The translations under genes were made by a program, and so were the position numbers. Source: Seleniivibrio sp. (GTDB lineage: Bacteria; Chrysiogenota; Deferribacteres; Deferribacterales; Geovibrionaceae). Taken from it: a stretch of DNA of 64,000 bases. Shown piece after piece: positions 1-64,000 of this stretch. How positions within the stretch are numbered: the stretch's first letter is position 1; each line of letters opens with the position of its first letter. The notes beneath the pieces are model-generated. The model ran no database searches. It saw only the letters and a list, made by a program, of their open reading frames with translations, and was not told the DNA's origin. The stretch covers positions 62,001-126,000 of the forward strand of contig NZ_JAJOIL010000037.1 of assembly GCF_021209385.1 (NCBI RefSeq), in the 5' to 3' direction.

Positions 1-389
1 TGCGCAAACTGGCGGAAAAAACCAGCACCTCCACTCAGGAAATATCCGGCATGGTGGGCTCCATTCAGAAAAACGTCACAGACGTTGTGACGAAGATAAA
101 CACTGGAATTGAGGACGTTAATAACAGTTCAGAGGCAATAAATACTGTGGGAGAAGGCTTTGAAGAGGTCGTAAGCCAGATGCAGAAAGCGGCGGCAAGC
201 GTGGAACCTATCCTGACCATAATTGAACAGCAGTCCAACGCTATAAATAATATTACCTCAACAGTGACAAATGTTAGTATTGCATCAGCCGATAATAAGG
301 TTATAGTAGATGAGGTCAGTCAGTTCTCAAACAAAATAGGCGAACTGGCACACCAGCTCAAGGAGAATACGGCTCAGTTCAAGGTGTAG
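1..389 (+). CDS. Methyl-accepting chemotaxis protein, C-terminal part (5' end outside window)
   Basis: Only the last ~129 residues are present; the frame is open to the window edge. The visible part begins with RKLAEKTSTSTQEISGMV, the characteristic stretch of the cytoplasmic signalling domain just after the hairpin tip, followed by the helical C-terminal half of the four-helix bundle. This domain binds CheA/CheW and controls kinase activity. No methyl-receptor sensing domain or transmembrane segment can be seen because the 5' part is missing. The gene ends two bases before the start of the ABC ATPase gene, and the ribosome-binding site of that gene lies in its last codons, so the two are probably co-transcribed. 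Family assignment is secure; the ligand is unknown. Confidence 0.85.
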   Translation, partial: RKLAEKTSTSTQEISGMVGSIQKNVTDVVTKINTGIEDVNNSSEAINTVGEGFEEVVSQMQKAAASVEPILTIIEQQSNAINNITSTVTNVSIASADNKVIVDEVSQFSNKIGELAHQLKENTAQFKV

Positions 390-391
390 AT

Positions 392-1171
392 TTGAATAGT
401 GAATTATTACAGATCAATAACTTAACCAAACAATACAGAGCCTTTGAGGGAATCTTCAAAGGCTCTTCTACTATCATAAAGGCTGTGGACAATATCAGCC
501 TTTCCGTAACAAAAGGGCGCTCGCTGGGCATAGTGGGCGAATCAGGCAGCGGAAAGACAACTCTGGCAAAGATAGTGACCGGAATAATCAAACAGGACGT
601 CGGCGAAGTGCTTTATAAGGGAAGAGATATACACGCCCTCGGAAAAGACTACGCAGAGTACCGCAGAAACGTTCAGATGGTATTTCAGGATCCATATCTG
701 AGTCTTAACCCAAAGCTGACCATCTTTTCATCCATGAAGGATGCCATAATAAAATACTCAGGCAAACAGGACGTGCGTAAAACATGTGAGAACTATCTCT
801 CAATGGTGGGTCTGGACAGCGAATATCTGGACAGATACCCCCACGAATTTTCCGGCGGACAGCGCCAGAGGCTCTCCATAGCGCGTGCGCTCTCGCTCAA
901 TCCTGAAATAATCGTAGCTGACGAACCCGTAAGCTCCCTTGACGTATCAGTTCAGTCGCAGATTCTGAACCTGATGAAAAAATTAAAACTTGAAAATAAC
1001 CTGACGTTTATTTTAATATCACATGACCTTGCCGTGGTCTCCTTTCTCTGCGACGACATACTGGTCATGAATAAAGGACAGGCAGTGGAATACGGGACAG
1101 CTCAGGAAGTTCTTGAGAACCCGAAACAGGAATATACAAAGCGGCTCATTGCCGCCAGCAAGGGTGAATAA
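392..1171 (+). CDS. Peptide/nickel-type ABC transporter ATP-binding protein (OppF/DppF-like)
   Basis: A 259-residue ABC ATPase. Walker A GESGSGKTT is at about residues 49-57, the signature SGGQRQRLS near 155, Walker B with IIVADEPVSSLD near 175, and the switch histidine in LISHDLAVV near 208. The FQDPYLSLNP Q-loop and the C-terminal QEYTKRLIAA segment are typical of the OppF/DppF subfamily that powers oligopeptide, dipeptide or nickel import. The start is TTG at 392, preceded at 5 bases by AAGGTG inside the end of the chemotaxis gene. The stop overlaps the cysS start by one base. Permease, OppD and binding-protein genes are not in the window and may lie upstream. The substrate cannot be told from the ATPase alone. 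Confidence 0.85.
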   Translation: MNSELLQINNLTKQYRAFEGIFKGSSTIIKAVDNISLSVTKGRSLGIVGESGSGKTTLAKIVTGIIKQDVGEVLYKGRDIHALGKDYAEYRRNVQMVFQDPYLSLNPKLTIFSSMKDAIIKYSGKQDVRKTCENYLSMVGLDSEYLDRYPHEFSGGQRQRLSIARALSLNPEIIVADEPVSSLDVSVQSQILNLMKKLKLENNLTFILISHDLAVVSFLCDDILVMNKGQAVEYGTAQEVLENPKQEYTKRLIAASKGE

Positions 1172-2610
1172 TGCTGACCGTTTACAACACGCTCACAGGA
1201 CAGAAAGAAGTTTTTAAATCCATTGAAGATAAAAAAGTTAAGATGTACGTCTGCGGGGTTACCGTCTACGACTTCTGTCACATAGGACATGCCAGAAGCT
1301 CCACCGTTTTCGACGTCATCCGCAGATACCTCCTCCATAAAGGCTACGAAGTTACTTTTGTTAAGAACTTCACTGACATAGACGACAAGATAATCAAAAG
1401 AAGCAACGAACAGAACATCCTCTGGACGGAGCTTACCGACAGATTCATAAAAGAACACGATGCCGATATGGATGCGCTGAACATCATGCGCCCCGACTTC
1501 ACACCGAAAGCAACAGACTACATCGGCAAAATGATAGAGATGTGTGAAACTCTTATCGCAAAGGGTTTTGCATACGAGTCAAACGGCGACATCTACTACC
1601 GCGTGCAGAAGTTTGAGGATTACGGCAAACTCTCACACCGCAAGCTGGACGACATGATGGCGGGCGCTCGCATAGAGGTCAATGATAACAAGGAAAACCC
1701 GTTCGACTTCGTTCTCTGGAAGGCTTCAAAACCCGGCGAACCCAGCTGGAAAAGTCCTTGGGGACCCGGACGCCCCGGATGGCACATTGAATGCAGCGTA
1801 ATGAGCGAGGATATCCTCGGTCTGCCTTTCGATATACACGGCGGAGGACGCGACCTTGTATTTCCCCACCACGAAAACGAAATAGCACAGTCTGAGGCAG
1901 CCTGCGGATGCGAGTTCTCAAAATACTGGATACACAACGGGTTCGTAAACGTTAATCAGGAGAAGATGTCCAAATCTCTGGGTAACTTCTTCACAATCAG
2001 AACCGTGCTTGAAGAGTTCAATCCCGAAATAGTGCGTTTTTTCCTTCTGACAACACATTACAGAAGCTCTCTGGACTTTTCGCAGGATCACCTGCTGGAA
2101 GCGGAACGCTCTCTGGACAGAATATACACCATGCTGGACGAGCTGAACAGATTCAACGCCGGCAAAAAAGGCGTTGACGTTGCGGCAGAGGCTATGAATG
2201 CATCCGACGTTTTTATGGAAAAATTCGACGATGCCATGGATGACGATTTCAATACTCCGGAAGTGCTGGCTGCACTTTTTGAGGCGGTACGCGAATTCAA
2301 CAGACTCCTTGCGGCAAGACCTGAAAAAAACAGCTTTGAAGTGCTTAAAGAAGCCTGTGAAAAAGTTTTCGCGGTAATGGCGTCAGTCCTCGGAATCATC
2401 ACATACACCCCTTCCGAATGGTTCAGACTGAACCTGTCTATCCCTGAAGAAGAGCTTGAAAACCTCATAAACCAGCGTACGGAAGCCAAAAAGAACAAAG
2501 ATTTCGCGAAAGCGGATGAGATACGCAACGGTCTGAAAGAAAAGGGAATAGAACTTCTTGACACCATCGAAGGCACAATCTACAGGGCGAAAAAGATAAG
2601 AAACCTTTAA
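1171..2610 (+). CDS. cysS: Cysteinyl-tRNA synthetase
   Basis: Class I aminoacyl-tRNA synthetase of 479 residues that charges tRNA-Cys in the cytoplasm. The zinc/cysteine-site MYVCGVTVYD is at residues 25-34, the HIGH motif (CHIGHAR) at 36-42 and the KMSKS loop (EKMSKSLGN) near 264. GWHIECS and the zinc-ligand region HHENEIAQSE are also present. The C-terminal DALR-like and anticodon-binding part ends with RNGLKEKGIELLDT. Length is normal for bacterial CysRS. The ATG overlaps the stop of the ABC ATPase gene (TAATG), so translation is probably coupled, an unusual neighbour pairing. An intrinsic terminator follows at once. Confidence 0.98.
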   Translation: MLTVYNTLTGQKEVFKSIEDKKVKMYVCGVTVYDFCHIGHARSSTVFDVIRRYLLHKGYEVTFVKNFTDIDDKIIKRSNEQNILWTELTDRFIKEHDADMDALNIMRPDFTPKATDYIGKMIEMCETLIAKGFAYESNGDIYYRVQKFEDYGKLSHRKLDDMMAGARIEVNDNKENPFDFVLWKASKPGEPSWKSPWGPGRPGWHIECSVMSEDILGLPFDIHGGGRDLVFPHHENEIAQSEAACGCEFSKYWIHNGFVNVNQEKMSKSLGNFFTIRTVLEEFNPEIVRFFLLTTHYRSSLDFSQDHLLEAERSLDRIYTMLDELNRFNAGKKGVDVAAEAMNASDVFMEKFDDAMDDDFNTPEVLAALFEAVREFNRLLAARPEKNSFEVLKEACEKVFAVMASVLGIITYTPSEWFRLNLSIPEEELENLINQRTEAKKNKDFAKADEIRNGLKEKGIELLDTIEGTIYRAKKIRNL

Positions 2611-2614
2611 ATGC

Positions 2615-2650
2615 AAAAAGGCAGACCGGAGAAGTCTGCCTTTTCTATTT
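2615..2650 (+). terminator. Intrinsic terminator after cysS
   Basis: Inverted repeat AAAAGGCAGAC / GTCTGCCTTTT with a seven-base loop, followed by a T-rich tail, starting five bases after the cysS stop codon. It closes the MCP-ABC-cysS unit. The next ~210 bases up to the end of the HD-GYP gene hold nothing I can recognise. Confidence 0.85.
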
Positions 2651-2860
2651 CTTAGAACCTACAGGGGATATACAAAGAGCTTTCGCTCAAGGATTGTTAC
2701 TGTTCGTTTTGGATTATACTTCAAAGATAAATGGAATCAAAAATAGTTCAATAAATTTATTCAATTTATTTCCATTATCCCTATTTTTTTCAAACAACCC
2801 AAATTTATATACTCCACCAGCAGGATACCACATCTTATCATTTAATTTCGTTCATCCCGT

Positions 2861-4042
2861 CTATGAAAAATAAACTTCATCGGGAATATTTATATTCTCC
2901 GGATTCACCGGACCCAGAATTTTCTTTTTATGCAAAATATTTTTTGACAGATCGACCATCTGAACAGGTATCCTTCTGCCCACCTTGTCCATAAATACCA
3001 GAACGGAAGGCTCTGTTGGACGAACGGTATTCATTCTGCCCACCACAGCAAGCTCGTTAGTGTCCAGCAAGACCAGTGAGCCGACGGGATATATACCGAC
3101 ATTCATCACGAAGAACTCGAATATCTTTTTGTTTATGTGGCTGTCTGTCCACCTGAACATAAGTTTCAGCGCTGCCGGCGGCTCTATTCCTTTGTGGTAG
3201 CACCTGTCACTTGTTATTGCATCATATATGTCAACAACAGCGCCTATCTTACCTTCAACGGATATCTGCTCGTCTTTAAGCCCCTGCGGATAACCGGAGC
3301 CGTCGTATCTTTCATGATGCTGCAAAACCAGATTCAGCATCTTCTTAGGAAGTCCCTGTTTTACAAGATACTCATATCCTAAGATGACATGGTTTTTCAT
3401 AATTTTAAATTCTTCTTCCGTAAGCTTTCCCGGTTTGTTAAGTATTTCTATGGGGACAAGCATCTTACCGGCATCGTGCAGAAGTCCCGCCTGCGCGATA
3501 AGCTCAATCTCATCTTTGTTCATCCCAAGATGCGCCGCCAGACTGGACGCAAAAATGCTGACGTTCATGGAGTGAAGAAAGGTGTAGTTGTCGTGATATT
3601 TAAGTTTTGTCATGCTCGCCATAACCCCTCTGTTTTTAAGGGTTATCTCGGCAATATTTGAGGCCACGCTCTTGACGGCGTTTTCGTTGAACATCTTCCC
3701 CGAACGGATGTCGCCGAGGACGCTATGCACAATTTTGACAGATTCAGTATAAAGAGTTCTGGCGTTTGAAACTTCGCCAAGATTGATGTAGTTTTTGCTG
3801 ATGATTTCTTTTTTATGTTCAATGATCTCTTCAGGTTTACCCTGAAAAATGTCAATGACTGCGGCTTCAAGGTCATCTTTTTCGATAAAAACATCAGATA
3901 CTCCGTTATCCTTCAGTTTCTGAATAACAGCAGTATCTTTGACTGTAAATTTGTGAGTAAGCAGACCCGTTTCAAACCAGCCCTTGTCCAGTTTGACTAC
4001 TTTGTCACCGATCCGCAGCTCGCTGACACTGATCTTTTTCAT
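2861..4042 (-). CDS. HD-GYP domain protein (putative cyclic-di-GMP phosphodiesterase)
   Basis: A 393-residue soluble protein. Residues 1 to about 125 match the DUF3391-type domain often found in front of HD-GYP domains (opening MKKISVSELRIGDKVVKLD). The HD-GYP domain follows, with HSMNVSIFA, the metal-binding LLHDAGK and the diagnostic HHERYDGSGYP motif. Intact HD and GYP residues predict hydrolysis of cyclic di-GMP, which would affect motility or attachment. No membrane segment or receiver domain is present. The start is ATG at 4042 with a short GGGA ribosome-binding site. It stands alone, 32 bases from the end of a GntR gene on the same strand, so it could be read from the regulator's transcript. 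Confidence 0.9.
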   Translation of the reverse strand: MKKISVSELRIGDKVVKLDKGWFETGLLTHKFTVKDTAVIQKLKDNGVSDVFIEKDDLEAAVIDIFQGKPEEIIEHKKEIISKNYINLGEVSNARTLYTESVKIVHSVLGDIRSGKMFNENAVKSVASNIAEITLKNRGVMASMTKLKYHDNYTFLHSMNVSIFASSLAAHLGMNKDEIELIAQAGLLHDAGKMLVPIEILNKPGKLTEEEFKIMKNHVILGYEYLVKQGLPKKMLNLVLQHHERYDGSGYPQGLKDEQISVEGKIGAVVDIYDAITSDRCYHKGIEPPAALKLMFRWTDSHINKKIFEFFVMNVGIYPVGSLVLLDTNELAVVGRMNTVRPTEPSVLVFMDKVGRRIPVQMVDLSKNILHKKKILGPVNPENINIPDEVYFS

Positions 4043-4074
4043 TAGGATCCCGCCTAAAAAAATTCAGCTGAAAG

Positions 4075-4743
4075 TTAATCCTGAGAAGAGCCGTATTGTT
4101 TTTTGATGAACTGCCAGCCGTTGTAAACATGTTTTTCAACAACGCGCTCAACCATATCAGCGTCTCCTTTTTCAAACGCTTCAAGCAGATCGCTGTGTTC
4201 TTCCTTAACTTCTTTGGTTCTCCCTTCAATTGTGAAAGAATAAACCGTGGCTCTTTTAAACTGTTGCTGGAGCCCTTCGAGCATTTTTATAAGTCTTTCG
4301 TTCCCGCATTTATAGATAAAAATTCTGTGAAAATCATAGTTCCAGTGAATCATCTGTGAAACGGCTCTGGCAGAACCGGAATCCATCTTTTTTACGAGTT
4401 CCCGCATTTTATCAAGGTCGTGACTGTCGATATGTCCAATGGCAAGCTTTGATGCCAGCGGTTCCAGTTTCATCTTGATGACGAAGATATCATCAATGTC
4501 TTTCTCTGTGAGCGTTGTTACAACTGCGCCGCGTCTGGGGATTATCTCAATGAATCCTTCCATTTCAAGCAGGCGCAGAGCCTCTCTGATAGGCGTTCTG
4601 GAAATGCCGAGCATCTCTGATAATTTAGGTTCAACAAGCCTTTCTCCGGGCTTAAGCTGTCCTTTTATGATACTGTTTCTTATAGTCGTCGCTATCTTTT
4701 CACTGAGCGGGGTATTGTCGATGTTTATGTCTTTAGCAGCCAC
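4075..4743 (-). CDS. GntR-family transcriptional regulator, FCD (FadR) type
   Basis: A 222-residue regulator with an N-terminal winged helix (GERLVEPKLSEMLGISRTPIR, then ALRLLEMEGFIEI and PRRGAVV, residues ~30-80) and an all-helical FCD ligand-binding domain (about 95-215). The metal-binding-type histidines of FCD proteins are visible in NYDFHRIFI, EEHSDLLEAF and EKHVYNGW. Such proteins usually sense small carboxylates and control nearby catabolic genes. The start is GTG at 4743 with GAGGA upstream. It is the downstream member of a tandem pair with a clearly similar protein at 4766-5437; no metabolic gene sits next to the pair, so the ligand is unknown. Confidence 0.9.
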   Translation of the reverse strand: MAAKDINIDNTPLSEKIATTIRNSIIKGQLKPGERLVEPKLSEMLGISRTPIREALRLLEMEGFIEIIPRRGAVVTTLTEKDIDDIFVIKMKLEPLASKLAIGHIDSHDLDKMRELVKKMDSGSARAVSQMIHWNYDFHRIFIYKCGNERLIKMLEGLQQQFKRATVYSFTIEGRTKEVKEEHSDLLEAFEKGDADMVERVVEKHVYNGWQFIKKQYGSSQD

Positions 4744-4765
4744 GGGCTTTCCTCGTTATAAAATA

Positions 4766-5437
4766 TCAGCCGTTATTATTGATCCGCTGTTTAAGGTATT
4801 CCCAGCCGCTGATAATGTGTTCGCGCACTGTCTTTTCAGCAAGATCCGGATCTTTGGAAATGAAAGCATCTATTATTTTTTTGTGTTCTTTAACAGCGTT
4901 TGCCGCTCTGCCTGCATCTGACATGAGCATGCTTTTAAGTCTCTGGAAGTTTTTAGACATACCGTCAAGGATATCCACCAGCTTTTCGTTACCTGATGCA
5001 GCTATGAATACGTTGTGGAAGTCGATATTGTCTTTGTGGTGTTCGTCCGGTATTCCGGGGTTCTTCTCGGCATAATCTCTGAATTTTCTGTTAATGCCGA
5101 TAAGAATTTCTATCTGCTCGTTTGTAAGGTTTACAGTTGCCTGTCTGGCGGCAAGTCCTTCAAGATTTGCCTTGATGGCATACAGATTGTCGATGTCTTT
5201 GATGGTCAGTTCCTTGACCACAGCACCGCGTCTGGGTACGATTTCGATGAATCCCTCTCCCTCAAGCTGGCGCAGAGCCTCTCTTATGGGTGTTCTGGAG
5301 ATTCCTAAGTTTTTGGCGAGCTTCGGCTCGACCAATCTTTCGCCATTGCGGTAAACGCCTTTAATTATGTCGGTTCTGATTATATCGGCGATCTTTTCCC
5401 GCAGCGGCTTACTTTCAATGAATACATCCTGATTCAA
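4766..5437 (-). CDS. GntR-family transcriptional regulator, FCD (FadR) type
   Basis: A 223-residue paralog of the downstream GntR protein. The DNA-binding segment LGISRTPIREAL and the following PRRGAVVKELTIKDID are nearly identical to the neighbour, while the FCD half (HKDNIDFHNVFI, KEHKKIIDAF, REHIISGWEYL) has diverged more. The similarity suggests a gene duplication with changed ligand specificity, with both proteins possibly reading the same DNA site. The start is TTG at 5437, supported by AAGGGG eight or so bases upstream. A repeated palindrome around 5473-5496 is a likely operator. The gap to the downstream paralog is 22 bases, so the two form an operon. Confidence 0.9.
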   Translation of the reverse strand: MNQDVFIESKPLREKIADIIRTDIIKGVYRNGERLVEPKLAKNLGISRTPIREALRQLEGEGFIEIVPRRGAVVKELTIKDIDNLYAIKANLEGLAARQATVNLTNEQIEILIGINRKFRDYAEKNPGIPDEHHKDNIDFHNVFIAASGNEKLVDILDGMSKNFQRLKSMLMSDAGRAANAVKEHKKIIDAFISKDPDLAEKTVREHIISGWEYLKQRINNNG

Positions 5438-5472
5438 GCAGCCAACCCCTTACCTGAATACTCTGCTTAAAA

Positions 5473-5496
5473 AGTACACAGTATACAGTATACAAT
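5473..5496. promoter_or_regulatory. Palindromic GTATAC repeat, likely GntR operator
   Basis: GTATACAGTATAC at 5481-5493 is a near-perfect palindrome, and the flanking GTACACAGTATAC at 5474-5486 overlaps it as a partial third half-site. It lies 40-60 bases upstream of the first GntR gene. FadR-type GntR proteins bind short palindromes of this kind (TGTATACA cores are common), so autoregulation is the simplest reading; binding itself is inference. Confidence 0.55.
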
Positions 5497-5594
5497 AAAC
5501 CAAATATAACTGTTTTTTTTTCGCCGTCAACGGGTATTCGGAATGATTTTAAATAAAACCATTTAAAAAATAAGACACTTGTGTTCACAATAAA

Positions 5595-5941
5595 AAGAAA
5601 GAAGACCAGTAAGCCGGATTCTGTTCTGACGGTCATTTATCCAGCCCTGCGGTTGCCCGCAGGGTCAAGCTGCCCACCCGCAGACAAAGGACGGGTAATC
5701 CTTAACTGTCTGCCTATTTGGCATTGCACCGGATGGGGTTTGCCCTGCCGCCTGCGTTACCGCAGACGCGGTGGTCTCTTACACCGCCGTTTCACCCTTA
5801 CCGTGTTTTCACACGGCGGTTTGTTTTCTGTGGCACTGTCCCTGCCTCACGGCAGACCGACGTTATCGGTCATCCTACCCTGTGGTGTCCGGACTTTCCT
5901 CCCGCGCGCAAAGGCGCCGGCGACCGTCCGGCCTTCTTTCA
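5595..5941 (-). ncRNA. rnpB: RNase P RNA (bacterial type A)
   Basis: The minus strand holds the catalytic RNA that removes 5' leaders from tRNA precursors. Read 5' to 3', GAAAGAAGGCC at 5941-5931 pairs with GGTCTTCTTTC at 5607-5597 to form the closing P1 helix. Universally conserved segments are present: GAGGAAAGTCCGGAC near the 5' end (CR-I), ACAGAAAACAAACC in the middle, GGTAAGGGTGAAACGG, and AGAATCCGGCTTAC close to the 3' end (CR-V). The length of about 347 nt is typical. A sigma70-like promoter lies immediately upstream. The ends are placed by the P1 pairing and may be off by a few bases. Confidence 0.96.
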
Positions 5942-5948
5942 CTTATAA

Positions 5949-5977
5949 AATGTATAGGTTAAACGGAGTTTTGACAA
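5949..5977 (-). promoter_or_regulatory. sigma70-type promoter of rnpB
   Basis: On the minus strand, TTGTCA (5977-5972) and TACATT (5954-5949) are separated by 17 bases, placing the start of transcription about seven bases later, at the 5' end of the RNase P RNA. The promoter lies just after the end of the polyferredoxin gene. Confidence 0.7.
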
Positions 5978-5982
5978 CTGTT

Positions 5983-6927
5983 TTAATGGGAAAGCTGTTC
6001 CAGTTTTGAAAGCCAGAAGGCATATTCCGAAGATGGAACCCTGCTCTGCCACAGTCCGAAGGCTATTGCAGCAGCAATAAGCACAACCGTAATGCCAAAG
6101 ACTGCAAACGGAAGATATTTGGCTTTAATATCTTTTCCGCATGTCTGAAGGCATTTTTCGTTCTGACGCACAGCTACGCAGTCATGGCATCCGATACAGT
6201 CCGGGTTGAGAACAAGCTTTGACTCGTGTACCTGAATACTCATGGGGCATGCTTCCGTACATTTCATGCAGTTTACGCAGGCATCTGCATTGCGTTTAAT
6301 GACAAATGGAGAAAACGCAGCAATGACAGAATGGAAAACGCCGTAAGGGCAGAGAAATTTACACCAGAATCCCTTAAAGATGAGCGTAAAGGTGATCATA
6401 GCAACAACAAAAACCATTGTGGACACACCAGGAGATACGAAAAATTCAAGCATTTTGGCATCAGCCAGCTTGTTATAAGGCGAGTTCAGGAAGCCTTCTA
6501 TCGCCGAAACGGGCATTGAAAAAAGGATTATGTATGCAAAAAATGCAAAAAGTCCGTATTTCAGCACAGAAAGCACATATCCGACGTATCTGTTCACCCT
6601 TTTGCCGCGCCCGATAAGCGAAACCAGTTCGGACACAAACCCGACAGGACATACATATCCGCAGAATGAGCGGCGAAAAAGAAAACTTATAACTATGAAA
6701 ATAATGAAAAGGCTAAGCCCAGCAGGATGAACCCAGTCGTAATTTCCGGTTGCGATGAACCTTTTAAGGGCTGCCAGCGCACTGATGGGAAGAAAAGCCT
6801 CAACACCGCCCGGCTTCGTCACATCAAAATTACCGCTTTTAACGGCGTTAAGGAACCTTACGAACATAAAGCCAAGATAGATTGAAGATACAAAAAAGAT
6901 AAGCTGTACAATACGTCTGTTTCTCAT
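5983..6927 (-). CDS. NapH-like membrane polyferredoxin (4Fe-4S protein)
   Basis: A 314-residue membrane iron-sulfur protein. It has about five hydrophobic segments (for example near residues 8-25, 75-95 and 110-130, and the last near 285), two cytoplasmic-type Cys-x3-Cys-Pro motifs (CGYVCPVGF and CKFLCPYGVF) and two ferredoxin cluster motifs. The first cluster, CVNCMKCTEACP, is canonical. The second, CIGCHDC then CLQTC, has its last cysteine displaced. The layout matches NapH/NosR-C/CcoG-type proteins that move electrons from the quinone pool or assist metalloprotein assembly. I chose the ATG at 6927 because AGGGGG sits five bases before it; a longer reading from 6978 lacks such a site. It stands alone, with no nap or nos genes nearby. 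Confidence 0.8.
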   Translation of the reverse strand: MRNRRIVQLIFFVSSIYLGFMFVRFLNAVKSGNFDVTKPGGVEAFLPISALAALKRFIATGNYDWVHPAGLSLFIIFIVISFLFRRSFCGYVCPVGFVSELVSLIGRGKRVNRYVGYVLSVLKYGLFAFFAYIILFSMPVSAIEGFLNSPYNKLADAKMLEFFVSPGVSTMVFVVAMITFTLIFKGFWCKFLCPYGVFHSVIAAFSPFVIKRNADACVNCMKCTEACPMSIQVHESKLVLNPDCIGCHDCVAVRQNEKCLQTCGKDIKAKYLPFAVFGITVVLIAAAIAFGLWQSRVPSSEYAFWLSKLEQLSH

Positions 6928-6981
6928 GTTTCCCCCTGAAATATAGATAAAATAAATAATTGAATCGGTAATTGACACAGG

Positions 6982-7710
6982 TCAAAAAATTATGTCTATG
7001 ATTCTTTCGGGGCGGTTTGTGGTGAGACTGTCAACGCCTGCTTCCTGATAGAAAAGGGCATCCTGAGGATCGTCCACCGTCCAGACATTTAGATAAAGGT
7101 CTTTCAGGCGTTCACGCATAACAGGCACATGCGCTCTGTCGGCACGGGTGGAAAAACCATCCAGATTCGCGCGCCTTACGAGTTTTTCTGCATGGTCGTA
7201 CATACTCTCTTCAAGCTGGATATTGAATCCGAACTCGCCAATCCAAAGCACCCTGTATTCCGGCAGAACTCTTTTTGCCTCTGCTGCAACGTCATACCCG
7301 AACCCGAATATCACGACATTATCTCTATGACGCGGATGTGCAGGTAAAAGTTCTGAAAGAAAAGGAATTATCTCGGTGCCGCATTTTATCTCTATATATA
7401 TTTCACGGTTTTCAGGCATTGATTCGAGTACCTCGTCCAGCGACGGGATACGCTCGTTCTTATATTTTGATGATTTCCAGCTTCCGGCATCGCACGTCTC
7501 AATGAGCCAGAATGGCGTCTCGTCCGCGCGGAAAAGTTTATCAGCTGTTCTTGCGGTGGTGACGTCATGCAGGGCAATTATCCTTCCGTCGGACGTAAGC
7601 CGCACATCAAGTTCAATGCCGTCCGCCCCCTCCTCTATTCCCAACCGGAAAGCGGATATTGTATTCTCCGGCGCAAAAAAAGAAGCGCCTCTGTGCGCAA
7701 TAATTTTCAT
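6982..7710 (-). CDS. Glycerophosphodiester phosphodiesterase family protein
   Basis: A 242-residue protein beginning MKIIAHRGASFFAPENT, the family's signature with the catalytic HRG and the PENT loop, then metal ligands in IELDVRLTSDG and the second catalytic histidine in IALHDV. TNRPE at the end is also typical. The enzyme hydrolyses glycerophosphodiesters to glycerol-3-phosphate and an alcohol. There is no signal peptide from this start, so it is probably cytoplasmic. The ATG at 7710 puts the catalytic motif at the N-terminus as in the family; the nearest AGGAG is about 12 bases upstream, rather far. It is transcribed away from the SGNH hydrolase gene, with 144 bases between the starts. Confidence 0.88.
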   Translation of the reverse strand: MKIIAHRGASFFAPENTISAFRLGIEEGADGIELDVRLTSDGRIIALHDVTTARTADKLFRADETPFWLIETCDAGSWKSSKYKNERIPSLDEVLESMPENREIYIEIKCGTEIIPFLSELLPAHPRHRDNVVIFGFGYDVAAEAKRVLPEYRVLWIGEFGFNIQLEESMYDHAEKLVRRANLDGFSTRADRAHVPVMRERLKDLYLNVWTVDDPQDALFYQEAGVDSLTTNRPERIIDIIF

Positions 7711-7854
7711 AGTAATAAAATACTCCTGTAAATGGAGTTTGGCAACGGCACAAGCAGGTTTTACAAATATACAATACACCTTATATAAAATATCTGGATT
7801 TCTTATTTTTTTTGCTGTAGAACATTCGCTGCAAATACAACAGAGGGAACGAAA

Positions 7855-8679
7855 ATGCGTTTTCTATTAATAATTTTCATGCTTGTATCATCCATACTGG
7901 TACAGGCTGCAACACCAAAAAGAGAATTCACAAAACCTACAGGATACGAAAGAACTGCTGAGATGTATAAGATGTACGGTATCAACGAGTTCGGACGCAT
8001 ACTTATGCTCGGCGATTCCATTACCTACGGTGCTTATTGGAACGAGCTGATGAAGCGCAGCGACATCATAAACAGAGGCATCCCCGGCGACACTACATTC
8101 TGGATGCTGGATCGCCTTGAATACACCACAACAGGCAGAATAGAGAAAGCTTTTGTGCTTGCAGGGATAAACGATATCTCCAAATATCAGCTTCCCGCAT
8201 CCATCTTCGCCAGATACACCAAAATAATAGACTTTCTGGTGGTACAGGGCATAAAACCGCATATCCAGTCAGTAATATACCTGGGTAAACTGAATCCCAA
8301 ATATGACGTGTACAATGGGAGGATAGCAGAGCTTAACAAACTTCTGAAAGAATACGCGGACAAGAACGGATACGCTTTCATCGACCTGAACCCGACACTT
8401 GCACCCGAAGGTTTTCTGAAAGACGAATACACATATGACGGAACACATCTCACCGCTCAGGGCTATACACTGTGGCGCGACATTCTCACTCCTTATATGT
8501 CGGACACTCCGTCAGACCTTCTGCCTGTGTCCCCCGATGCAGTTCCTGCAACTGAACCTGCTGTCACAGATACTTTAACTGCTCCTGAAAAAATAACCCC
8601 TTCTGCCGCTGAACCGGCACCTGCAGAAACACCGGAAACTGTACCTGAAAATGGAAAAATAACGGTTCCTTCAGAATAA
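7855..8679 (+). CDS. Secreted SGNH/GDSL-family hydrolase
   Basis: A 274-residue protein with a signal peptide (hydrophobic residues 3-19, cleavage probably after VQAA). The four SGNH blocks are visible: LGDSITYG with the nucleophile Ser, NRGIPGDTT with the Gly, GINDIS with the Asn, and DGTHLTAQGY with the catalytic Asp/His. It should be a periplasmic esterase, lipase or carbohydrate acetyl-esterase. From about residue 225 the tail is low-complexity, rich in Pro, Ala, Glu and Thr, and may be a spacer to the envelope. The start is ATG at 7855 with GAGGGAA upstream. A strong stem-loop follows. The true substrate cannot be deduced. Confidence 0.88.
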   Translation: MRFLLIIFMLVSSILVQAATPKREFTKPTGYERTAEMYKMYGINEFGRILMLGDSITYGAYWNELMKRSDIINRGIPGDTTFWMLDRLEYTTTGRIEKAFVLAGINDISKYQLPASIFARYTKIIDFLVVQGIKPHIQSVIYLGKLNPKYDVYNGRIAELNKLLKEYADKNGYAFIDLNPTLAPEGFLKDEYTYDGTHLTAQGYTLWRDILTPYMSDTPSDLLPVSPDAVPATEPAVTDTLTAPEKITPSAAEPAPAETPETVPENGKITVPSE

Positions 8680-8682
8680 TAT

Positions 8683-8712
8683 ATGGCGGCACATGCCGCC
8701 ATTTCCCCTTTT
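8683..8712 (+). terminator. Stem-loop terminator after the SGNH hydrolase gene
   Basis: ATGGCGGC / GCCGCCAT (8683-8690 and 8695-8702) with a four-base loop, followed by a pyrimidine-rich tail ending in TTTT. The T-tract is imperfect. The remaining ~130 bases before the next gene are AT-rich without a clear motif. Confidence 0.65.
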
Positions 8713-8844
8713 GTCTCAATATACAAATGAGAAACATTTTAGTTTCATACAAATATATTTTTTTTATTACAGATTAACAATATTATCATACTACATTTCT
8801 GACATTTCTAAGCGTTAATAGCGAAAACCAAATGAGGTGACATT

Positions 8845-10662
8845 ATGTCAGAAAATGAAAACAACAAAAAAGGAATCAACAGACGCCAGTTCATAAAATT
8901 CTCTGCTGCGTCTATGGCTGTTGTTGCAGCCGGTTCAGTGGTTGGCTGCGGAGACGACAGCGACAGTTCAAATGAAACGCCTGCCAGTCCCGAAACACCC
9001 GAAACTTACGTTCCGAAATCAACCGTTCCTTCTGCAAGCGCATGGAAATTCGGTATCATCTCAGACACTCAGTGGACTAAGGATGACGACGGCGAAAACC
9101 CCGCATCCTGTGCCGTTGACATAATCAACGCTCTTAACACAAAATTCGTAGAACACGGCGTTAAATTCGTCATCCACGTCGGCGACCTTACCGACGACGG
9201 CAGAAATACGTTCACTGCGAACAATACAAAAACAAATCTCACATATACTTATTCAGTTGCGGATGCTATGGGCGTCAGAGCAAGGTATGTACAGCAGCTC
9301 TACAACAACGGCATAGGCTTCTTCCCCATGAGAGGAAACCACGACGATTCACAGTCAGCCGCCCTTGAGTTCAACAACTATTTCCCACAGACAACAACAG
9401 GCGTACACAACGTAACATCTGTTCAGACAGCGGCTTATGCGGCACAAAACCCTGACGAAGCTTACCTCCCCACAATAACAAGAACAAATACATCTTCGTT
9501 CGATATGGGTTCATCTTTCTCCAGCCCCTCAACAGCTCTTGACGGTCTTTCATACGCGTTTGACTATGATAACGCTAGATTCGTCATACTTGACATCTTC
9601 ACCTCAACAGACGGTACGTCTTACCCTGTTTCATCACAGCAGTCATGGATAAACTCCGTCCTTTCCAGCAGACAGACAGGAACACACGCCTTTGTTCTTT
9701 CACACAAAGGTCTTATGACGCAGGATCACACTGACGTCATCTTCGGCGCAAGCCCAGCTAACACAACAAGCACTGACGCTGCCGTACAGGATGCTTTCAT
9801 AACAAGTCTTGCCAACAACAAGGTTAAATACTACATCAACGGTCACGACCACATGCACGACAGAAGCCATGTTTACACCACAGATGGTGCTACCGCTAAG
9901 GTGACACAGCTTGTAACGGCTTCCGACAGCTCAAAGTTCTATACCCCCGCAAGCCCTTCAAACGACGTAACATACGGCGGCGGTATCAGACAGAAGATAG
10001 TCAGTCAGGAACTTTACGGAATCGGTTACTACATCGTAACGGTTGACGGTGAACATGTTTCATTTGACTACTACTCAGCACCCAGCTACTCTTCCGACTC
10101 TATATCAACAACACCCACACTGACATTTAAGAAAAAGGAAACTTTCGGTTACAGCCTCAACGGTACCGACTTCCTTATCGCTTACGGTTCCGACTACACC
10201 GATGTCGACATTACCAGCACAGGCGGAACAAGAGCTGTGATTCTTGACGGCAAAAACGCAAACGTAGCTAAAGATATTTCAGGAAGAAGCTTCAGCGTTG
10301 AAGTTAACGCAGGTTTCTATGCGCAGGACGACACGACATCAAGCGATATCCTCAGTCTGAAAGGCATGGACTACACTATGGGAAGCACTGAAACAGACGT
10401 TTTCACACTTTCAATGAGCTATTCTGAAACAGGCATAACCGACGCTGACATAGAAGATCAGGCTTTCGGTCTTGCAAAACTCAATGCAAACGGTGTATGG
10501 GAAAACGCGGTCAACGCAAACACCGACGGAACGCCAGAGTTTGTTAATGGCGCATGGACAGACGGCTATACACTTGGAACATGGGGTGTTGACACCACAT
10601 CCAAAACAGTTTGGGCTGTTATCAACAGCAACGGATATTTCGCAGCAGTAAAAGGTATATAA
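8845..10662 (+). CDS. Tat-exported lipoprotein metallophosphoesterase
   Basis: A 605-residue calcineurin-like phosphoesterase. The N-terminus has a twin-arginine motif (NRRQFIKFSA, residues 13-22) and a lipobox ending VVGC near residue 35, so the protein is probably exported folded and lipid-anchored. The dinuclear metal site is complete: SDTQW, HVGDLTDDG, RGNHDD, LSHKG and NGHDHMHD. The part after about residue 420 is a beta-rich region of unknown role. Nucleotides, phospholipids or sugar phosphates are possible substrates. The start is ATG with GAGGTGA upstream. A clearly similar copy follows at 10726-12423, beyond a terminator, so this is a local duplication. Confidence 0.88.
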   Translation: MSENENNKKGINRRQFIKFSAASMAVVAAGSVVGCGDDSDSSNETPASPETPETYVPKSTVPSASAWKFGIISDTQWTKDDDGENPASCAVDIINALNTKFVEHGVKFVIHVGDLTDDGRNTFTANNTKTNLTYTYSVADAMGVRARYVQQLYNNGIGFFPMRGNHDDSQSAALEFNNYFPQTTTGVHNVTSVQTAAYAAQNPDEAYLPTITRTNTSSFDMGSSFSSPSTALDGLSYAFDYDNARFVILDIFTSTDGTSYPVSSQQSWINSVLSSRQTGTHAFVLSHKGLMTQDHTDVIFGASPANTTSTDAAVQDAFITSLANNKVKYYINGHDHMHDRSHVYTTDGATAKVTQLVTASDSSKFYTPASPSNDVTYGGGIRQKIVSQELYGIGYYIVTVDGEHVSFDYYSAPSYSSDSISTTPTLTFKKKETFGYSLNGTDFLIAYGSDYTDVDITSTGGTRAVILDGKNANVAKDISGRSFSVEVNAGFYAQDDTTSSDILSLKGMDYTMGSTETDVFTLSMSYSETGITDADIEDQAFGLAKLNANGVWENAVNANTDGTPEFVNGAWTDGYTLGTWGVDTTSKTVWAVINSNGYFAAVKGI

Positions 10663-10680
10663 ATACTCCTTAGCCTCAGA

Positions 10681-10711
10681 AAAAAAGGGTGACCTCGGTC
10701 ACCCTTTTTTG
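10681..10711 (+). terminator. Intrinsic terminator between the two phosphoesterase paralogs
   Basis: A perfect 14-bp stem, AAAAAAGGGTGACC / GGTCACCCTTTTTT, with a two-base loop and a terminal T-run. It should end transcription of the first paralog, implying that the second gene is read from its own weak promoter or by read-through. Confidence 0.9.
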
Positions 10712-10725
10712 TGTTATGATAGCCT

Positions 10726-12423
10726 ATGTTAAACAGAAGGCATTTCGTAAAACTATTCATGGCGGCGTTGGCAGCGGCATCTTCCGGATGTTTTCCTCAA
10801 AAGAGAAAACAAACGGTAAAGCCCCTTCCCTCTTCAAAAATACCATCATCATCCTCATGGAAATTCGGAATAATGTCAGACAGTCAGTGGATGGGTGACG
10901 ACAACGGAAAGAACCCTGCCTCCTGCGCTGTCGAGATAATAAACGCTCTCAATGCAGAGTTCATAAGGCATAAGGTCGAGCTGGTTCTACAGGTTGGCGA
11001 CCTCACCGACAGCGGCAGACAACCGTTCGCCGTTTACAATAAAACAACCGGCAAAACCGACGTATATTCAACTGCTGACGCAATGGGTATCAGAGCACGA
11101 TATGCACAGGCACTTTACAATAATAACATAGCTTTCTTTCCCATACGCGGAAACCACGACGATTCACAGATAACCGCTGTCGAATTTATAGAGCATTTCC
11201 CCCAGACGTCAGGCGGCTGGCAGAATGACGAAAAGGCGCAGATAAGCGCATACGGGGCTTTCAATCCGGATGCAGAGAGACTGCCCAACATAAGGCGCAC
11301 CACAGGAGCATTTAAGCTGGGAACAGATTTTTCATTCCCTTCCGACACGCTGAAAGGTCTGTCATACTCATTCGACCATAATAACGTCAGATTCATCACC
11401 GCCGACCAGTATGAAGCACCTGACGGACAGGAACACACTATACGCAGTCAGCAGAAATGGATAATCTCCCGCCTGAAAGAAAGAGACAAAAGCGGACACG
11501 CCATAGTGTTCACCCACAAAGGCTTGCTGACACAGCACAACAGAGGAATACTTTTCGGTGCTGAACCGTCGGCATCCACACCCGGTCAGGACGAATTTAT
11601 AAAAGCCATGACAGAGAACGGGGCAAGATATCTGATATGCGGTCACGACCACATGCATGACAGAAGCCGTGTTTATACGAAAGACGGCAAAACGGCATAT
11701 GTCAGCCAGCTAATTACAGCCTCTAACAGTTCAAAATTCTACTTCCCGCGGAGACCTTCCAACGACGAGGTCTTTTGTGAGGGAAAACGCCAGAAGCTCA
11801 TCAGTCAGGAGCTTTTCGCCATAGGTTATTATATCGTCACGGTTGACGGCGATCACATGACGTTCGACTACTATTCGTCTGTCTGCCGCACGGGGGATAC
11901 AATAGCAGATACCCCATATCTCACTTTCAGCCATAAGGAAACTTTCGGTTACAGCCTGAACGGAAAGGATTTTCTGATAGAGTACGGCAAGCCATATTCC
12001 ACTGTGGACATAACCTCTGAAAACGGAACACGGACAAGAATACTGGGCGGTATAAACACTCGCGACGCAAAAGATTTTGCTGGTCGCAGATTCAGCGTCG
12101 AGATCAATACCGGATTTTACCCGCAGGACAGCGCCACGGCTGGCGATATTCTCTCATTGCGAGGAATGGATTTTTCAACGACAAATACAGATATATATAC
12201 TCTGTCAATGAGTTATAAAACAGGTGAACCTGTTCTGGCAAAGCTCGGCACAGACGGATTCTGGCGAAACGCCGCAGATTTTAACATCGGCGGAGTGAAA
12301 CAGTTTGTAAAAGGCGCATGGAAACCTGAATATTCTCTCGGCACATACGGGATAGACACATCTTCAAAGACCGTCTGGGCGGTCGTCAACACCAACGGCA
12401 TCTTCGCACCCGTAATTTTTTAA
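10726..12423 (+). CDS. Tat-exported lipoprotein metallophosphoesterase (paralog of the upstream gene)
   Basis: A 565-residue homolog of the preceding phosphoesterase across its whole length. It starts MLNRRHFVKLFM, a twin-arginine-like motif, with a lipobox AASSGC near residue 22. The catalytic motifs are kept: SDSQW, QVGDLTDSG, RGNHDD, FTHKG and CGHDHMHD. The N-terminal spacer after the lipobox is much shorter than in the first copy, which explains the length difference. Residues conserved between the copies include the block KETFGYSLNG and the C-terminal KTVWAV. The ribosome-binding site before the ATG is poor, so expression may be lower than that of the upstream copy. The substrate is unknown. 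Confidence 0.87.
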   Translation: MLNRRHFVKLFMAALAAASSGCFPQKRKQTVKPLPSSKIPSSSSWKFGIMSDSQWMGDDNGKNPASCAVEIINALNAEFIRHKVELVLQVGDLTDSGRQPFAVYNKTTGKTDVYSTADAMGIRARYAQALYNNNIAFFPIRGNHDDSQITAVEFIEHFPQTSGGWQNDEKAQISAYGAFNPDAERLPNIRRTTGAFKLGTDFSFPSDTLKGLSYSFDHNNVRFITADQYEAPDGQEHTIRSQQKWIISRLKERDKSGHAIVFTHKGLLTQHNRGILFGAEPSASTPGQDEFIKAMTENGARYLICGHDHMHDRSRVYTKDGKTAYVSQLITASNSSKFYFPRRPSNDEVFCEGKRQKLISQELFAIGYYIVTVDGDHMTFDYYSSVCRTGDTIADTPYLTFSHKETFGYSLNGKDFLIEYGKPYSTVDITSENGTRTRILGGINTRDAKDFAGRRFSVEINTGFYPQDSATAGDILSLRGMDFSTTNTDIYTLSMSYKTGEPVLAKLGTDGFWRNAADFNIGGVKQFVKGAWKPEYSLGTYGIDTSSKTVWAVVNTNGIFAPVIF

Positions 12424-12433
12424 AACTCATCAC

Positions 12434-12478
12434 TTGACACACACCGCTCTTTCAACTAACGTATGAATATATATTCAT
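12434..12478 (+). promoter_or_regulatory. Promoter and ArsR/SmtB-type operator of the metal-efflux pair
   Basis: TTGACA at 12434-12439 and TAACGT at 12457-12462 are 17 bases apart. Directly after the -10 box, ATGAATATATATTCAT at 12463-12478 is a perfect 16-bp palindrome, the form of the imperfect 12-2-12 operators bound by ArsR/SmtB/CadC repressors. A repressor bound there would cover the transcription start. Binding is inferred from family knowledge and position. Confidence 0.75.
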
Positions 12479-12493
12479 TCGTTTGAGGGTAAT

Positions 12494-12853
12494 ATGGAAG
12501 ACAGAATAGTATGCGAAAAGAACTGTAATCATGACGAAAACCTTGTCTGTCTGGCAAAATCGGCAATGCTGCCCGATTCAGACGTTCAGCGTCTCGCCGA
12601 AATGTTCAAAATACTCGGTGACCCCACTCGTATAAAAATCCTCCACTCGCTCACGGGACGCGAGCTTTGCGTCTGCGACCTTGCGGAAACACTCGGCATG
12701 GGTCAGTCTGCTATTTCTCATCAGCTCAGGATGCTGAAAAGCTACCGTCTGGTGAAATACAGAAAAGAAGGAAAAGAAGTTATATATTCTCTGGACGATG
12801 CACACATACTCGGGCTTCTGTGCATGGGTCTGGACCACATAAATCATCAGTAA
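12494..12853 (+). CDS. ArsR/SmtB-family metal-responsive repressor (CadC-like)
   Basis: A 119-residue winged-helix repressor. MFKILGDPTRIKILHSL opens the DNA-binding domain, and the ELCVCDLAETLG motif holds the Cys-x-Cys metal-binding pair of the alpha-3N type seen in CadC and ArsR; the recognition helix is QSAISHQLRMLK. Extra cysteines in the N-terminal arm (Cys-Glu-Lys-Asn-Cys near residues 7-11, and Cys near 19) resemble CadC, whose arm cysteines help bind Cd, Pb or Zn. The neighbour downstream is a CPx-type efflux ATPase, eleven bases away, so this is probably the metal sensor that controls that pump. The start is ATG at 12494 after GAGGG. Confidence 0.9.
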   Translation: MEDRIVCEKNCNHDENLVCLAKSAMLPDSDVQRLAEMFKILGDPTRIKILHSLTGRELCVCDLAETLGMGQSAISHQLRMLKSYRLVKYRKEGKEVIYSLDDAHILGLLCMGLDHINHQ

Positions 12854-12864
12854 GGAGCCTGAAT

Positions 12865-15003
12865 ATGTCAGATAAGGAAAGTTGCGGATGCTGCTGCTGT
12901 CATCCGAACGAACAGGAACACAAAGAGGAAGAGATGCCGGAAGGCGGGGTTCAGTCCGTTTTCCGAATAGAGGGACTGGACTGCGCAGACTGCGCCGCAA
13001 AACTGGAAGCTGCGGTGAAAAAGATGGATAATGTTCTTTTCGCCCGTTTAAGCTTCACATCGGCAACACTCACAGTGCGCCACAATACAACTTCCGCCGC
13101 AATAATGCGTACCGTCAAACAGGCGGGTTATAAAGCGATATCATCCGACGGGAGCGACGACGGACACAGCTCTTCGTGGCTTAAAAACCACAAAACAATA
13201 GGAACAATACTTTCGGGACTGTTCCTGATCCCCGCATTAATCTTTGACAGCACGCCCCTTTTTGTTGCTGCGATGTTCGCAGGCGGCTGGCATGTTGCAC
13301 TTACAGGCATGTACAGCCTTCGCAAAAGGATAATGGACACCAATCTGCTGATGCTCATAGCTGCCATAGGTGCGGGAGCAATAGGTCAGTGGAGCGAAGG
13401 CGCGACAGTCGTATTTCTGTTCTCACTGGGCAACGCCCTCCAGTCATACACAATGGACAGAACAAGGCGTTCCATCCGCTCGCTCATGGAAAAAGCACCC
13501 AACGAAGCTGTGGTTATCCGCGGCGGATATGAAGAAAAACTCCACGTCGACAACATTAACGTCGGCGACGTGATACTCGTAAAACCCGGCGAGAAGATCG
13601 CCATGGACGGCGACGTGGTCAGCGGCTTTTCTGCTGTTAATCAAGCTTCCATAACAGGCGAATCCGTTCCTGCTGAAAAACAGACAGGGGATTCCGTGTA
13701 TGCCGGAACCCTGAACACCACAGGAACACTGAACATAAAAGTCACCCGTCTGGCGGCGGATTCGACCATCAGCCGCATCATGAACATGGTGGAGGAAGCG
13801 CAAGCGCAGAAAGCACCTATGCAGACACTGGTGGACAAATTCGCCGCGTGGTACACACCCGCTGTCATAGTTGCGGCAGTGCTTATAGTGGCGGTTCCGG
13901 TGCTTCTGTTCGGGCAAAGCTTTGACGAATGGTTTTACAGGGCGCTGGTGCTTCTTGTAATCTCCTGTCCGTGTGCGCTTGTGATATCCACACCAGTATC
14001 AATAGTTTCCGCCATCGGCAACGCATCCAAACGCGGCGTACTTATAAAGGGCGGAATATTCCTTGAGCAAATGAGCCGCATAAAAGCGATAGCGTTTGAT
14101 AAAACCGGAACACTTACATCCGGTAAGCCTGTGCTGACTGACATTTACGCGGTGAACGGCAACGAAGCCGAACTTAAAATACTCGCGGCATCGGTGGAAA
14201 GATTCTCCGAACACCCGCTGGCACATTCCATAGCGACATCAGTTGAGCGCGAAGCACTGAAACATGCAGACAATTTCGCCGCACTCCCCGGAATGGGCGC
14301 TAAGGCGGACATAGACGGCAAAACCTTCTATGTGGGCAGTAAAAAACTTTTCAGCGGACTTGCGGAAGCATATAAAGCGGAACAGGAAAAGCTTGAACAG
14401 CAGGGCAAAACAGTTGTTTTCGCAGGAACCGATAAAGAGATACTCGGATATATGGCACTTGCAGACGTTCTGCGGGACGGCGGGAAAGAAGCCGTTCGAG
14501 AGCTTAAAAACGGCGGTATAGAATGTGTCGCCATGCTGACAGGTGACAACAGACGGGCGGCGGGCATGATAGCGGAAAAACTTGAGCTTGACGCTTGCTA
14601 CAGCGAACTTCTCCCCGAAGACAAAACAGCGGCGCTTAAACCCCTTGCGGAAAAATACGGCAAGGTTGCCATGGTGGGCGACGGCGTGAACGACGCTCCG
14701 GCACTTGCAACAGCGGATATAGGGATAGCTATGGGTGCGGCTGGAACCGATGCGGCGCTTGAAACTGCGGACATAACCCTAATGTCAGACGACATAGGCA
14801 AACTGCCCTATCTGATGCGGTTGAGCAGAAAGACAGTCGCAGTCATAAAACAGAATATAACCTTCTCAGTGCTGATAAAGTTCATATTTATAGTCGGTAC
14901 TTTCGCTGGGATAACAAACCTCTGGCTGGCGGTATTCGCCGACACAGGGGCATCTATACTGGTCACTTTGAACGGTATGAGGCTGGTAAGAGAAATAAAG
15001 TAA
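12865..15003 (+). CDS. cadA: Heavy-metal-exporting P1B-type ATPase (Zn/Cd/Pb type, CadA/ZntA)
   Basis: A 712-residue membrane pump. The N-terminus is unusually cysteine-rich (SCGCCCCH, residues 6-13), followed by a heavy-metal-associated domain with GLDCADCA (Cys40 and Cys43). The transmembrane CPC motif is in SCPCALVIS near 366-370, the phosphorylation site DKTGT near 412, then MLTGDN and GDGVNDAPAL. The CPC together with the DCADC variant of the HMA motif points to divalent Zn, Cd, Pb or Co rather than copper. I chose the ATG at 12865 because AAGGAG lies eight bases upstream; a longer frame begins inside the repressor gene and is rejected. A terminator follows. Confidence 0.93.
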   Translation: MSDKESCGCCCCHPNEQEHKEEEMPEGGVQSVFRIEGLDCADCAAKLEAAVKKMDNVLFARLSFTSATLTVRHNTTSAAIMRTVKQAGYKAISSDGSDDGHSSSWLKNHKTIGTILSGLFLIPALIFDSTPLFVAAMFAGGWHVALTGMYSLRKRIMDTNLLMLIAAIGAGAIGQWSEGATVVFLFSLGNALQSYTMDRTRRSIRSLMEKAPNEAVVIRGGYEEKLHVDNINVGDVILVKPGEKIAMDGDVVSGFSAVNQASITGESVPAEKQTGDSVYAGTLNTTGTLNIKVTRLAADSTISRIMNMVEEAQAQKAPMQTLVDKFAAWYTPAVIVAAVLIVAVPVLLFGQSFDEWFYRALVLLVISCPCALVISTPVSIVSAIGNASKRGVLIKGGIFLEQMSRIKAIAFDKTGTLTSGKPVLTDIYAVNGNEAELKILAASVERFSEHPLAHSIATSVEREALKHADNFAALPGMGAKADIDGKTFYVGSKKLFSGLAEAYKAEQEKLEQQGKTVVFAGTDKEILGYMALADVLRDGGKEAVRELKNGGIECVAMLTGDNRRAAGMIAEKLELDACYSELLPEDKTAALKPLAEKYGKVAMVGDGVNDAPALATADIGIAMGAAGTDAALETADITLMSDDIGKLPYLMRLSRKTVAVIKQNITFSVLIKFIFIVGTFAGITNLWLAVFADTGASILVTLNGMRLVREIK

Positions 15004-15009
15004 AACCAG

Positions 15010-15038
15010 AAAAGGCGGTCACCCGACCGCCTTTTTTT
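15010..15038. terminator. Bidirectional terminator between cadA and the SDR gene
   Basis: AAGGCGGTC / GACCGCCTT with a four-base loop, T-run on the plus strand and an A-run on the other side, between two converging genes. It can serve both. Confidence 0.85.
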
Positions 15039-15786
15039 ATAAAACCATACCACCAGAAACCTCTATTCTTACTCCATTTATCCATTTTGATTCCGGAGAC
15101 AACAGAGCAACAACTGCGCCGCCGATATCATCGGGCAGACCGACGCGACCGAGCGCCGTGACAGAAGCCACATGGTCGTTCACCTGTTTATTGTCGCGCA
15201 CAACGCCGCCGCCGAAATCTGTCTCGATTGCTCCTGGGGCAAGCACAACAACGCTGATGCCTCTTGCTCCTAGTTCTTTCGCCATGTAGCGTGTCAATGT
15301 TTCAACACCGCCCTTCATGGTGCCGTATGCGCTGTAACCGGGCATACAGAACCTTGCCAGACCGGACGAAATGTTCATGATGCGTCCGCCGTCTTTTATA
15401 AGAGGCAGAAGTTTCTGCGACAGGAAAAATGGAGCTTTTAAGTGTATATCCACCAGCAGGTCGAACTGTTCCTCTGTGGTCTCCGCAAAGGGGGCATTTA
15501 TGCCTATTCCTGCATTATTCACCAGATTATCGAATGATACGGCATCGAAAACATCAGACAGCACCTTTTTAACCGAATCGGCGAATCCGGCAAACGTTCC
15601 GCTTTTTGAAACGTCGAGCTGGAGCGCCGCCGCCTTTCTGCCGAGTTTGTTCACTTCGGCGACAACCGCCTCTGCTTCGTCTTTTTTGCTGTTATATGTG
15701 AGAATTATGTCGTGACCACGCTCTGCAAGTTTGAGCGCCATGTTTTTTCCAAGTCCGCGGCTTCCGCCAGTTATGAGTGTTATCAT
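15037..15786 (-). CDS. Short-chain dehydrogenase/reductase (SDR) family protein
   Basis: A 249-residue classical SDR oxidoreductase. The NAD(P)-binding TGGSRGLG is near residue 7, NNAGIG near 88, the catalytic Ser in MNISSGLA, and Tyr/Lys in SAYGTMK (YxxxK). The C-terminal WINGVRIEVSGGM is also typical. The substrate is unknown; similar proteins include 3-oxoacyl-ACP reductases and sugar dehydrogenases. The ATG at 15786 is preceded by GAGGTG at six bases and is preferred over an in-frame GTG nine bases earlier. The gene stands alone between two terminators. Confidence 0.87.
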   Translation of the reverse strand: MITLITGGSRGLGKNMALKLAERGHDIILTYNSKKDEAEAVVAEVNKLGRKAAALQLDVSKSGTFAGFADSVKKVLSDVFDAVSFDNLVNNAGIGINAPFAETTEEQFDLLVDIHLKAPFFLSQKLLPLIKDGGRIMNISSGLARFCMPGYSAYGTMKGGVETLTRYMAKELGARGISVVVLAPGAIETDFGGGVVRDNKQVNDHVASVTALGRVGLPDDIGGAVVALLSPESKWINGVRIEVSGGMVL

Positions 15787-15885
15787 TAGAAGCACCTCGC
15801 AATGAATTTTATATATAATAATCCCTGCGACGGCATATTTGAAGGCACATAGATGTTAAATGCTTGCCTGATTCTGCAAATTGAA

Positions 15886-15914
15886 ACAAAAAAGGCGGTC
15901 AGAAGACCGCCTTT
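15886..15914 (-). terminator. Intrinsic terminator after pheT
   Basis: On the minus strand, AAAGGCGGTC / GACCGCCTTT with a four-base loop and a T-rich tail, directly after the pheT stop. It closes the thrS-to-pheT operon. Confidence 0.85.
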
Positions 15915-15917
15915 GAT

Positions 15918-18283
15918 TTATCTCAGCACTGCACCAAATTCTTTGGTCAGATTATCTATCATCTTCTGGAGCTGTGCGTTTGTCTCCTCATCCGTCAGAG
16001 TTCTGTCGGATGCGGTGAAATACACGCGATATGTGCGGCTCTCCCTGCCCTCTTCTATGCCCTTTCCGGCATAAACGTCGAACAGGAAAGCGTCTTCAGC
16101 AAGCTTGCTGGTACCTTTTATACAGTTTATCATGTCAACGGAAGCTGTTGAACGGTCAACCACAACGGAAATATCCTTGTAAACAGACGGAAACTTGCTG
16201 AAATCCGCAAATTTATACTGGAATATCGCGTTTTCAATCATTTCTTCCATATCTATCTCGAACAGCACGACATTCTCGCGAATGTCAGCTTCGTCGGCAA
16301 CTGCGGGGTGAAGTCACCGATGAAACCGATGGATCTGCCGCCAACAACTATTTCTGCCGCTTTGCCTGGGTGAAGGAAGTGTCTGTCACTTCTGACATAT
16401 TCAGCCTTTATCTTGTATGCGTTCAGCACGTTTTCAAGTACACCTTTAAGAGCGAAGAAAGGTTCTATCGCTTTCGGTGCCGCCCAGCTCATCGACCAGA
16501 AATCGCCTGCAACAGCCGCCGCAAACTTCATACGCTGTTCGGGCAGCCTGTCAGTCTTTGTGAATGACGAAGCGAACTCGAAGAAGCGAGCCTGTTTGAA
16601 GCCGTTGTTAAGGTTATATTTTATAGTAGCCAGAAGCCCGGGGAACACAAATGTTCTCATAGTATTCATGTCTTCTGATATGGGGTTCAGAAGTTTCACA
16701 AACTTGGCTTCGTCGTCGAACAGTTTAAGGAAATCGTCCTTCATGAACGAGTAGTTTATCGCCTCGTTGAAACCCATTGTCTTCATCTGATAACCGATGT
16801 CGCGTCTTGCGGTGAGCAGTCTGCTCATGGGTTTTGAATCGGCATCTATGCGTGGGAGCGTTGTGGGGATATTGTCATATCCGTACATTCTCGCAACCTC
16901 TTCCGCGATATCCTGATCGGACACGATATCCACTCTGTATGAAGGTGCTGTAACGGTCACGGAAGTGCCGTTGACAACAGGATTCAGGTGCAGATCGGAC
17001 AGTATTTTAACAATTTGTTCGTCTGATATGGACGTACCCAGATAGCCGTTTATCCATTTGGTATCAACAGTGACCTTTTTCTCTGCTGGTTCGGCATATT
17101 CGCCGAGTTTTCCATTGCAAACCTTACCGCCCGCAACCTCCTGAAGAAGGTACGCGGCGTAGTCAACCATCTTAACCGGGTTCGCAGGGTCTGCGCCCCT
17201 TTCATATCTGTATGCGGCATCGGAAGTCATTCCGAGTTTTCTTGCTGTTTTTCTTGTCTGTTTCGGCTCGAAATATGCACATTCAAGGAACACGTCTTTG
17301 GTGTCGTTGCTGATACCGGAGTGTTCTCCGCCCATTACACCTGCAAGAGCCAATATCTTCTTTTCATCGGTGATAAGGAGCATTTCCTCATTGAAAGTGC
17401 GCTCTTTTTCGTCCAGCAGAAGAAGTTTTTCGCCCGCTTTCGCGTTGCGGATGATTATCTTTCCGTCAATCTCACGCAGGTCGAATGTATGGAGCGGCTG
17501 ACCGTATTCAAACATTACATAGTTTGTAACGTCAACAACGTTGCTGATGGGACGCACGCCCACAGCACGCAGGCGGTTCTGCATCCAAACGGGTGAAGGA
17601 CCAATTTTAACGTCTTTTATCACTCTGCCCATGTATGTTGGGCAAGCCTCTTTATTCTCAATTACAACTCCGCCGTAATTCTCGGCTTTGTCGTCAGTTT
17701 CCGCAAGATTCCAGCTTCTTTCTTTCAGCTTGAGACCGTAAAGCGCCGCTATCTCCCTTGCATAGCCCACCATGCTGAGGCAGTCCGCCCTGTTGGGGGT
17801 AATGCCTATCTCCATAACGGTGTCGGGAAGACCAAGGTAATCGTTGACATCCATTCCCGCCTCAAGGTGGTCAGGAAGTATCATGATGCCGTCATGGTCG
17901 TCGGAAATGCCTATTTCATCTTCCGCGCATATCATACCGGAAGATTCAGTACCGCGTATTTTTGCTTTTTTTATCTTGAATCCGCCCGGCAATTCAGCGC
18001 CTATCTTGGCAAAAACAACCGTCTGTCCGGCTCTTACGTTGGGTGCGCCGCACACCACCTGATATTCTGCGTCGCCTGTTGAAACAACACAGAGGGACAG
18101 TTTGTCCGCATCGGGGTGTTTTTCGCATTTAAGAACTTTTGCCACGACAACGTTTTCAAGTCTGCTTTTGGTTTCAACGGATTCAACTTCAAGTCCCGCC
18201 ATTGTAAGTTTAGCGGCAAGCTCCTGCATGTCGATTCCGGTTGTATCTACAAATTCGTTTATCCAATTGATGCTTATCTTCAT
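15918..18283 (-). CDS. pheT: Phenylalanyl-tRNA synthetase beta subunit, split by a one-base frameshift
   Basis: Beta subunit of the alpha2-beta2 enzyme that charges tRNA-Phe. From ATG 18283 the protein runs MKISINWINEF, an EMAP/OB tRNA-binding domain (about 40-150), the B3/B4 editing region, B5 and the class II-like core, and then derails after GFIGDFTPQ at about 16303, ending at a false stop near 16253. The next frame continues at once with VADEADIRENVVLFEID and an intact FDX-ACB anticodon-binding domain up to 15918. Restoring one C on the plus strand beside 16302 gives a single normal 788-residue protein. pheT is essential and the remainder is well conserved, so a sequencing or assembly error is the likeliest cause. 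The start has GGAGG upstream and lies 14 bases after pheS. Confidence 0.93.
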
Positions 18284-18297
18284 TTTGTGCCTCCGCC

Positions 18298-19311
18298 TTA
18301 AAACTGCCTTAAAAATTTCAGGTTGTTCTCAAAGAATGAGCGAAGGTCGCCGATGCCGTATTTAAGCATGGTTATGCGCTCGATGCCCATTCCGAAGGCG
18401 AAGCCGCTGTATACGCTTGTATCGTAACCCGCGTGTTTGAAAACCTCGTTATTCACCATTCCGCATCCAAGAATTTCAAGCCAGCCTGTGCCTTTGCACA
18501 CGCGGCATCCTTTCTGTCCGCAGATAACACAGCCCATGTCAACCTCTGCACTGGGTTCTGTGAAGGGAAAGAAGCTGGGACGGAAACGCACGGGAATGTC
18601 TTTCCCGAACATGCGCTGGATGAACTCCGTAAGCGTGCCTTTCAGGTCGCCGAAGGTTACGCCCTTGTCCACGAGAAGACCTTCCACCTGATGAAACATA
18701 GGTGTGTGGGTCAGGTCATAGTCGCATCTGTAAACCTTTCCGGGGGCGATGATCTTCACAGGGGGTTCCTGTGCCTGCATCGTCCTTGCCTGAACGGGTG
18801 AAGTATGTGTACGCAGAAGGATATCCTCGGATATGTAGAACGTATCCTGCATGTCCCTCGCGGGGTGTTCTTTGGGGATGTTGAGCATTTCAAAGTTGAA
18901 CTGATCGGATTCCGCCTCGGGTCCCACAGCCACTTCAAAGCCCATGGATGTAAATATATTAACTATTTCATAGTAAACGGACATTATGGGGTGGATGCTT
19001 CCGCTGACCAGAGGAAGACCGGACATGGTTATGTCCAGAGATTCGCCCGTAAGTTTTGCAGAAAGCTCCGCCTGCGCAAGCTTTTTCTCCTGCGCTTCAT
19101 ACTGAGCTTCAAAAGAGTTGCGAAGCTCGCCAATCATCATTCCGAACTCTTTTTTCTGTTCGTTGGGGACGTCTTTGAGCTGTTTGCTGAGTTCGCTTAT
19201 GATACCTTTTTTGCCGAGGTATTTGACTTTTACCTCATAAAGCTGCTGTGTGGAGGTAGCCTGCGCAATCTCCGTTTCAAACTGTCTGATAGAATTCAAA
19301 TCGACTTGCAT
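18298..19311 (-). CDS. pheS: Phenylalanyl-tRNA synthetase alpha subunit
   Basis: A 337-residue class II synthetase subunit holding the catalytic site for Phe-tRNA formation. An N-terminal coiled coil (about 1-85) is followed by motif 2 (VYRCDYDLTHTPMFHQVEGL), the FRPSFFPFTEPSAEVD region and motif 3 (GFAFGMGIERITMLKYGI). Two Cys pairs (CVICGQKGCRVC) form a zinc-knuckle-like insertion between motifs 2 and 3, seen in many but not all bacterial PheS. The ATG at 19311 has GGGAG upstream. It belongs to the thrS-infC-rpmI-rplT-pheS-pheT gene order, but a terminator lies between rplT and pheS, so expression may be partly separate. Confidence 0.97.
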   Translation of the reverse strand: MQVDLNSIRQFETEIAQATSTQQLYEVKVKYLGKKGIISELSKQLKDVPNEQKKEFGMMIGELRNSFEAQYEAQEKKLAQAELSAKLTGESLDITMSGLPLVSGSIHPIMSVYYEIVNIFTSMGFEVAVGPEAESDQFNFEMLNIPKEHPARDMQDTFYISEDILLRTHTSPVQARTMQAQEPPVKIIAPGKVYRCDYDLTHTPMFHQVEGLLVDKGVTFGDLKGTLTEFIQRMFGKDIPVRFRPSFFPFTEPSAEVDMGCVICGQKGCRVCKGTGWLEILGCGMVNNEVFKHAGYDTSVYSGFAFGMGIERITMLKYGIGDLRSFFENNLKFLRQF

Positions 19312-19343
19312 GTATTTTCTCCCTTAGGGATTGTAGGCAGATG

Positions 19344-19420
19344 GATTAGACCGCTTCGCAAATGCTCGCGGAGACGAATAGATGTCTTTGCGAGGAAGGT
19401 ATACCTGACGAAGCAATCTC
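19344..19420. repeat. Small palindromic interspersed-repeat-like element
   Basis: GATT followed five bases later by GCTTCGCAAATGCTCGCGG on one side is mirrored by CTTTGCGAGG and CGAAGCAATC on the other, so the ~77-bp segment can fold back on itself. Its wording (TTGCGAGG ... GACGAAGCAATCTC) resembles the CATTGCGAG/GAAGCAATC palindromic repeats scattered through many bacterial genomes. It sits between pheS and the rplT terminator. I see only this copy in the window. Confidence 0.45.
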
Positions 19421-19461
19421 TCTTTAATTTTTTACACAGCTCCAAGCCCTCTTGAGGCTGT

Positions 19462-19490
19462 ATAAAAAAGGGGAGCTTTTGGCTCCCCTC
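19462..19490 (-). terminator. Intrinsic terminator after rplT
   Basis: On the minus strand, AGGGGAGC / GCTCCCCT with a five-base loop followed by TTTTTTATA. It ends the thrS-infC-rpmI-rplT part of the operon and probably attenuates read-through into pheST. Confidence 0.85.
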
Positions 19491-19503
19491 TGTTTTAGCT
19501 TAA

Positions 19504-19851
19504 TCAGGCTTTAACCTGCTTGCAAAGCTGTTCAAATTCAGCGGGGCTTTTAACCGCCATATCGGCAAGGACTTTTCTGTCCAGCTCGATACCGTGTTTT
19601 TTCAGACCGCCCATAAATGCACTGTAGCTGAGTCCGTGCTGGCGAACTGCGGCATTGATACGGATGATCCACAGTTTTCTGAAATCACGTTTTTTCTGTT
19701 TTCTGCCTGCGAAGGCAAAGTTAAGCGCACGCTCAACTGCCTCACGGCTCTTTTTGTAGACGTTATTAATCTGTCCTCTGAAACCTTTGGAGCGTTTCAG
19801 CCACTCTTTTCTTCTTCTGCGGGTTTTAAAACCGCCTTTAGCTCTTGGCAC
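19504..19851 (-). CDS. rplT: 50S ribosomal protein L20
   Basis: A 115-residue ribosomal protein of normal length, opening [20 protein letters not shown], then AKGFRG-like [19 protein letters not shown] and [18 protein letters not shown]. It binds 23S rRNA early in assembly of the large subunit; in other bacteria it also represses its own operon by binding the rpmI leader. It is the last gene before a terminator and lies 18 bases after rpmI. Confidence 0.98.
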
Positions 19852-19869
19852 TGTTAACCTCCTTAATCC

Positions 19870-20067
19870 TTACATATAGGGCAGCAAAATTTTAATATTC
19901 TGCGCATCTTTGCCCTCAAGGATGGTGGATTGGCGCAGCGCACGCTTACGTTTCGTAGTCTTTTTAGTCAGAATGTGTCTGAGACTACATTTCTTTGCTT
20001 TAACTTTGCCGCTTCCGGTAATTTTAAACCTTTTTGCGGCGCCCTTATGGGTCTTCATTTTTGGCAT
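19870..20067 (-). CDS. rpmI: 50S ribosomal protein L35
   Basis: A 65-residue basic protein, [20 protein letters not shown], the standard L35 start, with [18 protein letters not shown] in the middle. It is a small late-assembling component of the large ribosomal subunit. It lies between infC and rplT, in the usual order, 18 bases from each neighbour. Confidence 0.98.
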
Positions 20068-20085
20068 TTAGAAAACTCCTCTAAA

Positions 20086-20643
20086 TTAGTTTCCAGCCTG
20101 AGACGCAATAGGTGAAATCATCATGATTTGCTGTTTACCCATCATCTCTGGTTTCTGGTCAACGACACCGACGTCTGCGACGTCTGCCTTGACTTTATTA
20201 AGTAATTCCAGTCCTGCTTCCTGAAACATCATCTCGCGTCCTCTGTATCTAAGGACTACTTTGACCTTGTCTCCGGCTTCAAGGAACTTGCGTACCGCCT
20301 TCAGCTTGACGTTATAGTCATGTTCCTCAATTTTCGGACGGAATTTAACTTCCTTTGTGTCCACTTGATTCTGGCGTTGTTTTTTTCTGGCTTCCCTGTC
20401 CTTTTTCTCTTTTTCAAATTTGAATTTACCGTAGTCCATGACACGGCAGACAGGAGGTTTCGCCGTGGGAGCAACCTCAACAAGGTCAAGCCCGGCTTTG
20501 TCAGCCAGCTTTAAAGCCTCGTCTATGGAACACACGCCATATTGTGTCCCGTCATCCAAAACAAGCCTTACCTCTTTATGGGGAATAGCTTCATTAATCC
20601 GTTCTTTGTCCACACTGGGACCGAATTTGCCGCCGACCTTTAT
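20086..20643 (-). CDS. infC: Translation initiation factor IF-3, probable AUA start
   Basis: IF-3 prevents premature joining of ribosomal subunits and checks the start codon. The N domain (NEAIPHKEVRLVLDDGTQYGV, DLVEVAPTAKPPVCRVMDYG) and C domain (KEVKFRPKIEEHDYNVKL, RYRGREMMF) are complete. The first standard start codon, GTG at 20613, has no ribosome-binding site. The frame is open further upstream to ATA at 20643-20641, six bases after a strong GGAGG formed by the last codons of thrS; no other start codon occurs between. infC genes are well known for AUU/AUA/AUC starts, used for autoregulation through IF-3's own proofreading, so I place the start at the ATA (185 residues). GTG remains the alternative (175 residues). 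Confidence 0.95.
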   Translation of the reverse strand: MKVGGKFGPSVDKERINEAIPHKEVRLVLDDGTQYGVCSIDEALKLADKAGLDLVEVAPTAKPPVCRVMDYGKFKFEKEKKDREARKKQRQNQVDTKEVKFRPKIEEHDYNVKLKAVRKFLEAGDKVKVVLRYRGREMMFQEAGLELLNKVKADVADVGVVDQKPEMMGKQQIMMISPIASQAGN

Positions 20644-20646
20644 ATA

Positions 20647-22560
20647 TCACCTCCAGAGGTTTAATGTCTTATTTTGGTCAAGCTCTTTTAATACACTAAT
20701 GTACTCTGAAAAAGCAAGCTCATTTTTTGTTTCTCCGTTACGCAAACGCACGGAAATAAGATTTTCATCCATCTCTTTCTGACCGATGATTATCATATGG
20801 GGAATCTTCTCAAGCTGCGCCTCGCGGATCTTGAATCCGACCTTCTCGTTGCGGAAGTCTGAATCCACACGGAAGCCTTCTGCTTTCAGCTTTGCTACCA
20901 ATTCTTTGCAGTAATCAAGCTGCCCGTCTGTGATGTTTATCACGCGTACCTGCACAGGGGATATCCAGAAAGGGAAATTACCTGCGAAGTGTTCAGTAAG
21001 AACACCGATGAATCTGTCAACAGAACCGAGAATAACTCTGTGGAGCATAACGGGTCTGTGTTTCTGTCCGTCCTCGCCTATATAGTTGAGGTCGAAGCGT
21101 TCGGGCAGGTTGAAGTCAACCTGAATTGTAGCACACTGCCAGAAGCGCCCAATGGCATCCTTAAGCTTGATATCAATCTTGGGACCATAGAAAGCGCCAT
21201 CGCCCTCGTTTATCTCATAGGGCAATCCCTTGACTTTCAGAGCATTAAAAAGAGCGTTTGTCGCTTTTTCCCAGTTTTCAACGGAACCGATGAATTTTTC
21301 GGGGCGGGTTGAAACCTCAATTTCAAACTCGAACCCGAAGATGCTCATCACATCGTTCACAAAATCTATGATACCAACAATTTCGTCGTTGAGCTGTTCA
21401 GGTGTACAGAGGATGTGTGCATCATCCTGGGTGAACGCGCGCACACGCATAAGCCCGTGAAGAACGCCGGATTTCTCGTGGCGGTGAACAGTACCAAGCT
21501 CGAAATAACGCTGGGGCAGGTCGCGGTAGCTTCTCATTTCGGACTTGAACACCATCATGTGAGCAAGGCAGTTCATAGGTTTAACGCCGAATGCCACGTC
21601 GTCGATGGTTGTGAAATACATATTCTCGCGGTAGTTGTCATAGTGACCGGAAAGTTTCCACAGATCCTGTTTAAGTATCTGGGGACCGTACACTATTTCG
21701 TATCCGCGTTTGAGGTGCTCCTTGCGTTCAAATTCTTCCAGAGTGGCACGAAGCGCGCCGCCGCGGGGGAGATATATGGGGAATCCTGCGCCAACTTCGT
21801 CCTCTATGGTGAACAGCTTAAGCTGTTTGCCAAGCTTACGGTGATCGCGTTTTTTCGCCTCTTCCAGCATGTTCAGGTATGCGTCAAGCTCATCTTTTTT
21901 GAACCAGCTTGTGCCGTAGATACGCTGAAGCATCTTGTTCTTTTCATCGCCGCGCCAGTATGCCCCCGCAACGGAAAGCAGTTTGAAATGCTTAATGCGT
22001 TTGGTGTTGTCAAGGTGCGGTCCGCGGCAGAGGTCGGTGAAGTCGCCCTGAGTGTAGAGAGAAACATGATCCTCGCCGATGATGTCGATGAGTTCAAGTT
22101 TATAGCTCTCGTTTGCGAACTCTTTTCTCGCTTCGTCCGCCGTAACGTCACGGCGGCGGCAGGGCAAAGCCTCTGCGGCTATTTTTGTCATCTCTTTTTC
22201 GATGGCTTCGAGGTCTTCAGGTGTGAATTTTTTATCACCCATGTCGAAGTCATAGTAAAAGCCGTCTTTGATAACGGGACCGATGGTCACTTTCGCTTCT
22301 TTAAAGAGCCTCTGAACAGCCTGCGCCATAAGGTGCGCTGTTGAGTGGCGGAGAATTTCAAGTGCTTCCGTGTCTTTTTCCGTTATGATTCTAACTTTAT
22401 CGTTATCGCCGACTTGGGCGTAAATATCAACAAGTTTGCCGTTCACTTCTGCGGCGAGAGCGTTCTTCGCCAGTCCTTTGCTGATGGTGTTTGCTACGTC
22501 GAAAGCGGTTGCACCGGCTTCGAGTTCAAGCTTTGCGCCATCGGGAAGATAAATATTCAT
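20647..22560 (-). CDS. thrS: Threonyl-tRNA synthetase
   Basis: A 637-residue class II synthetase. The TGS domain opens [20 protein letters not shown], then comes the editing/SAD domain with [11 protein letters not shown] and YYDFDM, the core with the Thr/zinc site region ([38 protein letters not shown]), and the C-terminal anticodon-binding domain ([28 protein letters not shown]). I chose the ATG at 22560 because GGGAG lies upstream and the TGS domain begins there; a longer open frame would run into the tRNA gene. Its last codons supply the ribosome-binding site for infC. It is read from a very good sigma70-like promoter with a short leader; no T-box structure is seen. Confidence 0.97.
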
Positions 22561-22591
22561 AATGGTCTCCCTATGGGTATTAGAGCGATAA

Positions 22592-22620
22592 AGTATAATT
22601 ATTATCACTTTTTTTGTCAA
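22592..22620 (-). promoter_or_regulatory. sigma70-type promoter of the thrS operon
   Basis: On the minus strand, TTGACA (22620-22615) and TATACT (22597-22592) are exactly 17 bases apart. Transcription would start near 22585, giving a leader of about 25 bases, too short for a T-box. Confidence 0.85.
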
Positions 22621-22675
22621 CATATTAGGGAGGAATATAATAAAGAATAAAAATAAAAAAAGTGAAAAAAGTTTC

Positions 22676-22704
22676 TTGACATTTATTTGGTGTTCATGTA
22701 ATTT
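22676..22704 (+). promoter_or_regulatory. sigma70-type promoter of the tRNA-Leu gene
   Basis: TTGACA at 22676-22681 and TAATTT at 22699-22704 with 17 bases between, ending 14 bases before the mature tRNA. Confidence 0.75.
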
Positions 22705-22718
22705 CTGTTTCTCGCAAG

Positions 22719-22804
22719 GCCGAGGTGGTGGAACTGGTAGACACGCAGGACTAAGGATCCTGTGGGCGTCAAAGCCTGTGGGGGTTCGAGTCCCCCTCTC
22801 GGCA
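22719..22804 (+). tRNA. tRNA-Leu, anticodon AAG
   Basis: An 86-base class II tRNA. The acceptor stem GCCGAGG pairs with TCTCGGC, then discriminator A73. D arm, anticodon stem CAGGA/TCCTG, long variable arm and T arm (GGGGGTTCGAGTCCCCC) are all formed. The seven-base anticodon loop is CTAAGGA, so the anticodon is AAG, with G37 following as in all CUN-reading tRNA-Leu species. An A at position 34 is unusual, since bacteria normally use GAG here. CCA is not encoded. It is followed by a terminator. Confidence 0.95.
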
Positions 22805-22810
22805 TACGAA

Positions 22811-22840
22811 AAAAAGCTCAGCATTTGCTGGGCTTTTTTA
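22811..22840 (+). terminator. Intrinsic terminator after tRNA-Leu
   Basis: AGCTCAGCA / TGCTGGGCT (with one G-U pair) and a two-base loop, followed by six T residues. Confidence 0.85.
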
Positions 22841-22879
22841 TTTTCACATGCACATATTATTTACCTTTACTCGACCATT

Positions 22880-22910
22880 GTTTATATTGGAATCGCATTC
22901 CATATTAAAC
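22880..22910. repeat. Imperfect 31-bp inverted repeat near the end of the tonB operon
   Basis: GTTTATATTGGAAT and ATTCCATATTAAAC flank a central CGC; 11 of 14 positions pair. It lies between the tRNA terminator and the end of tonB. It lacks a T-run, so it may be a protein-binding site or an RNA-stabilising hairpin rather than a terminator. Role unknown. Confidence 0.4.
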
Positions 22911-22933
22911 GTTATTAAGTACAATTAACATAA

Positions 22934-23638
22934 TCATAGCAGATTGAAAGTTACAGGCAGGGTCAGTTCGATGGGTCTGGGAGGTGCGGCGAATGGAGCT
23001 GCGGAGCTGACAGCCTCGACAGCCTGACTATCCAGAATGTTAAAACCGCTGGATTTTGCTATGCGGATATTTTTCACGCTCCCGTCCTTTTCAAGTCTGA
23101 AAACGACTTCGGTTCGCCCCGCCCAACCATTCTTTCTGGCTATCATGGGGTACACCAGTTTATTTTTAATTTTCGCTTGTATCCCGTGAAGATTGGCTTG
23201 TCTGTAACTGGCAGAGACCTCAGCCTCTGTTGGTTCTGCCACCTGAATCGGTACAGCCTTTGCAACTGAAATTTCTGATGAGACAGGTGCGGAAACCGTC
23301 TCTTTAACCTCAGCAACTTCGGAAACAGCCTGAGACACCACAGAGCTTACAGCCACAGGTGCTTCGGTTATAACAGGTTTTACCTCAATTTTTTTCCTTT
23401 CATGATCAGTTTTTTTCTTCTGAACTTGCTTAACAGGTTCAGATTTGTCTGTTTTCGGTTTCGGAGCTTCAGCTGTTTTTTTTATCGATTCTTCGACAGA
23501 TTCCTGCACCACAGATGTGGAGAGTCTGATTGTCTGCACATTTTCCTCTTTTTTCACCTGAGCAAACGAAGAGGACAGCCAGAAGACACATCCGAAAACT
23601 ACTGCATGAATCAACAGAGATTTCAGCAGATGGATCAT
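22934..23638 (-). CDS. tonB: TonB-family energy transducer
   Basis: A 234-residue protein with one N-terminal membrane anchor (LIHAVVFGCVFWL, residues 10-22), a long Lys/Glu/Val/Pro-rich periplasmic spacer (about 40-150), and a C-terminal TonB domain that contains KLVYPMIARKNGWAGRTEV and VKNIRIAKSSGFNILDSQAV. TonB transmits the proton-motive-force-driven motion of ExbBD to outer-membrane receptors by pairing with their TonB box. It is the last gene of the uptake/chelatase operon; its start codon overlaps the stop of the ChlI-like gene by one base. The likely partner receptor is encoded in the same operon and ExbB/ExbD at the other end. Confidence 0.92.
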   Translation of the reverse strand: MIHLLKSLLIHAVVFGCVFWLSSSFAQVKKEENVQTIRLSTSVVQESVEESIKKTAEAPKPKTDKSEPVKQVQKKKTDHERKKIEVKPVITEAPVAVSSVVSQAVSEVAEVKETVSAPVSSEISVAKAVPIQVAEPTEAEVSASYRQANLHGIQAKIKNKLVYPMIARKNGWAGRTEVVFRLEKDGSVKNIRIAKSSGFNILDSQAVEAVSSAAPFAAPPRPIELTLPVTFNLL

Positions 23639-24624
23639 TATTTCGCCCTGCCAACCTGCTGCAAGGGCTGTCTGCGCATCCTGTGCGGCAGAACAAGTCT
23701 TGCCGCCGCAGAAATATCCTCATCCAAAACAGAAGTTCTACTGTTCCAGGCAGCGAGAGTTTTTGCGGTCTTCAGCATTATTATATCCGCTCTGTGCCCG
23801 TCCACTTCTGATTCCATACACAAAACAGCAATGCGCATCATAGCATCCCTGTCCGCCTCAACGGTTTTCAGAAGTTCAAAAGCGCTAATTATCTTATCGG
23901 TGAGCGCCGCACACTCGTTTTTCCATTTATCTGCAAACGCCTCCGGATCGGCTTCAAAATCCAGTCTGCGTTCGATAACCTCGACACGTTTTTCAACATC
24001 CCGTATGCCGTCCACTGTCACACACAGCCCGAATCTGTCCAGAAGCTGAGGGCGAAGCTCACCCTCTTCCGGGTTCATTGTACCAACCAGAGTGAATTTT
24101 GCAGGATGGGAAAAGGATATGCCCTCTCTCTCAACTGTATTAACGCCCATTGCGGCAGAGTCCAGAAGCACATCAACAATATGATCTTCCAGAAGGTTCA
24201 CTTCATCCACATACAGAATCCCTCTGTTTGCACCTGCCAGCAGTCCGTGTTCAAACTGTCTTTTTCCGCCTTTCAGAGCGGATTCCAGATTCAGCGAACC
24301 GACAACTCTGTCCTCCGTTGCTCCGACAGGAAGTTCCATAACGGGAACACGCTTTTTCATTGTCGTAGCGGAAGCACATTCCGCTTTTTTGCAGGTTTGG
24401 CAAAGCACAGCGCCGTATTGCGGCAGGTTGAACGGGCATCCGTCCACCGTCTCAATTTCGGGTAAGATGTTGGCAATGGCTCTCACCGCCGTGGATTTTG
24501 CCGTTCCTTTTTCGCCCCGTATAAGAACTCCTGATATGGACGGATTTATAACATTAAGTATAAGTGCAAGTTTAAGGTCGTCCTGTCCCACGATGGCGGG
24601 AAAAGGGTATACGATTCTATTCAT
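23638..24624 (-). CDS. Magnesium-chelatase ChlI/BchI-like AAA+ ATPase subunit
   Basis: A 328-residue AAA+ protein, opening MNRIVYPFPAIVGQDDLKLAL as ChlI/BchI/CobS-type subunits do. Walker A is GEKGTAKST near residue 40, Walker B LYVDEVNLL near 145, sensor LVGTMNPEEGELRPQLLDRFGL near 185. A Cys-rich insertion with four cysteines (CPFNLPQYGAVLC, then CKKAEC) lies after Walker A. In chelatases this subunit and a ChlD-like partner form the ATP-driven ring that works on a large CobN/ChlH subunit; both partners are encoded directly upstream. The ATG at 24624 has AGAGGGAG upstream and overlaps the ChlD-like gene by eight bases. In this setting a tetrapyrrole metal-chelation role is inferred. Confidence 0.87.
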   Translation of the reverse strand: MNRIVYPFPAIVGQDDLKLALILNVINPSISGVLIRGEKGTAKSTAVRAIANILPEIETVDGCPFNLPQYGAVLCQTCKKAECASATTMKKRVPVMELPVGATEDRVVGSLNLESALKGGKRQFEHGLLAGANRGILYVDEVNLLEDHIVDVLLDSAAMGVNTVEREGISFSHPAKFTLVGTMNPEEGELRPQLLDRFGLCVTVDGIRDVEKRVEVIERRLDFEADPEAFADKWKNECAALTDKIISAFELLKTVEADRDAMMRIAVLCMESEVDGHRADIIMLKTAKTLAAWNSRTSVLDEDISAAARLVLPHRMRRQPLQQVGRAK

Positions 24625-26473
24625 CAGAAAAACTCCCTCTGACGGCATTCAGCAGCGAATCCGCCTTTAAATCTTTTATTTCAAGCAGTTTCGCACCCAG
24701 TGCCGAGGCGAGTTCCCCCGACAATGCAAAATCCGCCAGTCCTTTCTTTTCAGTATCAATAACTATAAATTTGACGTCTTTCTGTTCTCTTGCCCAGTTT
24801 GCGGCAAGCTCCTGAGATTCTTTGCGGGGATTTGCACTATCTGCATAAGGCACGTTTGCCCGCCCGTCTGTCATAATGATAACGACAGGTCTGGAATCAG
24901 GATTATGTCTTAAATATCTGCCTGTGAGCCTGCGTCCGTCCTCTATTGCCGCCGAAAGGGGAGTTTTGCCCCCTGTTGGCAGTTCCCTCAGTTTTCTTTC
25001 TGCAAGCTCAACAGAGGATGTGGGCTGAAGAAGAATTTCGCTCCCTTCGCCACGAAAGGCTATCATAGCGACCTTGTCCCGCTTCTGATAAGTATCAAGC
25101 AGCAGTGACACCACAGCTCCCTTTGCCGCCGCCATCCTCGCCCTCGCGCCCATAGAACCGCTGGAATCCACTATGAACAGGATAAAATTACCTATCCGCC
25201 TTTCCCTCTGCTTCTCTCTGATATCCGAGTGTTCAATGGCTATGGCGAACCCTGCGGGAGGTGTACGCATGAACTGATTAGCCGCAGCTGTCCGCAGTGT
25301 GGCATCTATGGCAATATCGCCAGAGCCTCTGTTTTCGGTGGCGCGAACGTATCTGCCATGTTTTGCGTCTGTTCTGGTGCGTGAGCGTCTGCCGCTCCCT
25401 TTTCTGTTCTTCCTGTCCTTTGCCGTCTCTATCTTCTTTATGCCGAAAAGCTCACCCACACTGAAAACAGTCTCCATGCCGGCACCTTCGGATTGTTGCT
25501 GTGAGCTGCCCTCACTTTCATGACTGTTGTTCTCTGTCCTCTGAGAACTGTCCTGTGTCTCCTGATTATCTTTATCCTGCTGAGGTTTATTTTCTTTCGG
25601 GGCGTTCTGGGTTTCCGGATTCTGCGCTTCCATCTGTCTGCGCCTGTGTGCCAGAGCGAACTCAGCCACTGCGTCCACATCCTCACACAGAACCTTATCC
25701 CTGCCGTTCAGAGCGGCATGAGCCTTCGCCGCCTCTGCTATGACGATATCCGCCCTGTGCCCCGCCGCATTGGCGTTCAGCACCGTTTCGGCGATGTAGT
25801 TTATTATGGAATCATCGACACACACGCTCAGTGTGCGTGCCGCTTGTATTCTGTTTTTAAGCTCTGTCTGCCTCTCTTGTGCCGCCGCAATAAAACTCTG
25901 CGGATCGGCATCAAATCTTTCACGGCTTTCCATCAAAAGAACCCGCTCCATAGCGGATGCAGAAGCTGTCACCTGAACAGAAAGCCCGAATCTGTCCAGA
26001 AACTGCGGTCTCAGCTCACCCTCTTCGGGGTTCATTGAACCTGCGAGAACAAATTCTGAATTGTAGACCTCTGAAACACCTTCGCGTTGAAGATGAACAA
26101 CACCTGATGCGGAGCAGTCCAATAGGATATCAGTGATGTGATCGTCCAGCAGATTCACCTCGTCAACATAAAGGAATCCGCCGTGAGCATCAGCCAGCAA
26201 CCCTTTACGGACACTTCGCTCACCGATGGTCATTGTCATCTCAAGATCAATACTCCCCGCCAGCCTGTCTTCAGTTGCGTTCAAAGGCAGGTTTACGAAC
26301 GGAACGTCCAGAAGTGCGCTTAAAGCCCTTACCAGAGTAGATTTTGCAGTCCCCTTTTCACCACGCAAAAGCACGCCGCCGGTCTTCGGGTTTACAGCGT
26401 TCAGAAGCAGGGCAAGCTTCATCTCCTCCTGACCGACTATAGATATAAAAGGAAAAACAGGCTGATGGGTCAT
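24617..26473 (-). CDS. Magnesium-chelatase ChlD/BchD-like protein (AAA+ and VWA domains)
   Basis: A 618-residue protein. Residues 1 to about 280 form an AAA+ domain with an apparently intact Walker A (GEKGTAKST) and Walker B (LYVDEVNLL). A linker rich in Gln, Glu, Asn and Ser (about 290-335) and a basic segment follow. The C-terminal von Willebrand A domain has the metal-dependent adhesion motif DSSGSMG near 435 and IMTDGRANVP near 530. This matches ChlD/BchD or a CobT-like partner that bridges the ATPase ring and the large chelatase subunit. It overlaps cobN by four bases (ATGA) and the ChlI-like gene by eight, so the three chelatase genes are translationally coupled. Confidence 0.87.
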   Translation of the reverse strand: MTHQPVFPFISIVGQEEMKLALLLNAVNPKTGGVLLRGEKGTAKSTLVRALSALLDVPFVNLPLNATEDRLAGSIDLEMTMTIGERSVRKGLLADAHGGFLYVDEVNLLDDHITDILLDCSASGVVHLQREGVSEVYNSEFVLAGSMNPEEGELRPQFLDRFGLSVQVTASASAMERVLLMESRERFDADPQSFIAAAQERQTELKNRIQAARTLSVCVDDSIINYIAETVLNANAAGHRADIVIAEAAKAHAALNGRDKVLCEDVDAVAEFALAHRRRQMEAQNPETQNAPKENKPQQDKDNQETQDSSQRTENNSHESEGSSQQQSEGAGMETVFSVGELFGIKKIETAKDRKNRKGSGRRSRTRTDAKHGRYVRATENRGSGDIAIDATLRTAAANQFMRTPPAGFAIAIEHSDIREKQRERRIGNFILFIVDSSGSMGARARMAAAKGAVVSLLLDTYQKRDKVAMIAFRGEGSEILLQPTSSVELAERKLRELPTGGKTPLSAAIEDGRRLTGRYLRHNPDSRPVVIIMTDGRANVPYADSANPRKESQELAANWAREQKDVKFIVIDTEKKGLADFALSGELASALGAKLLEIKDLKADSLLNAVRGSFSDE

Positions 26474-29400
26474 TTCTTTTTTACCTTCTGAACAGCGTCC
26501 TTTATCTTATCAATACTCTCTTTCCAGCCTGCAACCTCATCCGCGCCGATGATGTCGATGCTTCCGCCCTGAAAATCACCTTCTATGTCGCCCATACGCT
26601 CCTCTATCCAACCCTCTATCTCAAGATAAGTGTCTTTGAGCGTATCCAGCATTTCCGGGTCGGCGTTCCAAAGCCCTCTGGCTTCCGCCTCAATAAGCCT
26701 TCTCGCAGCCTCTTCCAAAGCCCACGGGTTGTGCTTTTCAAAAAATTCTCTGTTCTCTTTATCCGCCAAGAAAGTTCTGGTGATGTCATCAAAAATTTTA
26801 TCGTCAACGTCGCCTGTCGCCGCTTCCCAGCCGAACACCCTGCCGATGCGCTTGGAGATGTCTCCCGCGCCTTTGTAACCGTGGCGTTTCATGCCGTCTA
26901 TCCATTTCGGGTTCAGAAGTTTTGTCCTTACAACCCTGCGTATCTCGTCCGAAAGTGTACGCACTTCGACTGCTGACGGTTCTCTGGTATCACCGTAATA
27001 GTTTTTTATCTTTTCGCCTTTGAGATGTCCGGCAGTGACACTCAGTCCGCCGTGGTTACCGAAATAGCCGCAGCAACCCAAAAGGTCGTGAGCATCGTCC
27101 ATTATTTTGTTGAAAGTAACGTCAACTGTCGCAAGCGAGCGGGCAAGCTCCTCGTATGAAGCCTCTCCGAAATATCCATCGCCGTAGGCATAGCCGTTCC
27201 ATGCGATGAATATGTCTGCAAGGTCGGATTCGGTCTTCCAGGCGGAAGCATACACAGCCAAATTCACACCCGCCCTGTATGTTCCGGGTGCGGCAGAAAA
27301 GATTCTGCGCGATGCACGCCGGAATGCGTTTCTGTCAGCAGGGTCTGTTCCCTGCTCTTTTATATTCTCCAGTGAGTGTTTCCTCACAAAGTTAAGCTCA
27401 ATGGGTTCTTCAAGTTCCGCCACAGCCTGAATTGCTCTGTCAATCAGAGCTATCCTGTCGGGAAAATTGTCCCTTGTTATGCCCGAGACCCTGATTGTCA
27501 AATCTATTCTCGGTCTTCCAAGCTCCGACAGAGGCATTATCTCAAAACTCTGCACCCTGCCGTTTGCCGCCCAGACAGGGCGCACGCCCAGCAGATGCAT
27601 CATCTGCGCCATCCCCTCTCCGTCCGACCACATAATGTCGGCACACATCCAGTAGAACGCCACGTTTTCCGGCAATCTGCCCTCTTCGTTCAAATACTTG
27701 TTTATCAGCGCATCAGAAAGTTTTCTGCCCAGAACAGCCGCCGCTTTGGTGGGTACACTCTCCGGATCAAGAGAGAACATATTGCGCCCCGTGGGCAGAA
27801 CATCATCTTTGCCTCTGTATATCAAACCCGATGCGCCCGCAGGGGTATATCCTCCATCTACAGCATTAAGCATTGATAAATCTTCTGTGGAAAGCCTTAA
27901 TCTTTCCAGTATATCCAGCGCACGCTCCCGCAGTGCCAAATATTTTTCAGGTTCGGAGCAGTCGCCGAACTCCTCTGTGATTCTGTTTATAAGTTCATCG
28001 GCGCCGGCAGTCATACACAGCCGTACCAGCTTTTGTGCCGCCGCATCAGTCATTTCAAGCATGGTTCCGCCGTCAAATCCGCTGTCTTCATCAGTGGTTC
28101 CCTGATTGTTCAGCATAAAATCAAAGTCCATAGACAAAAGTTTTGCCGCAAGCCTTCTGGGAGACGTATCCGCCGCAGTATCAAAATGCAGTACGCCGTA
28201 AACGTAGCCAGCTTCATCCTCCGGCAGATGTCCGAAAATATGCATCCCGTCCTGAATTCTGGTATTTCGCATACGGCTGAGAACGCCATGCGCCGAATCC
28301 TTAACCTCAGAAAAACGGGCGGCGTTCAGATCGAAGAAGCCAAGCTCCTCCTGCATCTTCATCTGCTCCAGAAGCCCGATGATGATATGTTCCAGCATAT
28401 GACATCTGCCCGCATCCGAAACCTTAGCCTGTTCCCACTCGCCAAGCATTCTGTCCAGCTCCAGATAGTCGCCGTACAGCCCGCCGTGTATGAGAGGAGC
28501 CTGCATATGGTTCACCAGCGTGGCATAACTGCGCCGTTTAGCTATTATCCCTTCGGGGGAGTTGTCAGCGTTATATATATAAAGATGGGGGAGTTTGCCT
28601 ATTACTATGTCGGGCAGGCAGGCTTCCGAAAGCCCTGCACCCTTACCCGGCAGAAACTCAAGAGTTCCGTGCGTGCCGACATGTATCACTGCGTGCGCTC
28701 CATACTCCTTCTCAATCCACCTGTATGTGGCGAGATATTGATGTGGAGGCGGAATATCTGGGTCATGCAGAATTTTGCAGACCTCGCCGTCACACCTCGC
28801 ACCCGCACAGCCCCGCTTGGGCTGTACACATACCAGAACGTTTCCGAAATCAAGCCCCGTCACAACTATCTTACCGTCATGCACCATAGCCGGAGGCATG
28901 CCGCCCACAGCCTCGCCCGGAGGATTGCCCCAGACCTCGCACATTCTGTTCTTTATCTTTTCGGGCAGCTCGTCCCACCAGCTGCAATATGTGTCAACGT
29001 CCACCTGCGCCAGTGCGCCGCCCTTGTTCACTATCTCATCCACCGTCGTCCAGCGGAATTCGCTTATCGCCTTTTTCGTCAGAATCATCTGCGAAAGAGC
29101 TTCACCGCTTTCCGGAATATCACGCACATCGAATCCGTTCCGTTTCATCAGATGCATCAGCCTGACAACGCTCTCTGTTGTATCAAGCCCGGCTCCTGAA
29201 CCGACTGTTGCCTCAACTGAGGCACATGCGGCATTGTGGAGCATGAAAACGACCCGTTTTGAAGCGGCAGGAGATTTTCCGAGCCGCACACGCTCCCCAA
29301 TGCGTATTGCAAGGTCACCGCATCGACGCTTATGGGGCGTCCGTTCAGACACGGAACCATACTCGCCTTTTTTCATTCCGCCGATGAAGAAGGGTTCTAT

Positions 29401-30360
29401 CACCCCCTCGAACTCCGGCATAGCTATCGACCACGGGATATCGGCACTCAGCCCTATCGGGTCATCCTCCCACTCCTCAATGGTTTTTGAGGAGGAGACC
29501 ACAGGCTGAAACACCGGAACATTGAGCCTTTTCAGAAGCTCAGTGCCACCCATGGAAACCTTGGTATCTGCCATGCTGTTACCTCTGGAATGATCCAGAA
29601 AGAATGTCAGCATTTTCACAAAAACATCAATGATTACCTCATCGCCGCGCATGAAATATTTTTCTACCGTGCCGCCGCTGCCGAGTGCGCCGACATCGCT
29701 GTCTCGCGTTCCGTTGGAAAAAGCGGGAATGACCCGCATACCATTATCCTCCAGCGCGCGTATCATCTCATGCTCGACATCAAGCTGTCCGTTCACCCAA
29801 TAGTGTCTGCTGAAAAGAATACCGGCGCAGGGGGCGTCCGAAAGCCCTTTTTCGATACAATAGGTATCGTACCAGTCAAGGTAATCATCAATATTCTCGT
29901 AATGATCAGAAGGGGCAGAGGGATGATGCACCCCCTGCCATGGAAACTCGAAAACGGGCGGAACAGGGCAGCCGATTCCCATTACCTCGTTTGCGATGAG
30001 GCTCAGAAGCCCCGCCGCATTCCGGCTGCCCCCTGCGCGCAGATATTCCGCACACTTTCTCAGTATGGGAACAGACACATTTGACAAAGCCCAGTAGGAC
30101 GGATCGTGGCTAAGACATATTACGGTCTTTTCCGAACCCTTAAAGTGGTCTTCAACCTCCTGCCAGAACACATCGGCTGAACGGTAAAGAAGAACCACAT
30201 CGGAATTTTCCGCATCTTCAAAAGCCTGTTTCAGGAGAGATTCGTCCCTTGCTATGTCTTTTGAGCCGAACATGTTAAGCCTGACAAAATCAAGCTCTGC
30301 GGCTCCTTTTATAAGTGCCTGCGCATGGCTGCTCCATACTATGCCCGTTATCCGCATCAT
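26470..30360 (-). CDS. CobN/HmuS-like large chelatase subunit
   Basis: A 1296-residue member of the CobN/ChlH/BchH family, the porphyrin- or corrin-binding chelatase subunit. The conserved block HVGTHGTLEFLPGKGAGLS is near residue 565-585, followed by YIYNADNSPEGIIAKRRSYA; the C-terminal part has TAGHLKGEKIKNYYGDTREPS. The family includes aerobic cobaltochelatase CobN and the HmuS proteins of heme-uptake operons. No other cobalamin-synthesis gene is nearby, while receptor and ABC import genes are, so import-linked metal insertion or removal from a tetrapyrrole is the better-supported reading, though still inference. The ATG at 30360 follows GAGG and lies seven bases after the receptor stop. 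Confidence 0.88.
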   Translation of the reverse strand: MMRITGIVWSSHAQALIKGAAELDFVRLNMFGSKDIARDESLLKQAFEDAENSDVVLLYRSADVFWQEVEDHFKGSEKTVICLSHDPSYWALSNVSVPILRKCAEYLRAGGSRNAAGLLSLIANEVMGIGCPVPPVFEFPWQGVHHPSAPSDHYENIDDYLDWYDTYCIEKGLSDAPCAGILFSRHYWVNGQLDVEHEMIRALEDNGMRVIPAFSNGTRDSDVGALGSGGTVEKYFMRGDEVIIDVFVKMLTFFLDHSRGNSMADTKVSMGGTELLKRLNVPVFQPVVSSSKTIEEWEDDPIGLSADIPWSIAMPEFEGVIEPFFIGGMKKGEYGSVSERTPHKRRCGDLAIRIGERVRLGKSPAASKRVVFMLHNAACASVEATVGSGAGLDTTESVVRLMHLMKRNGFDVRDIPESGEALSQMILTKKAISEFRWTTVDEIVNKGGALAQVDVDTYCSWWDELPEKIKNRMCEVWGNPPGEAVGGMPPAMVHDGKIVVTGLDFGNVLVCVQPKRGCAGARCDGEVCKILHDPDIPPPHQYLATYRWIEKEYGAHAVIHVGTHGTLEFLPGKGAGLSEACLPDIVIGKLPHLYIYNADNSPEGIIAKRRSYATLVNHMQAPLIHGGLYGDYLELDRMLGEWEQAKVSDAGRCHMLEHIIIGLLEQMKMQEELGFFDLNAARFSEVKDSAHGVLSRMRNTRIQDGMHIFGHLPEDEAGYVYGVLHFDTAADTSPRRLAAKLLSMDFDFMLNNQGTTDEDSGFDGGTMLEMTDAAAQKLVRLCMTAGADELINRITEEFGDCSEPEKYLALRERALDILERLRLSTEDLSMLNAVDGGYTPAGASGLIYRGKDDVLPTGRNMFSLDPESVPTKAAAVLGRKLSDALINKYLNEEGRLPENVAFYWMCADIMWSDGEGMAQMMHLLGVRPVWAANGRVQSFEIMPLSELGRPRIDLTIRVSGITRDNFPDRIALIDRAIQAVAELEEPIELNFVRKHSLENIKEQGTDPADRNAFRRASRRIFSAAPGTYRAGVNLAVYASAWKTESDLADIFIAWNGYAYGDGYFGEASYEELARSLATVDVTFNKIMDDAHDLLGCCGYFGNHGGLSVTAGHLKGEKIKNYYGDTREPSAVEVRTLSDEIRRVVRTKLLNPKWIDGMKRHGYKGAGDISKRIGRVFGWEAATGDVDDKIFDDITRTFLADKENREFFEKHNPWALEEAARRLIEAEARGLWNADPEMLDTLKDTYLEIEGWIEERMGDIEGDFQGGSIDIIGADEVAGWKESIDKIKDAVQKVKKK

Positions 30361-30367
30361 TTATCCT

Positions 30368-32551
30368 CTAAAACTTCGCTGTAACTTCCACCATGTAGTT
30401 TCTCTCTCTGCCCACATAGTAGTCGTAGTATTCTTTGTCGAATATATTGTTTATTGCACCGGAAACCTCGAAGTGTTTGCCGATTTCGGCAATGACTTTC
30501 GTGTTCCACAGCCAGCGTTCGGTATACCCGCCGTATACGTCATCTACGTCCGTATTGTCATCCGCTGTGTAAATTCTGCCCTGATAGTTACCGTCCAGAG
30601 CGAATGTCAGCATTCTCCATTTGTAGCTGCTGCCCACGTTGAATACCTTTTCCGGTACGTCAGTGAGTTTCTTGCCTTCGGAATCGGGATTGTTATCGTT
30701 CTCAAGAACCTCTGAATCAACCCATGCTGCGTTCGCATAAAGTTTCAGATTTTTTACAGGCAGGTATTCTATGCCAAGCTCGATACCGTCGATTCTTGCT
30801 TTACCCACGTTCTGCATATATCTGTCTGAACCTGTTGCGGTTCTTTCCAGAGCATCTTTAAGTTCGCTTCTGTAATAGGTTCCGGTCAGCTTCATTTTTT
30901 TAGCAAAGAAGAACTGATCAAAACCGAGCTCCCAGCTTTTCAGCTTTTCAGGGTCAAGATCGGGGTTTGAGTGATAAGTGGTTGTTCCTGATTTCCATGT
31001 TCTGTAAAGGTCGTATATGCTGGGCGGACGGAAAGCAGTACCGTAGCTCGTTCTGAGACTGGTTTCTTTCAGCGGTTTCCAGACGAGAGCTATTTTCGGG
31101 CTTACAGCCGAGTCTGACGGTTCTTCAAACTCCTCAACGCTCCCAATTGAACCGGATTTACCGTCTGTTGCCTTCCAGGAATCATAACGCACTCCCGCAT
31201 AAATCGTGAAATTAGCGGGAAGCAGCCATTCGTCCTGAACATAAAGTCCGTAGTTGTCTGTCTTGCCCTGTGTAATGTCCGTTTTAGCAGTTTTACTGTC
31301 CTCATCCCTGTAAAATGACAGAGAATAGCCTGAAGCATCATAGTCGTCGGCTCTGTAGGTGAAGCCGCCTGTAACGGTATGCTTAGAGCCTGCTTTTCCT
31401 GTAGCCTGAATATCAGTGAACCATGTATTCACATTTGAGTCGGACAGAGTGCCTGCCGCGGTATCATATGTTCCGGAGCTTCCTGCGGAAGTGTACCATT
31501 TATCCTTATCACTGTAGCTTAGTTTTGCGGTGAGATTCACTTTGCCGAAATCTCTCTCGTAAATAGCGGAATAAGTCGTATAGGTTTCATCTCCGTTTCC
31601 ATTGTAATAAACAAAGCTGTTGGGTGTTACTGTTGCGTATCTGCCGTCTTCAGTCACAACATATCCGCTGTAAGCAGTGTTTCCGCTTGCGTCGGTCAGA
31701 TATGAATTGGGACTGTCATAACCGTACTGATGGCGTCCCCACTGGATATTAAGGTTAAGCATACTAACTGCATCGGGGGTATAGTAAGTCTGAAGGTTTA
31801 CGTTCTGACGTTCTGCCCAGTTGCGTCCCGTGTCGCCTACAATAACCTGATCTGCTCCCGCAGTGCTTGTGGTTGCCTCTCCGCCGTAAAGCTGTGTGCC
31901 AGTGGGTACTGTGGATGTCACGCTTCTTCTCACAAGTCCCGTTGCATAGCCGTCGGTTTTTTCCTGCTCGTACCCGATGCGGATACCGAATTTATCGGAA
32001 AAAGTATCACCGTATGAAAGACTGAGTTTTCTTGTGCCGTCGCTTCCGGTTCCCAGAGTGACCTGTCCCTCTCTTCCTGCGGGTTTATGGGTGATGATAT
32101 TCACCGCTCCGCCAAGAGCGTGACCGCCGTAAAGAGCGGACGCAGGACCTCTAGTAATCTCTATCCTTTCAACGTTCTGAACACCGAGCTGTGTCCATGT
32201 CACCCCTGCACTGTAACCATCATTAACAGGGATACCGTCGATCATAATAAGCGTTCTGTCCTGACCGTTCAGCCCTCTCAGGGCTATGCTGGGCGTCGCA
32301 GACATAATCCCTTTATTTCTGCCGACCATAACTCCTGTTTCATATTTGAGTGCATCGTCGATGGTTGATATGCTGTGTTGTTTGATTTCATCGCCAGTAA
32401 TTACGCTCACGCTGGCAGGTGCATCCTCAACCGCTGTGGTGGTTCTGGTGGCTGTAACAGCCGTCTCTTCAAGTGTTGCGGAATCCTCCGCAAAAACGGG
32501 TGCCGACATGGCTGCCAGCGCAATAACCGTTACAAGTAAAATTCTCTTCAT
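30368..32551 (-). CDS. TonB-dependent outer-membrane receptor
   Basis: A 727-residue receptor with a signal peptide (cleavage after PVFA, about residue 21), a TonB-box-like segment LEETAVTAT, and a plug domain with SVSVITGDEIKQ, ALRGLNGQDRTLIMIDGIP and VERIEITRGPASALYGGHALGG. A 22-strand-type barrel ends in the aromatic residue typical of outer-membrane proteins (VTAKF). Such receptors import siderophores, heme or corrinoids. BtuB-like plug wording and the CobN-like neighbour suggest a tetrapyrrole, but the ligand is not fixed by the sequence. The start codon overlaps the stop of the ATPase gene by one base. Confidence 0.9.
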   Translation of the reverse strand: MKRILLVTVIALAAMSAPVFAEDSATLEETAVTATRTTTAVEDAPASVSVITGDEIKQHSISTIDDALKYETGVMVGRNKGIMSATPSIALRGLNGQDRTLIMIDGIPVNDGYSAGVTWTQLGVQNVERIEITRGPASALYGGHALGGAVNIITHKPAGREGQVTLGTGSDGTRKLSLSYGDTFSDKFGIRIGYEQEKTDGYATGLVRRSVTSTVPTGTQLYGGEATTSTAGADQVIVGDTGRNWAERQNVNLQTYYTPDAVSMLNLNIQWGRHQYGYDSPNSYLTDASGNTAYSGYVVTEDGRYATVTPNSFVYYNGNGDETYTTYSAIYERDFGKVNLTAKLSYSDKDKWYTSAGSSGTYDTAAGTLSDSNVNTWFTDIQATGKAGSKHTVTGGFTYRADDYDASGYSLSFYRDEDSKTAKTDITQGKTDNYGLYVQDEWLLPANFTIYAGVRYDSWKATDGKSGSIGSVEEFEEPSDSAVSPKIALVWKPLKETSLRTSYGTAFRPPSIYDLYRTWKSGTTTYHSNPDLDPEKLKSWELGFDQFFFAKKMKLTGTYYRSELKDALERTATGSDRYMQNVGKARIDGIELGIEYLPVKNLKLYANAAWVDSEVLENDNNPDSEGKKLTDVPEKVFNVGSSYKWRMLTFALDGNYQGRIYTADDNTDVDDVYGGYTERWLWNTKVIAEIGKHFEVSGAINNIFDKEYYDYYVGRERNYMVEVTAKF

Positions 32552-33327
32552 TACTCCTCCTCTTTATTAAAACTGAGACCTCGTATACCGACGGAAATAC
32601 CTCCTGCCATAGTCACTTCCGCCTCTACTCCGTATACTTTTCTCAGCATTTCCTCATTTAAAATATCTGCGGGACTGCCGGATGCATACACCCTGCCGCC
32701 GCTTAAAACTAAAGCTCTGTCGGATCTGTTTGCCGCAAGCTGAATGTCATGTATAGCCATGAGCACCCCCTTTCCTTCCGCCGCCAGTGAAGAAATTATT
32801 TCCATAGTCTCTATCTGGTGGCGCACGTCCAGACTGCTTGTGGGTTCATCCAGTATTATGTAGTCTGCATCCTGTGCCACAGCCCTTGCCAGAGCAACCT
32901 TCTGACGCTGACCGCCGCTGAGCTGAGTCATATCCCGCATGGCAAGCTCTAAAAGCCCAAGGCGATCAAGCACAGCCTCCACAGCATCAATATCAGCAGA
33001 AGGAATATGCCACGAAAGGTTCTTCCGTCTGCCCATCAGCACCGCATCGAACACCTTAACCGGAAAGCGGTTGGATATATGCTGCGGAACGTATGCCATC
33101 ACACGGGGAAACTCGTCCCTGTGGATACTCTCAAGCGGGCGACCATTTACCGTCACCAGCCCGCCGCTCCGCTTATGAATATTCATAACAGAACGCAGCA
33201 GTGTGGTTTTTCCGGAACCGTTTGGTCCCATAAGAGCGGTCACCTGCCCTTTGGGTACGGAAAAACTGATGTTGTTCAATATATTTAACTTCCCGTATGA
33301 AAACGAAAGAGAGGTCACCTCTATCAT
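32551..33327 (-). CDS. FecE/BtuD-type ABC transporter ATP-binding protein
   Basis: A 258-residue ATPase. Walker A is GPNGSGKTT near 35, signature LSGGQRQKVALA near 140, Walker B YIILDEPTSSLD near 160 and the switch His in MAIHDIQLA near 195. The sequence type is that of iron-siderophore, heme and vitamin B12 importers. It would energise passage across the inner membrane together with the FecCD permease encoded upstream, with which it overlaps by four bases. Confidence 0.92.
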   Translation of the reverse strand: MIEVTSLSFSYGKLNILNNISFSVPKGQVTALMGPNGSGKTTLLRSVMNIHKRSGGLVTVNGRPLESIHRDEFPRVMAYVPQHISNRFPVKVFDAVLMGRRKNLSWHIPSADIDAVEAVLDRLGLLELAMRDMTQLSGGQRQKVALARAVAQDADYIILDEPTSSLDVRHQIETMEIISSLAAEGKGVLMAIHDIQLAANRSDRALVLSGGRVYASGSPADILNEEMLRKVYGVEAEVTMAGGISVGIRGLSFNKEEE

Positions 33328-34340
33328 ATGTGTCCTCCCATCCTTTTTTTAAGTATTAACCACAGAAAGAAAGGAACTCCGATAAATGACGTCATTATTC
33401 CGAGCGGAATGACCTGCGGGTTCCAGAGTGTTCTGCCCGCTGTGTCCGCAGTTATGACAAGTATTGCGCCCACAAGACCTGACGCAGGAAAAAGAAATCT
33501 ATGATCACTGCCAAGAAGAAGGCGTGAGATATGGGGTGAAACGAGTCCTATGAAACCTATTACACCGGTAAAGCAGATGGAAGATGCACACATGAGAGCC
33601 GCAAGCATCATCGCTGTGAATCTGAGTCTCCCCGTATTAATTCCGCAGGCTCTCGCTGTCTCATCGCTCTCTATCATCATATTGAAATCCCATGCTCTGC
33701 GCATGAACCAAACACTCGGAAGAACGGCAAAAGCAGCCGTTATGCCTATCTGGTTCCATGTTGAATTGGCAAGACTCCCGAACATCCAGAACACAACTGC
33801 CTGAACCTGTTGGAGAGTTGCCGTGTACTGCATAAGGGATGTAAGAGCGGAAAACAGAAACATCAGGGCAACACCGGACAAAATAAAAGCTTCTGGTGAC
33901 GCACCCTTGACCCGACCGATGGCAAGCACTGCCAACGTGGTGAGCATTGCACCAGCAAAAGCGCAGGCAGCAATTATCCATGGGACGCTTGCACCATACA
34001 TAATAGCAAGCACCGCACCGAAAGCTGCGCCGGACGAAACGCCAAGTGTAAAAGGAGATGCAAGAGGGTTGCGCAGGGATATCTGACTGGCTACGCCCGA
34101 AAGAGCAAGCCCCCAGCCCACGAGAACCGCCATCACGATTCTGGGAATCCTGAGTTCCCACAGTATCATGTAGTCCGATGAGCCTTTATCGGTAAGCCCT
34201 GTCAACACTTCCTTAAAACCTGTTCCGGAAGAACCCATGAACACAGATACAACAACCATAACGACGGTCAGAAAGGCAAGAAGCAGAACGATGAGGATGC
34301 GTTTTAACTCATACTTTCTGTATTTAAGAACCGCCGTCAT
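33324..34340 (-). CDS. FecCD/BtuC-family ABC transporter permease
   Basis: A 338-residue polytopic membrane protein with around ten transmembrane helices. Family marks include ELRIPRIVMAVLVGWGLALSG near residue 50, GVASQISLRNPLASPFTLG, and GVIGFIGLVSPHISRLLLGSD near 240-260, the ATPase-coupling region. These permeases import iron-siderophores, heme or B12. The gene overlaps the binding-protein gene and the ATPase gene by four bases each. Confidence 0.93.
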   Translation of the reverse strand: MTAVLKYRKYELKRILIVLLLAFLTVVMVVVSVFMGSSGTGFKEVLTGLTDKGSSDYMILWELRIPRIVMAVLVGWGLALSGVASQISLRNPLASPFTLGVSSGAAFGAVLAIMYGASVPWIIAACAFAGAMLTTLAVLAIGRVKGASPEAFILSGVALMFLFSALTSLMQYTATLQQVQAVVFWMFGSLANSTWNQIGITAAFAVLPSVWFMRRAWDFNMMIESDETARACGINTGRLRFTAMMLAALMCASSICFTGVIGFIGLVSPHISRLLLGSDHRFLFPASGLVGAILVITADTAGRTLWNPQVIPLGIMTSFIGVPFFLWLILKKRMGGHI

Positions 34341-35299
34341 CTGGACACCGGAGGATAAACGTATACTCCTGAATATTTAAGCCCCTGAAAACGGCGAAGG
34401 TATTCTGCGTTCAAAGCTGCCGGATCAAGATGCTTAAACAGTTCCGGATGAAGTCTTTTCGCCATCTCCACCACACCCAGAAGCGCGCGGGGTCCGGGTC
34501 CCAGATCAGACGTAAGAATAAGAATTTTGCCGTTTTTGACACTATCCAGAAGACGAAGCCCCTGACGGTTCTTTATCTCGTCATAGGTTTCTTTCAGCCT
34601 GCCGCCGCATCCGCCGCCGTAGCAGTCCCTGTCGGGAATCATTTTAACAACATAGGCAGGCTTCTGGGTGTAGACCCACTCAGGTTCTACCTCCAGATAC
34701 GGGATGGATGCACCTCCGGCTATATTTTTTCCTCCGGCAAGAGTGATCATCTCATGAAAGCCTGAACCGGGACCGGAACTGCGGAATATGCCGTAGCCCT
34801 CGATATATACTTTCGGTAGTTCTTTAACTTTTGAGGTATCGTTTTTTATCCTGTTGTAAAGCGGCTTCCACCACGATAGAAGCTCCGCTGCTTCTTTCTG
34901 TCTGCCAAGCACAGAGGCAAATTCAGTTACTTCTCTCTCAAATGATGAAATTTTATAAAAATCAAAACGAAGCATCTTTATGCCAAGTCTGCCGAATTTA
35001 TCCTCTGCCTCTGCACCCGGAGATTTCACATAGCTCAAAACATAGTCTGGTCTGAGTTTCGCTATCGCTTCATAGTCGGGGTCACGCCAGCCGCCAGCCA
35101 CGGGATATTTTGCATACTTACCCCAGAAAGAAGGCTCTTTAGCTATGACGTCACTGATGCCGACAACCATATTATCGGCTTTCAAGGCTCGCATGACCTC
35201 AAGTCCGTCACTGTTCAGCACAACAATGCGAATTGGTCTTGCGTATGAGTGGAAAGATAGCATAAACACTAAAATTGAAAAAAACACTTTAAGTTTCAT
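34337..35299 (-). CDS. Periplasmic substrate-binding protein of the FecCD-type ABC transporter
   Basis: A 320-residue periplasmic binding protein with a signal peptide (hydrophobic residues 5-17, cleavage after HSYA). The two-lobe TroA/BtuF-like fold is suggested by AIAKLRPDYVLSYV and GKNIAGG. An unusual loop, DRDCYGGGCGG, near residue 228-238, puts two cysteines four residues apart and may take part in ligand or metal binding. The ATG at 35299 follows GGTG at six bases; an in-frame GTG twelve bases earlier is less likely because it would precede the signal peptide with hydrophobic residues. It is the first gene of the eight-gene uptake/chelatase operon. Confidence 0.88.
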   Translation of the reverse strand: MKLKVFFSILVFMLSFHSYARPIRIVVLNSDGLEVMRALKADNMVVGISDVIAKEPSFWGKYAKYPVAGGWRDPDYEAIAKLRPDYVLSYVKSPGAEAEDKFGRLGIKMLRFDFYKISSFEREVTEFASVLGRQKEAAELLSWWKPLYNRIKNDTSKVKELPKVYIEGYGIFRSSGPGSGFHEMITLAGGKNIAGGASIPYLEVEPEWVYTQKPAYVVKMIPDRDCYGGGCGGRLKETYDEIKNRQGLRLLDSVKNGKILILTSDLGPGPRALLGVVEMAKRLHPELFKHLDPAALNAEYLRRFQGLKYSGVYVYPPVSR

Positions 35300-35373
35300 A
35301 AGAAACACCACTTATTGACTTTTAATAAAATTTAGTGCAAATAATGAATAATACTTTTCTTGAATAAGTCATA

Positions 35374-35402
35374 CAATTAACACGCCACTTCCAACATGTC
35401 AA
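35374..35402 (-). promoter_or_regulatory. Candidate promoter of the uptake/chelatase operon
   Basis: On the minus strand, TTGACA (35402-35397) and TAATTG (35379-35374) with 17 bases between, giving a leader of about 70 bases. I looked for a cobalamin riboswitch and for a Fur box in the 195-base divergent region and found neither. Confidence 0.6.
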
Positions 35403-35494
35403 TGATTCAGTAATACTATTTATACAATCATATTACTTTGACTTGTGAAATGAGATTCGGCGTGATAAAGTTTCTGCTGATAACGGAGGGACAC

Positions 35495-35929
35495 ATGAAC
35501 GGCATAACACTGGCAGTTGATTACGGAGTTATGGGTGTGCTGGCTTTGATGAGCATCATCGCTGTTGCTGTGGCGGTTGAGCGGTTCAGCTATTTCCGCA
35601 AAATACGGCACGACAGTTTCAAAACTGTTCAGGCATACGAATCAGCACTTACAAAAAGAGTGTATATAGTTGCAACTGTTGGAACGAATGCACCATATGT
35701 CGGGCTTTTGGGCACTGTACTGGGTATAATGCAGACGTTCTATGCCATAGGTATCAGCGGTTCGGCGGACGTGGAAGCCATCATGACGGGGCTTGCCATG
35801 TCGCTTAAGGCAACAGCGGCGGGACTTGTCACCGCAATACCGGCGGTAATCCTCTATAACATCCTTATAAGAAAAATAAATGAAATGATATTACACAAAG
35901 AGGCAATTAATGCGGGAGAAGAGTTTTGA
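35495..35929 (+). CDS. exbB: ExbB/TolQ-family proton-channel subunit
   Basis: A 144-residue short-form ExbB with three membrane segments: near 8-28, then around 65-90 with the conserved GLLGTVLGIMQTF, and 105-128 with ATAAGLVTAIPAVILYN. With ExbD it converts the proton motive force into TonB motion. The short form lacks the long cytoplasmic loop extensions of E. coli ExbB. The ATG at 35495 has GGAGGG upstream, better than an upstream in-frame ATG. It diverges from the receptor/ABC operon, so both arms of the TonB system flank a shared regulatory region. Confidence 0.92.
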   Translation: MNGITLAVDYGVMGVLALMSIIAVAVAVERFSYFRKIRHDSFKTVQAYESALTKRVYIVATVGTNAPYVGLLGTVLGIMQTFYAIGISGSADVEAIMTGLAMSLKATAAGLVTAIPAVILYNILIRKINEMILHKEAINAGEEF

Positions 35930-36296
35930 TTCCATAAATGTCGTTCCTTTCATCGACATTATGCTGGTGCTTCTGACAATCGTGCTGGCTACGGCAACTT
36001 TTATCTCAACCGGAGCTGTGAAAGTCAAACTACCTGAAGCGAAGAAAGTTGAAAACACTGAGCAGAGCATAAAACCCGTTTCAATTGAGATTACGGAATC
36101 AGGGAATTATATTTACGGGGGTAAAGATGTCACCCTCGATGATTTCAGCAAATTCATTGATAATCTGGACAAAAAACACATCATATCCGTTTACGCCGAC
36201 AAAAAATCAGAGGTTCAGCCGCTTGTTGACCTTATGACATTACTCAAATCCAAAGGCTTTGAACAGATAGACCTGAAAACGGCTGTGAAGAAATAA
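35910..36296 (+). CDS. exbD: ExbD/TolR-family protein
   Basis: A 128-residue protein with a short cytoplasmic N-terminus, one membrane helix carrying the conserved proton-carrying Asp (VVPFIDIMLVLLTIVL, residues 11-26) and a periplasmic domain ending DLMTLLKSKGFEQIDLKT. It overlaps exbB by 20 bases. Together with TonB at the far end of the divergent operon it completes a dedicated energy-transducing complex. The next 177 bases are AT-rich with no recognisable element. Confidence 0.93.
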   Translation: MREKSFDSINVVPFIDIMLVLLTIVLATATFISTGAVKVKLPEAKKVENTEQSIKPVSIEITESGNYIYGGKDVTLDDFSKFIDNLDKKHIISVYADKKSEVQPLVDLMTLLKSKGFEQIDLKTAVKK

Positions 36297-36473
36297 ATAA
36301 TAAGAACGGCAACATGGCAAATAGTTCCCATATCCCTCCAAATTAGCAAAGATAAAATATCAATATCTGACAGAATAAATTAATACATAAATTTAGTTTT
36401 CGTATTTTGAATTTACAAATTGCCAACTTGTTTGCATGCAAATATATTTATTATATATTTAATATTTGTAATT

Positions 36474-37394
36474 CTAAAATAACCTTTGCTGACGCTCTAA
36501 GAGTAGTTGTATATATTTATCCTGCATATTTTTAGATAGAAAACTTGCTCTGATTGTACTCTCCCATTCAGCAGAAACAGACTGTAACTGGGAGACCGCT
36601 TTATCAATTATTATCTCATTCAAACCAAGTCGTTCTGTACCAAAATAATCTATAAAGTCTGACTTCGTTATTTTGTTTTTTTTCGCTTTTAGAGGCAATG
36701 CAAGCTCCTCTATTGGGTTTGGAATCGCTATTGTCGTATTCAGAAGGTCATAAACAGGGGAAAGCTTAACTTTGACTCCTTCATATATCAGGGAAAAGTT
36801 TTTGAGGTGCATATCCTCGTTGCCTGTAATAAATGAAAATAGAGTCAGCCTGAAAAGCTTTTCTTTCTCGATCTGCGGGAAGGTGCAATATTTTTCTATT
36901 ATTTTTGCAACCTGCTCCATGCTGGAACGATATTTGGTGTCTCTTGTCGCACCTGACAGCTGAGCAAAATCCTCAACCGACAATTTCATATTTTTGCCTT
37001 TACGGTCAAATCTCTTGATAACATATGTCAAAGAGCCGTCTTTTCCATAAACCATGAAATGGAGGGGAACTTCCAGGTGGTATGTCTTTGCCAGCCGCAT
37101 TGTCAGATCTTCATTTTCTGGCAGTTCAGGATAGTCTGCGGACTGAGGTTTCAGAATATATTGCCCTCCCCTGTCGCAAAGTTCCAAAATGCCATCTTTT
37201 ATGTTCAATCTTGCAGACAATTTAGGCTGGACACCCTGTATGGACATTTTCTCAGACCTTGCTGCTGCCTCAAAACGGAGCTCGTCTTTGGTGTAGGGTA
37301 AATCATGCAATTTTTTTAGGTTTCGGTTAATCGCTTTCAAACCATCAGTGCTGTATCTGCTGTCAGTTTCCATATAGGTAATAGGGCATTTCAT
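36474..37394 (-). CDS. hipT: HipT-like Ser/Thr kinase toxin (split HipA, C-terminal part)
   Basis: A 306-residue HipA-type kinase lacking the usual N-terminal subdomain, which is encoded separately upstream. The Gly-rich loop carries the autophosphorylation-type motif SIQG (residues 51-54), the nucleotide lysine is in YILKPQ (Lys82), the catalytic loop is GNEDMHLKN (191-199) and the Mg-binding Asp is in VYDLLN (Asp216). In the E. coli HipBST system the kinase targets tryptophanyl-tRNA synthetase and is restrained by HipS. Size and gene order match HipBST well. The start codon overlaps the hipS stop by four bases. The target in this organism is unknown. Confidence 0.88.
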   Translation of the reverse strand: MKCPITYMETDSRYSTDGLKAINRNLKKLHDLPYTKDELRFEAAARSEKMSIQGVQPKLSARLNIKDGILELCDRGGQYILKPQSADYPELPENEDLTMRLAKTYHLEVPLHFMVYGKDGSLTYVIKRFDRKGKNMKLSVEDFAQLSGATRDTKYRSSMEQVAKIIEKYCTFPQIEKEKLFRLTLFSFITGNEDMHLKNFSLIYEGVKVKLSPVYDLLNTTIAIPNPIEELALPLKAKKNKITKSDFIDYFGTERLGLNEIIIDKAVSQLQSVSAEWESTIRASFLSKNMQDKYIQLLLERQQRLF

Positions 37395-37699
37395 TCTGTC
37401 ACCTCCTCAACTGTGACAGAGCCGACAAGATCAGCCCCCACAGCTATCAGTTGTGAGAATGAATCTGTGCGGTCAATTTTCAGTCTTCTGAGCAAAGATT
37501 CCAACTGATAACCTTCAGGCAAAAGCCCGTCGAAGAAAGGTGGAAAATCATTAAAAATATAAGGCACATCAGATACTGGCATTGTCAAAGAAATTGCAGA
37601 CCCGGAGTAATCTGGTAAATACAGAAATTCATACCCGTGTTCAGTTTCGGCAAGATATCCGGCAGGTCTCCCTTGTTGAAAAATTATTGCCTTACGCAT
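37391..37699 (-). CDS. hipS: HipS-like antitoxin (HipA N-terminal subdomain protein)
   Basis: A 102-residue protein equivalent to the N-subdomain-1 of full-length HipA: GRPAGYLAETEHGYEFLYL, then SLTMPVSD, FNDFPPFFDGLLPEG and the short helix region with DSFSQLIAVGADLVGSV. In HipBST systems this small protein, rather than HipB alone, neutralises the kinase. It overlaps hipB by eight bases and hipT by four, so the three products should be made together in set proportions. Confidence 0.85.
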   Translation of the reverse strand: MRKAIIFQQGRPAGYLAETEHGYEFLYLPDYSGSAISLTMPVSDVPYIFNDFPPFFDGLLPEGYQLESLLRRLKIDRTDSFSQLIAVGADLVGSVTVEEVTE

Positions 37700-37901
37700 T
37701 TCTATTACCTAAAGGAGAGATATATTCTATCTTGATATTAAGAACATCCAAAACTTTCAGTATATTTTCATACTTTACAGTCATCTTTCCTTTCTCAAGA
37801 TCATAAATAAGATTTTTGGCAACTCCGGCGTGATTGGCAAGCTCTTTCTGTGTAAGTCCTGCCGCTTTTCTGACATCTCTTATAATTTCTGCAAGCTCCA
37901 T
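37692..37901 (-). CDS. hipB: HipB-like XRE-family DNA-binding protein
   Basis: A 69-residue helix-turn-helix protein (LTQKELANHAGVAKNLIYDLEKG, residues 17-39, quoted across two helices) of the Cro/C1 type. It should repress its own operon through three near-identical operators found upstream; the first of these covers the gene's ribosome-binding site GGAGGG. It lacks the long C-terminal tail of E. coli HipB. Confidence 0.85.
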   Translation of the reverse strand: MELAEIIRDVRKAAGLTQKELANHAGVAKNLIYDLEKGKMTVKYENILKVLDVLNIKIEYISPLGNRNA

Positions 37902-37907
37902 CAGAAA

Positions 37908-37927
37908 TACCCTCCATAAAGGGAATA
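37908..37927. promoter_or_regulatory. HipB operator copy 1
   Basis: TACCCTCCATAAAGGGAATA, with inverted CCCT/AGGG arms. On the minus strand it contains the GGAGGG ribosome-binding site of hipB, so binding would block both promoter clearance and translation start. Confidence 0.65.
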
Positions 37928-37977
37928 TTTAGTGCTTATATCTATTATTCACTACCGAAATTAAAAAATCAAGTATT

Positions 37978-37998
37978 TATCCCTCCATAAAGGGAATA
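37978..37998. promoter_or_regulatory. HipB operator copy 2
   Basis: Same motif as copy 1 (ATCCCTCCATAAAGGGAATA), 70 bases away. Confidence 0.65.
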
Positions 37999-38045
37999 AT
38001 CTCCAGTTTTTATTAAGCTGAGCTATAAAGATTAGTTTTTGCAAG

Positions 38046-38067
38046 TATTTCCCGTTATAAAGGGAAT
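38046..38067. promoter_or_regulatory. HipB operator copy 3
   Basis: A variant of the motif, ATTTCCCGTTATAAAGGGAA, 69 bases from copy 2. The even spacing of about seven helical turns suggests co-operative binding or looping. Confidence 0.6.
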
Positions 38068-38068
38068 T

Positions 38069-38386
38069 CTTTTGAATATATATTTAAATGTTTAAAGTAC
38101 ATCTTTCTTCACAAGTATCATTCTCTCATAAACCAGAACCAAAAATATCTGGAGTTTTACGTCAGAATGAAGACCAAGTCTTAGGAAGTCTAGTCTGGAG
38201 GGACATCAAATGCAAAAAACTCTTGTTCAGAATTTGTCCACTAGCAGAAGGAGCTTACGCTAACAATTCCAAATTACAAAAACTCATTCTGGCAGAATTC
38301 TGACAGCAAACAGGAAAAAGCGGGGGTATGCGGGAGTGAGCTTTGATAATCATATATTTGAGGATGTTAAAATTTATATGAAAAAA
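38069..38386. other. AT-rich region without a confident gene
   Basis: About 320 bases between the hip operators and the end of a response-regulator gene. One open frame (38088-38303, 71 codons, plus strand) ends LAEGAYANNSKLQKLILAEF; it has no good ribosome-binding site and I do not recognise it. It could be the remnant of a decayed gene. No repeats or tRNA-like structures were found. Confidence 0.4.
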
Positions 38387-39106
38387 CTAATTGATATGCA
38401 CTTCCAGATCTTCAATTTTATAACCCCTTCCCCTAACCGAATAAATAAGACGCTTATTAAAAGGTTTATCAACAAGGGTTCGCAGAACCCAAAAATGAGC
38501 CTTCAGCGCGTCACTCAGAGGAGGCTGGTCACGCCAAAGATCGTACTCAAGCTCCCCACGGGAAACAAACCCCGGAGATTTTTCTACCAGCCGATGAAGA
38601 ATACGGAAACATACTGCGGAAAGCCTGATATTATGTTCCCCGCGCTTTACAATTCCTTTCTCCGGGTCAAGGGTCAGATCACCTATTTTAAATAAACCGG
38701 AACAGGAATGGATTTTCTGTTTTTCTAAAACCGCCTGTATTCTGGTAAACAATTCATCAGGTCTGAACGGTTTTGAGATATAATCGTCGGCTCCGCATCT
38801 CAAGCCTTTTAGTATATTTGATGAATCTATCCTGTTTGTCAGAATAATGACCGGAATCTTAAGACACAGAACCTGTCTGATATTGGAACAGATATCAAAA
38901 CCGTTCATTCTATGAAGATTGATGCTGAGAAGTATCACATCATAAACGTTATCCTTCAGAAGAGAGATAGCTTGTTGTCCAGATGCGGTAAAGTCGGTCG
39001 AACAATGCCTCTTTTCCATATAATCTATTATTTCTTCCGCCAAATCGTAATCCTCTTCAATAAGAAGAAGTCTCAGACACATATTTTCAGATAATAATTC
39101 AAGCAT
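38387..39106 (-). CDS. OmpR-family response regulator with a degenerate receiver (Asp replaced by Ser)
   Basis: A 239-residue regulator. The receiver keeps the acidic pocket (Glu17, Glu18, Asp19), the conserved Thr90 and Lys112 (DDYISKPF), but the phosphoacceptor position is Ser61 in VILLSINLHRM, where the close paralog at 55401-56099 has VILDINLHGM. The codon is AGC, not a one-base change from Asp. The C-terminal winged-helix DNA-binding domain (FRILHRLVEKSPGFVSRGEL, RGRGYKIEDL) is intact. It probably acts without phosphorylation, through dimerisation or another signal. It lies 186 bases after the first molybdoenzyme locus, in the same direction, and has no kinase beside it. The ATG at 39106 has a weak GGGTG site; a second in-frame ATG at residue 9 is possible. 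Confidence 0.85.
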   Translation of the reverse strand: MLELLSENMCLRLLLIEEDYDLAEEIIDYMEKRHCSTDFTASGQQAISLLKDNVYDVILLSINLHRMNGFDICSNIRQVLCLKIPVIILTNRIDSSNILKGLRCGADDYISKPFRPDELFTRIQAVLEKQKIHSCSGLFKIGDLTLDPEKGIVKRGEHNIRLSAVCFRILHRLVEKSPGFVSRGELEYDLWRDQPPLSDALKAHFWVLRTLVDKPFNKRLIYSVRGRGYKIEDLEVHIN

Positions 39107-39292
39107 GAAAGCACCCGTTCATTCTTATCACTCATTGGAAGAAGCCGCCCCTTTCAAAATAGAGCGGCTTTTCTTAAAACACCTACAAGAGATGTCAGGG
39201 CTGGGCAATTGCGCGTAACCTATTTCAACAACCCCCCAGAACAATAAAAACCGCTTATATGTCAGCCCTAACAAACATATAATTAACTTCTA

Positions 39293-40306
39293 TTATATTA
39301 AAACTTTCTCATTCACTGAAATACAGCCTTTATTGCAGGCTTTGGTGCATACACCGCAGCCGTTACACAACAATGAGTTATGGTTAAAACTGCCTTCGGT
39401 ATCCTCTTTCAACGCACCTGTCGGACAAAGTTTTATGCAGATTCCGCATCCTGAACACTTTTCTTTGTCTATTTGCAGTGTACACAAGGGAAACTTTCTA
39501 TCTAAAAGAATGTCTTTCGTCACCAGATGTTTAATTAAAGAAAACGTCTCTCTGAAAAGAACAACCCTATGGGAAAGTCCAGTTTTGCCATTAAAGTCAA
39601 CCGCTGAATTTTCCTGAACTGTAACAGCGTCTGCGATATCATTCACACTTACAGCGAATTCCCGACCTAAAGTTTTAAAAAAATCTCTTCTGCTCAAACT
39701 CTGATTTCTTAATCTGCCGCTTGCTGCTGATACTGCAAAACCATCGGCAAATAGCGTAATTTCATTTTCACCAAGGCTTATTTCTACCGAACACCCTTTA
39801 AGGCTTGCCGTAAAAGTCTCAAGTGAACGCAGCTGTTCCGCAATACGGGTGTCACCATCTGCTTTTCCGCAACGACCGCAGTCATCAAATTTAAAAACTA
39901 CCTTTTTAATACCTTTACTAAGCCAATAAAGAACATGAACAACATGTATGCTTCCCAAACAGTTTACTGTTCTCATATTTTTAGCTTTTATCGGTTTACA
40001 TCCGATAACAAGCTCAGCTGTATTCAATCCATCAATTATACTGTCACACCACTTCTTTTCCGTCATACCGGAACGTTTAAAAGCTCCGTAGTTGCACGCG
40101 GATATACACTTTTCGCATCCTGTGCATTTAGAGCTGTCCACAGATATACCTGTTCCCGGTCTGCCGATTTTTATCGCATCGGTATTACAAGCGGTTTTGC
40201 AGTCGCGACACTCCACATTCTTATGAAACATCGCAATACAATGGTTGGATTCCGGTTTAACAGGGGAATAGCCTGTATTCTGCATCCCACCGAATAATTT
40301 GAGCAT
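39293..40306 (-). CDS. Four-cluster ferredoxin-type protein of molybdoenzyme locus 1
   Basis: A 337-residue cytoplasmic iron-sulfur protein. Two [4Fe-4S] motifs at the N-terminus (CRDCKTAC with an upstream Cys, and CTGCEKCISAC), and two at the C-terminus (CSGCGICIKLCP and CNGCGVCTKAC). The middle part has Cys residues in VIGCKP, VNCLG and DDCGRCG, resembling the hydrogenase iron-sulfur (MvhD-like) fold, and a later internal twin-arginine-like SRRDFFKT that is too far inside to be an export signal. I chose the ATG at 40306, preceded by CGGAG. It lies two bases after the TorD-like gene. Its role, perhaps electron supply for maturation, is inference. Confidence 0.75.
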   Translation of the reverse strand: MLKLFGGMQNTGYSPVKPESNHCIAMFHKNVECRDCKTACNTDAIKIGRPGTGISVDSSKCTGCEKCISACNYGAFKRSGMTEKKWCDSIIDGLNTAELVIGCKPIKAKNMRTVNCLGSIHVVHVLYWLSKGIKKVVFKFDDCGRCGKADGDTRIAEQLRSLETFTASLKGCSVEISLGENEITLFADGFAVSAASGRLRNQSLSRRDFFKTLGREFAVSVNDIADAVTVQENSAVDFNGKTGLSHRVVLFRETFSLIKHLVTKDILLDRKFPLCTLQIDKEKCSGCGICIKLCPTGALKEDTEGSFNHNSLLCNGCGVCTKACNKGCISVNEKVLI

Positions 40307-40308
40307 GT

Positions 40309-40977
40309 TTACTCCGACAAACCGATGATGCACTCCAGATCGGTCTTGACCAAAACATAAGGCACCATTGCTAATGCGTTATAAATACTGTCAGCAGACG
40401 ACATTGCAATTAATTTTTCACCGAAAAGCCCCAGCCAGTTCAACATATGATTTCCGATAAAATCTCTTTGTGTGGAAAGGAACTCCTCTGATATCTCTGC
40501 GCCAAATCTTTTCCGTATCATCGTGCAAATGAAGAGACACTGGATTTCAAGGGAATCCTCAAGCTTACCTGCCCCTGCCGGCAAGCTGAATCCATATTTG
40601 CGGTAGTATCTTCTGCAATCCACCCATTGTTCCCTTTTGATAAGTTTTTTCACGGATAATACGGCAGAAGCAGTGTCGGGAACTTTTTTAACTCCCAATA
40701 CGAAATATTTAGTGTGCTCTCTTGCCATCTCAAGCTCAAAATCAACATTGTCCTTCTTTGCGCGGTTTGTATCCATCCATGCGGTGATTTTTGATATGAT
40801 CATTTCTGCCGCAAGCTTCTCTTCAGCACCAAACGCCTCTTGATATAACAGAATGAGGCTTCTCAGAACACTTACCCTTTCATATGATAAAAATGAGCTG
40901 AAGAGTGTTGACAATTCAGAATAAAGATTAAATCTGCCCTTCATAAACAAATCCATATCAATTGCTTCAGCATTCAT
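40309..40977 (-). CDS. TorD/DmsD-family molybdoenzyme chaperone
   Basis: A 222-residue all-helical cytoplasmic protein of TorD type, judged by length, helix-rich composition, the CRRYYRKYGFSL segment followed by an acidic EDSLEIQCLFICTM helix, and its place in a molybdopterin oxidoreductase locus. These chaperones bind the Tat signal peptide of the catalytic subunit until cofactor insertion is finished. The sequence is more divergent than the TorD protein of locus 2, and several usual family motifs (GHLF..PWES) are absent. It overlaps the radical SAM gene by eleven bases. Confidence 0.72.
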   Translation of the reverse strand: MNAEAIDMDLFMKGRFNLYSELSTLFSSFLSYERVSVLRSLILLYQEAFGAEEKLAAEMIISKITAWMDTNRAKKDNVDFELEMAREHTKYFVLGVKKVPDTASAVLSVKKLIKREQWVDCRRYYRKYGFSLPAGAGKLEDSLEIQCLFICTMIRKRFGAEISEEFLSTQRDFIGNHMLNWLGLFGEKLIAMSSADSIYNALAMVPYVLVKTDLECIIGLSE

Positions 40978-42232
40978 TTTCCGCTCCTTTTATGACAACT
41001 TTATTAAGACTGATTTCTCTTATATATTTATTTTGTCCTGAACACTCTGTCACACAGTACGAAATAGCTGCTTCCGCATCTTTCTCCGGACTGATTTTAT
41101 CTATATCAGTCACTCTGAATTCAATACTGCTGACAGATTCATCAAAGCAATAATATAGCCCCCGACTGTCCAATGCCCTTTTTATTACACAGGCATCTTC
41201 ACCCCATGCTTTTGCGGATTTTATGAAAAAATCATCTTCGTCAAACATTTCATAAGTGCTGATTTTAGTTCCGGCATTCTGAGAATATATTTGGGATGTA
41301 AGCTTATTTTCAAGGGAGCAATAGTGTACCCCTATTTTGAAATTATTCTTCAAAGCGTATCGGACACATTCAAGAGCAACGATTTCACTTCCGTCAACCG
41401 GAAGACCGCCTGCGTAGTCATATTTGTATAATATTCTGTAAGGACGGTGTTTTATACCGTAACCTCTGTCCGTGTATTCCTGTGGTCTCTGCCACGGAAA
41501 GAGGAATTCAAGCAGATTGACGCTGAAAATTTCACAGCTCTCCATGACATCTAAAAGAGGTATCATTTCATCATACGAATCAGGCAAAACAGGCATTTCA
41601 ACAGTCACATGATTGATATACCTCTTTGCCAGTAAAAGTTTTTGTTCCAGCTCCATGCTGTCGTATTTTCCATTTGTATCTTTAAGAGATATTCTTATCT
41701 CGTCGATACAGCCTGAAAGCATCTTTAAAATTTCATCGGTCATCAGGTCGCCGTTTGTATAAAGCCGCGTATGTATTTTACGGTCATATCTCTTTACTGT
41801 ACGGAAAAAATCTATACACTCATCGGGATAAAGCAACGGTTCGCCCCCTGTCAAAGCGACAGATCTGACTTTAGCCGCAGCTCTGGAATAATCTTCAAAC
41901 TCTCTTTTTATATTAAAAACTGTATTGATTTTCTGATCATAGTTTTCCTGATTTCTGTTGGAACAGAAATAACAGTCCCTGTTACAGTCCAGAGAAATAA
42001 TAAATGTTTTCGATCCGGCTCCGGTTCTGCAATGATCACAGGCGGCGGATCGTCTATTTACGACAACGCTTTTGGAACCGATACCGACAGTGCCGCCCAA
42101 AGCTTTAATTTCCGCGATGAGACTTTCCGTCTCCGCTTTTCTGTCGTCTGCAAAAGCCAGTCCTTCTCCGAGGACAGCTTTTTCAAATTCACAATAAATA
42201 CGTTCGTATCTGCTGATTTCTTTATTTATCAT
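40967..42232 (-). CDS. Radical SAM protein of molybdoenzyme locus 1
   Basis: A 421-residue radical S-adenosylmethionine enzyme. The cluster motif SLDCNRDCYFC (Cys83, Cys87, Cys90; Cx3Cx2C) and the SAM-binding LTGGEPLLYPDE are intact. An extra Cys pair (ACDHC, residues 65-68) lies just before, and further cysteines near the C-terminus (VTEC). Its closest general type is the PflA-like/peptide-modifying group. Such a gene inside a DMSO-reductase-type operon is unusual: it may modify the enzyme, a cofactor or a partner protein. The ribosome-binding site is weak. The target is unknown. Confidence 0.82.
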   Translation of the reverse strand: MINKEISRYERIYCEFEKAVLGEGLAFADDRKAETESLIAEIKALGGTVGIGSKSVVVNRRSAACDHCRTGAGSKTFIISLDCNRDCYFCSNRNQENYDQKINTVFNIKREFEDYSRAAAKVRSVALTGGEPLLYPDECIDFFRTVKRYDRKIHTRLYTNGDLMTDEILKMLSGCIDEIRISLKDTNGKYDSMELEQKLLLAKRYINHVTVEMPVLPDSYDEMIPLLDVMESCEIFSVNLLEFLFPWQRPQEYTDRGYGIKHRPYRILYKYDYAGGLPVDGSEIVALECVRYALKNNFKIGVHYCSLENKLTSQIYSQNAGTKISTYEMFDEDDFFIKSAKAWGEDACVIKRALDSRGLYYCFDESVSSIEFRVTDIDKISPEKDAEAAISYCVTECSGQNKYIREISLNKVVIKGAENEC

Positions 42233-42290
42233 AGCATCACAACTTTATAGTCCGGAGGCAGCGCAAACTGCCTCCGGTAAATACGGGTTA

Positions 42291-42899
42291 CTATTTCCTT
42301 TTGAATATTATGGAAGGCTCAAGATCCTTCCCTAAAGTTGAACTTGCCGAGTTAACCGCCTGTGTGGGGTAACCCGTAACAGTCGACTCTGTACCGGAAT
42401 ATTTTGATTTCAGATCTTCAAGAACTCCGAAATCTATCGCCCTCTGAGGGCATGCTCCAACACATGCTGTCTGCTTATCTGCCGCCACTCTGTCCCAGCA
42501 GCCAGTGCATTTCTGCATTGGATGGTCAACGTTCCATGAGTCATCCTTTTCTGGTTCCTGAGTATCGTCTGCATACTGAGGTGCCCCGAAAGGGCAGGCA
42601 GCAAGGCACATTTTGCAGGCAATACAAGCAGTCCTGTCAACAATGACTATGCCGTCTTCATCTCTTTTGTGTATTGCGCCCATAGGACAAACACTGACAC
42701 AGGCAGGGTTTGCGCAATGGTTACAACCCATTGTAAGCTGGTAAACCTGCAGATTGGGGTAACCTCCTGCTTCTGTTTCGGTTCTTCTCCGCCAGAAGGC
42801 GGGACCGGCATTCACACTGTTCCAGTCTTTACATGCAACAAGACAGGCATCACAGCCGATACATCTCGTCTGATTAAAGTAAAATCCTTTTTGTGACAT
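42291..42899 (-). CDS. DmsB/NrfC-like four-[4Fe-4S] electron-transfer subunit
   Basis: A 202-residue ferredoxin subunit with sixteen cysteines in four motifs: CIGCDACLVACKD, CNHCANPACVSVCP, CIACKMCLAACPFG and CTGCWDR...CVGACP. It lacks a signal peptide and would be carried across the membrane by the Tat signal of the catalytic subunit encoded directly upstream (twelve-base gap). It relays electrons to the molybdenum site. No DmsC/NrfD membrane anchor gene is next to it, so the electron source is probably the hexaheme cytochrome of this locus. Confidence 0.92.
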   Translation of the reverse strand: MSQKGFYFNQTRCIGCDACLVACKDWNSVNAGPAFWRRRTETEAGGYPNLQVYQLTMGCNHCANPACVSVCPMGAIHKRDEDGIVIVDRTACIACKMCLAACPFGAPQYADDTQEPEKDDSWNVDHPMQKCTGCWDRVAADKQTACVGACPQRAIDFGVLEDLKSKYSGTESTVTGYPTQAVNSASSTLGKDLEPSIIFKRK

Positions 42900-42911
42900 T
42901 TTGAACTCCCC

Positions 42912-45900
42912 TTACGCCTTCTCAATTTTCAAACGGTCATCACTGCTCATAGACATACCAAACGCTATACGTGAAGGTCTGCCTGATGAGAGAGAGTTTG
43001 TCGCGCCGCCGATATCTACTCCGTCGGTGCCAACGCTGAACCATCCGCCATCGCCTATTCCGGCGTTATACGGAGCCATTCTGTTTGTAAAGCGGACAGA
43101 GGCATAAAGAACCCCTCTGGAGTTGGAAACCTTCACTCTGTCTCCTTCAGCAACACCTAGCTCCGATGCATGCACAGGGTTCAGATATACAGGTTCATAG
43201 ATATCACTATCCCAGACCCCGTCTGTATAACTTCTTGAGGGATCAAGATAAGCTCTCTCTCCTGCAGAGTTACGCTTATAGAGTTCATTCAGAAGACTTT
43301 CATTACCCATCGTTGAATGCGCGCGGTAATTGAAATGTCCGGTCTGTTTCTTGAATATAAATCCCTTTGCAGTGAGGCCGAGAAGATCCGGGTGTGAATC
43401 ATCTGCGTGCATTGCTTCCACGGCAGGAATATACATCGGAATTGGATAAACGAATCTGCGGCTTGTTGAGTTTGCAGATGTTGAAGCGGTGTATATATGC
43501 CCGCTGTTTTTGAGTACAGACGATCCGTCGGTATCGGTTGTCACTGTGTCCAAACTGGACTGGGCAGCCTCATAATCCTCAAGCATTGCCTGATAATATG
43601 CCTCAATCTTTCCAGACATAGTGTTAAGAGGGTTTGCGGCAGGATCCGTTATAAAGGCTTCTTTGGCAATACGTTTCACCTTATTCGGGCGCTGTTCAAG
43701 CATATTGACGCCGCCCACAAGCTGTATTGCGTCCCAGTCCTGATCTATCTGACCTTCGCTGTAACCTTTGTTCCAGTTGTATTCCGACCATTCATAATCT
43801 GTGTTTACGACTGTGTTTGTTCCGTCACCGACTGTTTTAAACTCCTCTTCTTGACCCCATGCAGCAGCAATTCTTCTGGATATCTCAAACTCGTTGAGAG
43901 CTTCTCCGGGAGCATCAGTGATTTTGGGCATAACAAGTGCCTCGGCAGTGAGCCAGCCGCATGTTTCGCCCCATTTCTCACCCGGTCCTGCACAGGGAAG
44001 GACATAATCGGATATCAGAGAACTGGCTGTAAAGAACAGGTCTCCTGTAAGGATGAGTTCCACATTGTAGTTGCCGTTACCGTCTTTAGCAGTACAGACA
44101 TCAACTATCTCATTGGAGTTTCCTGTCTGATTGACAAAATTACCGCCAAAACAGAAAAGTCCTTTAATTGGTGTTGTAACGGTATTAGATCTTCCGTAGT
44201 TCCATTTTGAAACGTTTGATGTTCCGGCACATCTCACATAATCTATCCAGACAGGAAGAGAAAGACCGTTCATCATGATTACGTTGCAGAGAGGGTTTGT
44301 TCTGGCAGTATTGCCCACATAAGGTCCAAGCTCCCCACCCTGAAGCGTGAGCTTGGTCATATCATATGAATCAGCCTGAATGCTTGAAGAACCGGGGTTA
44401 TTTCCGTTAAGTGCAACCTTATCGCTCATTGTTCCCGGATATTTGTAATTAACCTCATGGGAGAATCCATAGCTTCTGCCCTCAACACCGATATTTTTCG
44501 TAACAGCAGAAAGGATCGGACCGAGGTTTACAGGCATATCACCCTCAGTGTGGCGCTGGAGACCGCCTGAAACCCATGTTGTAACTTTCGTCTTTACATA
44601 CATTTCAGCAAGTTCTCTGATTTTATCAGCAGAAACTCCTGTAATTTTTTCAGCCCATTCCGGTGTTTTTGTTATCTGACCATAGCAGGGAGCAGTTTTT
44701 CCGTAAAGACCGTCAGTAGCGGGAACGTTGTAGCCTATTGTGTCAGGATAAATTGACACACCCTGATTCACTGTTGTGCCTGCAGTCATGTTAGTATAGT
44801 CAGCGGCTTCGGAAGACATAACCGCATTGGTAAGCCTGTCATCGGTTCCCATAATATAAGCTGAAAGTGACGCACCTGCGGGAACCTGATATGCAGTTGC
44901 ATTTGCACTTATATCCGCATAGTAGTGTTTCGGATTCGTATCATCAAAAAATCCGTGAACGTATTTTCTGATGAAAGCCTCGTCAAGCCACGGATCTGCA
45001 AGCAGATTTCCCGATTCATCCCATGTATTCACTATCATCTCATGCAGCATTGCAAGCATAAGAGCAGCATCAGTCGTACCTGTTATGCCTACATAATCAT
45101 CTGCGAATGCTTCCGCTGTGGGAGTAAATCTGGGGTCAATAACAGTGACCTTAACCCCTTTTTCTCTGGCATTTGTTATATACCATGCTGTCTGCGGTCC
45201 GACTCTGGCTTCAGCGGGGTTAAACGCCCAAAGAACAAGATTGTCGGAGTTTTCGATATCCGCTCTGTTATTTGCCACGCGCAGTGCCACTGAGGTTGCG
45301 GTCTCCTGCGCAAATCCGTCATGGTCTATGAAAAAATACGAATAAGTATGCTGAGGATAGCTAAGGTCAAGAACCCATTGCACAGGGCTGCAATCAGATC
45401 CGAGAAGTTTTGTCAGGTTAGCAATCGTGTTGCCCTGGGATGTTCTGTCAGATGGAGCAAGACAGTTGTAAAATGTTGCTCCGCCATATGTGGTATAAAG
45501 GCCCTTTATTTTGGCAGCTATTTCGGATATCGCCTGATCCCATGATATTTCCACGAAACCGGTGATATCTCCCCTTTCTTTTGTCTGCTTAAGAGGTTTT
45601 GTGAGCCTGTCGTTACGATACCACCAATCAACCTTGGATCGGCATCTCTGGCATGATCGTATCTGAGCTTTACCGGCAAAGACATCGCCGTCCTCTCTGT
45701 CTTCATCAGTTACTATTCTTTTTACAACACCCTCTTCCAAATAGTATTTGCTGACGCATCCGCCGCCGCAATTGTGAGGAGTTGAACCTAAAACATATTC
45801 ACCGCCGACATCAGGCGGCTGAAGGTTAGGGTCTGATTCGTCAAAGTAAGTTTTAGTCCCGCTTCCGCCGCAACCGGCAAGGGTGGCAGCAGCTGCCGCC

Positions 45901-45968
45901 GCAGACATTCCCTGAAGAACCGAACGTCTGGTTACTTTTTTATTCTTTAATATTTCTGTGACTTTCAT
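42912..45968 (-). CDS. Tat-exported molybdopterin oxidoreductase catalytic subunit (locus 1)
   Basis: A 1018-residue member of the DMSO reductase family. Tat motif TRRSVLQGM (residues 13-21) with a lipobox-like LAGC at Cys33. The N-terminal [4Fe-4S] motif is odd: where relatives have Cys-x3-Cys-x3-Cys, this protein has Thr63-PHN-Cys67-GGG-Cys71, with the distal pair Cys106/Cys109 in RSCQRC. Later bis-MGD-binding parts are present (LVLWAFNPAEARVGP, KVTVIDPRFTPTAEAFADD, and near the end VYLNPVHASELGVAEGDRV). The substrate is not clear. The ATG at 45968 follows GGAG at seven bases; a TTG twelve bases earlier is less likely. Confidence 0.88.
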   Translation of the reverse strand: MKVTEILKNKKVTRRSVLQGMSAAAAAATLAGCGGSGTKTYFDESDPNLQPPDVGGEYVLGSTPHNCGGGCVSKYYLEEGVVKRIVTDEDREDGDVFAGKAQIRSCQRCRSKVDWWYRNDRLTKPLKQTKERGDITGFVEISWDQAISEIAAKIKGLYTTYGGATFYNCLAPSDRTSQGNTIANLTKLLGSDCSPVQWVLDLSYPQHTYSYFFIDHDGFAQETATSVALRVANNRADIENSDNLVLWAFNPAEARVGPQTAWYITNAREKGVKVTVIDPRFTPTAEAFADDYVGITGTTDAALMLAMLHEMIVNTWDESGNLLADPWLDEAFIRKYVHGFFDDTNPKHYYADISANATAYQVPAGASLSAYIMGTDDRLTNAVMSSEAADYTNMTAGTTVNQGVSIYPDTIGYNVPATDGLYGKTAPCYGQITKTPEWAEKITGVSADKIRELAEMYVKTKVTTWVSGGLQRHTEGDMPVNLGPILSAVTKNIGVEGRSYGFSHEVNYKYPGTMSDKVALNGNNPGSSSIQADSYDMTKLTLQGGELGPYVGNTARTNPLCNVIMMNGLSLPVWIDYVRCAGTSNVSKWNYGRSNTVTTPIKGLFCFGGNFVNQTGNSNEIVDVCTAKDGNGNYNVELILTGDLFFTASSLISDYVLPCAGPGEKWGETCGWLTAEALVMPKITDAPGEALNEFEISRRIAAAWGQEEEFKTVGDGTNTVVNTDYEWSEYNWNKGYSEGQIDQDWDAIQLVGGVNMLEQRPNKVKRIAKEAFITDPAANPLNTMSGKIEAYYQAMLEDYEAAQSSLDTVTTDTDGSSVLKNSGHIYTASTSANSTSRRFVYPIPMYIPAVEAMHADDSHPDLLGLTAKGFIFKKQTGHFNYRAHSTMGNESLLNELYKRNSAGERAYLDPSRSYTDGVWDSDIYEPVYLNPVHASELGVAEGDRVKVSNSRGVLYASVRFTNRMAPYNAGIGDGGWFSVGTDGVDIGGATNSLSSGRPSRIAFGMSMSSDDRLKIEKA

Positions 45969-45985
45969 GGTTATCTCCAAATCTG

Positions 45986-46450
45986 CTATTTACTGTAACT
46001 TGAAGGACTGTGACTCGTCTCGTGGCATGTGCCGCAGGTTGTTTCCTGCACGGGGTAATGGCAGCTGCCGCAGTGACGGTTCTGGCTGTCGCCCTCTCCT
46101 CCCCAGCCGGGGCGGTGAGTGATGGGCGGCGTAGACTTATGGCACTCTGTGCACGAGTCCTCTTTATGGCATACAAGACAGCTCTCTCTGTCCCATCTCG
46201 CCTTATAAGCATGGGTCAGACGCTTCCATGAACCGTTATGGCTTCGTGGAGCAACCTCCTGATGGCAGGTGATACACTCAACCCTGTCGGTATGACAGTC
46301 TTTACAGCTTTCAGGATCTGATACCGACGCCTGACCGTGAAGCTTCATCCAGTCAGCTGTATGGGTCTCAGGCTTATTGCTCTGGTATGCATACGCAGCG
46401 GTAAAAACTGCAAACAGAAGAAACAATCCTGCTATTGTTATATTTCTCAT
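45986..46450 (-). CDS. Periplasmic hexaheme c-type cytochrome (locus 1)
   Basis: A 154-residue protein with a signal peptide (cleavage after AYA, residue 21) and six CxxCH heme motifs: CKDCH, CITCH, CLVCH, CTECH, CGSCH and CGTCH at Cys49, 59, 91, 100, 127 and 139. Many extra histidines can serve as distal ligands. Its position between an outer-membrane barrel and a molybdoenzyme gene suggests that it feeds electrons to the enzyme or carries them across the periplasm. A close paralog is in locus 2. Confidence 0.92.
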   Translation of the reverse strand: MRNITIAGLFLLFAVFTAAYAYQSNKPETHTADWMKLHGQASVSDPESCKDCHTDRVECITCHQEVAPRSHNGSWKRLTHAYKARWDRESCLVCHKEDSCTECHKSTPPITHRPGWGGEGDSQNRHCGSCHYPVQETTCGTCHETSHSPSSYSK

Positions 46451-46459
46451 CGCTGCTCC

Positions 46460-47893
46460 TTATATTGATATGTTGAGCCAGACCTCGGCGATAAGGTTCT
46501 GGTCGAAATCGGTTGAGTCGCGTTCCAGTATCTCGCTCTTCTCAAGGCTCACATCGCCTGTGATACTGATACGGTTGTTCAGAGTATACTGACAGCCGAG
46601 ATAATGGGTCTGGATCCAGTCCTTTGTCTCGTCGTCTTCAACATCATATTCAAAACGCTCAAATCTGCTGCCAAGCCATATGTCCAGATTGTCGGATACG
46701 ACCTGTGTCAGCTGACCGCCGAACGTTACGCTTTTATCTGATTTGCCATACGATGTGCTGTCAACATCCCAGTAATCCACATTGAAAGAGATATAGGTGT
46801 TTTTGGACGGAATCCTTGCAAGGTCGAGATAGGCTGTGTATTTCTTGTAATCACGGTTATCAAGTTCATAACCGTTGGCATTTTTATACTCAACCCCGGC
46901 ACCGACTACAACGTGTTCTGTTATTCCCTGAGAAATCCTCACTTTAACCTTTTTGTAATCCCCGTAAGGATACAGAGTGTACGTCAGAGGATTAGAGACA
47001 TAGTACCCGTTCTCTTTACCGATGGAATCGAGAAGTTCTTCATAATTGACTGACAGAGTTGTCTTTGTCGGGTTGTATCTGTAAACGCCGCCAAGCTTAT
47101 AATAGCCGTCGCTGTCAACCTGCCCGTATTCTCCGTAAACTGAAGAACCGTTAAAAGAATAATCTGCCCGAACTTTCTGGAGGTCTTTTGTGTCATCAGA
47201 TATATCAAGGCTGCTGAACACTCCTCTGAGTTTCAGACCGTTCAGTGGTGCCAGCTCTACTCCTCCCCCGTAAACACTGTCGTCATCAGTGTCTACATAA
47301 AAGGAAACAGGACGGCCGCCGAATGCAAACAGTTTTACTTTACTGTCAAGGAAGGATAACTGTGCATCGGCTCCGTCGAGCTGGAAAGTATCAATACGGT
47401 CAACATAAATACGTCCAAGAGTAAGTTCCGTATTCTTAACCACTCCGGAAAATTTCAGATATCCCTGATAAAGACGTGATGCCGATTCGTTATCGTCTGT
47501 CTCCGCATCAAGGATGTCATCATAAAAATAATACCTGTTATCACCCCAGTGTTTTCCGTTTCTGCCGTCGATGTCATGCGCGGCACGGAAAAACAGGGCA
47601 CCGGATACTGTACCGGAACCAAGTTTGGCATCCGAATATCGCATCCGCAAATACTGGTAGATATTCTGGTCGTTGGCATAGTCATTCGCCAGATATCGGT
47701 ATCTGGTCGTCAGACTCATGTCCATACTGCCGCCGAGAATATCATGCTGAACAGCCTGCATTTTAAAGCCGTCTGCCGTCAGATGCTGTGACCATGAATC
47801 AGGGGTCGTGTAATCAGCATCTTCAAGCCCGCCGGCAAATAGAACGCAGGGAAGCAGCAACAATGAAAACATTAATACTGAAAAATGTTTCAT
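46460..47893 (-). CDS. Outer-membrane beta-barrel protein (locus 1)
   Basis: A 477-residue protein with a signal peptide (cleavage after LFA, about residue 20) and then GLEDADYTTPDSW, shared with the paralog at 56281-57708. The remainder shows alternating hydrophobic and polar strands with abundant Tyr, Asp and Gly, ending in an Ile-Ser-Ile strand, as expected for a barrel of roughly 18-20 strands. It may be a substrate porin or, given the neighbouring hexaheme gene, an unusual porin-cytochrome partner; it is shorter than MtrB/PioB barrels. The start has AAAGGAG upstream. It is the first gene of locus 1, downstream of three TetR-type operators. Confidence 0.82.
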   Translation of the reverse strand: MKHFSVLMFSLLLLPCVLFAGGLEDADYTTPDSWSQHLTADGFKMQAVQHDILGGSMDMSLTTRYRYLANDYANDQNIYQYLRMRYSDAKLGSGTVSGALFFRAAHDIDGRNGKHWGDNRYYFYDDILDAETDDNESASRLYQGYLKFSGVVKNTELTLGRIYVDRIDTFQLDGADAQLSFLDSKVKLFAFGGRPVSFYVDTDDDSVYGGGVELAPLNGLKLRGVFSSLDISDDTKDLQKVRADYSFNGSSVYGEYGQVDSDGYYKLGGVYRYNPTKTTLSVNYEELLDSIGKENGYYVSNPLTYTLYPYGDYKKVKVRISQGITEHVVVGAGVEYKNANGYELDNRDYKKYTAYLDLARIPSKNTYISFNVDYWDVDSTSYGKSDKSVTFGGQLTQVVSDNLDIWLGSRFERFEYDVEDDETKDWIQTHYLGCQYTLNNRISITGDVSLEKSEILERDSTDFDQNLIAEVWLNISI

Positions 47894-47957
47894 AGCTTCT
47901 CCTTTGTTTATTCTGCAATAACGGTTATTTCAAAATATAATAACCCATTGCGCTATT

Positions 47958-47971
47958 CCAACTAACGTTGG
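47958..47971. promoter_or_regulatory. TetR-type operator 1 (CCAAC-N4-GTTGG)
   Basis: CCAACTAACGTTGG. On the minus strand a candidate -35 TTGGAA overlaps its edge, with TATATT 16 bases on, so binding would block the locus 1 promoter. Confidence 0.65.
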
Positions 47972-48016
47972 ATAATATATCTAAGCACCTGTTCGACATA
48001 GCTGTCAAGTGAAATT

Positions 48017-48030
48017 CCAACGACTGTTGG
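48017..48030. promoter_or_regulatory. TetR-type operator 2 (CCAAC-N4-GTTGG)
   Basis: CCAACGACTGTTGG, a perfect inverted repeat with a four-base centre, 59 bases from copy 1. Confidence 0.65.
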
Positions 48031-48051
48031 ACTTATGATAAATTTATGTAT

Positions 48052-48065
48052 CCAACGTTTGTTGT
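48052..48065. promoter_or_regulatory. TetR-type operator 3 (imperfect)
   Basis: CCAACGTTTGTTGT, one mismatch from the other two, 34 bases before the TetR start codon, consistent with autoregulation. Confidence 0.6.
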
Positions 48066-48098
48066 CGACTTACATTTTTTTGTGTGTTATGAATAACA

Positions 48099-48707
48099 AT
48101 GACTAAAAAAAGCAGAAATTTTTTACAAAACAGAAATGATATAATCGAATTGACAATAGACCTGATAGCCACAAAAAGCGTTGCTTCCGTAAGCATGAGA
48201 GATATCGCAAAAGCCGCGTCTGTGGACACATCCACCCTCTATTATTATTTTAAAAATAAAGAAGATCTGATGTTCCAGATTACCATTCACATAAATGAAA
48301 AAATGCAGGAAGCGCTTCTGAAACTTGACATATCGGAATTTAAATCCGACGAGGAAAAATTCAAATATATTGTGCGATACGTATATGATTATCTGTGTAA
48401 GAAACCTGCACACGCAAGTACTATGAGACAGATGTCTGTAATGGGAAATCTCATTCTGTCAAAACAGATAATGGAAAAGTTCTGGATATAACGGTAAATA
48501 ACCTTATGGTCATGGATTTTTTCAAAGTAGCTTGAATCAAGATACCCGGTCATGCAAACACTGGGGCTGACATCCACGCTTTTCTGTTACATGCCTGTAT
48601 ATGACCTGGCTTTACATACATATTTCCCTCACACTGTCACGGAAAAGCAAATCAACGTTTATATAAACGCTTTATGGAATTCAATCAAAGACTGCAGTAC
48701 AGATTAA
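48099..48707 (+). pseudogene. TetR-family regulator, broken by two compensating single-base indels
   Basis: The first 125 codons give a normal TetR start: helix-turn-helix VSMRDIAKAASVDTSTLYYYF near residues 30-50 and a helical ligand domain. The frame then hits a stop at 48489. One base less in the A-run at 48475-48478 explains this: in the +2 frame the sequence continues VLDITVNNLMVMDFFKV, and after one extra base at about 48530 the first frame resumes with LESRYPVMQTLGLTS and runs to a natural stop at 48705. Repaired, the protein is 202 residues, the usual TetR length. It diverges from locus 1 and the three operators lie between them. Either the repressor is dead or the sequence has errors. 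Confidence 0.8.
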
Positions 48708-48959
48708 ATGCAAGTTACTTATTACTCCTAACTTTTTTACAGAGACCAACAACCTGTACCTGCTAGAGAAAATATAATGCGATTAATAATATATCTTCTA
48801 TAAGCATAGGCAGAACTAAAAATACACTCAAATTTGCAGTATCAGGCAAGAATCAAGTAGTAATCGATCTAACAATATCCCGTCCAAAAAGCTATATTGA
48901 CGAGTACAACGAGAATGATACAGCGCGGCATGTGCCGCTGCAAGGGTGGTAAACAGCCT
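48708..48959. other. Intergenic region with no recognisable element
   Basis: About 250 AT-rich bases between the TetR pseudogene and the LarC-like gene. No clear promoter, terminator or repeat was found. Confidence 0.5.
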
Positions 48960-49748
48960 ATGAAACACGAGCACGAACATCAGCACGAGCATGGTCACGA
49001 ACACCATCATAATCACACCAAAGGCAGGATTCTGACAGTGAGAGCCAATTCGGGACTGTCAGGCGACATGCTGATGACGGGTCTTCTGAAAATGATAACA
49101 TCCGAAGATTCACTTCTGGACAATATACTTTCCGCTGTAATGCCGGAACTGCAAGGCACAGTAAAAATAATCAAAAAGCAGGTAAACGGAATTTACGGGT
49201 GGCATGCCAAGGTTAATCTGCCCCACCAGCACGAACACAGGACACTCAGTGACATAATGGCGATCATAAACGCAAGCGCAATGAGCGACAAAGGGAGAGC
49301 ACTTGCCATAGAAACGTTCACACTTCTCGCCAAAGCCGAAGGGAGTGTTCACGGCAAAAGTGCAGACGAGATACATTTCCACGAGGTTGGCGCTCTCGAC
49401 AGCATACTTGACATCTGCGTTGTCTGCGAGCTTTTCGCGGATATCGCACCCGACAGGTTCGTGGTCAGCCCTCTGCCCATAGCCGACGGAAGCGTCCATT
49501 GCGCCCACGGTATAATCCCCGTCCCGGCGCCGGCTGTTCTTGAAATGCTGGAAGGCATACCAGTGCGCTCATTCAAAGGGTGCGGAGAAACCGTCACCCC
49601 CACTGCAATCTCACTTTTAAAATCCCTGAAAGCTGAATTCGGACTCTGGCCCGACATGACAGTGGATAAAAAAGCGCTGGTCTACGGAACGAAAATATTT
49701 GAAAACGCACCGAACGGAGCTATATTCGCTTCGGGTAAGTGCTTATGA
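48960..49748 (+). CDS. larC: LarC-like nickel-insertion protein, short form with His-rich N-terminus
   Basis: A 262-residue protein. The N-terminus is a metal-binding run of alternating His and Glu (residues 2-19), followed by the LarC signature ANSGLSGDMLMTGLL, then DEIHFHEVGALDSILDICVV and PLPIADGSVHCAHGIIPVPAPA. LarC inserts nickel into the pincer cofactor of lactate racemase and related enzymes. Typical LarC proteins have about 400 residues; the C-terminal LarC2 domain is missing here and I do not find it in another frame. larA, larB and larE are not in the window. I chose the ATG at 48960; other in-frame starts are further upstream and no ribosome-binding site decides the matter. Confidence 0.8.
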   Translation: MKHEHEHQHEHGHEHHHNHTKGRILTVRANSGLSGDMLMTGLLKMITSEDSLLDNILSAVMPELQGTVKIIKKQVNGIYGWHAKVNLPHQHEHRTLSDIMAIINASAMSDKGRALAIETFTLLAKAEGSVHGKSADEIHFHEVGALDSILDICVVCELFADIAPDRFVVSPLPIADGSVHCAHGIIPVPAPAVLEMLEGIPVRSFKGCGETVTPTAISLLKSLKAEFGLWPDMTVDKKALVYGTKIFENAPNGAIFASGKCL

Positions 49749-49755
49749 GGTTATA

Positions 49756-50292
49756 ATGAGTAAAAATGTACTTGTATTATCATCTTCACCAAGAAAGAAC
49801 GCTAACTCGGATATCCTTTGTGACGAATTTATAAAAGGCGCATCCGAAATAGGACACAGTATCGAAAAGATATTGCTCAAAGACAAAAAGATAAACTACT
49901 GCACAGGCTGCGTTGCTTGCACCACAGGCAAAGCCTGCCCCCAGAAAGACGATATGGCTGAACTGATAGAAAAAATGGTCACGGCAGATGTCATAGTTCT
50001 GGCAACACCCGTTTACTTCTACTCTATGTGCGCACAGCTAAAAACAATGATAGACAGAACCTGCGCCGGATATCAGAGGATACGGAACAAAGAGTTCTAT
50101 TTTATAGCCACAGCGGCTGTCGACAGAAAAAATATGCTGGAAAGGACTTTTGAAGGTCTCAGGGGTTTCATAGACTGTCTTGACGGCTCTGAAGAGAAAG
50201 GAACCGTTTACGGAGTTTCCGTATGGAACACCGGAGAGATAAGAAACACGGACGCTATGAAAGAAGCATTTGAACTCGGTAAAAATATCTGA
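49756..50292 (+). CDS. Flavodoxin-fold NAD(P)H-dependent oxidoreductase
   Basis: A 178-residue FMN-binding protein of the NADPH-dependent FMN reductase/iron-sulfur flavoprotein group. LVLSSSPRKNANSD forms the phosphate-binding loop (residues 5-18) and ATPVYFYSMCAQLKTMIDRT the second flavin contact. Cysteines in YCTGCVACTTGKAC may hold an iron-sulfur cluster, though the spacing differs from classical isf proteins. It lies seven bases after the LarC-like gene, so the two are an operon. The substrate is unknown. The ATG at 49756 follows GAGG. Confidence 0.83.
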   Translation: MSKNVLVLSSSPRKNANSDILCDEFIKGASEIGHSIEKILLKDKKINYCTGCVACTTGKACPQKDDMAELIEKMVTADVIVLATPVYFYSMCAQLKTMIDRTCAGYQRIRNKEFYFIATAAVDRKNMLERTFEGLRGFIDCLDGSEEKGTVYGVSVWNTGEIRNTDAMKEAFELGKNI

Positions 50293-50299
50293 AAAACCG

Positions 50300-50330
50300 G
50301 AGCCGGTATTCTCAATACCGGCTCTTCATA
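50300..50330. terminator. Stem-loop between converging genes
   Basis: GAGCCGGTATT / AATACCGGCTC, an 11-bp perfect stem with a three-base loop. The tail is only partly T-rich, so termination on the plus strand is likely but not certain. Confidence 0.6.
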
Positions 50331-50336
50331 TCATCG

Positions 50337-50813
50337 TCATTTGGAACTGCACTCACCTTCCACCATCTTCTTCATAGGCAGCATAATCTCTTCTTTAAAT
50401 TTCTCTATTTCTTCCATGTCGGTCACCATTTCCGATTCTCTGTTTCCGAAGGCATCCACCCTGCTTTTAAAAAGCGTCACAGTCACACGTGTTGAGTCAC
50501 CTGCAGTGGTGAATCTGCACTCAGCTTCATAATAATTTTTGGACGGATTAGCCGGATTCACAGCCTTCGACATCATATTGGAAACTGAAACCCCAAGCCC
50601 TTCTTCCGGCTTTCTGAAAAGAATAAAGTCATATTTGTCCCTGACCAGAAAGTATCCGCTCTCCGCTATCCAAAGTTTAACGGCGATACGCACCTTTTTC
50701 TCGTCAGTGCATTTCACCAGAGCCTCAGGGGTTCCGCTTGATGAAACCAGTTTCTCTTTGTCCGCACAGCCGGACAGTGTCAGTAAAATCAGAACAGCAA
50801 TAATATACTTCAT
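50337..50813 (-). CDS. Uncharacterised lipoprotein
   Basis: A 158-residue protein with a lipoprotein signal peptide (MKYIIAVLILLTLSGC, Cys16), therefore probably membrane-anchored in the periplasm. The mature part is beta-rich, with a KKVRIAVKLWIAESGYFLV stretch and no catalytic motif that I recognise. It diverges from the sensor kinase gene and has no partners. Function unknown. Confidence 0.75.
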   Translation of the reverse strand: MKYIIAVLILLTLSGCADKEKLVSSSGTPEALVKCTDEKKVRIAVKLWIAESGYFLVRDKYDFILFRKPEEGLGVSVSNMMSKAVNPANPSKNYYEAECRFTTAGDSTRVTVTLFKSRVDAFGNRESEMVTDMEEIEKFKEEIMLPMKKMVEGECSSK

Positions 50814-50918
50814 AAAGGTCTCCTTATTTTATTTATTATCGGAACACACTCGTGGAAACGTATGACGACCCGAATAAGAACATAATCTTACTCAGAAATC
50901 TCCACACCGTTATTTTTG

Positions 50919-50936
50919 CTTCACCAATGCTTCACC
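50919..50936 (+). promoter_or_regulatory. Response-regulator box upstream of the sensor kinase gene
   Basis: CTTCACC AATG CTTCACC, two identical half-sites 11 bases apart, as bound by OmpR-family dimers. A -10-like AT-rich stretch (TAAAAT or TTATGG) follows within 30 bases, so transcription would start near 50960. This supports a kinase start codon downstream of that point. Confidence 0.65.
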
Positions 50937-51019
50937 TGTTTGCATTTAAAATTATGGAGATTATACTTGATACATACATTCTTGAGCCTATATTGAGCAG
51001 GGGGAAATTTGGTTTTATC

Positions 51020-52390
51020 ATGAATATAATAAGTAAATCGCTCAGGTTTAGGATTGTTCTTGTATTCTGCGGATTCAGCATACTGCTTGGTACTGCTATG
51101 TTTGCAGGTATCCTTATTTCCACTAAATATACCGAACAATACGCACTGAAAAAAAGACTTCAGCTTGAAACTGAACGATATATCGAATCAATTTCCCGCT
51201 CCCCGATATCACCAGTAGCTTTCAGCTCAGAAATACCCGTGCCGGATTCACCTTATATGACAAGCTATCTGGGTGAGGATCTTATGCCGGAATGGGCTGT
51301 GAAAGAGCTTTCGCACCTGAAAGAAGGCAACTATGAAAAGCAGAATGATAAACAGAATTATTATATAAATATAAGAGACTTACAAGATGGACAGCGGTTT
51401 TATCTTCTGTTTAATGTCACAACTCTTCTGAACGATCACAGCATGATGAACATCATCAGGGAATATCTTATGATAACCCTTCTGCCGACATTCATCTTGG
51501 GTCTGATGCTGGGAGTAATAACGGCTTACAAAGCTGTTTCACCTGTTGTCCGCCTCACGAAAATAGTCAAGTCTAAGGACGAAACCGGCTATCTTCCAAA
51601 AGATATGGCACAGAAGTTTGAAAGCGACGAAGTCGGCTTCCTCGCCACCACCCTTGAACACGCCATCCGCGAGATGCAGTCGGCAATAGACAGAGAAAAG
51701 GCTTTCGCAAGGGATGCCAGCCATGAACTGCGTACCCCGCTTACGGTTATGCAGGGGGCAATAAAGATACTTTCCGACGATGTGCGCGACGATGATTTCA
51801 AAAAACAGAATGTTCTTTCCCGCCTTAAACGCGCCGCGATGAATATGGAACACCTGATAAATTCGTTCCTCTGGCTTTCAAGACAGGAACGCAGAGACAC
51901 AAACGGCACCAGCAGAGTTGCCGAGGTTGCAAGAGAGTGCATTGATAACAATCTCTATCTTATGCGTAACAAACAGATAAAAATAACCCTGAACGAATAT
52001 GAACAGGCTGTTCTTCCTGTTGCGCCTGAAATACTTACCATCATTTTAGGTAATCTTATACGCAATGCCATGACTTATACGCAGCAGGGGGAGATAATAA
52101 TATCAATATACGGACCCTGTATCTCCGTACAGGACTCAGGACCCGGTATACCGAAACATGTCCTTGACAATATAAACGTTGTGGGCGGTGTTTCAAAGGC
52201 AGACGGATTCGGATTCGGACTTTCAATAGTACACAGGATGTGTTCTCAGCTCGACTGGAGACTGAATATTCAGTCTGAAGAGGGAAAAGGAAGTAAAATA
52301 ATATTATGCTGCAGCAGCAAAGGCAGACCGGAGCAAAATTGCCCCGGTGTGTGCAAACCTGCGGCGTTATCAAACGGGGTAATTGCATGA
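51020..52390 (+). CDS. Sensor histidine kinase of locus 2
   Basis: A 456-residue membrane kinase. One helix near residues 11-32, a periplasmic sensing part of about 115 residues, a second helix near 150-170, a HAMP linker (SPVVRLTKIVKS), the dimerisation/phosphoacceptor site FARDASHELRTPLTV, and an ATPase domain with NLIRNAMTYT, VQDSGPGIP and FGFGLSIVHRM. It has no receiver or Hpt domain, unlike TorS. I chose the ATG at 51020 because the regulator box and likely promoter lie at 50919-50960; the frame is open upstream to 50852. The stop overlaps the TorA-like start (ATGA). Its partner is most likely the regulator at 55401. Confidence 0.85.
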   Translation: MNIISKSLRFRIVLVFCGFSILLGTAMFAGILISTKYTEQYALKKRLQLETERYIESISRSPISPVAFSSEIPVPDSPYMTSYLGEDLMPEWAVKELSHLKEGNYEKQNDKQNYYINIRDLQDGQRFYLLFNVTTLLNDHSMMNIIREYLMITLLPTFILGLMLGVITAYKAVSPVVRLTKIVKSKDETGYLPKDMAQKFESDEVGFLATTLEHAIREMQSAIDREKAFARDASHELRTPLTVMQGAIKILSDDVRDDDFKKQNVLSRLKRAAMNMEHLINSFLWLSRQERRDTNGTSRVAEVARECIDNNLYLMRNKQIKITLNEYEQAVLPVAPEILTIILGNLIRNAMTYTQQGEIIISIYGPCISVQDSGPGIPKHVLDNINVVGGVSKADGFGFGLSIVHRMCSQLDWRLNIQSEEGKGSKIILCCSSKGRPEQNCPGVCKPAALSNGVIA

Positions 52391-54762
52391 ATACAGACCG
52401 CAGAGAGTTTCTGAAAATGGCGGGAGCTTTTGCAGCAATGCTTACCTGCAATCCTGAAGCACTGGCAGCAGGAGACAGGGTTATAACCCATGCGACACAC
52501 ATGGGACCCCTCAAAGCGTACGTCAGAAACGGAAAGATAGTCCGTATAGAGGCAATGGACATAGATCTTGATCCCGTAGATCTTCTTTTTGCTCACAAAG
52601 ACGCGGTGTATGCACGCAACAGGGTAAAATACCCCTGCGTAAGAAAGAGCTATCTCGACGGTAGCGACCGCAGACACATGCGCGGCGCAGAAGAGTTTGT
52701 CCGCGTTGACTGGGGAACGGCTCTTGACCTTGTAGCAGAGGCGCTTGCCAAAACTAAAGGCGAATACGGCAACGAATCCATATTCAAAACAACATATGCA
52801 AGGTGGGCTCACCCCGGGCGAATACATCAGGCGGCATCGCTTCAGGCAAGGATGCTTGGACTTTTCGGAGGATTTACGGACATAGTCGGCGATTATTCCG
52901 CAGGAGCCGCCACACAGATATTGCCCCACGTCATGGGCGACATAGAGGTATACAGTCAGCAGACATCCAGAGAAGTTGTTCTGGACAAAACGGAACTCAT
53001 ACTTATGTGGGGAGCAGACCCGTTTAAAACCAACAAAATAGACTATCACGTTCCCATTCACTCCGACGGCGCGTGGCTCCGCAAGATGAAAGACAAAGGT
53101 ATAAAGTTTGTAACCATAGACCCCACGAAGAACATGTCCGTTGACGAACTCGGAAGCGAATGGGTGCCGATAAAAGCGGCAAGCGACGTGCCTATGATAC
53201 TCGCAATGTGCTATACGCTTTATGAAGAGAAACTTTACAACAAACAATTCATTGACAAGTACACTGTGGGATTCAATGTATTTCTGAAATATCTCCGCGG
53301 CGAAAAAGACGGAAAGGTCAAAAACGCAAAATGGGCGGAAAAGATATGCGGCGTTCCTGCACAGAAGATAAAAGAGCTTGCCCGCATGGCAGTGAAACAC
53401 AGAACACTGGTGACGGGAAGCTGGGCTCCTCAGCGGATACAGTACGGCGAACAGTTCCACTGGAGCCTTGTGGCACTTGCCAGCATGATAGGGCAGATAG
53501 GACTGGCAGGCGGCGGCATATACTTCAACATCCACTATTGCAGTGCCGGAGCACCCTATACTGGTGTCGGAGCGCCTCTAATGCTCTCACAGGGACGCAA
53601 CCCCGTAAATATACTTATCCCTGCATCAAGAATGGGTGAAATGCTGCTTAACCCCGGCAAAACGATAGACTATAACGGTAAAAAACTGACGTATCCGAAC
53701 ATAAAGCTGATATATTCCGCAGGCGTGACCCCTATCGGACACCAGCCGAATGTAAACAAGCTTGTGGAAGGGTTCCGTAAAGTTGACACTGTTATCACAC
53801 ACGAGCCATGGTGGACTCCGACAGCAAGATATTCCGACATTGTGCTTCCCGCAACAACAAGCTTCGAGCGCAACGATATATCCTTCGGTTCTTCATACGG
53901 CATAGAGTACGCGTTTGCAATGAAACAGGTAATATCACCCCTTTTCGATGCAAGAAACGATTACGACATCTTCCTTGAGCTTTCAAAAAGGTTCGGTTTC
54001 GAGAAAGCTTATACCGGAGGCAAATCCGTTGACGAGTGGATAAGATGGAGCTACAGCAAAATGCGCACGAAGGTAAGCTTCAGCGATTTCTGGAAAAAAG
54101 GCTACGTGCATTTCACGTCACCTAAATCCAGCAGAGAATATGTACGACATGCGGATTTCCGCAAAGATCCGGTAGCAAATTATCTGCGTACGCCTTCCGG
54201 CAAGATAGAACTTTTCTCCGAAAAGGTCGCTTCTTTCGGCTACAACGACTGCCCCGGTTATCCAGCATGGATAGAGCCGACAGAAGGTCCCGCATCATAC
54301 ATGGCGAAAAAATATCCTTTCCAGCTCATAACTCCCCACCCGATACACAGACTGCACTCGCAGCTTGACAATACATCTCTAGGGGCTAAACATAAAGTAG
54401 CGGGACGCGAACCGGTATACATGAACAAATTCGACGCACGCCGCATGGGACTGAAGCACGGAGACACAGTTGAAGTTTATAATTCACGCGGAACAGTTCT
54501 TGCCGGTGTGGTGCCGACGGAAAAGATAACAAGGGGCGTGCTTGCAATTGAAGAAGGCGCATGGTATGCGGCGGAAAACCCTTCAAAAGATAACTCACGC
54601 TGCGTATCAGGTCAGGTGAACATACTGACATCAGACCGCCCCACATCAAGACTGGCACAGGCAATATCCGCCAACACCTGCCTTGTCGCGATACGCAAAG
54701 CAGGCGGCAAACTGCCGCGCAATACAGCATATGACAGCCCGCCTGTCAGGGAGAGACTCTAA
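52387..54762 (+). CDS. TorA/BisC-like molybdopterin reductase (TMAO/DMSO-type)
   Basis: A 791-residue Tat-exported enzyme (DRREFLKMAG, residues 4-13). Unlike the other two molybdoenzymes here it lacks the N-terminal [4Fe-4S] cysteines, as TorA and BisC do, starting the mature part with THATHMGPLKAYV. The likely Mo ligand is Ser171 in IVGDYSAGAATQ, the TorA-type motif. Other marks are LILMWGADPFKTNKID and the C-terminal GDTVEVYNSRG. It should reduce TMAO, DMSO or another S/N-oxide in the periplasm. Its start overlaps the kinase stop; the true start is not the upstream ATG at 52306, which is inside the kinase gene. A monoheme protein follows, as a TorC substitute. Confidence 0.88.
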   Translation: MNTDRREFLKMAGAFAAMLTCNPEALAAGDRVITHATHMGPLKAYVRNGKIVRIEAMDIDLDPVDLLFAHKDAVYARNRVKYPCVRKSYLDGSDRRHMRGAEEFVRVDWGTALDLVAEALAKTKGEYGNESIFKTTYARWAHPGRIHQAASLQARMLGLFGGFTDIVGDYSAGAATQILPHVMGDIEVYSQQTSREVVLDKTELILMWGADPFKTNKIDYHVPIHSDGAWLRKMKDKGIKFVTIDPTKNMSVDELGSEWVPIKAASDVPMILAMCYTLYEEKLYNKQFIDKYTVGFNVFLKYLRGEKDGKVKNAKWAEKICGVPAQKIKELARMAVKHRTLVTGSWAPQRIQYGEQFHWSLVALASMIGQIGLAGGGIYFNIHYCSAGAPYTGVGAPLMLSQGRNPVNILIPASRMGEMLLNPGKTIDYNGKKLTYPNIKLIYSAGVTPIGHQPNVNKLVEGFRKVDTVITHEPWWTPTARYSDIVLPATTSFERNDISFGSSYGIEYAFAMKQVISPLFDARNDYDIFLELSKRFGFEKAYTGGKSVDEWIRWSYSKMRTKVSFSDFWKKGYVHFTSPKSSREYVRHADFRKDPVANYLRTPSGKIELFSEKVASFGYNDCPGYPAWIEPTEGPASYMAKKYPFQLITPHPIHRLHSQLDNTSLGAKHKVAGREPVYMNKFDARRMGLKHGDTVEVYNSRGTVLAGVVPTEKITRGVLAIEEGAWYAAENPSKDNSRCVSGQVNILTSDRPTSRLAQAISANTCLVAIRKAGGKLPRNTAYDSPPVRERL

Positions 54763-55292
54763 TTAAAGTACTTATAATAGTTGTGCTTTGCTTCGCTGCA
54801 TTTTATGCGGGTACAACCTCGCAGGTGCAGACGATGTATCTGAGCAAACCTTTAAAAATGAAAAACGGCAGCCTTTCTGCCATTGTATATACAGGAACGT
54901 CAGTACAAAGCGAAAAACTCGGCAAAAAATGGATAATAAGAAAACAGTTCTGGATATCGAACGAAGGGGAGCTTTTTGAAAGCAGTTCCTCAGAGGCACC
55001 TACCGGCAATGTAAAGTCGGGAAATATCGGAAACAACGGTTTCTACGCCACATTCACAGCCTCCGCAAAAGACGGACTGCTGGTATGCAACCTCAGTGAC
55101 GCCATCACCGAAATGGACTCTTTGTACTATGAACGATGCGGCACATGCCACAGAGCATACGATCCGGATATGTACACAGCGGCTCACTGGAAAAAAATAC
55201 TTGAGTCCATGAAAACTCTCTCCGGCATCTCTCAACAGGAAGAGACGGAGATAATGCGTTATCTGAGCCTGCTTGCAAAACGCAAAGATTGA
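54762..55292 (+). CDS. Exported monoheme c-type cytochrome, TorC C-terminal-like, possible AUU start
   Basis: A protein of about 176 residues with a single heme motif (YERCGTCHRAYDPDMY) in its last quarter. This part resembles the C-terminal heme domain of TorC-type cytochromes, which deliver electrons to TorA. The only standard start codon, GTG at 54783, gives a signal peptide without a positive charge. Reading from ATT at 54762, which overlaps the torA-like stop, gives [I/M]KVLIIVVLCFAAFYAGTTSQ, a perfect signal sequence, with AGGGAGAG eight or so bases upstream. I therefore prefer the AUU start; if wrong, the gene begins at 54783. Confidence 0.75.
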   Translation: MKVLIIVVLCFAAFYAGTTSQVQTMYLSKPLKMKNGSLSAIVYTGTSVQSEKLGKKWIIRKQFWISNEGELFESSSSEAPTGNVKSGNIGNNGFYATFTASAKDGLLVCNLSDAITEMDSLYYERCGTCHRAYDPDMYTAAHWKKILESMKTLSGISQQEETEIMRYLSLLAKRKD

Positions 55293-55337
55293 CATAAACG
55301 AGGTGCGTCATCACAAACTATTAGACATTTTGCAGCA

Positions 55338-55364
55338 CTTCACCATAATTTGACCGTAATTTCG
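55338..55364 (+). promoter_or_regulatory. Response-regulator box upstream of the regulator gene
   Basis: CTTCACC ATAA TTTGACC GTAA TTTCG, three half-sites with an 11-base period, followed by TATGTA as a possible -10 about 24 bases after the second half-site. It implies autoregulation. Confidence 0.65.
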
Positions 55365-55400
55365 TTATTATTATGTATATATACACATGGAGCATTTTAA

Positions 55401-56099
55401 ATGAAATTTCTGCTTGTTGAAGATGATCTGGACATAGCGGAGAACATTATTGAATTTATGGAAGGACGAGGATTCGACATGGATTACGCTATGTCCGGAG
55501 AAATGGCTCTTGAGCTTTTGAAAGACAATACCTACGACGCCGTGATACTGGACATAAACCTCCACGGTATGAGCGGATTCGAGGTCTGTTCAAACATACG
55601 AAAGGTCATGAGGCTGAAAATCCCCGTACTGATGCTGACAGCAAGAATTCTGCTGGACGACAAGATAAACGGTTTTGAATGCGGTGCTGACGATTATCTC
55701 ACCAAGCCGTTCGATCTTGAGGAACTGCTCATCCGTCTGAAAGCTCTGTCCAGAAGGTTCAGACAGTGCGTGACAAACGCTTTTTCTGTTGCCGACCTCA
55801 GCCTCGACCCTGAAAAAGGCACAGTTGAAAGATCCGGCGACTCCATCATCCTGCCTCATGTATGTTTTCGCATATTGTTGAGACTGATGGAAAAATATCC
55901 GGGGATAGTATCAAAGGAAGAGCTGGAATACGACATATGGAAGGATCAGCCGCCAGTAAGCAACTCGCTCAAGTCCCACTTTTATATCCTTCGTCAGCTG
56001 GTGGATAAACCTTATGAAAAACAGCTTCTCCACAGCATACGCGGACGCGGGTATAAAATAGACGATAACCATGTCGAAACGCAGGGCGAACCTGAATAG
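55401..56099 (+). CDS. OmpR-family response regulator of locus 2
   Basis: A 232-residue two-component regulator with an intact receiver: acidic pocket Glu7/Asp8/Asp9, phosphoacceptor Asp51 in VILDINLHGMSG, Thr80 and Lys102 in DDYLTKPF. The C-terminal winged-helix domain (FRILLRLMEKYPGIVSKEEL, RGRGYKIDDN) is closely similar to that of the degenerate regulator of locus 1. The cognate kinase is probably the one at 51020. Direct-repeat boxes before the kinase, this gene, the barrel gene and a candidate RNA are the proposed binding sites. The ATG follows GGAG at eight bases. Confidence 0.9.
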   Translation: MKFLLVEDDLDIAENIIEFMEGRGFDMDYAMSGEMALELLKDNTYDAVILDINLHGMSGFEVCSNIRKVMRLKIPVLMLTARILLDDKINGFECGADDYLTKPFDLEELLIRLKALSRRFRQCVTNAFSVADLSLDPEKGTVERSGDSIILPHVCFRILLRLMEKYPGIVSKEELEYDIWKDQPPVSNSLKSHFYILRQLVDKPYEKQLLHSIRGRGYKIDDNHVETQGEPE

Positions 56100-56198
56100 T
56101 ATTTGATTTTCAAATAGTCATTATATTGTGTTTGCACGGCGTTATTCATCTCATATATAACGAATTTTTTCACACTATTTCTTTACATTTTTTAATCA

Positions 56199-56216
56199 TT
56201 TGACCAATGCTTCACT
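56199..56216 (+). promoter_or_regulatory. Response-regulator box upstream of the locus 2 barrel gene
   Basis: TTTGACC AATG CTTCACT with an 11-base period and a third degenerate half-site (CATTGAT) after it. TATTAA at 56234-56239 is the likely -10, 24 bases after the second half-site, so the box replaces a -35 element. Confidence 0.68.
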
Positions 56217-56280
56217 CTGTCATTGATAACCTCTATTAAGAATAAGTTCTTCTTGTTCTATCATAAAGGAGGAAGCAACG

Positions 56281-57708
56281 ATGAGAAAAATACTTTCATG
56301 TATTTTTATGCTGGCTTTGGGTGCCGGCAGCGTTTTTGCCTCCGGACTTGAGGATGCGGATTACACGACTCCTGAGAGCTGGCAGGTTCATACGACGCCA
56401 CAGGGGATAACAAAGACCGCAAACGGACACAAGTTCGGCGACGGCACTTTAAACGTTTCTCTCACATCGCGTTACAAGCTGCTGGACAATGATTATCAGT
56501 CTGATCAGAACTTTTATCAGTATCTGAAAGCTGACATATCAAATGTCACAGTCGGTCAGGGCACCATGTCCGGAGTTTTATTCATGCGTGCCGGCAAGGA
56601 TATTGACGGCGACGGCGGATACAAACAGTCCGGACGCTACTATTTCAGAGACGACATCCTGGATGCGGAAGACAGCGGATGGGCTGTAAGAATGTATCAG
56701 GGATTCCTGAAATTCTCCGGTGTGGTAAAAAACACCAACCTGACAATAGGCAACCAGTATGTGACCCATCTGGACACCATCCACATGAACGGTGTTGACG
56801 GGGATGTAACACTGCTGAACAACAAACTGACGGTCTATGCCTTCGGCGGGCAGCCGGACACGTTCTATCTTGACGACAATGATGCCAAAGCCGCAGGCAC
56901 AGGCTTTGTGGCAAAGCTGACCGACAAGCTGAAACTCTCTTCCGGTTACACCTATGTGGACATGGACGACGAGACATCCGACATTTATAAACTGCGCGCG
57001 GATTATACCTATGCAAAAGGCAGGGTATCAGGCGAGTACGGCAACACGGACGGCAACGGATTCTATACACTCGACGGTGTATACAGAAACAGCCCCACAA
57101 AAACAACACTCACCCTGTCATTCCAGCAGCTTCTGGATGAGATAGGAAAAGGCGAAGGCACTTATATTTCAAACCCCATAACCTATTCGCTCTCACCTTA
57201 CGGCAAATACACCAAAGTGAAGGCGAAGGTTTATCAGGGTCTGGGAAAATACATGGCGGCAGGGCTTGGCGCAGAGGTCAAGAACAGAACCGGAGAGGAC
57301 ACTCTGGACAACAGAAGCTATGTTAAATATTCCGGCAACCTCGATTTCATAGGTCTTTTCACGCCCGACACCTTCCTGTCTCTTACTGCTGACTACTGGA
57401 ATGTAGCGGAAAGTGTGGATACCGAGGAAAACTCACAGGTTGCTTTCGGCGGCGAACTTACACAGGTCGTTTCAGACAAAACAAACGTATGGCTCGGTTC
57501 CAGATTCAACAGGTTCGAGTATGACCTTGACGACGGTTCGGAAAAGAACTGGGTGCGCGAGATATATCTCGGCGGCGAACACAAATTCAGCGAAAGAGCC
57601 GCTCTGTCTGTTGATGTCAGCTATGAAAACAGCCAGATACTCAAAGACCTGAACACCGACCTTGAACAGAACTACAGCGTTGAGCTGTGGCTCAGTCTGG
57701 CTATATAA
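56281..57708 (+). CDS. Outer-membrane beta-barrel protein (locus 2)
   Basis: A 475-residue paralog of the locus 1 barrel. Signal peptide with cleavage after VFA (about residue 20), then SGLEDADYTTPESW. Shared blocks include GYLKFSGVVKNT/GFLKFSGVVKNT, NPITYSLSPYGKYTKVKAKV and VSDKTNVWLGSRFNRFEYD. The C-terminus ends in an amphipathic strand (VELWLSLAI). It is likely a porin for the substrate of the enzymes encoded downstream, or a partner of the multiheme cytochrome. A strong AAAGGAGG ribosome-binding site precedes the ATG, consistent with high expression. Confidence 0.82.
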   Translation: MRKILSCIFMLALGAGSVFASGLEDADYTTPESWQVHTTPQGITKTANGHKFGDGTLNVSLTSRYKLLDNDYQSDQNFYQYLKADISNVTVGQGTMSGVLFMRAGKDIDGDGGYKQSGRYYFRDDILDAEDSGWAVRMYQGFLKFSGVVKNTNLTIGNQYVTHLDTIHMNGVDGDVTLLNNKLTVYAFGGQPDTFYLDDNDAKAAGTGFVAKLTDKLKLSSGYTYVDMDDETSDIYKLRADYTYAKGRVSGEYGNTDGNGFYTLDGVYRNSPTKTTLTLSFQQLLDEIGKGEGTYISNPITYSLSPYGKYTKVKAKVYQGLGKYMAAGLGAEVKNRTGEDTLDNRSYVKYSGNLDFIGLFTPDTFLSLTADYWNVAESVDTEENSQVAFGGELTQVVSDKTNVWLGSRFNRFEYDLDDGSEKNWVREIYLGGEHKFSERAALSVDVSYENSQILKDLNTDLEQNYSVELWLSLAI

Positions 57709-57718
57709 GGCGGGTATC

Positions 57719-58186
57719 ATGAAATATGTAATATCTATAATGTTCTGCCTGATATGCATGACAGTTTTCGCATATCAGACATCAAAACCGGAAACACACG
57801 ACAACATGTGGATCAAACAGCACGGCGCAGAGAGCAAGGCTGATCCCGATTCATGTCTGGACTGCCACGAAAACCGTACGTCCTGCATAAAATGCCACGC
57901 GGACACACCGCCAAGAGACCACAACGCGTCATTCAAACGCAAAACTCACGGTCTCAGGGCGCAGTGGGACAGAGACAAATGTCTCGTGTGCCACACAGAG
58001 GCAAGCTGTTTCGCATGTCACCAGACTGCCGCACCCATATCTCACAGAGGTGACTGGGGCGGAAAAATAAGCACTAACGACAAGAATCTGCACTGCAGAA
58101 GCGGATGCCACTATCCTGTTCAGGAAACAACATGCGGAACGTGCCACATGACATCGCACGGTCCCAGAGAACTGATCAGTAATTAA
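57719..58186 (+). CDS. Periplasmic multiheme c-type cytochrome (locus 2)
   Basis: A 155-residue paralog of the locus 1 hexaheme cytochrome. Signal peptide up to VFA (residue 18), then five CxxCH motifs at Cys46, 56, 88, 97 and 139. The position of the fifth heme in the paralog is here Cys126-Arg-Ser-Gly-Cys130-His131, a CX3CH motif. Either heme is attached there in an unusual way or this copy has five hemes. The ATG at 57719 follows GGCGGG ten bases after the barrel gene's stop. The cytochrome likely passes electrons to the DmsA-like enzyme encoded next. Confidence 0.9.
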   Translation: MKYVISIMFCLICMTVFAYQTSKPETHDNMWIKQHGAESKADPDSCLDCHENRTSCIKCHADTPPRDHNASFKRKTHGLRAQWDRDKCLVCHTEASCFACHQTAAPISHRGDWGGKISTNDKNLHCRSGCHYPVQETTCGTCHMTSHGPRELISN

Positions 58187-58197
58187 GGAGGGCAAAA

Positions 58198-60900
58198 ATG
58201 TCAGTAATGGATAAACAACGTATTGATAAAGCTCTGGATATTTCCAGAAGAACATTTGTGAAATGGAGCGCGCTTCTCGGCGCGGCAGCAACTGTAGGCT
58301 GCGGTTCCATGGGCGGATCAGACAAGATAGACGACGACTATGACAGTTCAGACACAGTAATCGAGCCAAAAAATTTCGATTACGACAAAGCTGTATGGTC
58401 TGCATGCAACGTTAACTGCGGAAGCAACTGTCCCCTTAAGCTTTATGTTAAGGACGGCGTGGTTGTCCGCGTAAGCTCCGACAACGAATCCGACGATACA
58501 TACGGCGCATACGGCGCAAGCTATCAGATGCGTTCATGCGTTCGCGGACGTTCCGTACGCCAGAGAATATACAACGCGGACAGGCTTAAATACCCCATGA
58601 AGAGAGTTTCAGGCACCCCCAGAGGCGCCGGACAGTACGAGCGCATCTCATGGGATCAGGCGATCAGCGAGATAGCCGCAAGCATGCAGTCGGTTAAATC
58701 CAACTACGGTCCCGGCGCATTCTACATCCAGTATGCAACAGGTACAATATGCGGGAAATTTTCATGCTCATGGCCGCCCGCATCAACTCCCATGGCAAGA
58801 CTGCACAACCTCTGGGGCGGATGGCTGGATCACTATTCAGACTATTCAACCTCACAGATCACCGCAGAACTCTGCCTTCTTGAAGGAACAAGCTGGAGTA
58901 ACAACACCATCACTGATGCAGTGAACAGCAACCTTGTGGTTCTCTGGGGCAACAACCCTGCGAACACCAGAATGGGTTCTGCGAAACACTTCACATATCA
59001 CCTTCAAAAAGCGAAAGAGGCTAACCCCGACCTCAAATTCCTCATTGTTGACCCCTATTACACCGACACGGCGATCGCTCTTGAAGCGGACTGGATAGCT
59101 ATCCGCCCCGGAACGGATTCAGCTCTTGTGGCTGGTATGGCAAACTATCTGCTCAGTGAAGGTCTTCTCGATGAAACATGGATAGACGCACGCAGCGTGG
59201 GCTGGAGCGAAGCTTCACTTGCGGGCGTGGTTGAGGTTACGGCAGGTTCCGAAAGCTACTATGAACCGGCATATGACAAAGCATGGGGAAACACAGACTC
59301 AACAGAACCCGTTATCCCCGCAAACAGCTCATACAGATCATATATACTTGGTCTCGGAACCGACGGCATAGCGAAAACACCCGCATGGGCATCAGCTATA
59401 ACAGGTATTCCCGAAGCTACCATTAAATCCTTCGCAAAACAGCTCGTCAACCAGTCCCCCGCGATGGTCATTCAGGGCTGGGGTCTTCAGAGACACTCTC
59501 TCGGCGGCGCAAACTCCAGAGCAGTGGGTCTGATAACCATCCTCACCAAAAACATCGGTATCGTCGGCGGCGGTTCGGCAGCAAGGGAAGCGGCAGCATC
59601 AGTTTCAATCAGCATGGATGCATGGTCAAGCACTTTCCCCGCAAACCCTGTGACATATACCATATCCAACTTTGCATGGCCTCAGGCTATCAAAGACAAC
59701 ACTGTAATGACAGGAAGAAACTGGGGTGTAAGAGGACTTGCCACTCAGGACACTGCCCTGCCTCTGCCCATCAAGTTCATATGGAACTACGCAGGCAACT
59801 GTATGCTTAACCAGCACGCAGACGTCAACAGCACAATGGATATGTACAAAGACGAAAACCTTGTACAGACAATCGTCACCATAGACAACTATTTCACTCC
59901 TTCTGCCATGATATCCGACTACATCCTGCCAGACTGTACCAACTTCGAGCAGAACGACATGTCCACAAACGAAGGCGGAAACACTTGTGACATCAAGTTC
60001 CAGAACAAAGCAGTGGAACCCATGTTCGAGTGCAAGACCATCTATGAAATGATGAGCCTTATATCAGCAAAACTCGGTATCGAATCCGCATACACAGAGG
60101 GCAGAACTCAGGACGAATGGCTTGAATACCTGTTCAACCAGTCTATGACAAACTACGGAGATCAGGGAGTGTTCACATCGGCTCTCGGTCAGGATACCTA
60201 TGCAAAATGTCATGCAAAAGGGCTGATCAAACATGTAAGCACAACAGCTACCCCCTCTGTAGCATTTCAAAGTTATGTCAGCGACCCGACATCCAACAGA
60301 GTATCCACTCCGTCAGGTAAATTTGAGATATTCTCCAAACGTCTCTACAACCTCAAACACCAGTGGGTATTCCCCGCTGTTTATAACGACGGAATGGACA
60401 AGATAACCCCTCTTCCCGAATACTATGCGGCTTGGAACGGTTACGAAGACCCCGCAAGAAGCACATATCCGTTTCAGGTTGTGGGCTTCCACTACAAACA
60501 AAGAACCCACTCAACCTACTACAACTGTGAATGGAACAGGGAAGCAAGCATGCAGACGGCTTGGATCAACACAGACGACGCTCAAAGCCTTGGCATTGCC
60601 CACGGAGACACAGTTGAGATTTACAACAGTCACGGCAAAGTGCGTATTAAAGCGAAAGTAACGTCGAGGGTAATGCCCGGCGTTATCGGTCTGCCTCAGG
60701 GAGCATGGTATAACCCCGGCGGCAAATGGTACAGCAGCGACATAGTACACTCCGGCACTCTCACAACAGCTGAAATAGGCAACACGGACGTTGTGGACTA
60801 CGGCGGATGCATGAACGTCCTCACCAGCCTGCGCCCCGGACCTGTTTCTAAAGGCAACTGTCAGCACAGCGTTCTCGCTGCCGTCAAAAGAGTAGGCTAA
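58198..60900 (+). CDS. DmsA-like Tat-exported molybdopterin oxidoreductase (locus 2)
   Basis: A 900-residue catalytic subunit. Tat motif SRRTFVKWS (16-24) and lipobox-like VGC at Cys35. The [4Fe-4S] ligands are canonical: Cys70, Cys74, Cys78 (SACNVNCGSNCPL) and Cys114 (RSCVRGRS). The likely Mo ligand is Ser217 in HYSDYSTSQI, as in DmsA. Cofactor-binding parts include LVVLWGNNPANTRMG and GDTVEIYNSHGKVRI. It should reduce DMSO or another oxide, selenate, or a similar oxyanion; the sequence does not settle which. The start has GGAGGG upstream. The DmsB-like subunit follows after ten bases. Confidence 0.9.
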   Translation: MSVMDKQRIDKALDISRRTFVKWSALLGAAATVGCGSMGGSDKIDDDYDSSDTVIEPKNFDYDKAVWSACNVNCGSNCPLKLYVKDGVVVRVSSDNESDDTYGAYGASYQMRSCVRGRSVRQRIYNADRLKYPMKRVSGTPRGAGQYERISWDQAISEIAASMQSVKSNYGPGAFYIQYATGTICGKFSCSWPPASTPMARLHNLWGGWLDHYSDYSTSQITAELCLLEGTSWSNNTITDAVNSNLVVLWGNNPANTRMGSAKHFTYHLQKAKEANPDLKFLIVDPYYTDTAIALEADWIAIRPGTDSALVAGMANYLLSEGLLDETWIDARSVGWSEASLAGVVEVTAGSESYYEPAYDKAWGNTDSTEPVIPANSSYRSYILGLGTDGIAKTPAWASAITGIPEATIKSFAKQLVNQSPAMVIQGWGLQRHSLGGANSRAVGLITILTKNIGIVGGGSAAREAAASVSISMDAWSSTFPANPVTYTISNFAWPQAIKDNTVMTGRNWGVRGLATQDTALPLPIKFIWNYAGNCMLNQHADVNSTMDMYKDENLVQTIVTIDNYFTPSAMISDYILPDCTNFEQNDMSTNEGGNTCDIKFQNKAVEPMFECKTIYEMMSLISAKLGIESAYTEGRTQDEWLEYLFNQSMTNYGDQGVFTSALGQDTYAKCHAKGLIKHVSTTATPSVAFQSYVSDPTSNRVSTPSGKFEIFSKRLYNLKHQWVFPAVYNDGMDKITPLPEYYAAWNGYEDPARSTYPFQVVGFHYKQRTHSTYYNCEWNREASMQTAWINTDDAQSLGIAHGDTVEIYNSHGKVRIKAKVTSRVMPGVIGLPQGAWYNPGGKWYSSDIVHSGTLTTAEIGNTDVVDYGGCMNVLTSLRPGPVSKGNCQHSVLAAVKRVG

Positions 60901-60910
60901 GGAGGATAAG

Positions 60911-61525
60911 ATGAGCAAACAGTACGGATTCTACATAGACACCAAACACTGTACAGGATGCAAAGCTTGCTTTGTCGCCTGTAAAGACAGACAGAACCTG
61001 AACACCGGAGAAAAATTCAGAAAAGTTTATGAATTCTCCGGCGGCACATGGAGCAGTGCTGACACAGACGCTTTCAGCAAGAACGTGTTCGCATTTTATG
61101 TCTCCATGTCATGCAACCAGTGCGACAATCCGGCATGCCTTAACGTATGCCCAGCAGGCGCATATACGAAAAGAGATGCGGACGGCATCGTTGTTTACGA
61201 TGCTTCCAAGTGTATCTCCTGTTTCGGATGCCAGAAAGTATGCCCCTACACAGCTCCGGTATACGATTATGAAGCACAGCACATGAAAAAATGTATCATG
61301 TGTACTGATGAAAAAGATTCCAGCGGCATACCCGACCCCGCTTGTGTCAAGGCTTGCCCCTCAAGGGCGCTTGACTTCGGCGAGATCGAAGCGCTGAAGG
61401 CAAAATACGGTGATGCAAACACCGTGGCATCCTTCCCGACAACAACCAAACCCAATGCCGTCTTTAAGCTCCATAAAGACGCGTCATCCGGCAATGTTGT
61501 CATGAACAAGGAAGAAGTATTCTAA
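60911..61525 (+). CDS. DmsB-like four-[4Fe-4S] electron-transfer subunit (locus 2)
   Basis: A 204-residue ferredoxin subunit with four cysteine groups: CTGCKACFVACKD, CNQCDNPACLNVCP, CISCFGCQKVCPY and CIMCTDEKDSSG...CVKACPS. Very similar in layout to the locus 1 subunit. It receives electrons for the DmsA-like enzyme. There is no DmsC-type anchor gene after it; a TorD gene follows beyond a stem-loop. The ATG follows AAGGAGG. Confidence 0.93.
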   Translation: MSKQYGFYIDTKHCTGCKACFVACKDRQNLNTGEKFRKVYEFSGGTWSSADTDAFSKNVFAFYVSMSCNQCDNPACLNVCPAGAYTKRDADGIVVYDASKCISCFGCQKVCPYTAPVYDYEAQHMKKCIMCTDEKDSSGIPDPACVKACPSRALDFGEIEALKAKYGDANTVASFPTTTKPNAVFKLHKDASSGNVVMNKEEVF

Positions 61526-61534
61526 GACGCATCA

Positions 61535-61559
61535 GGCAGGGGTTTTAACAACCCCTGCC
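61535..61559 (+). other. Ten-base-pair stem-loop between dmsB-like and torD-like genes
   Basis: GGCAGGGGTT / AACCCCTGCC with a five-base loop and no T-run. It is probably a transcript-processing or stability element that sets lower chaperone expression, rather than a terminator. Confidence 0.5.
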
Positions 61560-61584
61560 CTCCCAACACCTAAAGGATAGAATT

Positions 61585-62238
61585 ATGAACACTACAGAGA
61601 ACAAAGCATTTGCGGACAGCGAAAAATATCTTGAAGCAATGGCAGCTTTCAGTTTTTTCAACAAGATTCTGCTGGACGCTCCCGAAAGGGAATATATCAA
61701 CACAGTTAAAGAGAATGCGGCGCTCTTTGACGAATGGTGCTTTTCCGACAGCGAAGAGTCAAAAACAGGACTCGAACTGCTGAAAAACTACCTTAAAAAC
61801 TATAAAGACGAAGATTTCACAGAACTTCTGGGAAATTTTAACAGACTTTTCATCGGTCCCGGGCACCTGTTCGCCCCGCCATGGGAATCCGTTTACAAAG
61901 AGCAGGATAAGACAATCTTCGGCGAAGCTACGCTGAAAGTCCGCGGAAGATACAGAAAATTCGGACTTGAAATAAACAATCTCAATAGAGAACCCGACGA
62001 CCATATCGCGTTCGAGTGTGCATACCTGAACTATCTCTGTGCGGCATCAGCGGCAGCTGAAGATTCCACTGTCGAAAAAGAGGAGATAATCTCATTTCTC
62101 AAAGAACACCCCTCGACATGGGTGGAGGAATTTACTGACAATATGATCGAAAACTCCGTTACGGATTTTTATAAAGGAATTGCACAAATGCTGAGAGGCG
62201 CAATTAAAGAAGCGCTGACCGGTTTGTCCTGTAGGTGA
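61585..62238 (+). CDS. TorD/DmsD-family molybdoenzyme chaperone (locus 2)
   Basis: A 217-residue helical protein with clear TorD-family marks: YNRLF-like NFNRLFIGPGHLFAPPWESVY near residue 85-105, then GRYRKFGLEINNLNREPDDHIAFECAYLNYL. It binds the Tat leader of the DmsA-like or TorA-like enzyme and holds it until the molybdenum cofactor is inserted. It is the last protein gene of locus 2. The ATG at 61585 follows AAAGGA. Confidence 0.9.
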   Translation: MNTTENKAFADSEKYLEAMAAFSFFNKILLDAPEREYINTVKENAALFDEWCFSDSEESKTGLELLKNYLKNYKDEDFTELLGNFNRLFIGPGHLFAPPWESVYKEQDKTIFGEATLKVRGRYRKFGLEINNLNREPDDHIAFECAYLNYLCAASAAAEDSTVEKEEIISFLKEHPSTWVEEFTDNMIENSVTDFYKGIAQMLRGAIKEALTGLSCR

Positions 62239-62245
62239 TGGAATA

Positions 62246-62271
62246 AAGGGCGGTTCGCATGCCGCCCTTTG
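62246..62271. other. Stem-loop after locus 2
   Basis: AAAGGGCGG / CCGCCCTTT with an eight-base loop, followed by GAAAAAAA rather than a T-run. It may be the 3' end of the locus 2 transcript. A second small stem, AACTACA / TGTAGTT, follows at 62278-62299. Confidence 0.45.
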
Positions 62272-62298
62272 AAAAAAACTACAGGAAATCATGTAGTT

Positions 62299-62316
62299 CA
62301 TTACCTTCGCTTTACC
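62299..62316 (+). promoter_or_regulatory. Response-regulator-like box upstream of a candidate small RNA
   Basis: CATTACC TTCG CTTTACC, half-sites 11 bases apart, similar to the three boxes of locus 2. A possible -10 (TTTAGT or TAGTAC) lies 26-28 bases after the second half-site. No protein gene follows on this strand before the converging mscL. Confidence 0.5.
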
Positions 62317-62344
62317 TAGCAAATGTTAAAAATGTTTTAGTACG

Positions 62345-62434
62345 TCATACCTGAGAGTCAGCATCAGGATTGTCAGCGGCGCCGCTAAGGGGACTAGCCT
62401 TTGGGGGGAACGGCAGCCGCTGATACTTTTTTTA
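62345..62434 (+). ncRNA. Candidate small structured RNA ending in a terminator
   Basis: A first hairpin pairs CCTGA (62350-62354) with TCAGG (62364-62368). A second pairs TGTCAGCGGC (62371-62380) with GCCGCTGATA (62416-62425), extended by GCCG/CGGC with one bulged A, enclosing a G-rich loop with a smaller AAGG/CCTT stem, and is followed by eight T residues. It ends exactly at the converging mscL stop codon. I know no family that matches. It may be a small RNA of the locus 2 regulon or just an elaborate terminator. Confidence 0.45.
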
Positions 62435-62833
62435 TTTATTCTTAAGGATATCCCTGATTTCTGTAAGAAGGATTTCCTCTTTGCCGGGGGCGGGCGGCGC
62501 GGCAGGCGCTTCCTCTTCTTTCTTTTTCATGCTGTTCATAGCCTTTATAATCATAAACACCGCAAACGCCATTATCACAAAATCAAGCACTGTCTGAATG
62601 AAAGTTCCGTAATTAAGAGTTACAGCCGCCTGTTCGCCCGCCGCCTCTTTCAGAGTTATCGAAAGATCGCTGAAACTGACGTTGCCGAGAAGAAGACCGA
62701 TGGGCGGCATAAGTACGTCGGCAACAAAGCTGGAAACTATCTTTCCGAAAGCACCACCTATTATGATACCCACAGCCATATCAACTACGTTGCCGCGCAT
62801 GGCAAATTTTCTGAATTCCTGCATGATAGACAT
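62432..62833 (-). CDS. mscL: Large-conductance mechanosensitive channel
   Basis: A 133-residue inner-membrane channel that opens under membrane tension to release solutes. [40 protein letters not shown] forms the N-terminal helix and TM1 (residues 7-46); TM2 is [15 protein letters not shown] near 86-100; the cytoplasmic C-terminal helix is [14 protein letters not shown]. The length is typical. Confidence 0.96.
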
Positions 62834-62915
62834 AACACACTCCTATATGGTAAGTATTATCTTATTGTACCATATGAAAAAGTGTCTGATCAAATCTCAG
62901 AAGTGCTGATTGAAA

Positions 62916-64000
62916 CTAATCACACTGAGCGGCATCTCCGGCAACCTGACCGCTGCTCAGTATGAAATAGATGGAAGATGCGAGACCCAAAAGACCTGAA
63001 ATGACAAAGATATTACCGGCACCCAAAAGTTTGAACAATATGCCGTTAACAAGGGGGCTGACAGAAAAACCAAGCCCCATCACAGCGTTAAAAAGACATA
63101 CTGTTCTTCCGGTGCGTCCCTCCGGCGAACTTTCCAGAAGAAGTGCAGAACCTGCCGGCTGTGAAACAGCGCCTGCTATGCCGCTGACAGTTATCACAAC
63201 CAGTATCGAAGCCATATCGGACGCGAGCGGCAGACAAAGGTATGCCAGCGAAGCCGCGGCTCCCCCTGCGAATATCATATTATGCTTTCTGAAAACGTCC
63301 GAAAGCCTGCCTGTGAATATCAGAAACGACGCCATGATAAGCGGCGGTATCCCCACCGCGAAACCAATATGAGACGCTGAAAAGCCTTCCGCATGCATAA
63401 AAAGAGGCAGATACATGCATATTGCAGATATGCCCCATGCCTTAAAAAATATGTACACCAGAAGCCCGTTGAGGGAGGAATTGGCGGCGGGCGATTCGTC
63501 GGTGACCCTGTGCTGTTTTGCGGCATTACACGTATCAGGGCATCTTGAGAACAGGAGGAACAAAAGTAAAGACAGCGCACAGCACGCGGCTATAACCGCA
63601 AAAACTCCGGTCTTACCAGACAGATCAAGCAGAAAACCTCCCGCAAGAGGTCCCGCCGCCAACGCCAGATAAAATGATATGTCGAACTGTCCGATACGTC
63701 TGCCGAGTTTTGAATATCCTGCATCCGAAGATATGAGGCAGAGCAGAACCGGACGGAAAAAGGCACATGCCCCGCCCTGCAATATGCGCGCGGCAAGGAT
63801 GATCGTTTTATTATCTGAAAAAATGAAAAGGGCGGACACCAGTGAGTACAAAACCAGAGAGAACAGCAGTATTCTTTCTGATCCCACTCTGTCCAGCATC
63901 CGCCCGGCAAAAGGAGAAAATATGATTTTGGAGGCGGAATAGAAAACGAAGGCAAGGCTTAAAAATATACCGCTGCCGATCGTGTCTTTAAAAATGACTG
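62916..64000 (-). CDS. MFS transporter (5' end outside window)
   Basis: At least 361 codons, open to the window edge. About ten or eleven transmembrane helices are visible. The inter-helix motif A appears as SPFAGRMLDRVGSERI shortly after the edge of the window, and again in weaker form as FTGRLSDVFRKHN between the two halves. These identify the major facilitator superfamily, drug/metabolite efflux type. An internal ATG at 63899 is not the true start because conserved helix 2 and motif A lie before it. The substrate is unknown. Confidence 0.87.
   Translation of the reverse strand, partial: VIFKDTIGSGIFLSLAFVFYSASKIIFSPFAGRMLDRVGSERILLFSLVLYSLVSALFIFSDNKTIILAARILQGGACAFFRPVLLCLISSDAGYSKLGRRIGQFDISFYLALAAGPLAGGFLLDLSGKTGVFAVIAACCALSLLLFLLFSRCPDTCNAAKQHRVTDESPAANSSLNGLLVYIFFKAWGISAICMYLPLFMHAEGFSASHIGFAVGIPPLIMASFLIFTGRLSDVFRKHNMIFAGGAAASLAYLCLPLASDMASILVVITVSGIAGAVSQPAGSALLLESSPEGRTGRTVCLFNAVMGLGFSVSPLVNGILFKLLGAGNIFVISGLLGLASSIYFILSSGQVAGDAAQCD

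Follow-up and report, generated by a model that had tools for sequence, protein, structure and literature searches.

A putative TetR-type repressor, probably interrupted by assembly errors, and its operator-like palindromes beside a DmsAB-like operon of Seleniivibrio sp.

A tetR-type gene of Seleniivibrio sp. that is broken by two frame changes in the deposited assembly is best read, on its sequence and surroundings, as coding for an ordinary repressor of the TetR type, acting on a DmsAB-like respiratory operon that is island-borne and here called locus 1. The gene lies divergent to the first gene of this operon, from which it is separated by a short region carrying clustered operator-like palindromes, and the same arrangement recurs with an unbroken regulator in another genus of the family. 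We consider it somewhat likelier than an even chance that the two indels are assembly errors, and in the living strain the repressor, of about 202 residues, is probably intact. All positions refer to the window, the stretch of 64,000 nucleotides analysed here, unless a contig is named.

Results

The tetR-type gene is broken twice in the deposited sequence

The tetR-type gene occupies 48099-48707 on the plus strand and is interrupted in the deposited sequence. The deposited ORF (48099..48491, plus strand) comprises 130 aa, frame 0 ending at the TAA at 48489-48491, and its start holds a TetR_N helix-turn-helix domain (PF00440; 50.8 bits against a cut-off of 24, E 1.4e-13). Beyond this stop the TetR homology runs on in the -1 frame as far as the TGA at 48533-48535, and from 48531 it is back in frame 0 up to the stop at 48705-48707. 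The frameshift by two indels that an earlier note on this DNA had described is present in the deposited sequence, and both frame changes could be located. The homology most likely switches from frame 0 to the -1 frame within 48475..48491 (plus strand), in any case at or before 48491, and the A4 run at 48475-48478, where that note had placed the loss of one base, is a plausible site. The return to frame 0 (48528..48535, plus strand), which had been put near 48530, is pinned to about 48528-48535 because stop codons of both frames flank it, a TAG in frame 0 (48528-48530) and a TGA in the -1 frame (48533-48535).

The whole interval measures 609 bases and fits 202 codons plus a stop, in agreement with the repaired 202-residue regulator proposed earlier, and its pieces co-align with an intact homologue of 200 aa. 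Alignment to this homologue also defines the C-terminal tail of the gene in frame 0 (48531..48707, plus strand). The deposited sequence lacks a full-length C-terminal ligand/dimerisation domain in one frame, since its frame ends after 130 aa; the C-terminal part is in the DNA as a separate piece and is complete in the homologue.

TetR proteins pair through C-terminal helices. Were the lesions real, tetR would be a recent pseudogene and locus 1 constitutive, and the 130-aa product would keep its DNA-binding domain, lack the C-terminal pairing helices and repress poorly or not at all. We give this reading a substantial chance, clearly below one half. It draws on the frame changes being present in the deposited sequence, and on an unaided single-sequence fold of the 130-aa ORF that yields seven helices and stops before the C-terminal part, a weak prediction (mean pLDDT 69.6; residues 102-127 below 50). 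Locus 1 also lies in a segment, described below, without similarity to a genus mate, where loss is common, and accessory genes on islands do decay. Against it, the return to frame within ~60 bases, brought about by the second indel, has no evident benefit after the first stop. Real lesions would mean that an extra respiratory reductase is expressed constantly, which would make the locus a minor example of lost regulation on a mobile segment.

The sequence of the tail bears on this choice. Compared with the intact homologue, 28 of its 51 codons give the same residue, as do 76 of 127 in the head, and the differences at codon positions 1, 2 and 3 number 19, 10 and 30 in the tail and 43, 26 and 73 in the head. 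The third-position excess typical of coding DNA is kept in the tail, whose conservation equals that of the head and which shows no sign of decay. The tail has therefore evolved as coding sequence until very recently and, judged by this codon pattern, old decay of tetR is excluded. A real recent knockout would give the same pattern, which therefore does not decide between error and genuine lesion; the undecayed tail nonetheless weighs against the pseudogene.

A third explanation, programmed recoding, would have a -1 slip at A_AAG (48476-48479) and a +1 slip at GCT TGA (48530-48535) yield a full-length repressor, perhaps in a condition-dependent manner. Motifs of the A_AAG and TGA type can slip, and the letters at both sites (the A_AAG tetramer; the TGA in the shifted frame) would permit it; if true, this would be a switch by two opposite frame changes on a respiratory repressor. 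The intact relative, however, has a continuous frame with neither site, and a pair of programmed shifts in opposite directions so close together (within 60 bases) would be very unusual. Recoding clusters are moreover rare, 146 among 19,430 clusters of frame-shifted genes as given in PMC3711429, and we regard this explanation as extremely improbable.

Other conserved genes of the assembly are split, including the only pheT

Frame splits were surveyed in conserved genes from stretches of this assembly with the ORFs of three genus mates (G004, G003 and G002), covering about 675 kb of its 2.9 Mb together with 800 kb of G004, 233 kb of G003 and 120 kb of G002. In the strict count, which required at least 35 unique residues in each piece, 6 of 314 distinct conserved gene places (322 kb) of the assembly were split between frames, against 1 of 367 when the test was reversed onto the genus mates (0/168 in G004, 1/107 in G003 and 0/92 in G002), a modest difference. 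The single split place in G003 lies in an N-terminal over-extension of the query ORF, whose call is too long. A looser count had also flagged C13:58715 and C13:197298 in the present assembly and, in G003, a second place against ORFs of the present assembly and one against ORFs of G002; because the pieces involved were short or N-terminal, these places were left out for both the assembly and the genus mates. In-frame stops flagged by the first count were left unused, several of them preceding the likely start codon or belonging to the wrong strand.

Besides pheT, the six split genes comprise those of a chemotaxis receptor, a Bcr/CflA-type transporter and a TPR protein, and two whose products, of 187 aa and 210 aa, could be assigned to no family (for the former, at the threshold used). 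Three of the six breaks fall in runs of 8 or 9 A/T, where genuine slippage or phase variation is conceivable, and to that extent they count against reading the tetR lesions as errors.

The break in pheT is of another kind. This gene (15921-18283, minus strand), the sole copy in the genome, is cut at 16304-16313 (C13:78304-78313), so that its last ~130 residues lie in another frame, and in relatives it gave one continuous match in 20 of 20. PheT is normally essential, and since a cell without its C-terminal part should not live, the break is most simply an assembly error.

Because the same assembly breaks the sole pheT and other genes, and because the tail of tetR is undecayed, the tetR lesions are probably errors as well. 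The earlier note had expected locus 1 to be derepressed in this strain if the lesions were real, and had named sequencing errors as the alternative; that alternative is now favoured on both grounds, and derepression in the living strain is no longer the likelier reading. More generally, claims of broken genes that come from this assembly, which has a frame break in at least one presumably essential gene, need reads.

Exact palindromes cluster between tetR and the barrel gene

The gap between the barrel gene of locus 1 (start 47893, minus strand) and tetR (start 48099) measures 205 bases. It holds two exact CCAAC-N4-GTTGG palindromes, CCAACTAACGTTGG at 47958..47971 and CCAACGACTGTTGG at 48017..48030, and a third operator-like site, CCAACGTTTGTTGT at 48052..48065, whose right half reads GTTGT and thus has one mismatch. 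Three intact operators had been claimed for this gap; the copies at 47958 and 48017 bear this out, and the one at 48052 departs from the consensus.

Two exact sites of the form YCAAC-N4-GTTGR in a region of 205 bases were reached in none of 20,000 dinucleotide shuffles. The 2.9-Mb genome has exact CCAAC-N4-GTTGG three times, twice in the tetR-barrel gap; the third copy (C15:10119) was rejected as an operator, lying inside an 867-aa ORF that we take to be ClpB. When one mismatch is allowed, the whole window has three matches, a number that 30 of 100 shuffles reach and that is hence not unusual. What is unusual is that exact sites cluster in a single intergenic region.

The palindromes might instead be sites of another factor, or chance, and unrelated to the tetR regulator. 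This is consistent with the lack of genome-wide enrichment of YCAAC-N4-GTTGR, which was found at 11 places against 13 for a reversed control, and the operator evidence therefore consists of clustering and conservation. Both speak against such a reading, the clustering through the shuffles given above and the conservation through the matching region of a related genome described in the next section, and we consider it unlikely.

A promoter-like site precedes the barrel gene, and its -35-like hexamer (47961-47956, minus strand) overlaps palindrome 1. This overlap is weak evidence, because promoter-like sites are no commoner here than in shuffles (5 against 5.2).

The regulator, the sites and the barrel gene recur in another genus

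Among 59 relative genomes, 42 contain a TetR-family match to the tetR ORF. With the window's own gene set aside, just two matches exceeded 50 bits, and both belong to one genome (G010) of the same family and another genus, with 61% identity on its contig C22, spanning 124 aa of the N-part, and 40% on C27. A scan of genome contigs for the regulator gave, among the best 80 of 420 matches, remote TetR proteins only and none from a near relative. Only one gene, in a single genome, is both close to the regulator and intact. This homologue on C22 (L110:215-817) is one continuous frame of 200 aa.

Upstream of the homologue stand TCAACGAACGTTGA at 76-89 and a one-mismatch site at 131-144, a combination of one exact and one mismatched site that 0 of 20,000 shuffles of the region reproduced. 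A copy of the same barrel gene is oriented divergently from the homologue, and the TCAAC-N4-GTTGA-like sites lie between the two. Only the first codons of this barrel gene are on the contig, and their DNA matches the barrel start at the end of contig C12, where the encoded barrel shares 38% identity with the locus 1 barrel over 90 residues. Exact YCAAC-N4-GTTGR was found at two places in the 3 Mb of G010, one of them beside the tetR homologue, against 14 for the reversed control; no such site was present at the C12 barrel copy, which has no tetR beside it. The gene in the window and its homologue are thus alike in their orientation to the barrel gene, in the matching palindromes between and in their N-parts, and they differ in the continuous 200-aa frame of the homologue and in its sites, which read TCAAC-N4-GTTGA (one exact, one mismatched).

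The closest relatives seen of the large and small subunits of locus 1 are likewise in G010, on contig C27 (73% and 68%), beside the second TetR gene. The contigs of G010 break inside near-identical barrel genes (C12 end, C22 start and C2 end), and therefore several copies of the locus were probably collapsed or cut in its assembly.

The earlier proposal of a TetR regulator with operator-like palindromes before a barrel gene thus finds its counterpart in another genus of the same family. Since the regulator-site-barrel arrangement is conserved there, the best reading of the region is a putative regulator-operator-operon module. The palindromes adjoin the gene and are conserved with the regulator, as would be expected for the TetR family.

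Locus 1 is a barrel-cytochrome-DmsAB-like operon in a segment without DNA similarity to a genus mate

Locus 1 encodes, in order, a barrel protein, a c7-type cytochrome, a molybdopterin subunit, a DmsB-like subunit, a radical SAM protein, a TorD-like chaperone and a further iron-sulphur protein. The barrel gene (46460..47893, minus strand), divergent to tetR, specifies a barrel-like exported protein of 477 aa, assigned by homology to the barrel gene family and without a Pfam or NCBIfam match. Profile matches identify the small multihaem c-type cytochrome (Cytochrome_C7, PF14522; 45986..46450), the DmsB-like four-cluster iron-sulphur subunit (42291..42899) and the TorD-like chaperone (40309..40977), all on the minus strand. 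The molybdopterin subunit of the DMSO-reductase family (42912..45980, minus strand) has 1022 aa, and the C27 protein named above is its 73% identical relative. Its score against the DmsA/YnfE model TIGR02166, 317 bits, falls below the cut-off of 777.7, and it is therefore regarded as a DMSO reductase family relative and not filed as DmsA.

A segment of about 28 kb that holds locus 1 (22837-50901) has no DNA similarity to the genus mate G003, which both flanks match. The segment begins just past a tRNA-Leu gene (22719-22804) and also carries TonB-type receptor, ABC transport, CobN-like, chelatase-like and HipA-like genes (labels by eye). Beyond tetR, a LarC-like nickel insertion gene (48960-49748; PF01969) covers profile positions 4-228 of 375 only, its C-terminal part being absent, and 7 bases separate its end from the next start codon.

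A second barrel-cytochrome-DmsA/DmsB set lies at 56281-61525, preceded by a response regulator (55401-56099). Its barrel and the locus 1 barrel share 47% identity, and its large subunit, at 885.9 bits, scores above the cut-off of the DmsA/YnfE model; no YCAAC-N4-GTTGR site was found before this set. In the genome of a family relative (G007, C1:193359-212236), four homologues of the barrel gene stand in a row at a spacing of about 5.8 kb, which suggests a tandemly multiplied locus.

Discussion

Taken together, these features suggest that a TetR-family repressor would bind the YCAAC-N4-GTTGR sites in the tetR-barrel gap and so hold down the divergent barrel-cytochrome-DmsAB-like operon, probably along with its own gene, until released by a ligand. 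The frame changes of the deposited gene would then be indel errors of the assembly, and the repressor at work in the cell would have about 202 residues. We hold this explanation as a whole, comprising the repressor, its operators and the lesions as errors, with moderate confidence. The palindrome motif beside the intact homologue offers a direct handle on the switching of one such operon family.

The proposed module fits the pattern of TetR repressors of divergent neighbours. In Streptomyces, a TetR-family gene separated by less than 200 bp from a divergently oriented neighbour is most likely its regulator (PMC3511530). The gene described here resembles those treated in that source in its TetR_N domain, its divergent target and the palindromic sites in the gap, which here spans 205 bases. 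It differs from them in that its product would act on a barrel-cytochrome-DmsAB-like operon and not on an efflux pump, and in that its frame is broken as deposited.

With regard to the operon, the dmsEFABGH genes of Shewanella are described as serving extracellular DMSO/iodate reduction (PMC11302344). Locus 1 is like them in content, a DmsA-type molybdoenzyme, a DmsB-type subunit, an outer-membrane protein and a c-type cytochrome being encoded together. It differs from dmsEFABGH, as that source presents it, in its small c7-like cytochrome, in the 477-aa barrel that matches neither Pfam nor NCBIfam, in its radical SAM and further iron-sulphur genes, and in its putative control by a TetR regulator.

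Follow-up and report, generated by a model that had tools for sequence, protein, structure and literature searches.

Gene content of locus 2

We analysed a window of 64,000 nucleotides from a Seleniivibrio genome, in which a two-component system (locus 2) is encoded together with respiratory molybdoenzymes and their partners, all on the forward strand:

51020..52390, +, sensor histidine kinase (HisKA, HATPase_c); start taken from orthologues rather than from the GTG at 50852
52387..54762, +, TorA/BisC-family S/N-oxide reductase, following the kinase in the same operon
54783..55292, +, dihaem-type cytochrome c with an uncertain start, closing the kinase operon
55401..56099, +, OmpR/PhoB-family response regulator, presumed to bind boxes 1–3 (below)
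56281..62238, +, barrel-cytochrome-DmsAB operon, downstream of box 3, with five genes:
56281-57708, +, gene 1, predicted barrel protein
57719-58186, +, gene 2, multihaem cytochrome
58198-60900, +, gene 3, DmsA-type molybdoenzyme
60911-61525, +, gene 4, DmsB-type Fe-S protein
61585-62238, +, gene 5, DmsD/TorD-type chaperone

The regulator combines a receiver domain (PF00072, 91.1 bits) with a Trans_reg_C winged helix (PF00486, 41.5 bits), both scoring over cut-off. Its alignment places the phosphoacceptor D51 in the motif LDINL and shows conserved LTA and TKPF motifs, such that the Asp, Thr/Ser, and Lys residues are all present, and its recognition helix reads N188-S-L-K-S192-H. Neither the barrel protein nor the multihaem cytochrome of the second operon matched a Pfam or NCBIfam family; the structure model of the former (mean pLDDT 32) was unusable, leaving the barrel fold as a prediction only.

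Paired direct repeats precede three transcription units

Upstream of the regulator gene and of both operons lie paired repeats, each followed by a -10 hexamer:

50919..50936, +, box 1, CTTCACC-aatg-CTTCACC, promoter of the kinase-TorA-cytochrome operon
50947..50952, +, -10 hexamer TAAAAT, 10 nt past box 1
55338..55355, +, box 2, CTTCACC-ataa-TTTGACC, promoter of the regulator gene
55366..55371, +, -10 hexamer TATTAT, 10 nt past box 2
56199..56216, +, box 3, TTTGACC-aatg-CTTCACT, promoter of the barrel-cytochrome-DmsAB operon
56227..56232, +, -10 hexamer TAACCT, 10 nt past box 3

Boxes 1–3 are genuine paired repeats, all intergenic and with half-sites at an exact 11-bp period. The first-pass annotation had listed four such boxes with CTTCACC/TTTGACC-type half-sites; this description holds at 50919, 55338, and 56199, whereas the fourth, at 62299, keeps the period but departs from the consensus at three positions. 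The strict pattern YTTSACC-N4-YTTSACC matched twice in the window against 0.02 matches expected, and at least two matches appeared in 0 of 100 shuffles. Genome-wide, where the work consisted of pattern searches, a version of the pattern ending in Y matched five times in 2.9 Mb; three of these matches fall within the window, and the remaining two are intra-ORF with the -10 absent at the proper distance. A matrix built without the window boxes, from sites of three other species only (G004, G006, and G007), ranked boxes 1–3 first to third among 127,966 window sites.

As the first reading had proposed, scanning the promoters of a separate locus in the window (locus 1) revealed no box before that locus or before its regulator gene. 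Its promoter gap instead holds CCAAC-N4-GTTGG palindromes, in agreement with the TetR-type operators proposed there; the window-wide count of this palindrome is ordinary, yet all three copies lie in this gap.

A fixed distance to the -10 hexamer defines the promoter layout

In boxes 1–3 exactly 10 nt lie between the second half-site and the -10 hexamer. Across a set of 41 homologous boxes, a -10 scoring above the threshold of 2 bits was found at this offset in 28, while any other offset gave at most 9. A -10-like hexamer had earlier been placed 23–28 bases after the second half-site, but these offsets proved to be at background, with offset 10 as the sole strong peak. At offsets 17 and 6, which correspond to half-site 2 or half-site 1 acting as a -35 element, a good -10 occurred in none of the 41 boxes, so that no consensus -35 stands at 17 bp from the -10. 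The layout is accordingly 7-4-7-10 (half-site, spacer, half-site, gap to the -10), that is, a box at a fixed distance from the -10 without a -35, as in PhoB-type class II promoters. The corrected placement of the -10 hence points to a PhoB-like mechanism in which the box would replace the -35 element.

Conservation and co-occurrence across genomes

Box 2 is kept in all six orthologous loci, and box 1 in the orthologues of G002, G003, G004, G006, and G010, with no box ahead of the orthologous kinase gene in G007; box 3 is kept in G002, G003, and G007 and degenerate in G004. In these six loci, where boxes occur in the regulator, kinase, and barrel/DmsA promoters, even the loosest pattern was recovered in only 0–3 of 300 shuffles per 250-bp promoter. 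The paralogous regulator promoters of G005 and G007d contained no box within 250 bp.

Across 12 genomes of the family, the box with its -10 matched 32 times against 4 for the reversed control, a comparison that is not fully independent because the genome-wide pattern was shaped on these very loci; 27 of the 32 matches sit in regulator/kinase/TorA clusters. The three genomes without the regulator subfamily (G001, G009, and G011) are also without any box plus -10, and the strict pattern fails to catch the promoters of G004 itself. Allowing one mismatch in a search for further regulon members gave matches close to the reversed control (11 versus 7 in G000, 8 versus 11 in G002, and 13 versus 11 in G003), and this extension was rejected. 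The one-mismatch sites inspected in the Seleniivibrio genome were intra-ORF or at gene starts without clear support, except for a sister-cluster box on contig C19.

Paralogous systems differ at the half-site centre

Paralogous regulator/kinase/TorA systems share the same layout but carry T or A instead of C/G at half-site position 4, a difference that probably keeps co-resident systems apart. The regulator residue at position 192 varies along with this centre base: Ser accompanies C/G in 36 of 38 half-sites, Ala accompanies T in 10 of 10, and Val accompanies A or T in 29 of 32. We rejected the proposal that the identity of residue 192 suffices to fix the centre base, given that the tree holds only three lineages and that a Val192 regulator of the T lineage (L049) uses T boxes; the association is a lead only.

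Box 4 and a structured RNA candidate

Downstream of the DmsA operon lie the following features:

62299..62316, +, box 4, CATTACC-ttcg-CTTTACC, weak for the locus 2 regulator
62327..62332, +, possible -10 TAAAAA, 10 nt past box 4
62340..62432, +, structured RNA candidate with a terminal hairpin and T-run

The RNA candidate (z -3.64) was found only in three genomes of the Seleniivibrio group, and Rfam returned no family at 62340-62432. The initial reading had placed all four boxes in one regulon under the OmpR-family regulator of locus 2. Orthologue conservation, presence and absence across genomes, and the fixed -10 spacing support this assignment well for boxes 1–3, whereas the membership of box 4 is doubtful because its sequence is closer to the boxes of the sister systems than to those of locus 2.

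It is quite possible, if short of probable, that box 4 and the RNA belong to the sister (T/A-centred) regulon, or to both regulons, such that a candidate small RNA would link two respiratory systems and the locus 2 regulator would not be the sole controller. Within the window, box 4 ranks first for the T-class matrix and second for the A/T-class matrix, against only 16th for the locus 2 class. The box is conserved in two sister species, with a 16-base core identical across three species, and the genome holds part of a sister cluster that breaks off at the end of a contig (L121). However, apart from the degenerate RR1, the assembly contains no sister-class regulator gene; the first half-site of box 4 is poor, and in the sister species the RNA has a weaker T-tract.

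That poor half-site also speaks for a tentative second reading, in which box 4 is no operator at all: the hairpin at 62371-62430 could simply terminate the DmsA operon, with the apparent box a chance match or part of the 3' untranslated region. The hairpin lies about 60 nt past the last gene of the operon with a T-run at its end, and it has no counterpart after the operon of G004 or G007. Nevertheless, the core of box 4 is conserved while the flanking bases are not, and the -10-like TAAAAA stands at the fixed spacing of the family.

A proposed PhoB-like switch at boxes 1–3

Judging from sequence, we consider it highly probable that boxes 1–3 are operators of the regulator encoded at 55401-56099, which would activate its own gene and two operons by replacing -35 recognition. 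The kinase (51020-52390) would phosphorylate this regulator, a head-to-tail dimer of which would occupy both 7-bp half-sites from the same face of the double helix. With the box at the -35 position, the bound dimer would stand in for the missing element and recruit sigma-70 RNA polymerase, as PhoB does. Its targets would include its own gene and the kinase-TorA-cytochrome operon, closing a positive feedback loop, and further the barrel-cytochrome-DmsA-DmsB-chaperone operon. For boxes 1–3 we infer binding, phosphorylation dependence, and activation over repression; the signal is probably an S- or N-oxide or a related acceptor. Since the genome encodes many OmpR-family regulators, another of these could bind the boxes.

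We regard it as improbable that the boxes bind the regulator but mainly repress, with the dimer, phosphorylated or not, covering the -35 region and blocking polymerase until the signal arrives. The overlap of the box with the -35 region would allow such occlusion, and most ArcA sites that overlap a promoter do repress (PMC3798270); yet ArcA sites have no fixed location whereas the boxes here are fixed, and a promoter lacking a consensus -35 at 17 bp needs an activator. That the repeats are chance occurrences or ordinary -35 elements is very improbable, for although TTGACC is one base off TTGACA, its distance to the -10 is no usable -35 spacer whether counted from half-site 2 (10 nt) or half-site 1 (21 nt), its third base varies among C, G, T, and A between clusters, and the shuffle and reversed-pattern controls speak against chance.

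Comparison with known systems

A close parallel to the proposed activation at boxes 1–3 in layout is the pho box of E. coli PhoB, with two 7-bp direct repeats at an 11-bp period, a -10 exactly 10 nt downstream, and regulator autoregulation. The E. coli phoB promoter, TTTTCAT-AAAT-CTGTCAT-10-CATAAT, is likewise 7-4-7-10, and pho boxes take the place of the -35 region (PMC4971064). The half-sites nevertheless differ (YTTSACY versus CTGTCAT), as do the targets, which here are respiratory molybdoenzymes. The locus 2 regulator is not identified as PhoB (144.1 bits against a cut-off of 296.2), and the locus 2 matrix gives the phoB box a score of -14.2.

In half-site and spacing, the boxes are identical to the CreB/BlrA tag, TTCAC-N6-TTCAC (PMC3660660), with box 1 reading TTCAC-CAATGC-TTCAC. 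With the locus 2 matrix, the creD tag of E. coli, CTTCACC-GTCA-CTTCACA, reaches 19.5, similar to box 3, and CreB has Thr at the position of Ser192. In contrast, the creD promoter has no hexamer at 10 nt, no creD occurs at locus 2, and the locus 2 regulon concerns S/N-oxide respiration rather than creD or beta-lactamase; by their scores, the regulator is not CreB (120 bits against a cut-off of 273) and the kinase is not CreC (78 against 356).

Tandem direct-repeat half-sites bound head-to-tail are also known from PmrA/BasR (HTTAA-type tandem box), whose base contacts Asn188 and Val192 (PMC4660055) align with Asn188 and Ser192 of the locus 2 regulator. PmrA differs in half-site and regulon, and the locus 2 regulator scores 144 bits against the PmrA cut-off of 330.

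Functionally, locus 2 recalls the TorSTRCAD system of TMAO respiration in E. coli, in which two-component, OmpR-family control governs a TorA-type reductase and a TorC-like cytochrome. The tor box sequence differs from the locus 2 boxes, however. The kinase is a simple HisKA/HATPase sensor rather than a hybrid TorS (64.2 versus 676.5 bits), TorT is absent among the locus 2 ORFs, and the regulon adds a separate barrel-cytochrome-DmsAB operon. In composition, this operon resembles Shewanella dmsEFABGH (extracellular DMSO respiration), which encodes an outer-membrane-type protein, a multihaem cytochrome, and DmsAB (PMC11302344); the locus 2 barrel and cytochrome, however, match no Pfam or NCBIfam family, and a conduit role here is only putative.

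Implications

This type of switch is itself well understood, but the bacterial group is poorly studied. A broader reading, which we regard as speculative and on balance unlikely as a whole, is that paralogous, co-resident regulator/kinase/TorA systems of the Geovibrio/Seleniivibrio-type family share a rigid 7-4-7-10 layout and are separated chiefly by one base per half-site, which the recognition helix would read at its residues equivalent to PmrA 188 and 192, while one box would drive a small RNA joining locus 2 to a sister system. A literature search on the co-evolution of OmpR-family paralogues gave no paper. Collectively, an operator, a promoter layout, and a regulon are now proposed for a two-component system in the Deferribacterota, a group with few defined examples, and the system is tied to S/N-oxide-type respiratory molybdoenzymes. 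Its paralogues, with the same layout and different centre bases in the same genomes, provide a natural series on how specificity in the OmpR/PhoB family diverges without cross-talk.

Direct-repeat boxes of locus 2

The source genome (2.9 Mb, 42 contigs) encodes in locus 2 an OmpR/PhoB-family response regulator that is 93–94% identical to the proteins of its nearest named relatives, Seleniivibrio woodruffii bin96 and Deferribacteraceae UBA6793. The locus comprises the following features:

50919, 55338, 56199: boxes 1–3, two 7-bp half-sites with a 4-nt spacer
start 51020: kinase, first gene
start 52387: TorA/BisC-type reductase
start 54783: dihaem-type cytochrome
start 55401: regulator
start 56281: predicted barrel protein
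start 57719: multihaem cytochrome with five CXXCH motifs
start 58198: DmsA-type protein
start 60911: DmsB-type protein
start 61585: DmsD/TorD-type chaperone

The first-pass annotation had proposed four boxes, of which the first three stand as described and the fourth (site 4, 62299) is weak. The strict repeat pattern has two matches in the window, where 0.02 would be expected, and a genome-wide search with YTTSACC-N4-YTTSACY returned five: boxes 1–3 and two sites within reading frames that have no -10. With a matrix built from the sites of relatives G004, G006 and G007 only, boxes 1–3 took ranks 1, 2 and 3 among 127,966 window positions. Even the loosest pattern arises in 0–3 of 300 dinucleotide shuffles per 250-bp promoter.

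Promoter layout

In boxes 1–3, a -10 hexamer (TAAAAT, TATTAT and TAACCT, respectively) begins exactly 10 nt past the second half-site. Each of the 41 boxes, whose loci were chosen by regulator homology and not by box, was scored with a -10 matrix at offsets 0–37. At offset 10, 28 boxes exceeded the 2-bit threshold, compared with 9 of 41 at the runner-up and 0–7 at the 23–28 bases originally proposed, a spacing we therefore abandon; at offsets 6 and 17, where a half-site would act as a normal -35, none of the 41 did so. The Escherichia coli phoB promoter shares this layout (TTTTCAT-AAAT-CTGTCAT-10 nt-CATAAT), and pho boxes are said to take the place of the -35 region (PMC4971064).

Conservation and co-occurrence

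An orthologous regulator (73–94% identity) with the same neighbours occurs in six relatives, where the box is kept at the regulator promoter in 6/6 loci, at the kinase promoter in 5/6, and at the barrel/DmsA promoter wherever readable, though degenerate in G004. Across 12 family genomes, the box with a -10 at 10 nt gave 32 matches versus 4 for the backwards-read pattern; by our own count 27 lie within regulator/kinase/TorA/DmsA clusters, and the other five approximate the number predicted by the reversed control. Three genomes (G001, G009, G011) lack the regulator subfamily (top matches with E values around 1e-28 to 1e-30, versus 1e-83 or better elsewhere), and the pattern search found no match in them. 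In G007, a tandem row of barrel-cytochrome-DmsAB operons carries a box at each successive operon.

Two loci of that genome (L046 and L092; G007:C1:183000-217000) hold a single regulator/kinase pair followed by these box-preceded operons; one box, TTTGACT-ctta-TTTCACC, belongs to the locus 2 class, and the locus 2 orthologue encoded in G007 may control it in trans. In G003, three TTCACTGCCGCGTAGGCAGCTTAGAAA-type repeats with spacers (L036, 5433-5600) adjoin box 1 immediately upstream of the kinase gene and, judged by eye, form the end of a CRISPR array with a type I-F-like repeat.

Sister box classes

Paralogous clusters share an identical layout with a different base at half-site position 4. 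This base is C or G in 36/38 half-sites of locus 2 orthologues, T in 10/10 of Ala192 clusters, and A in 20/32 and T in 9/32 of Val192 clusters. By alignment, regulator positions 192 and 188 match PmrA Val192 and Asn188, which touch bases in the PmrA-DNA complex (PMC4660055). The CreB tag is TTCAC-N6-TTCAC (PMC3660660); we find Thr at the CreB position matching 192. Since the regulator tree holds three lineages only, and one Val192 regulator has T boxes, box class tracks regulator lineage; a single-residue code, in which residue 192 would set the half-site base, is offered as a hypothesis.

Site 4 and the RNA candidate

Site 4 (CATTACC-ttcg-CTTTACC) ranks 16 in the window on the locus 2 matrix, 1 on the T-class matrix and 2 on the A/T-class matrix. 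Its core, TTACCTTCGCTTTACC, is invariant across three species, and after it comes a conserved segment that folds strongly (z -3.64) and closes with a hairpin and T-run; neither was found in the other family genomes, or past the operon in G004 or G007. Site 4 should not be counted together with boxes 1–3.

Elsewhere in the source genome, the start of contig C19 (L121; G000:C19:1-8000) has a DmsB1-like end and a sister-class box at 465, with downstream genes matching locus 1 types. This fragment of the sister cluster marks a second cluster of this kind, cut by the assembly, so a sister-class regulator may sit in the gap beside C19.

Locus 1

38387–39106, - strand: RR1, the locus 1 regulator
47958–48065: gap with palindromes
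48099–48690, + strand: interrupted TetR-type gene in front of the locus

RR1 shares 54% identity with the locus 2 regulator; Ser replaces its phosphoacceptor Asp, no kinase gene adjoins it, its tree branch is very long, and no box was seen upstream of it. It is probably a phosphorylation-independent or decaying paralogue. The TetR-type gene stops after its N-terminal 130 aa, and a C-terminal-like remnant (VMQTLGLTSTLFCYMP...) continues in the same frame past more stops, marking either a pseudogene or a sequence error. Three palindromes of the form CCAAC-N4-GTTGG, one of them containing a mismatch, occupy the gap between this gene and locus 1 and are likely its operators.

Proposed mechanism

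From the observed geometry, conservation and co-occurrence of the boxes we infer binding, phosphorylation, the sign of regulation and a signal. Most likely, a phosphorylated regulator dimer would bind both half-sites head-to-tail and bring in sigma-70 polymerase, substituting for the -35; regulator and kinase would thereby come under positive feedback, with the DmsAB operon as output. Because TorA and cytochrome genes accompany the kinase in nearly all clusters, the TorA reductase may share in sensing or remove the signal.

The locus 2 regulon, as judged from sequence, is real, well conserved and of a known kind (OmpR/PhoB family), combining a CreB-like half-site with a PhoB-like promoter; the regulon first proposed finds good support for boxes 1–3 in their conservation, co-occurrence with the regulator subfamily and fixed -10, and is doubtful for the low-ranking site 4. 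The more interesting part of the finding is the set of sister box classes.
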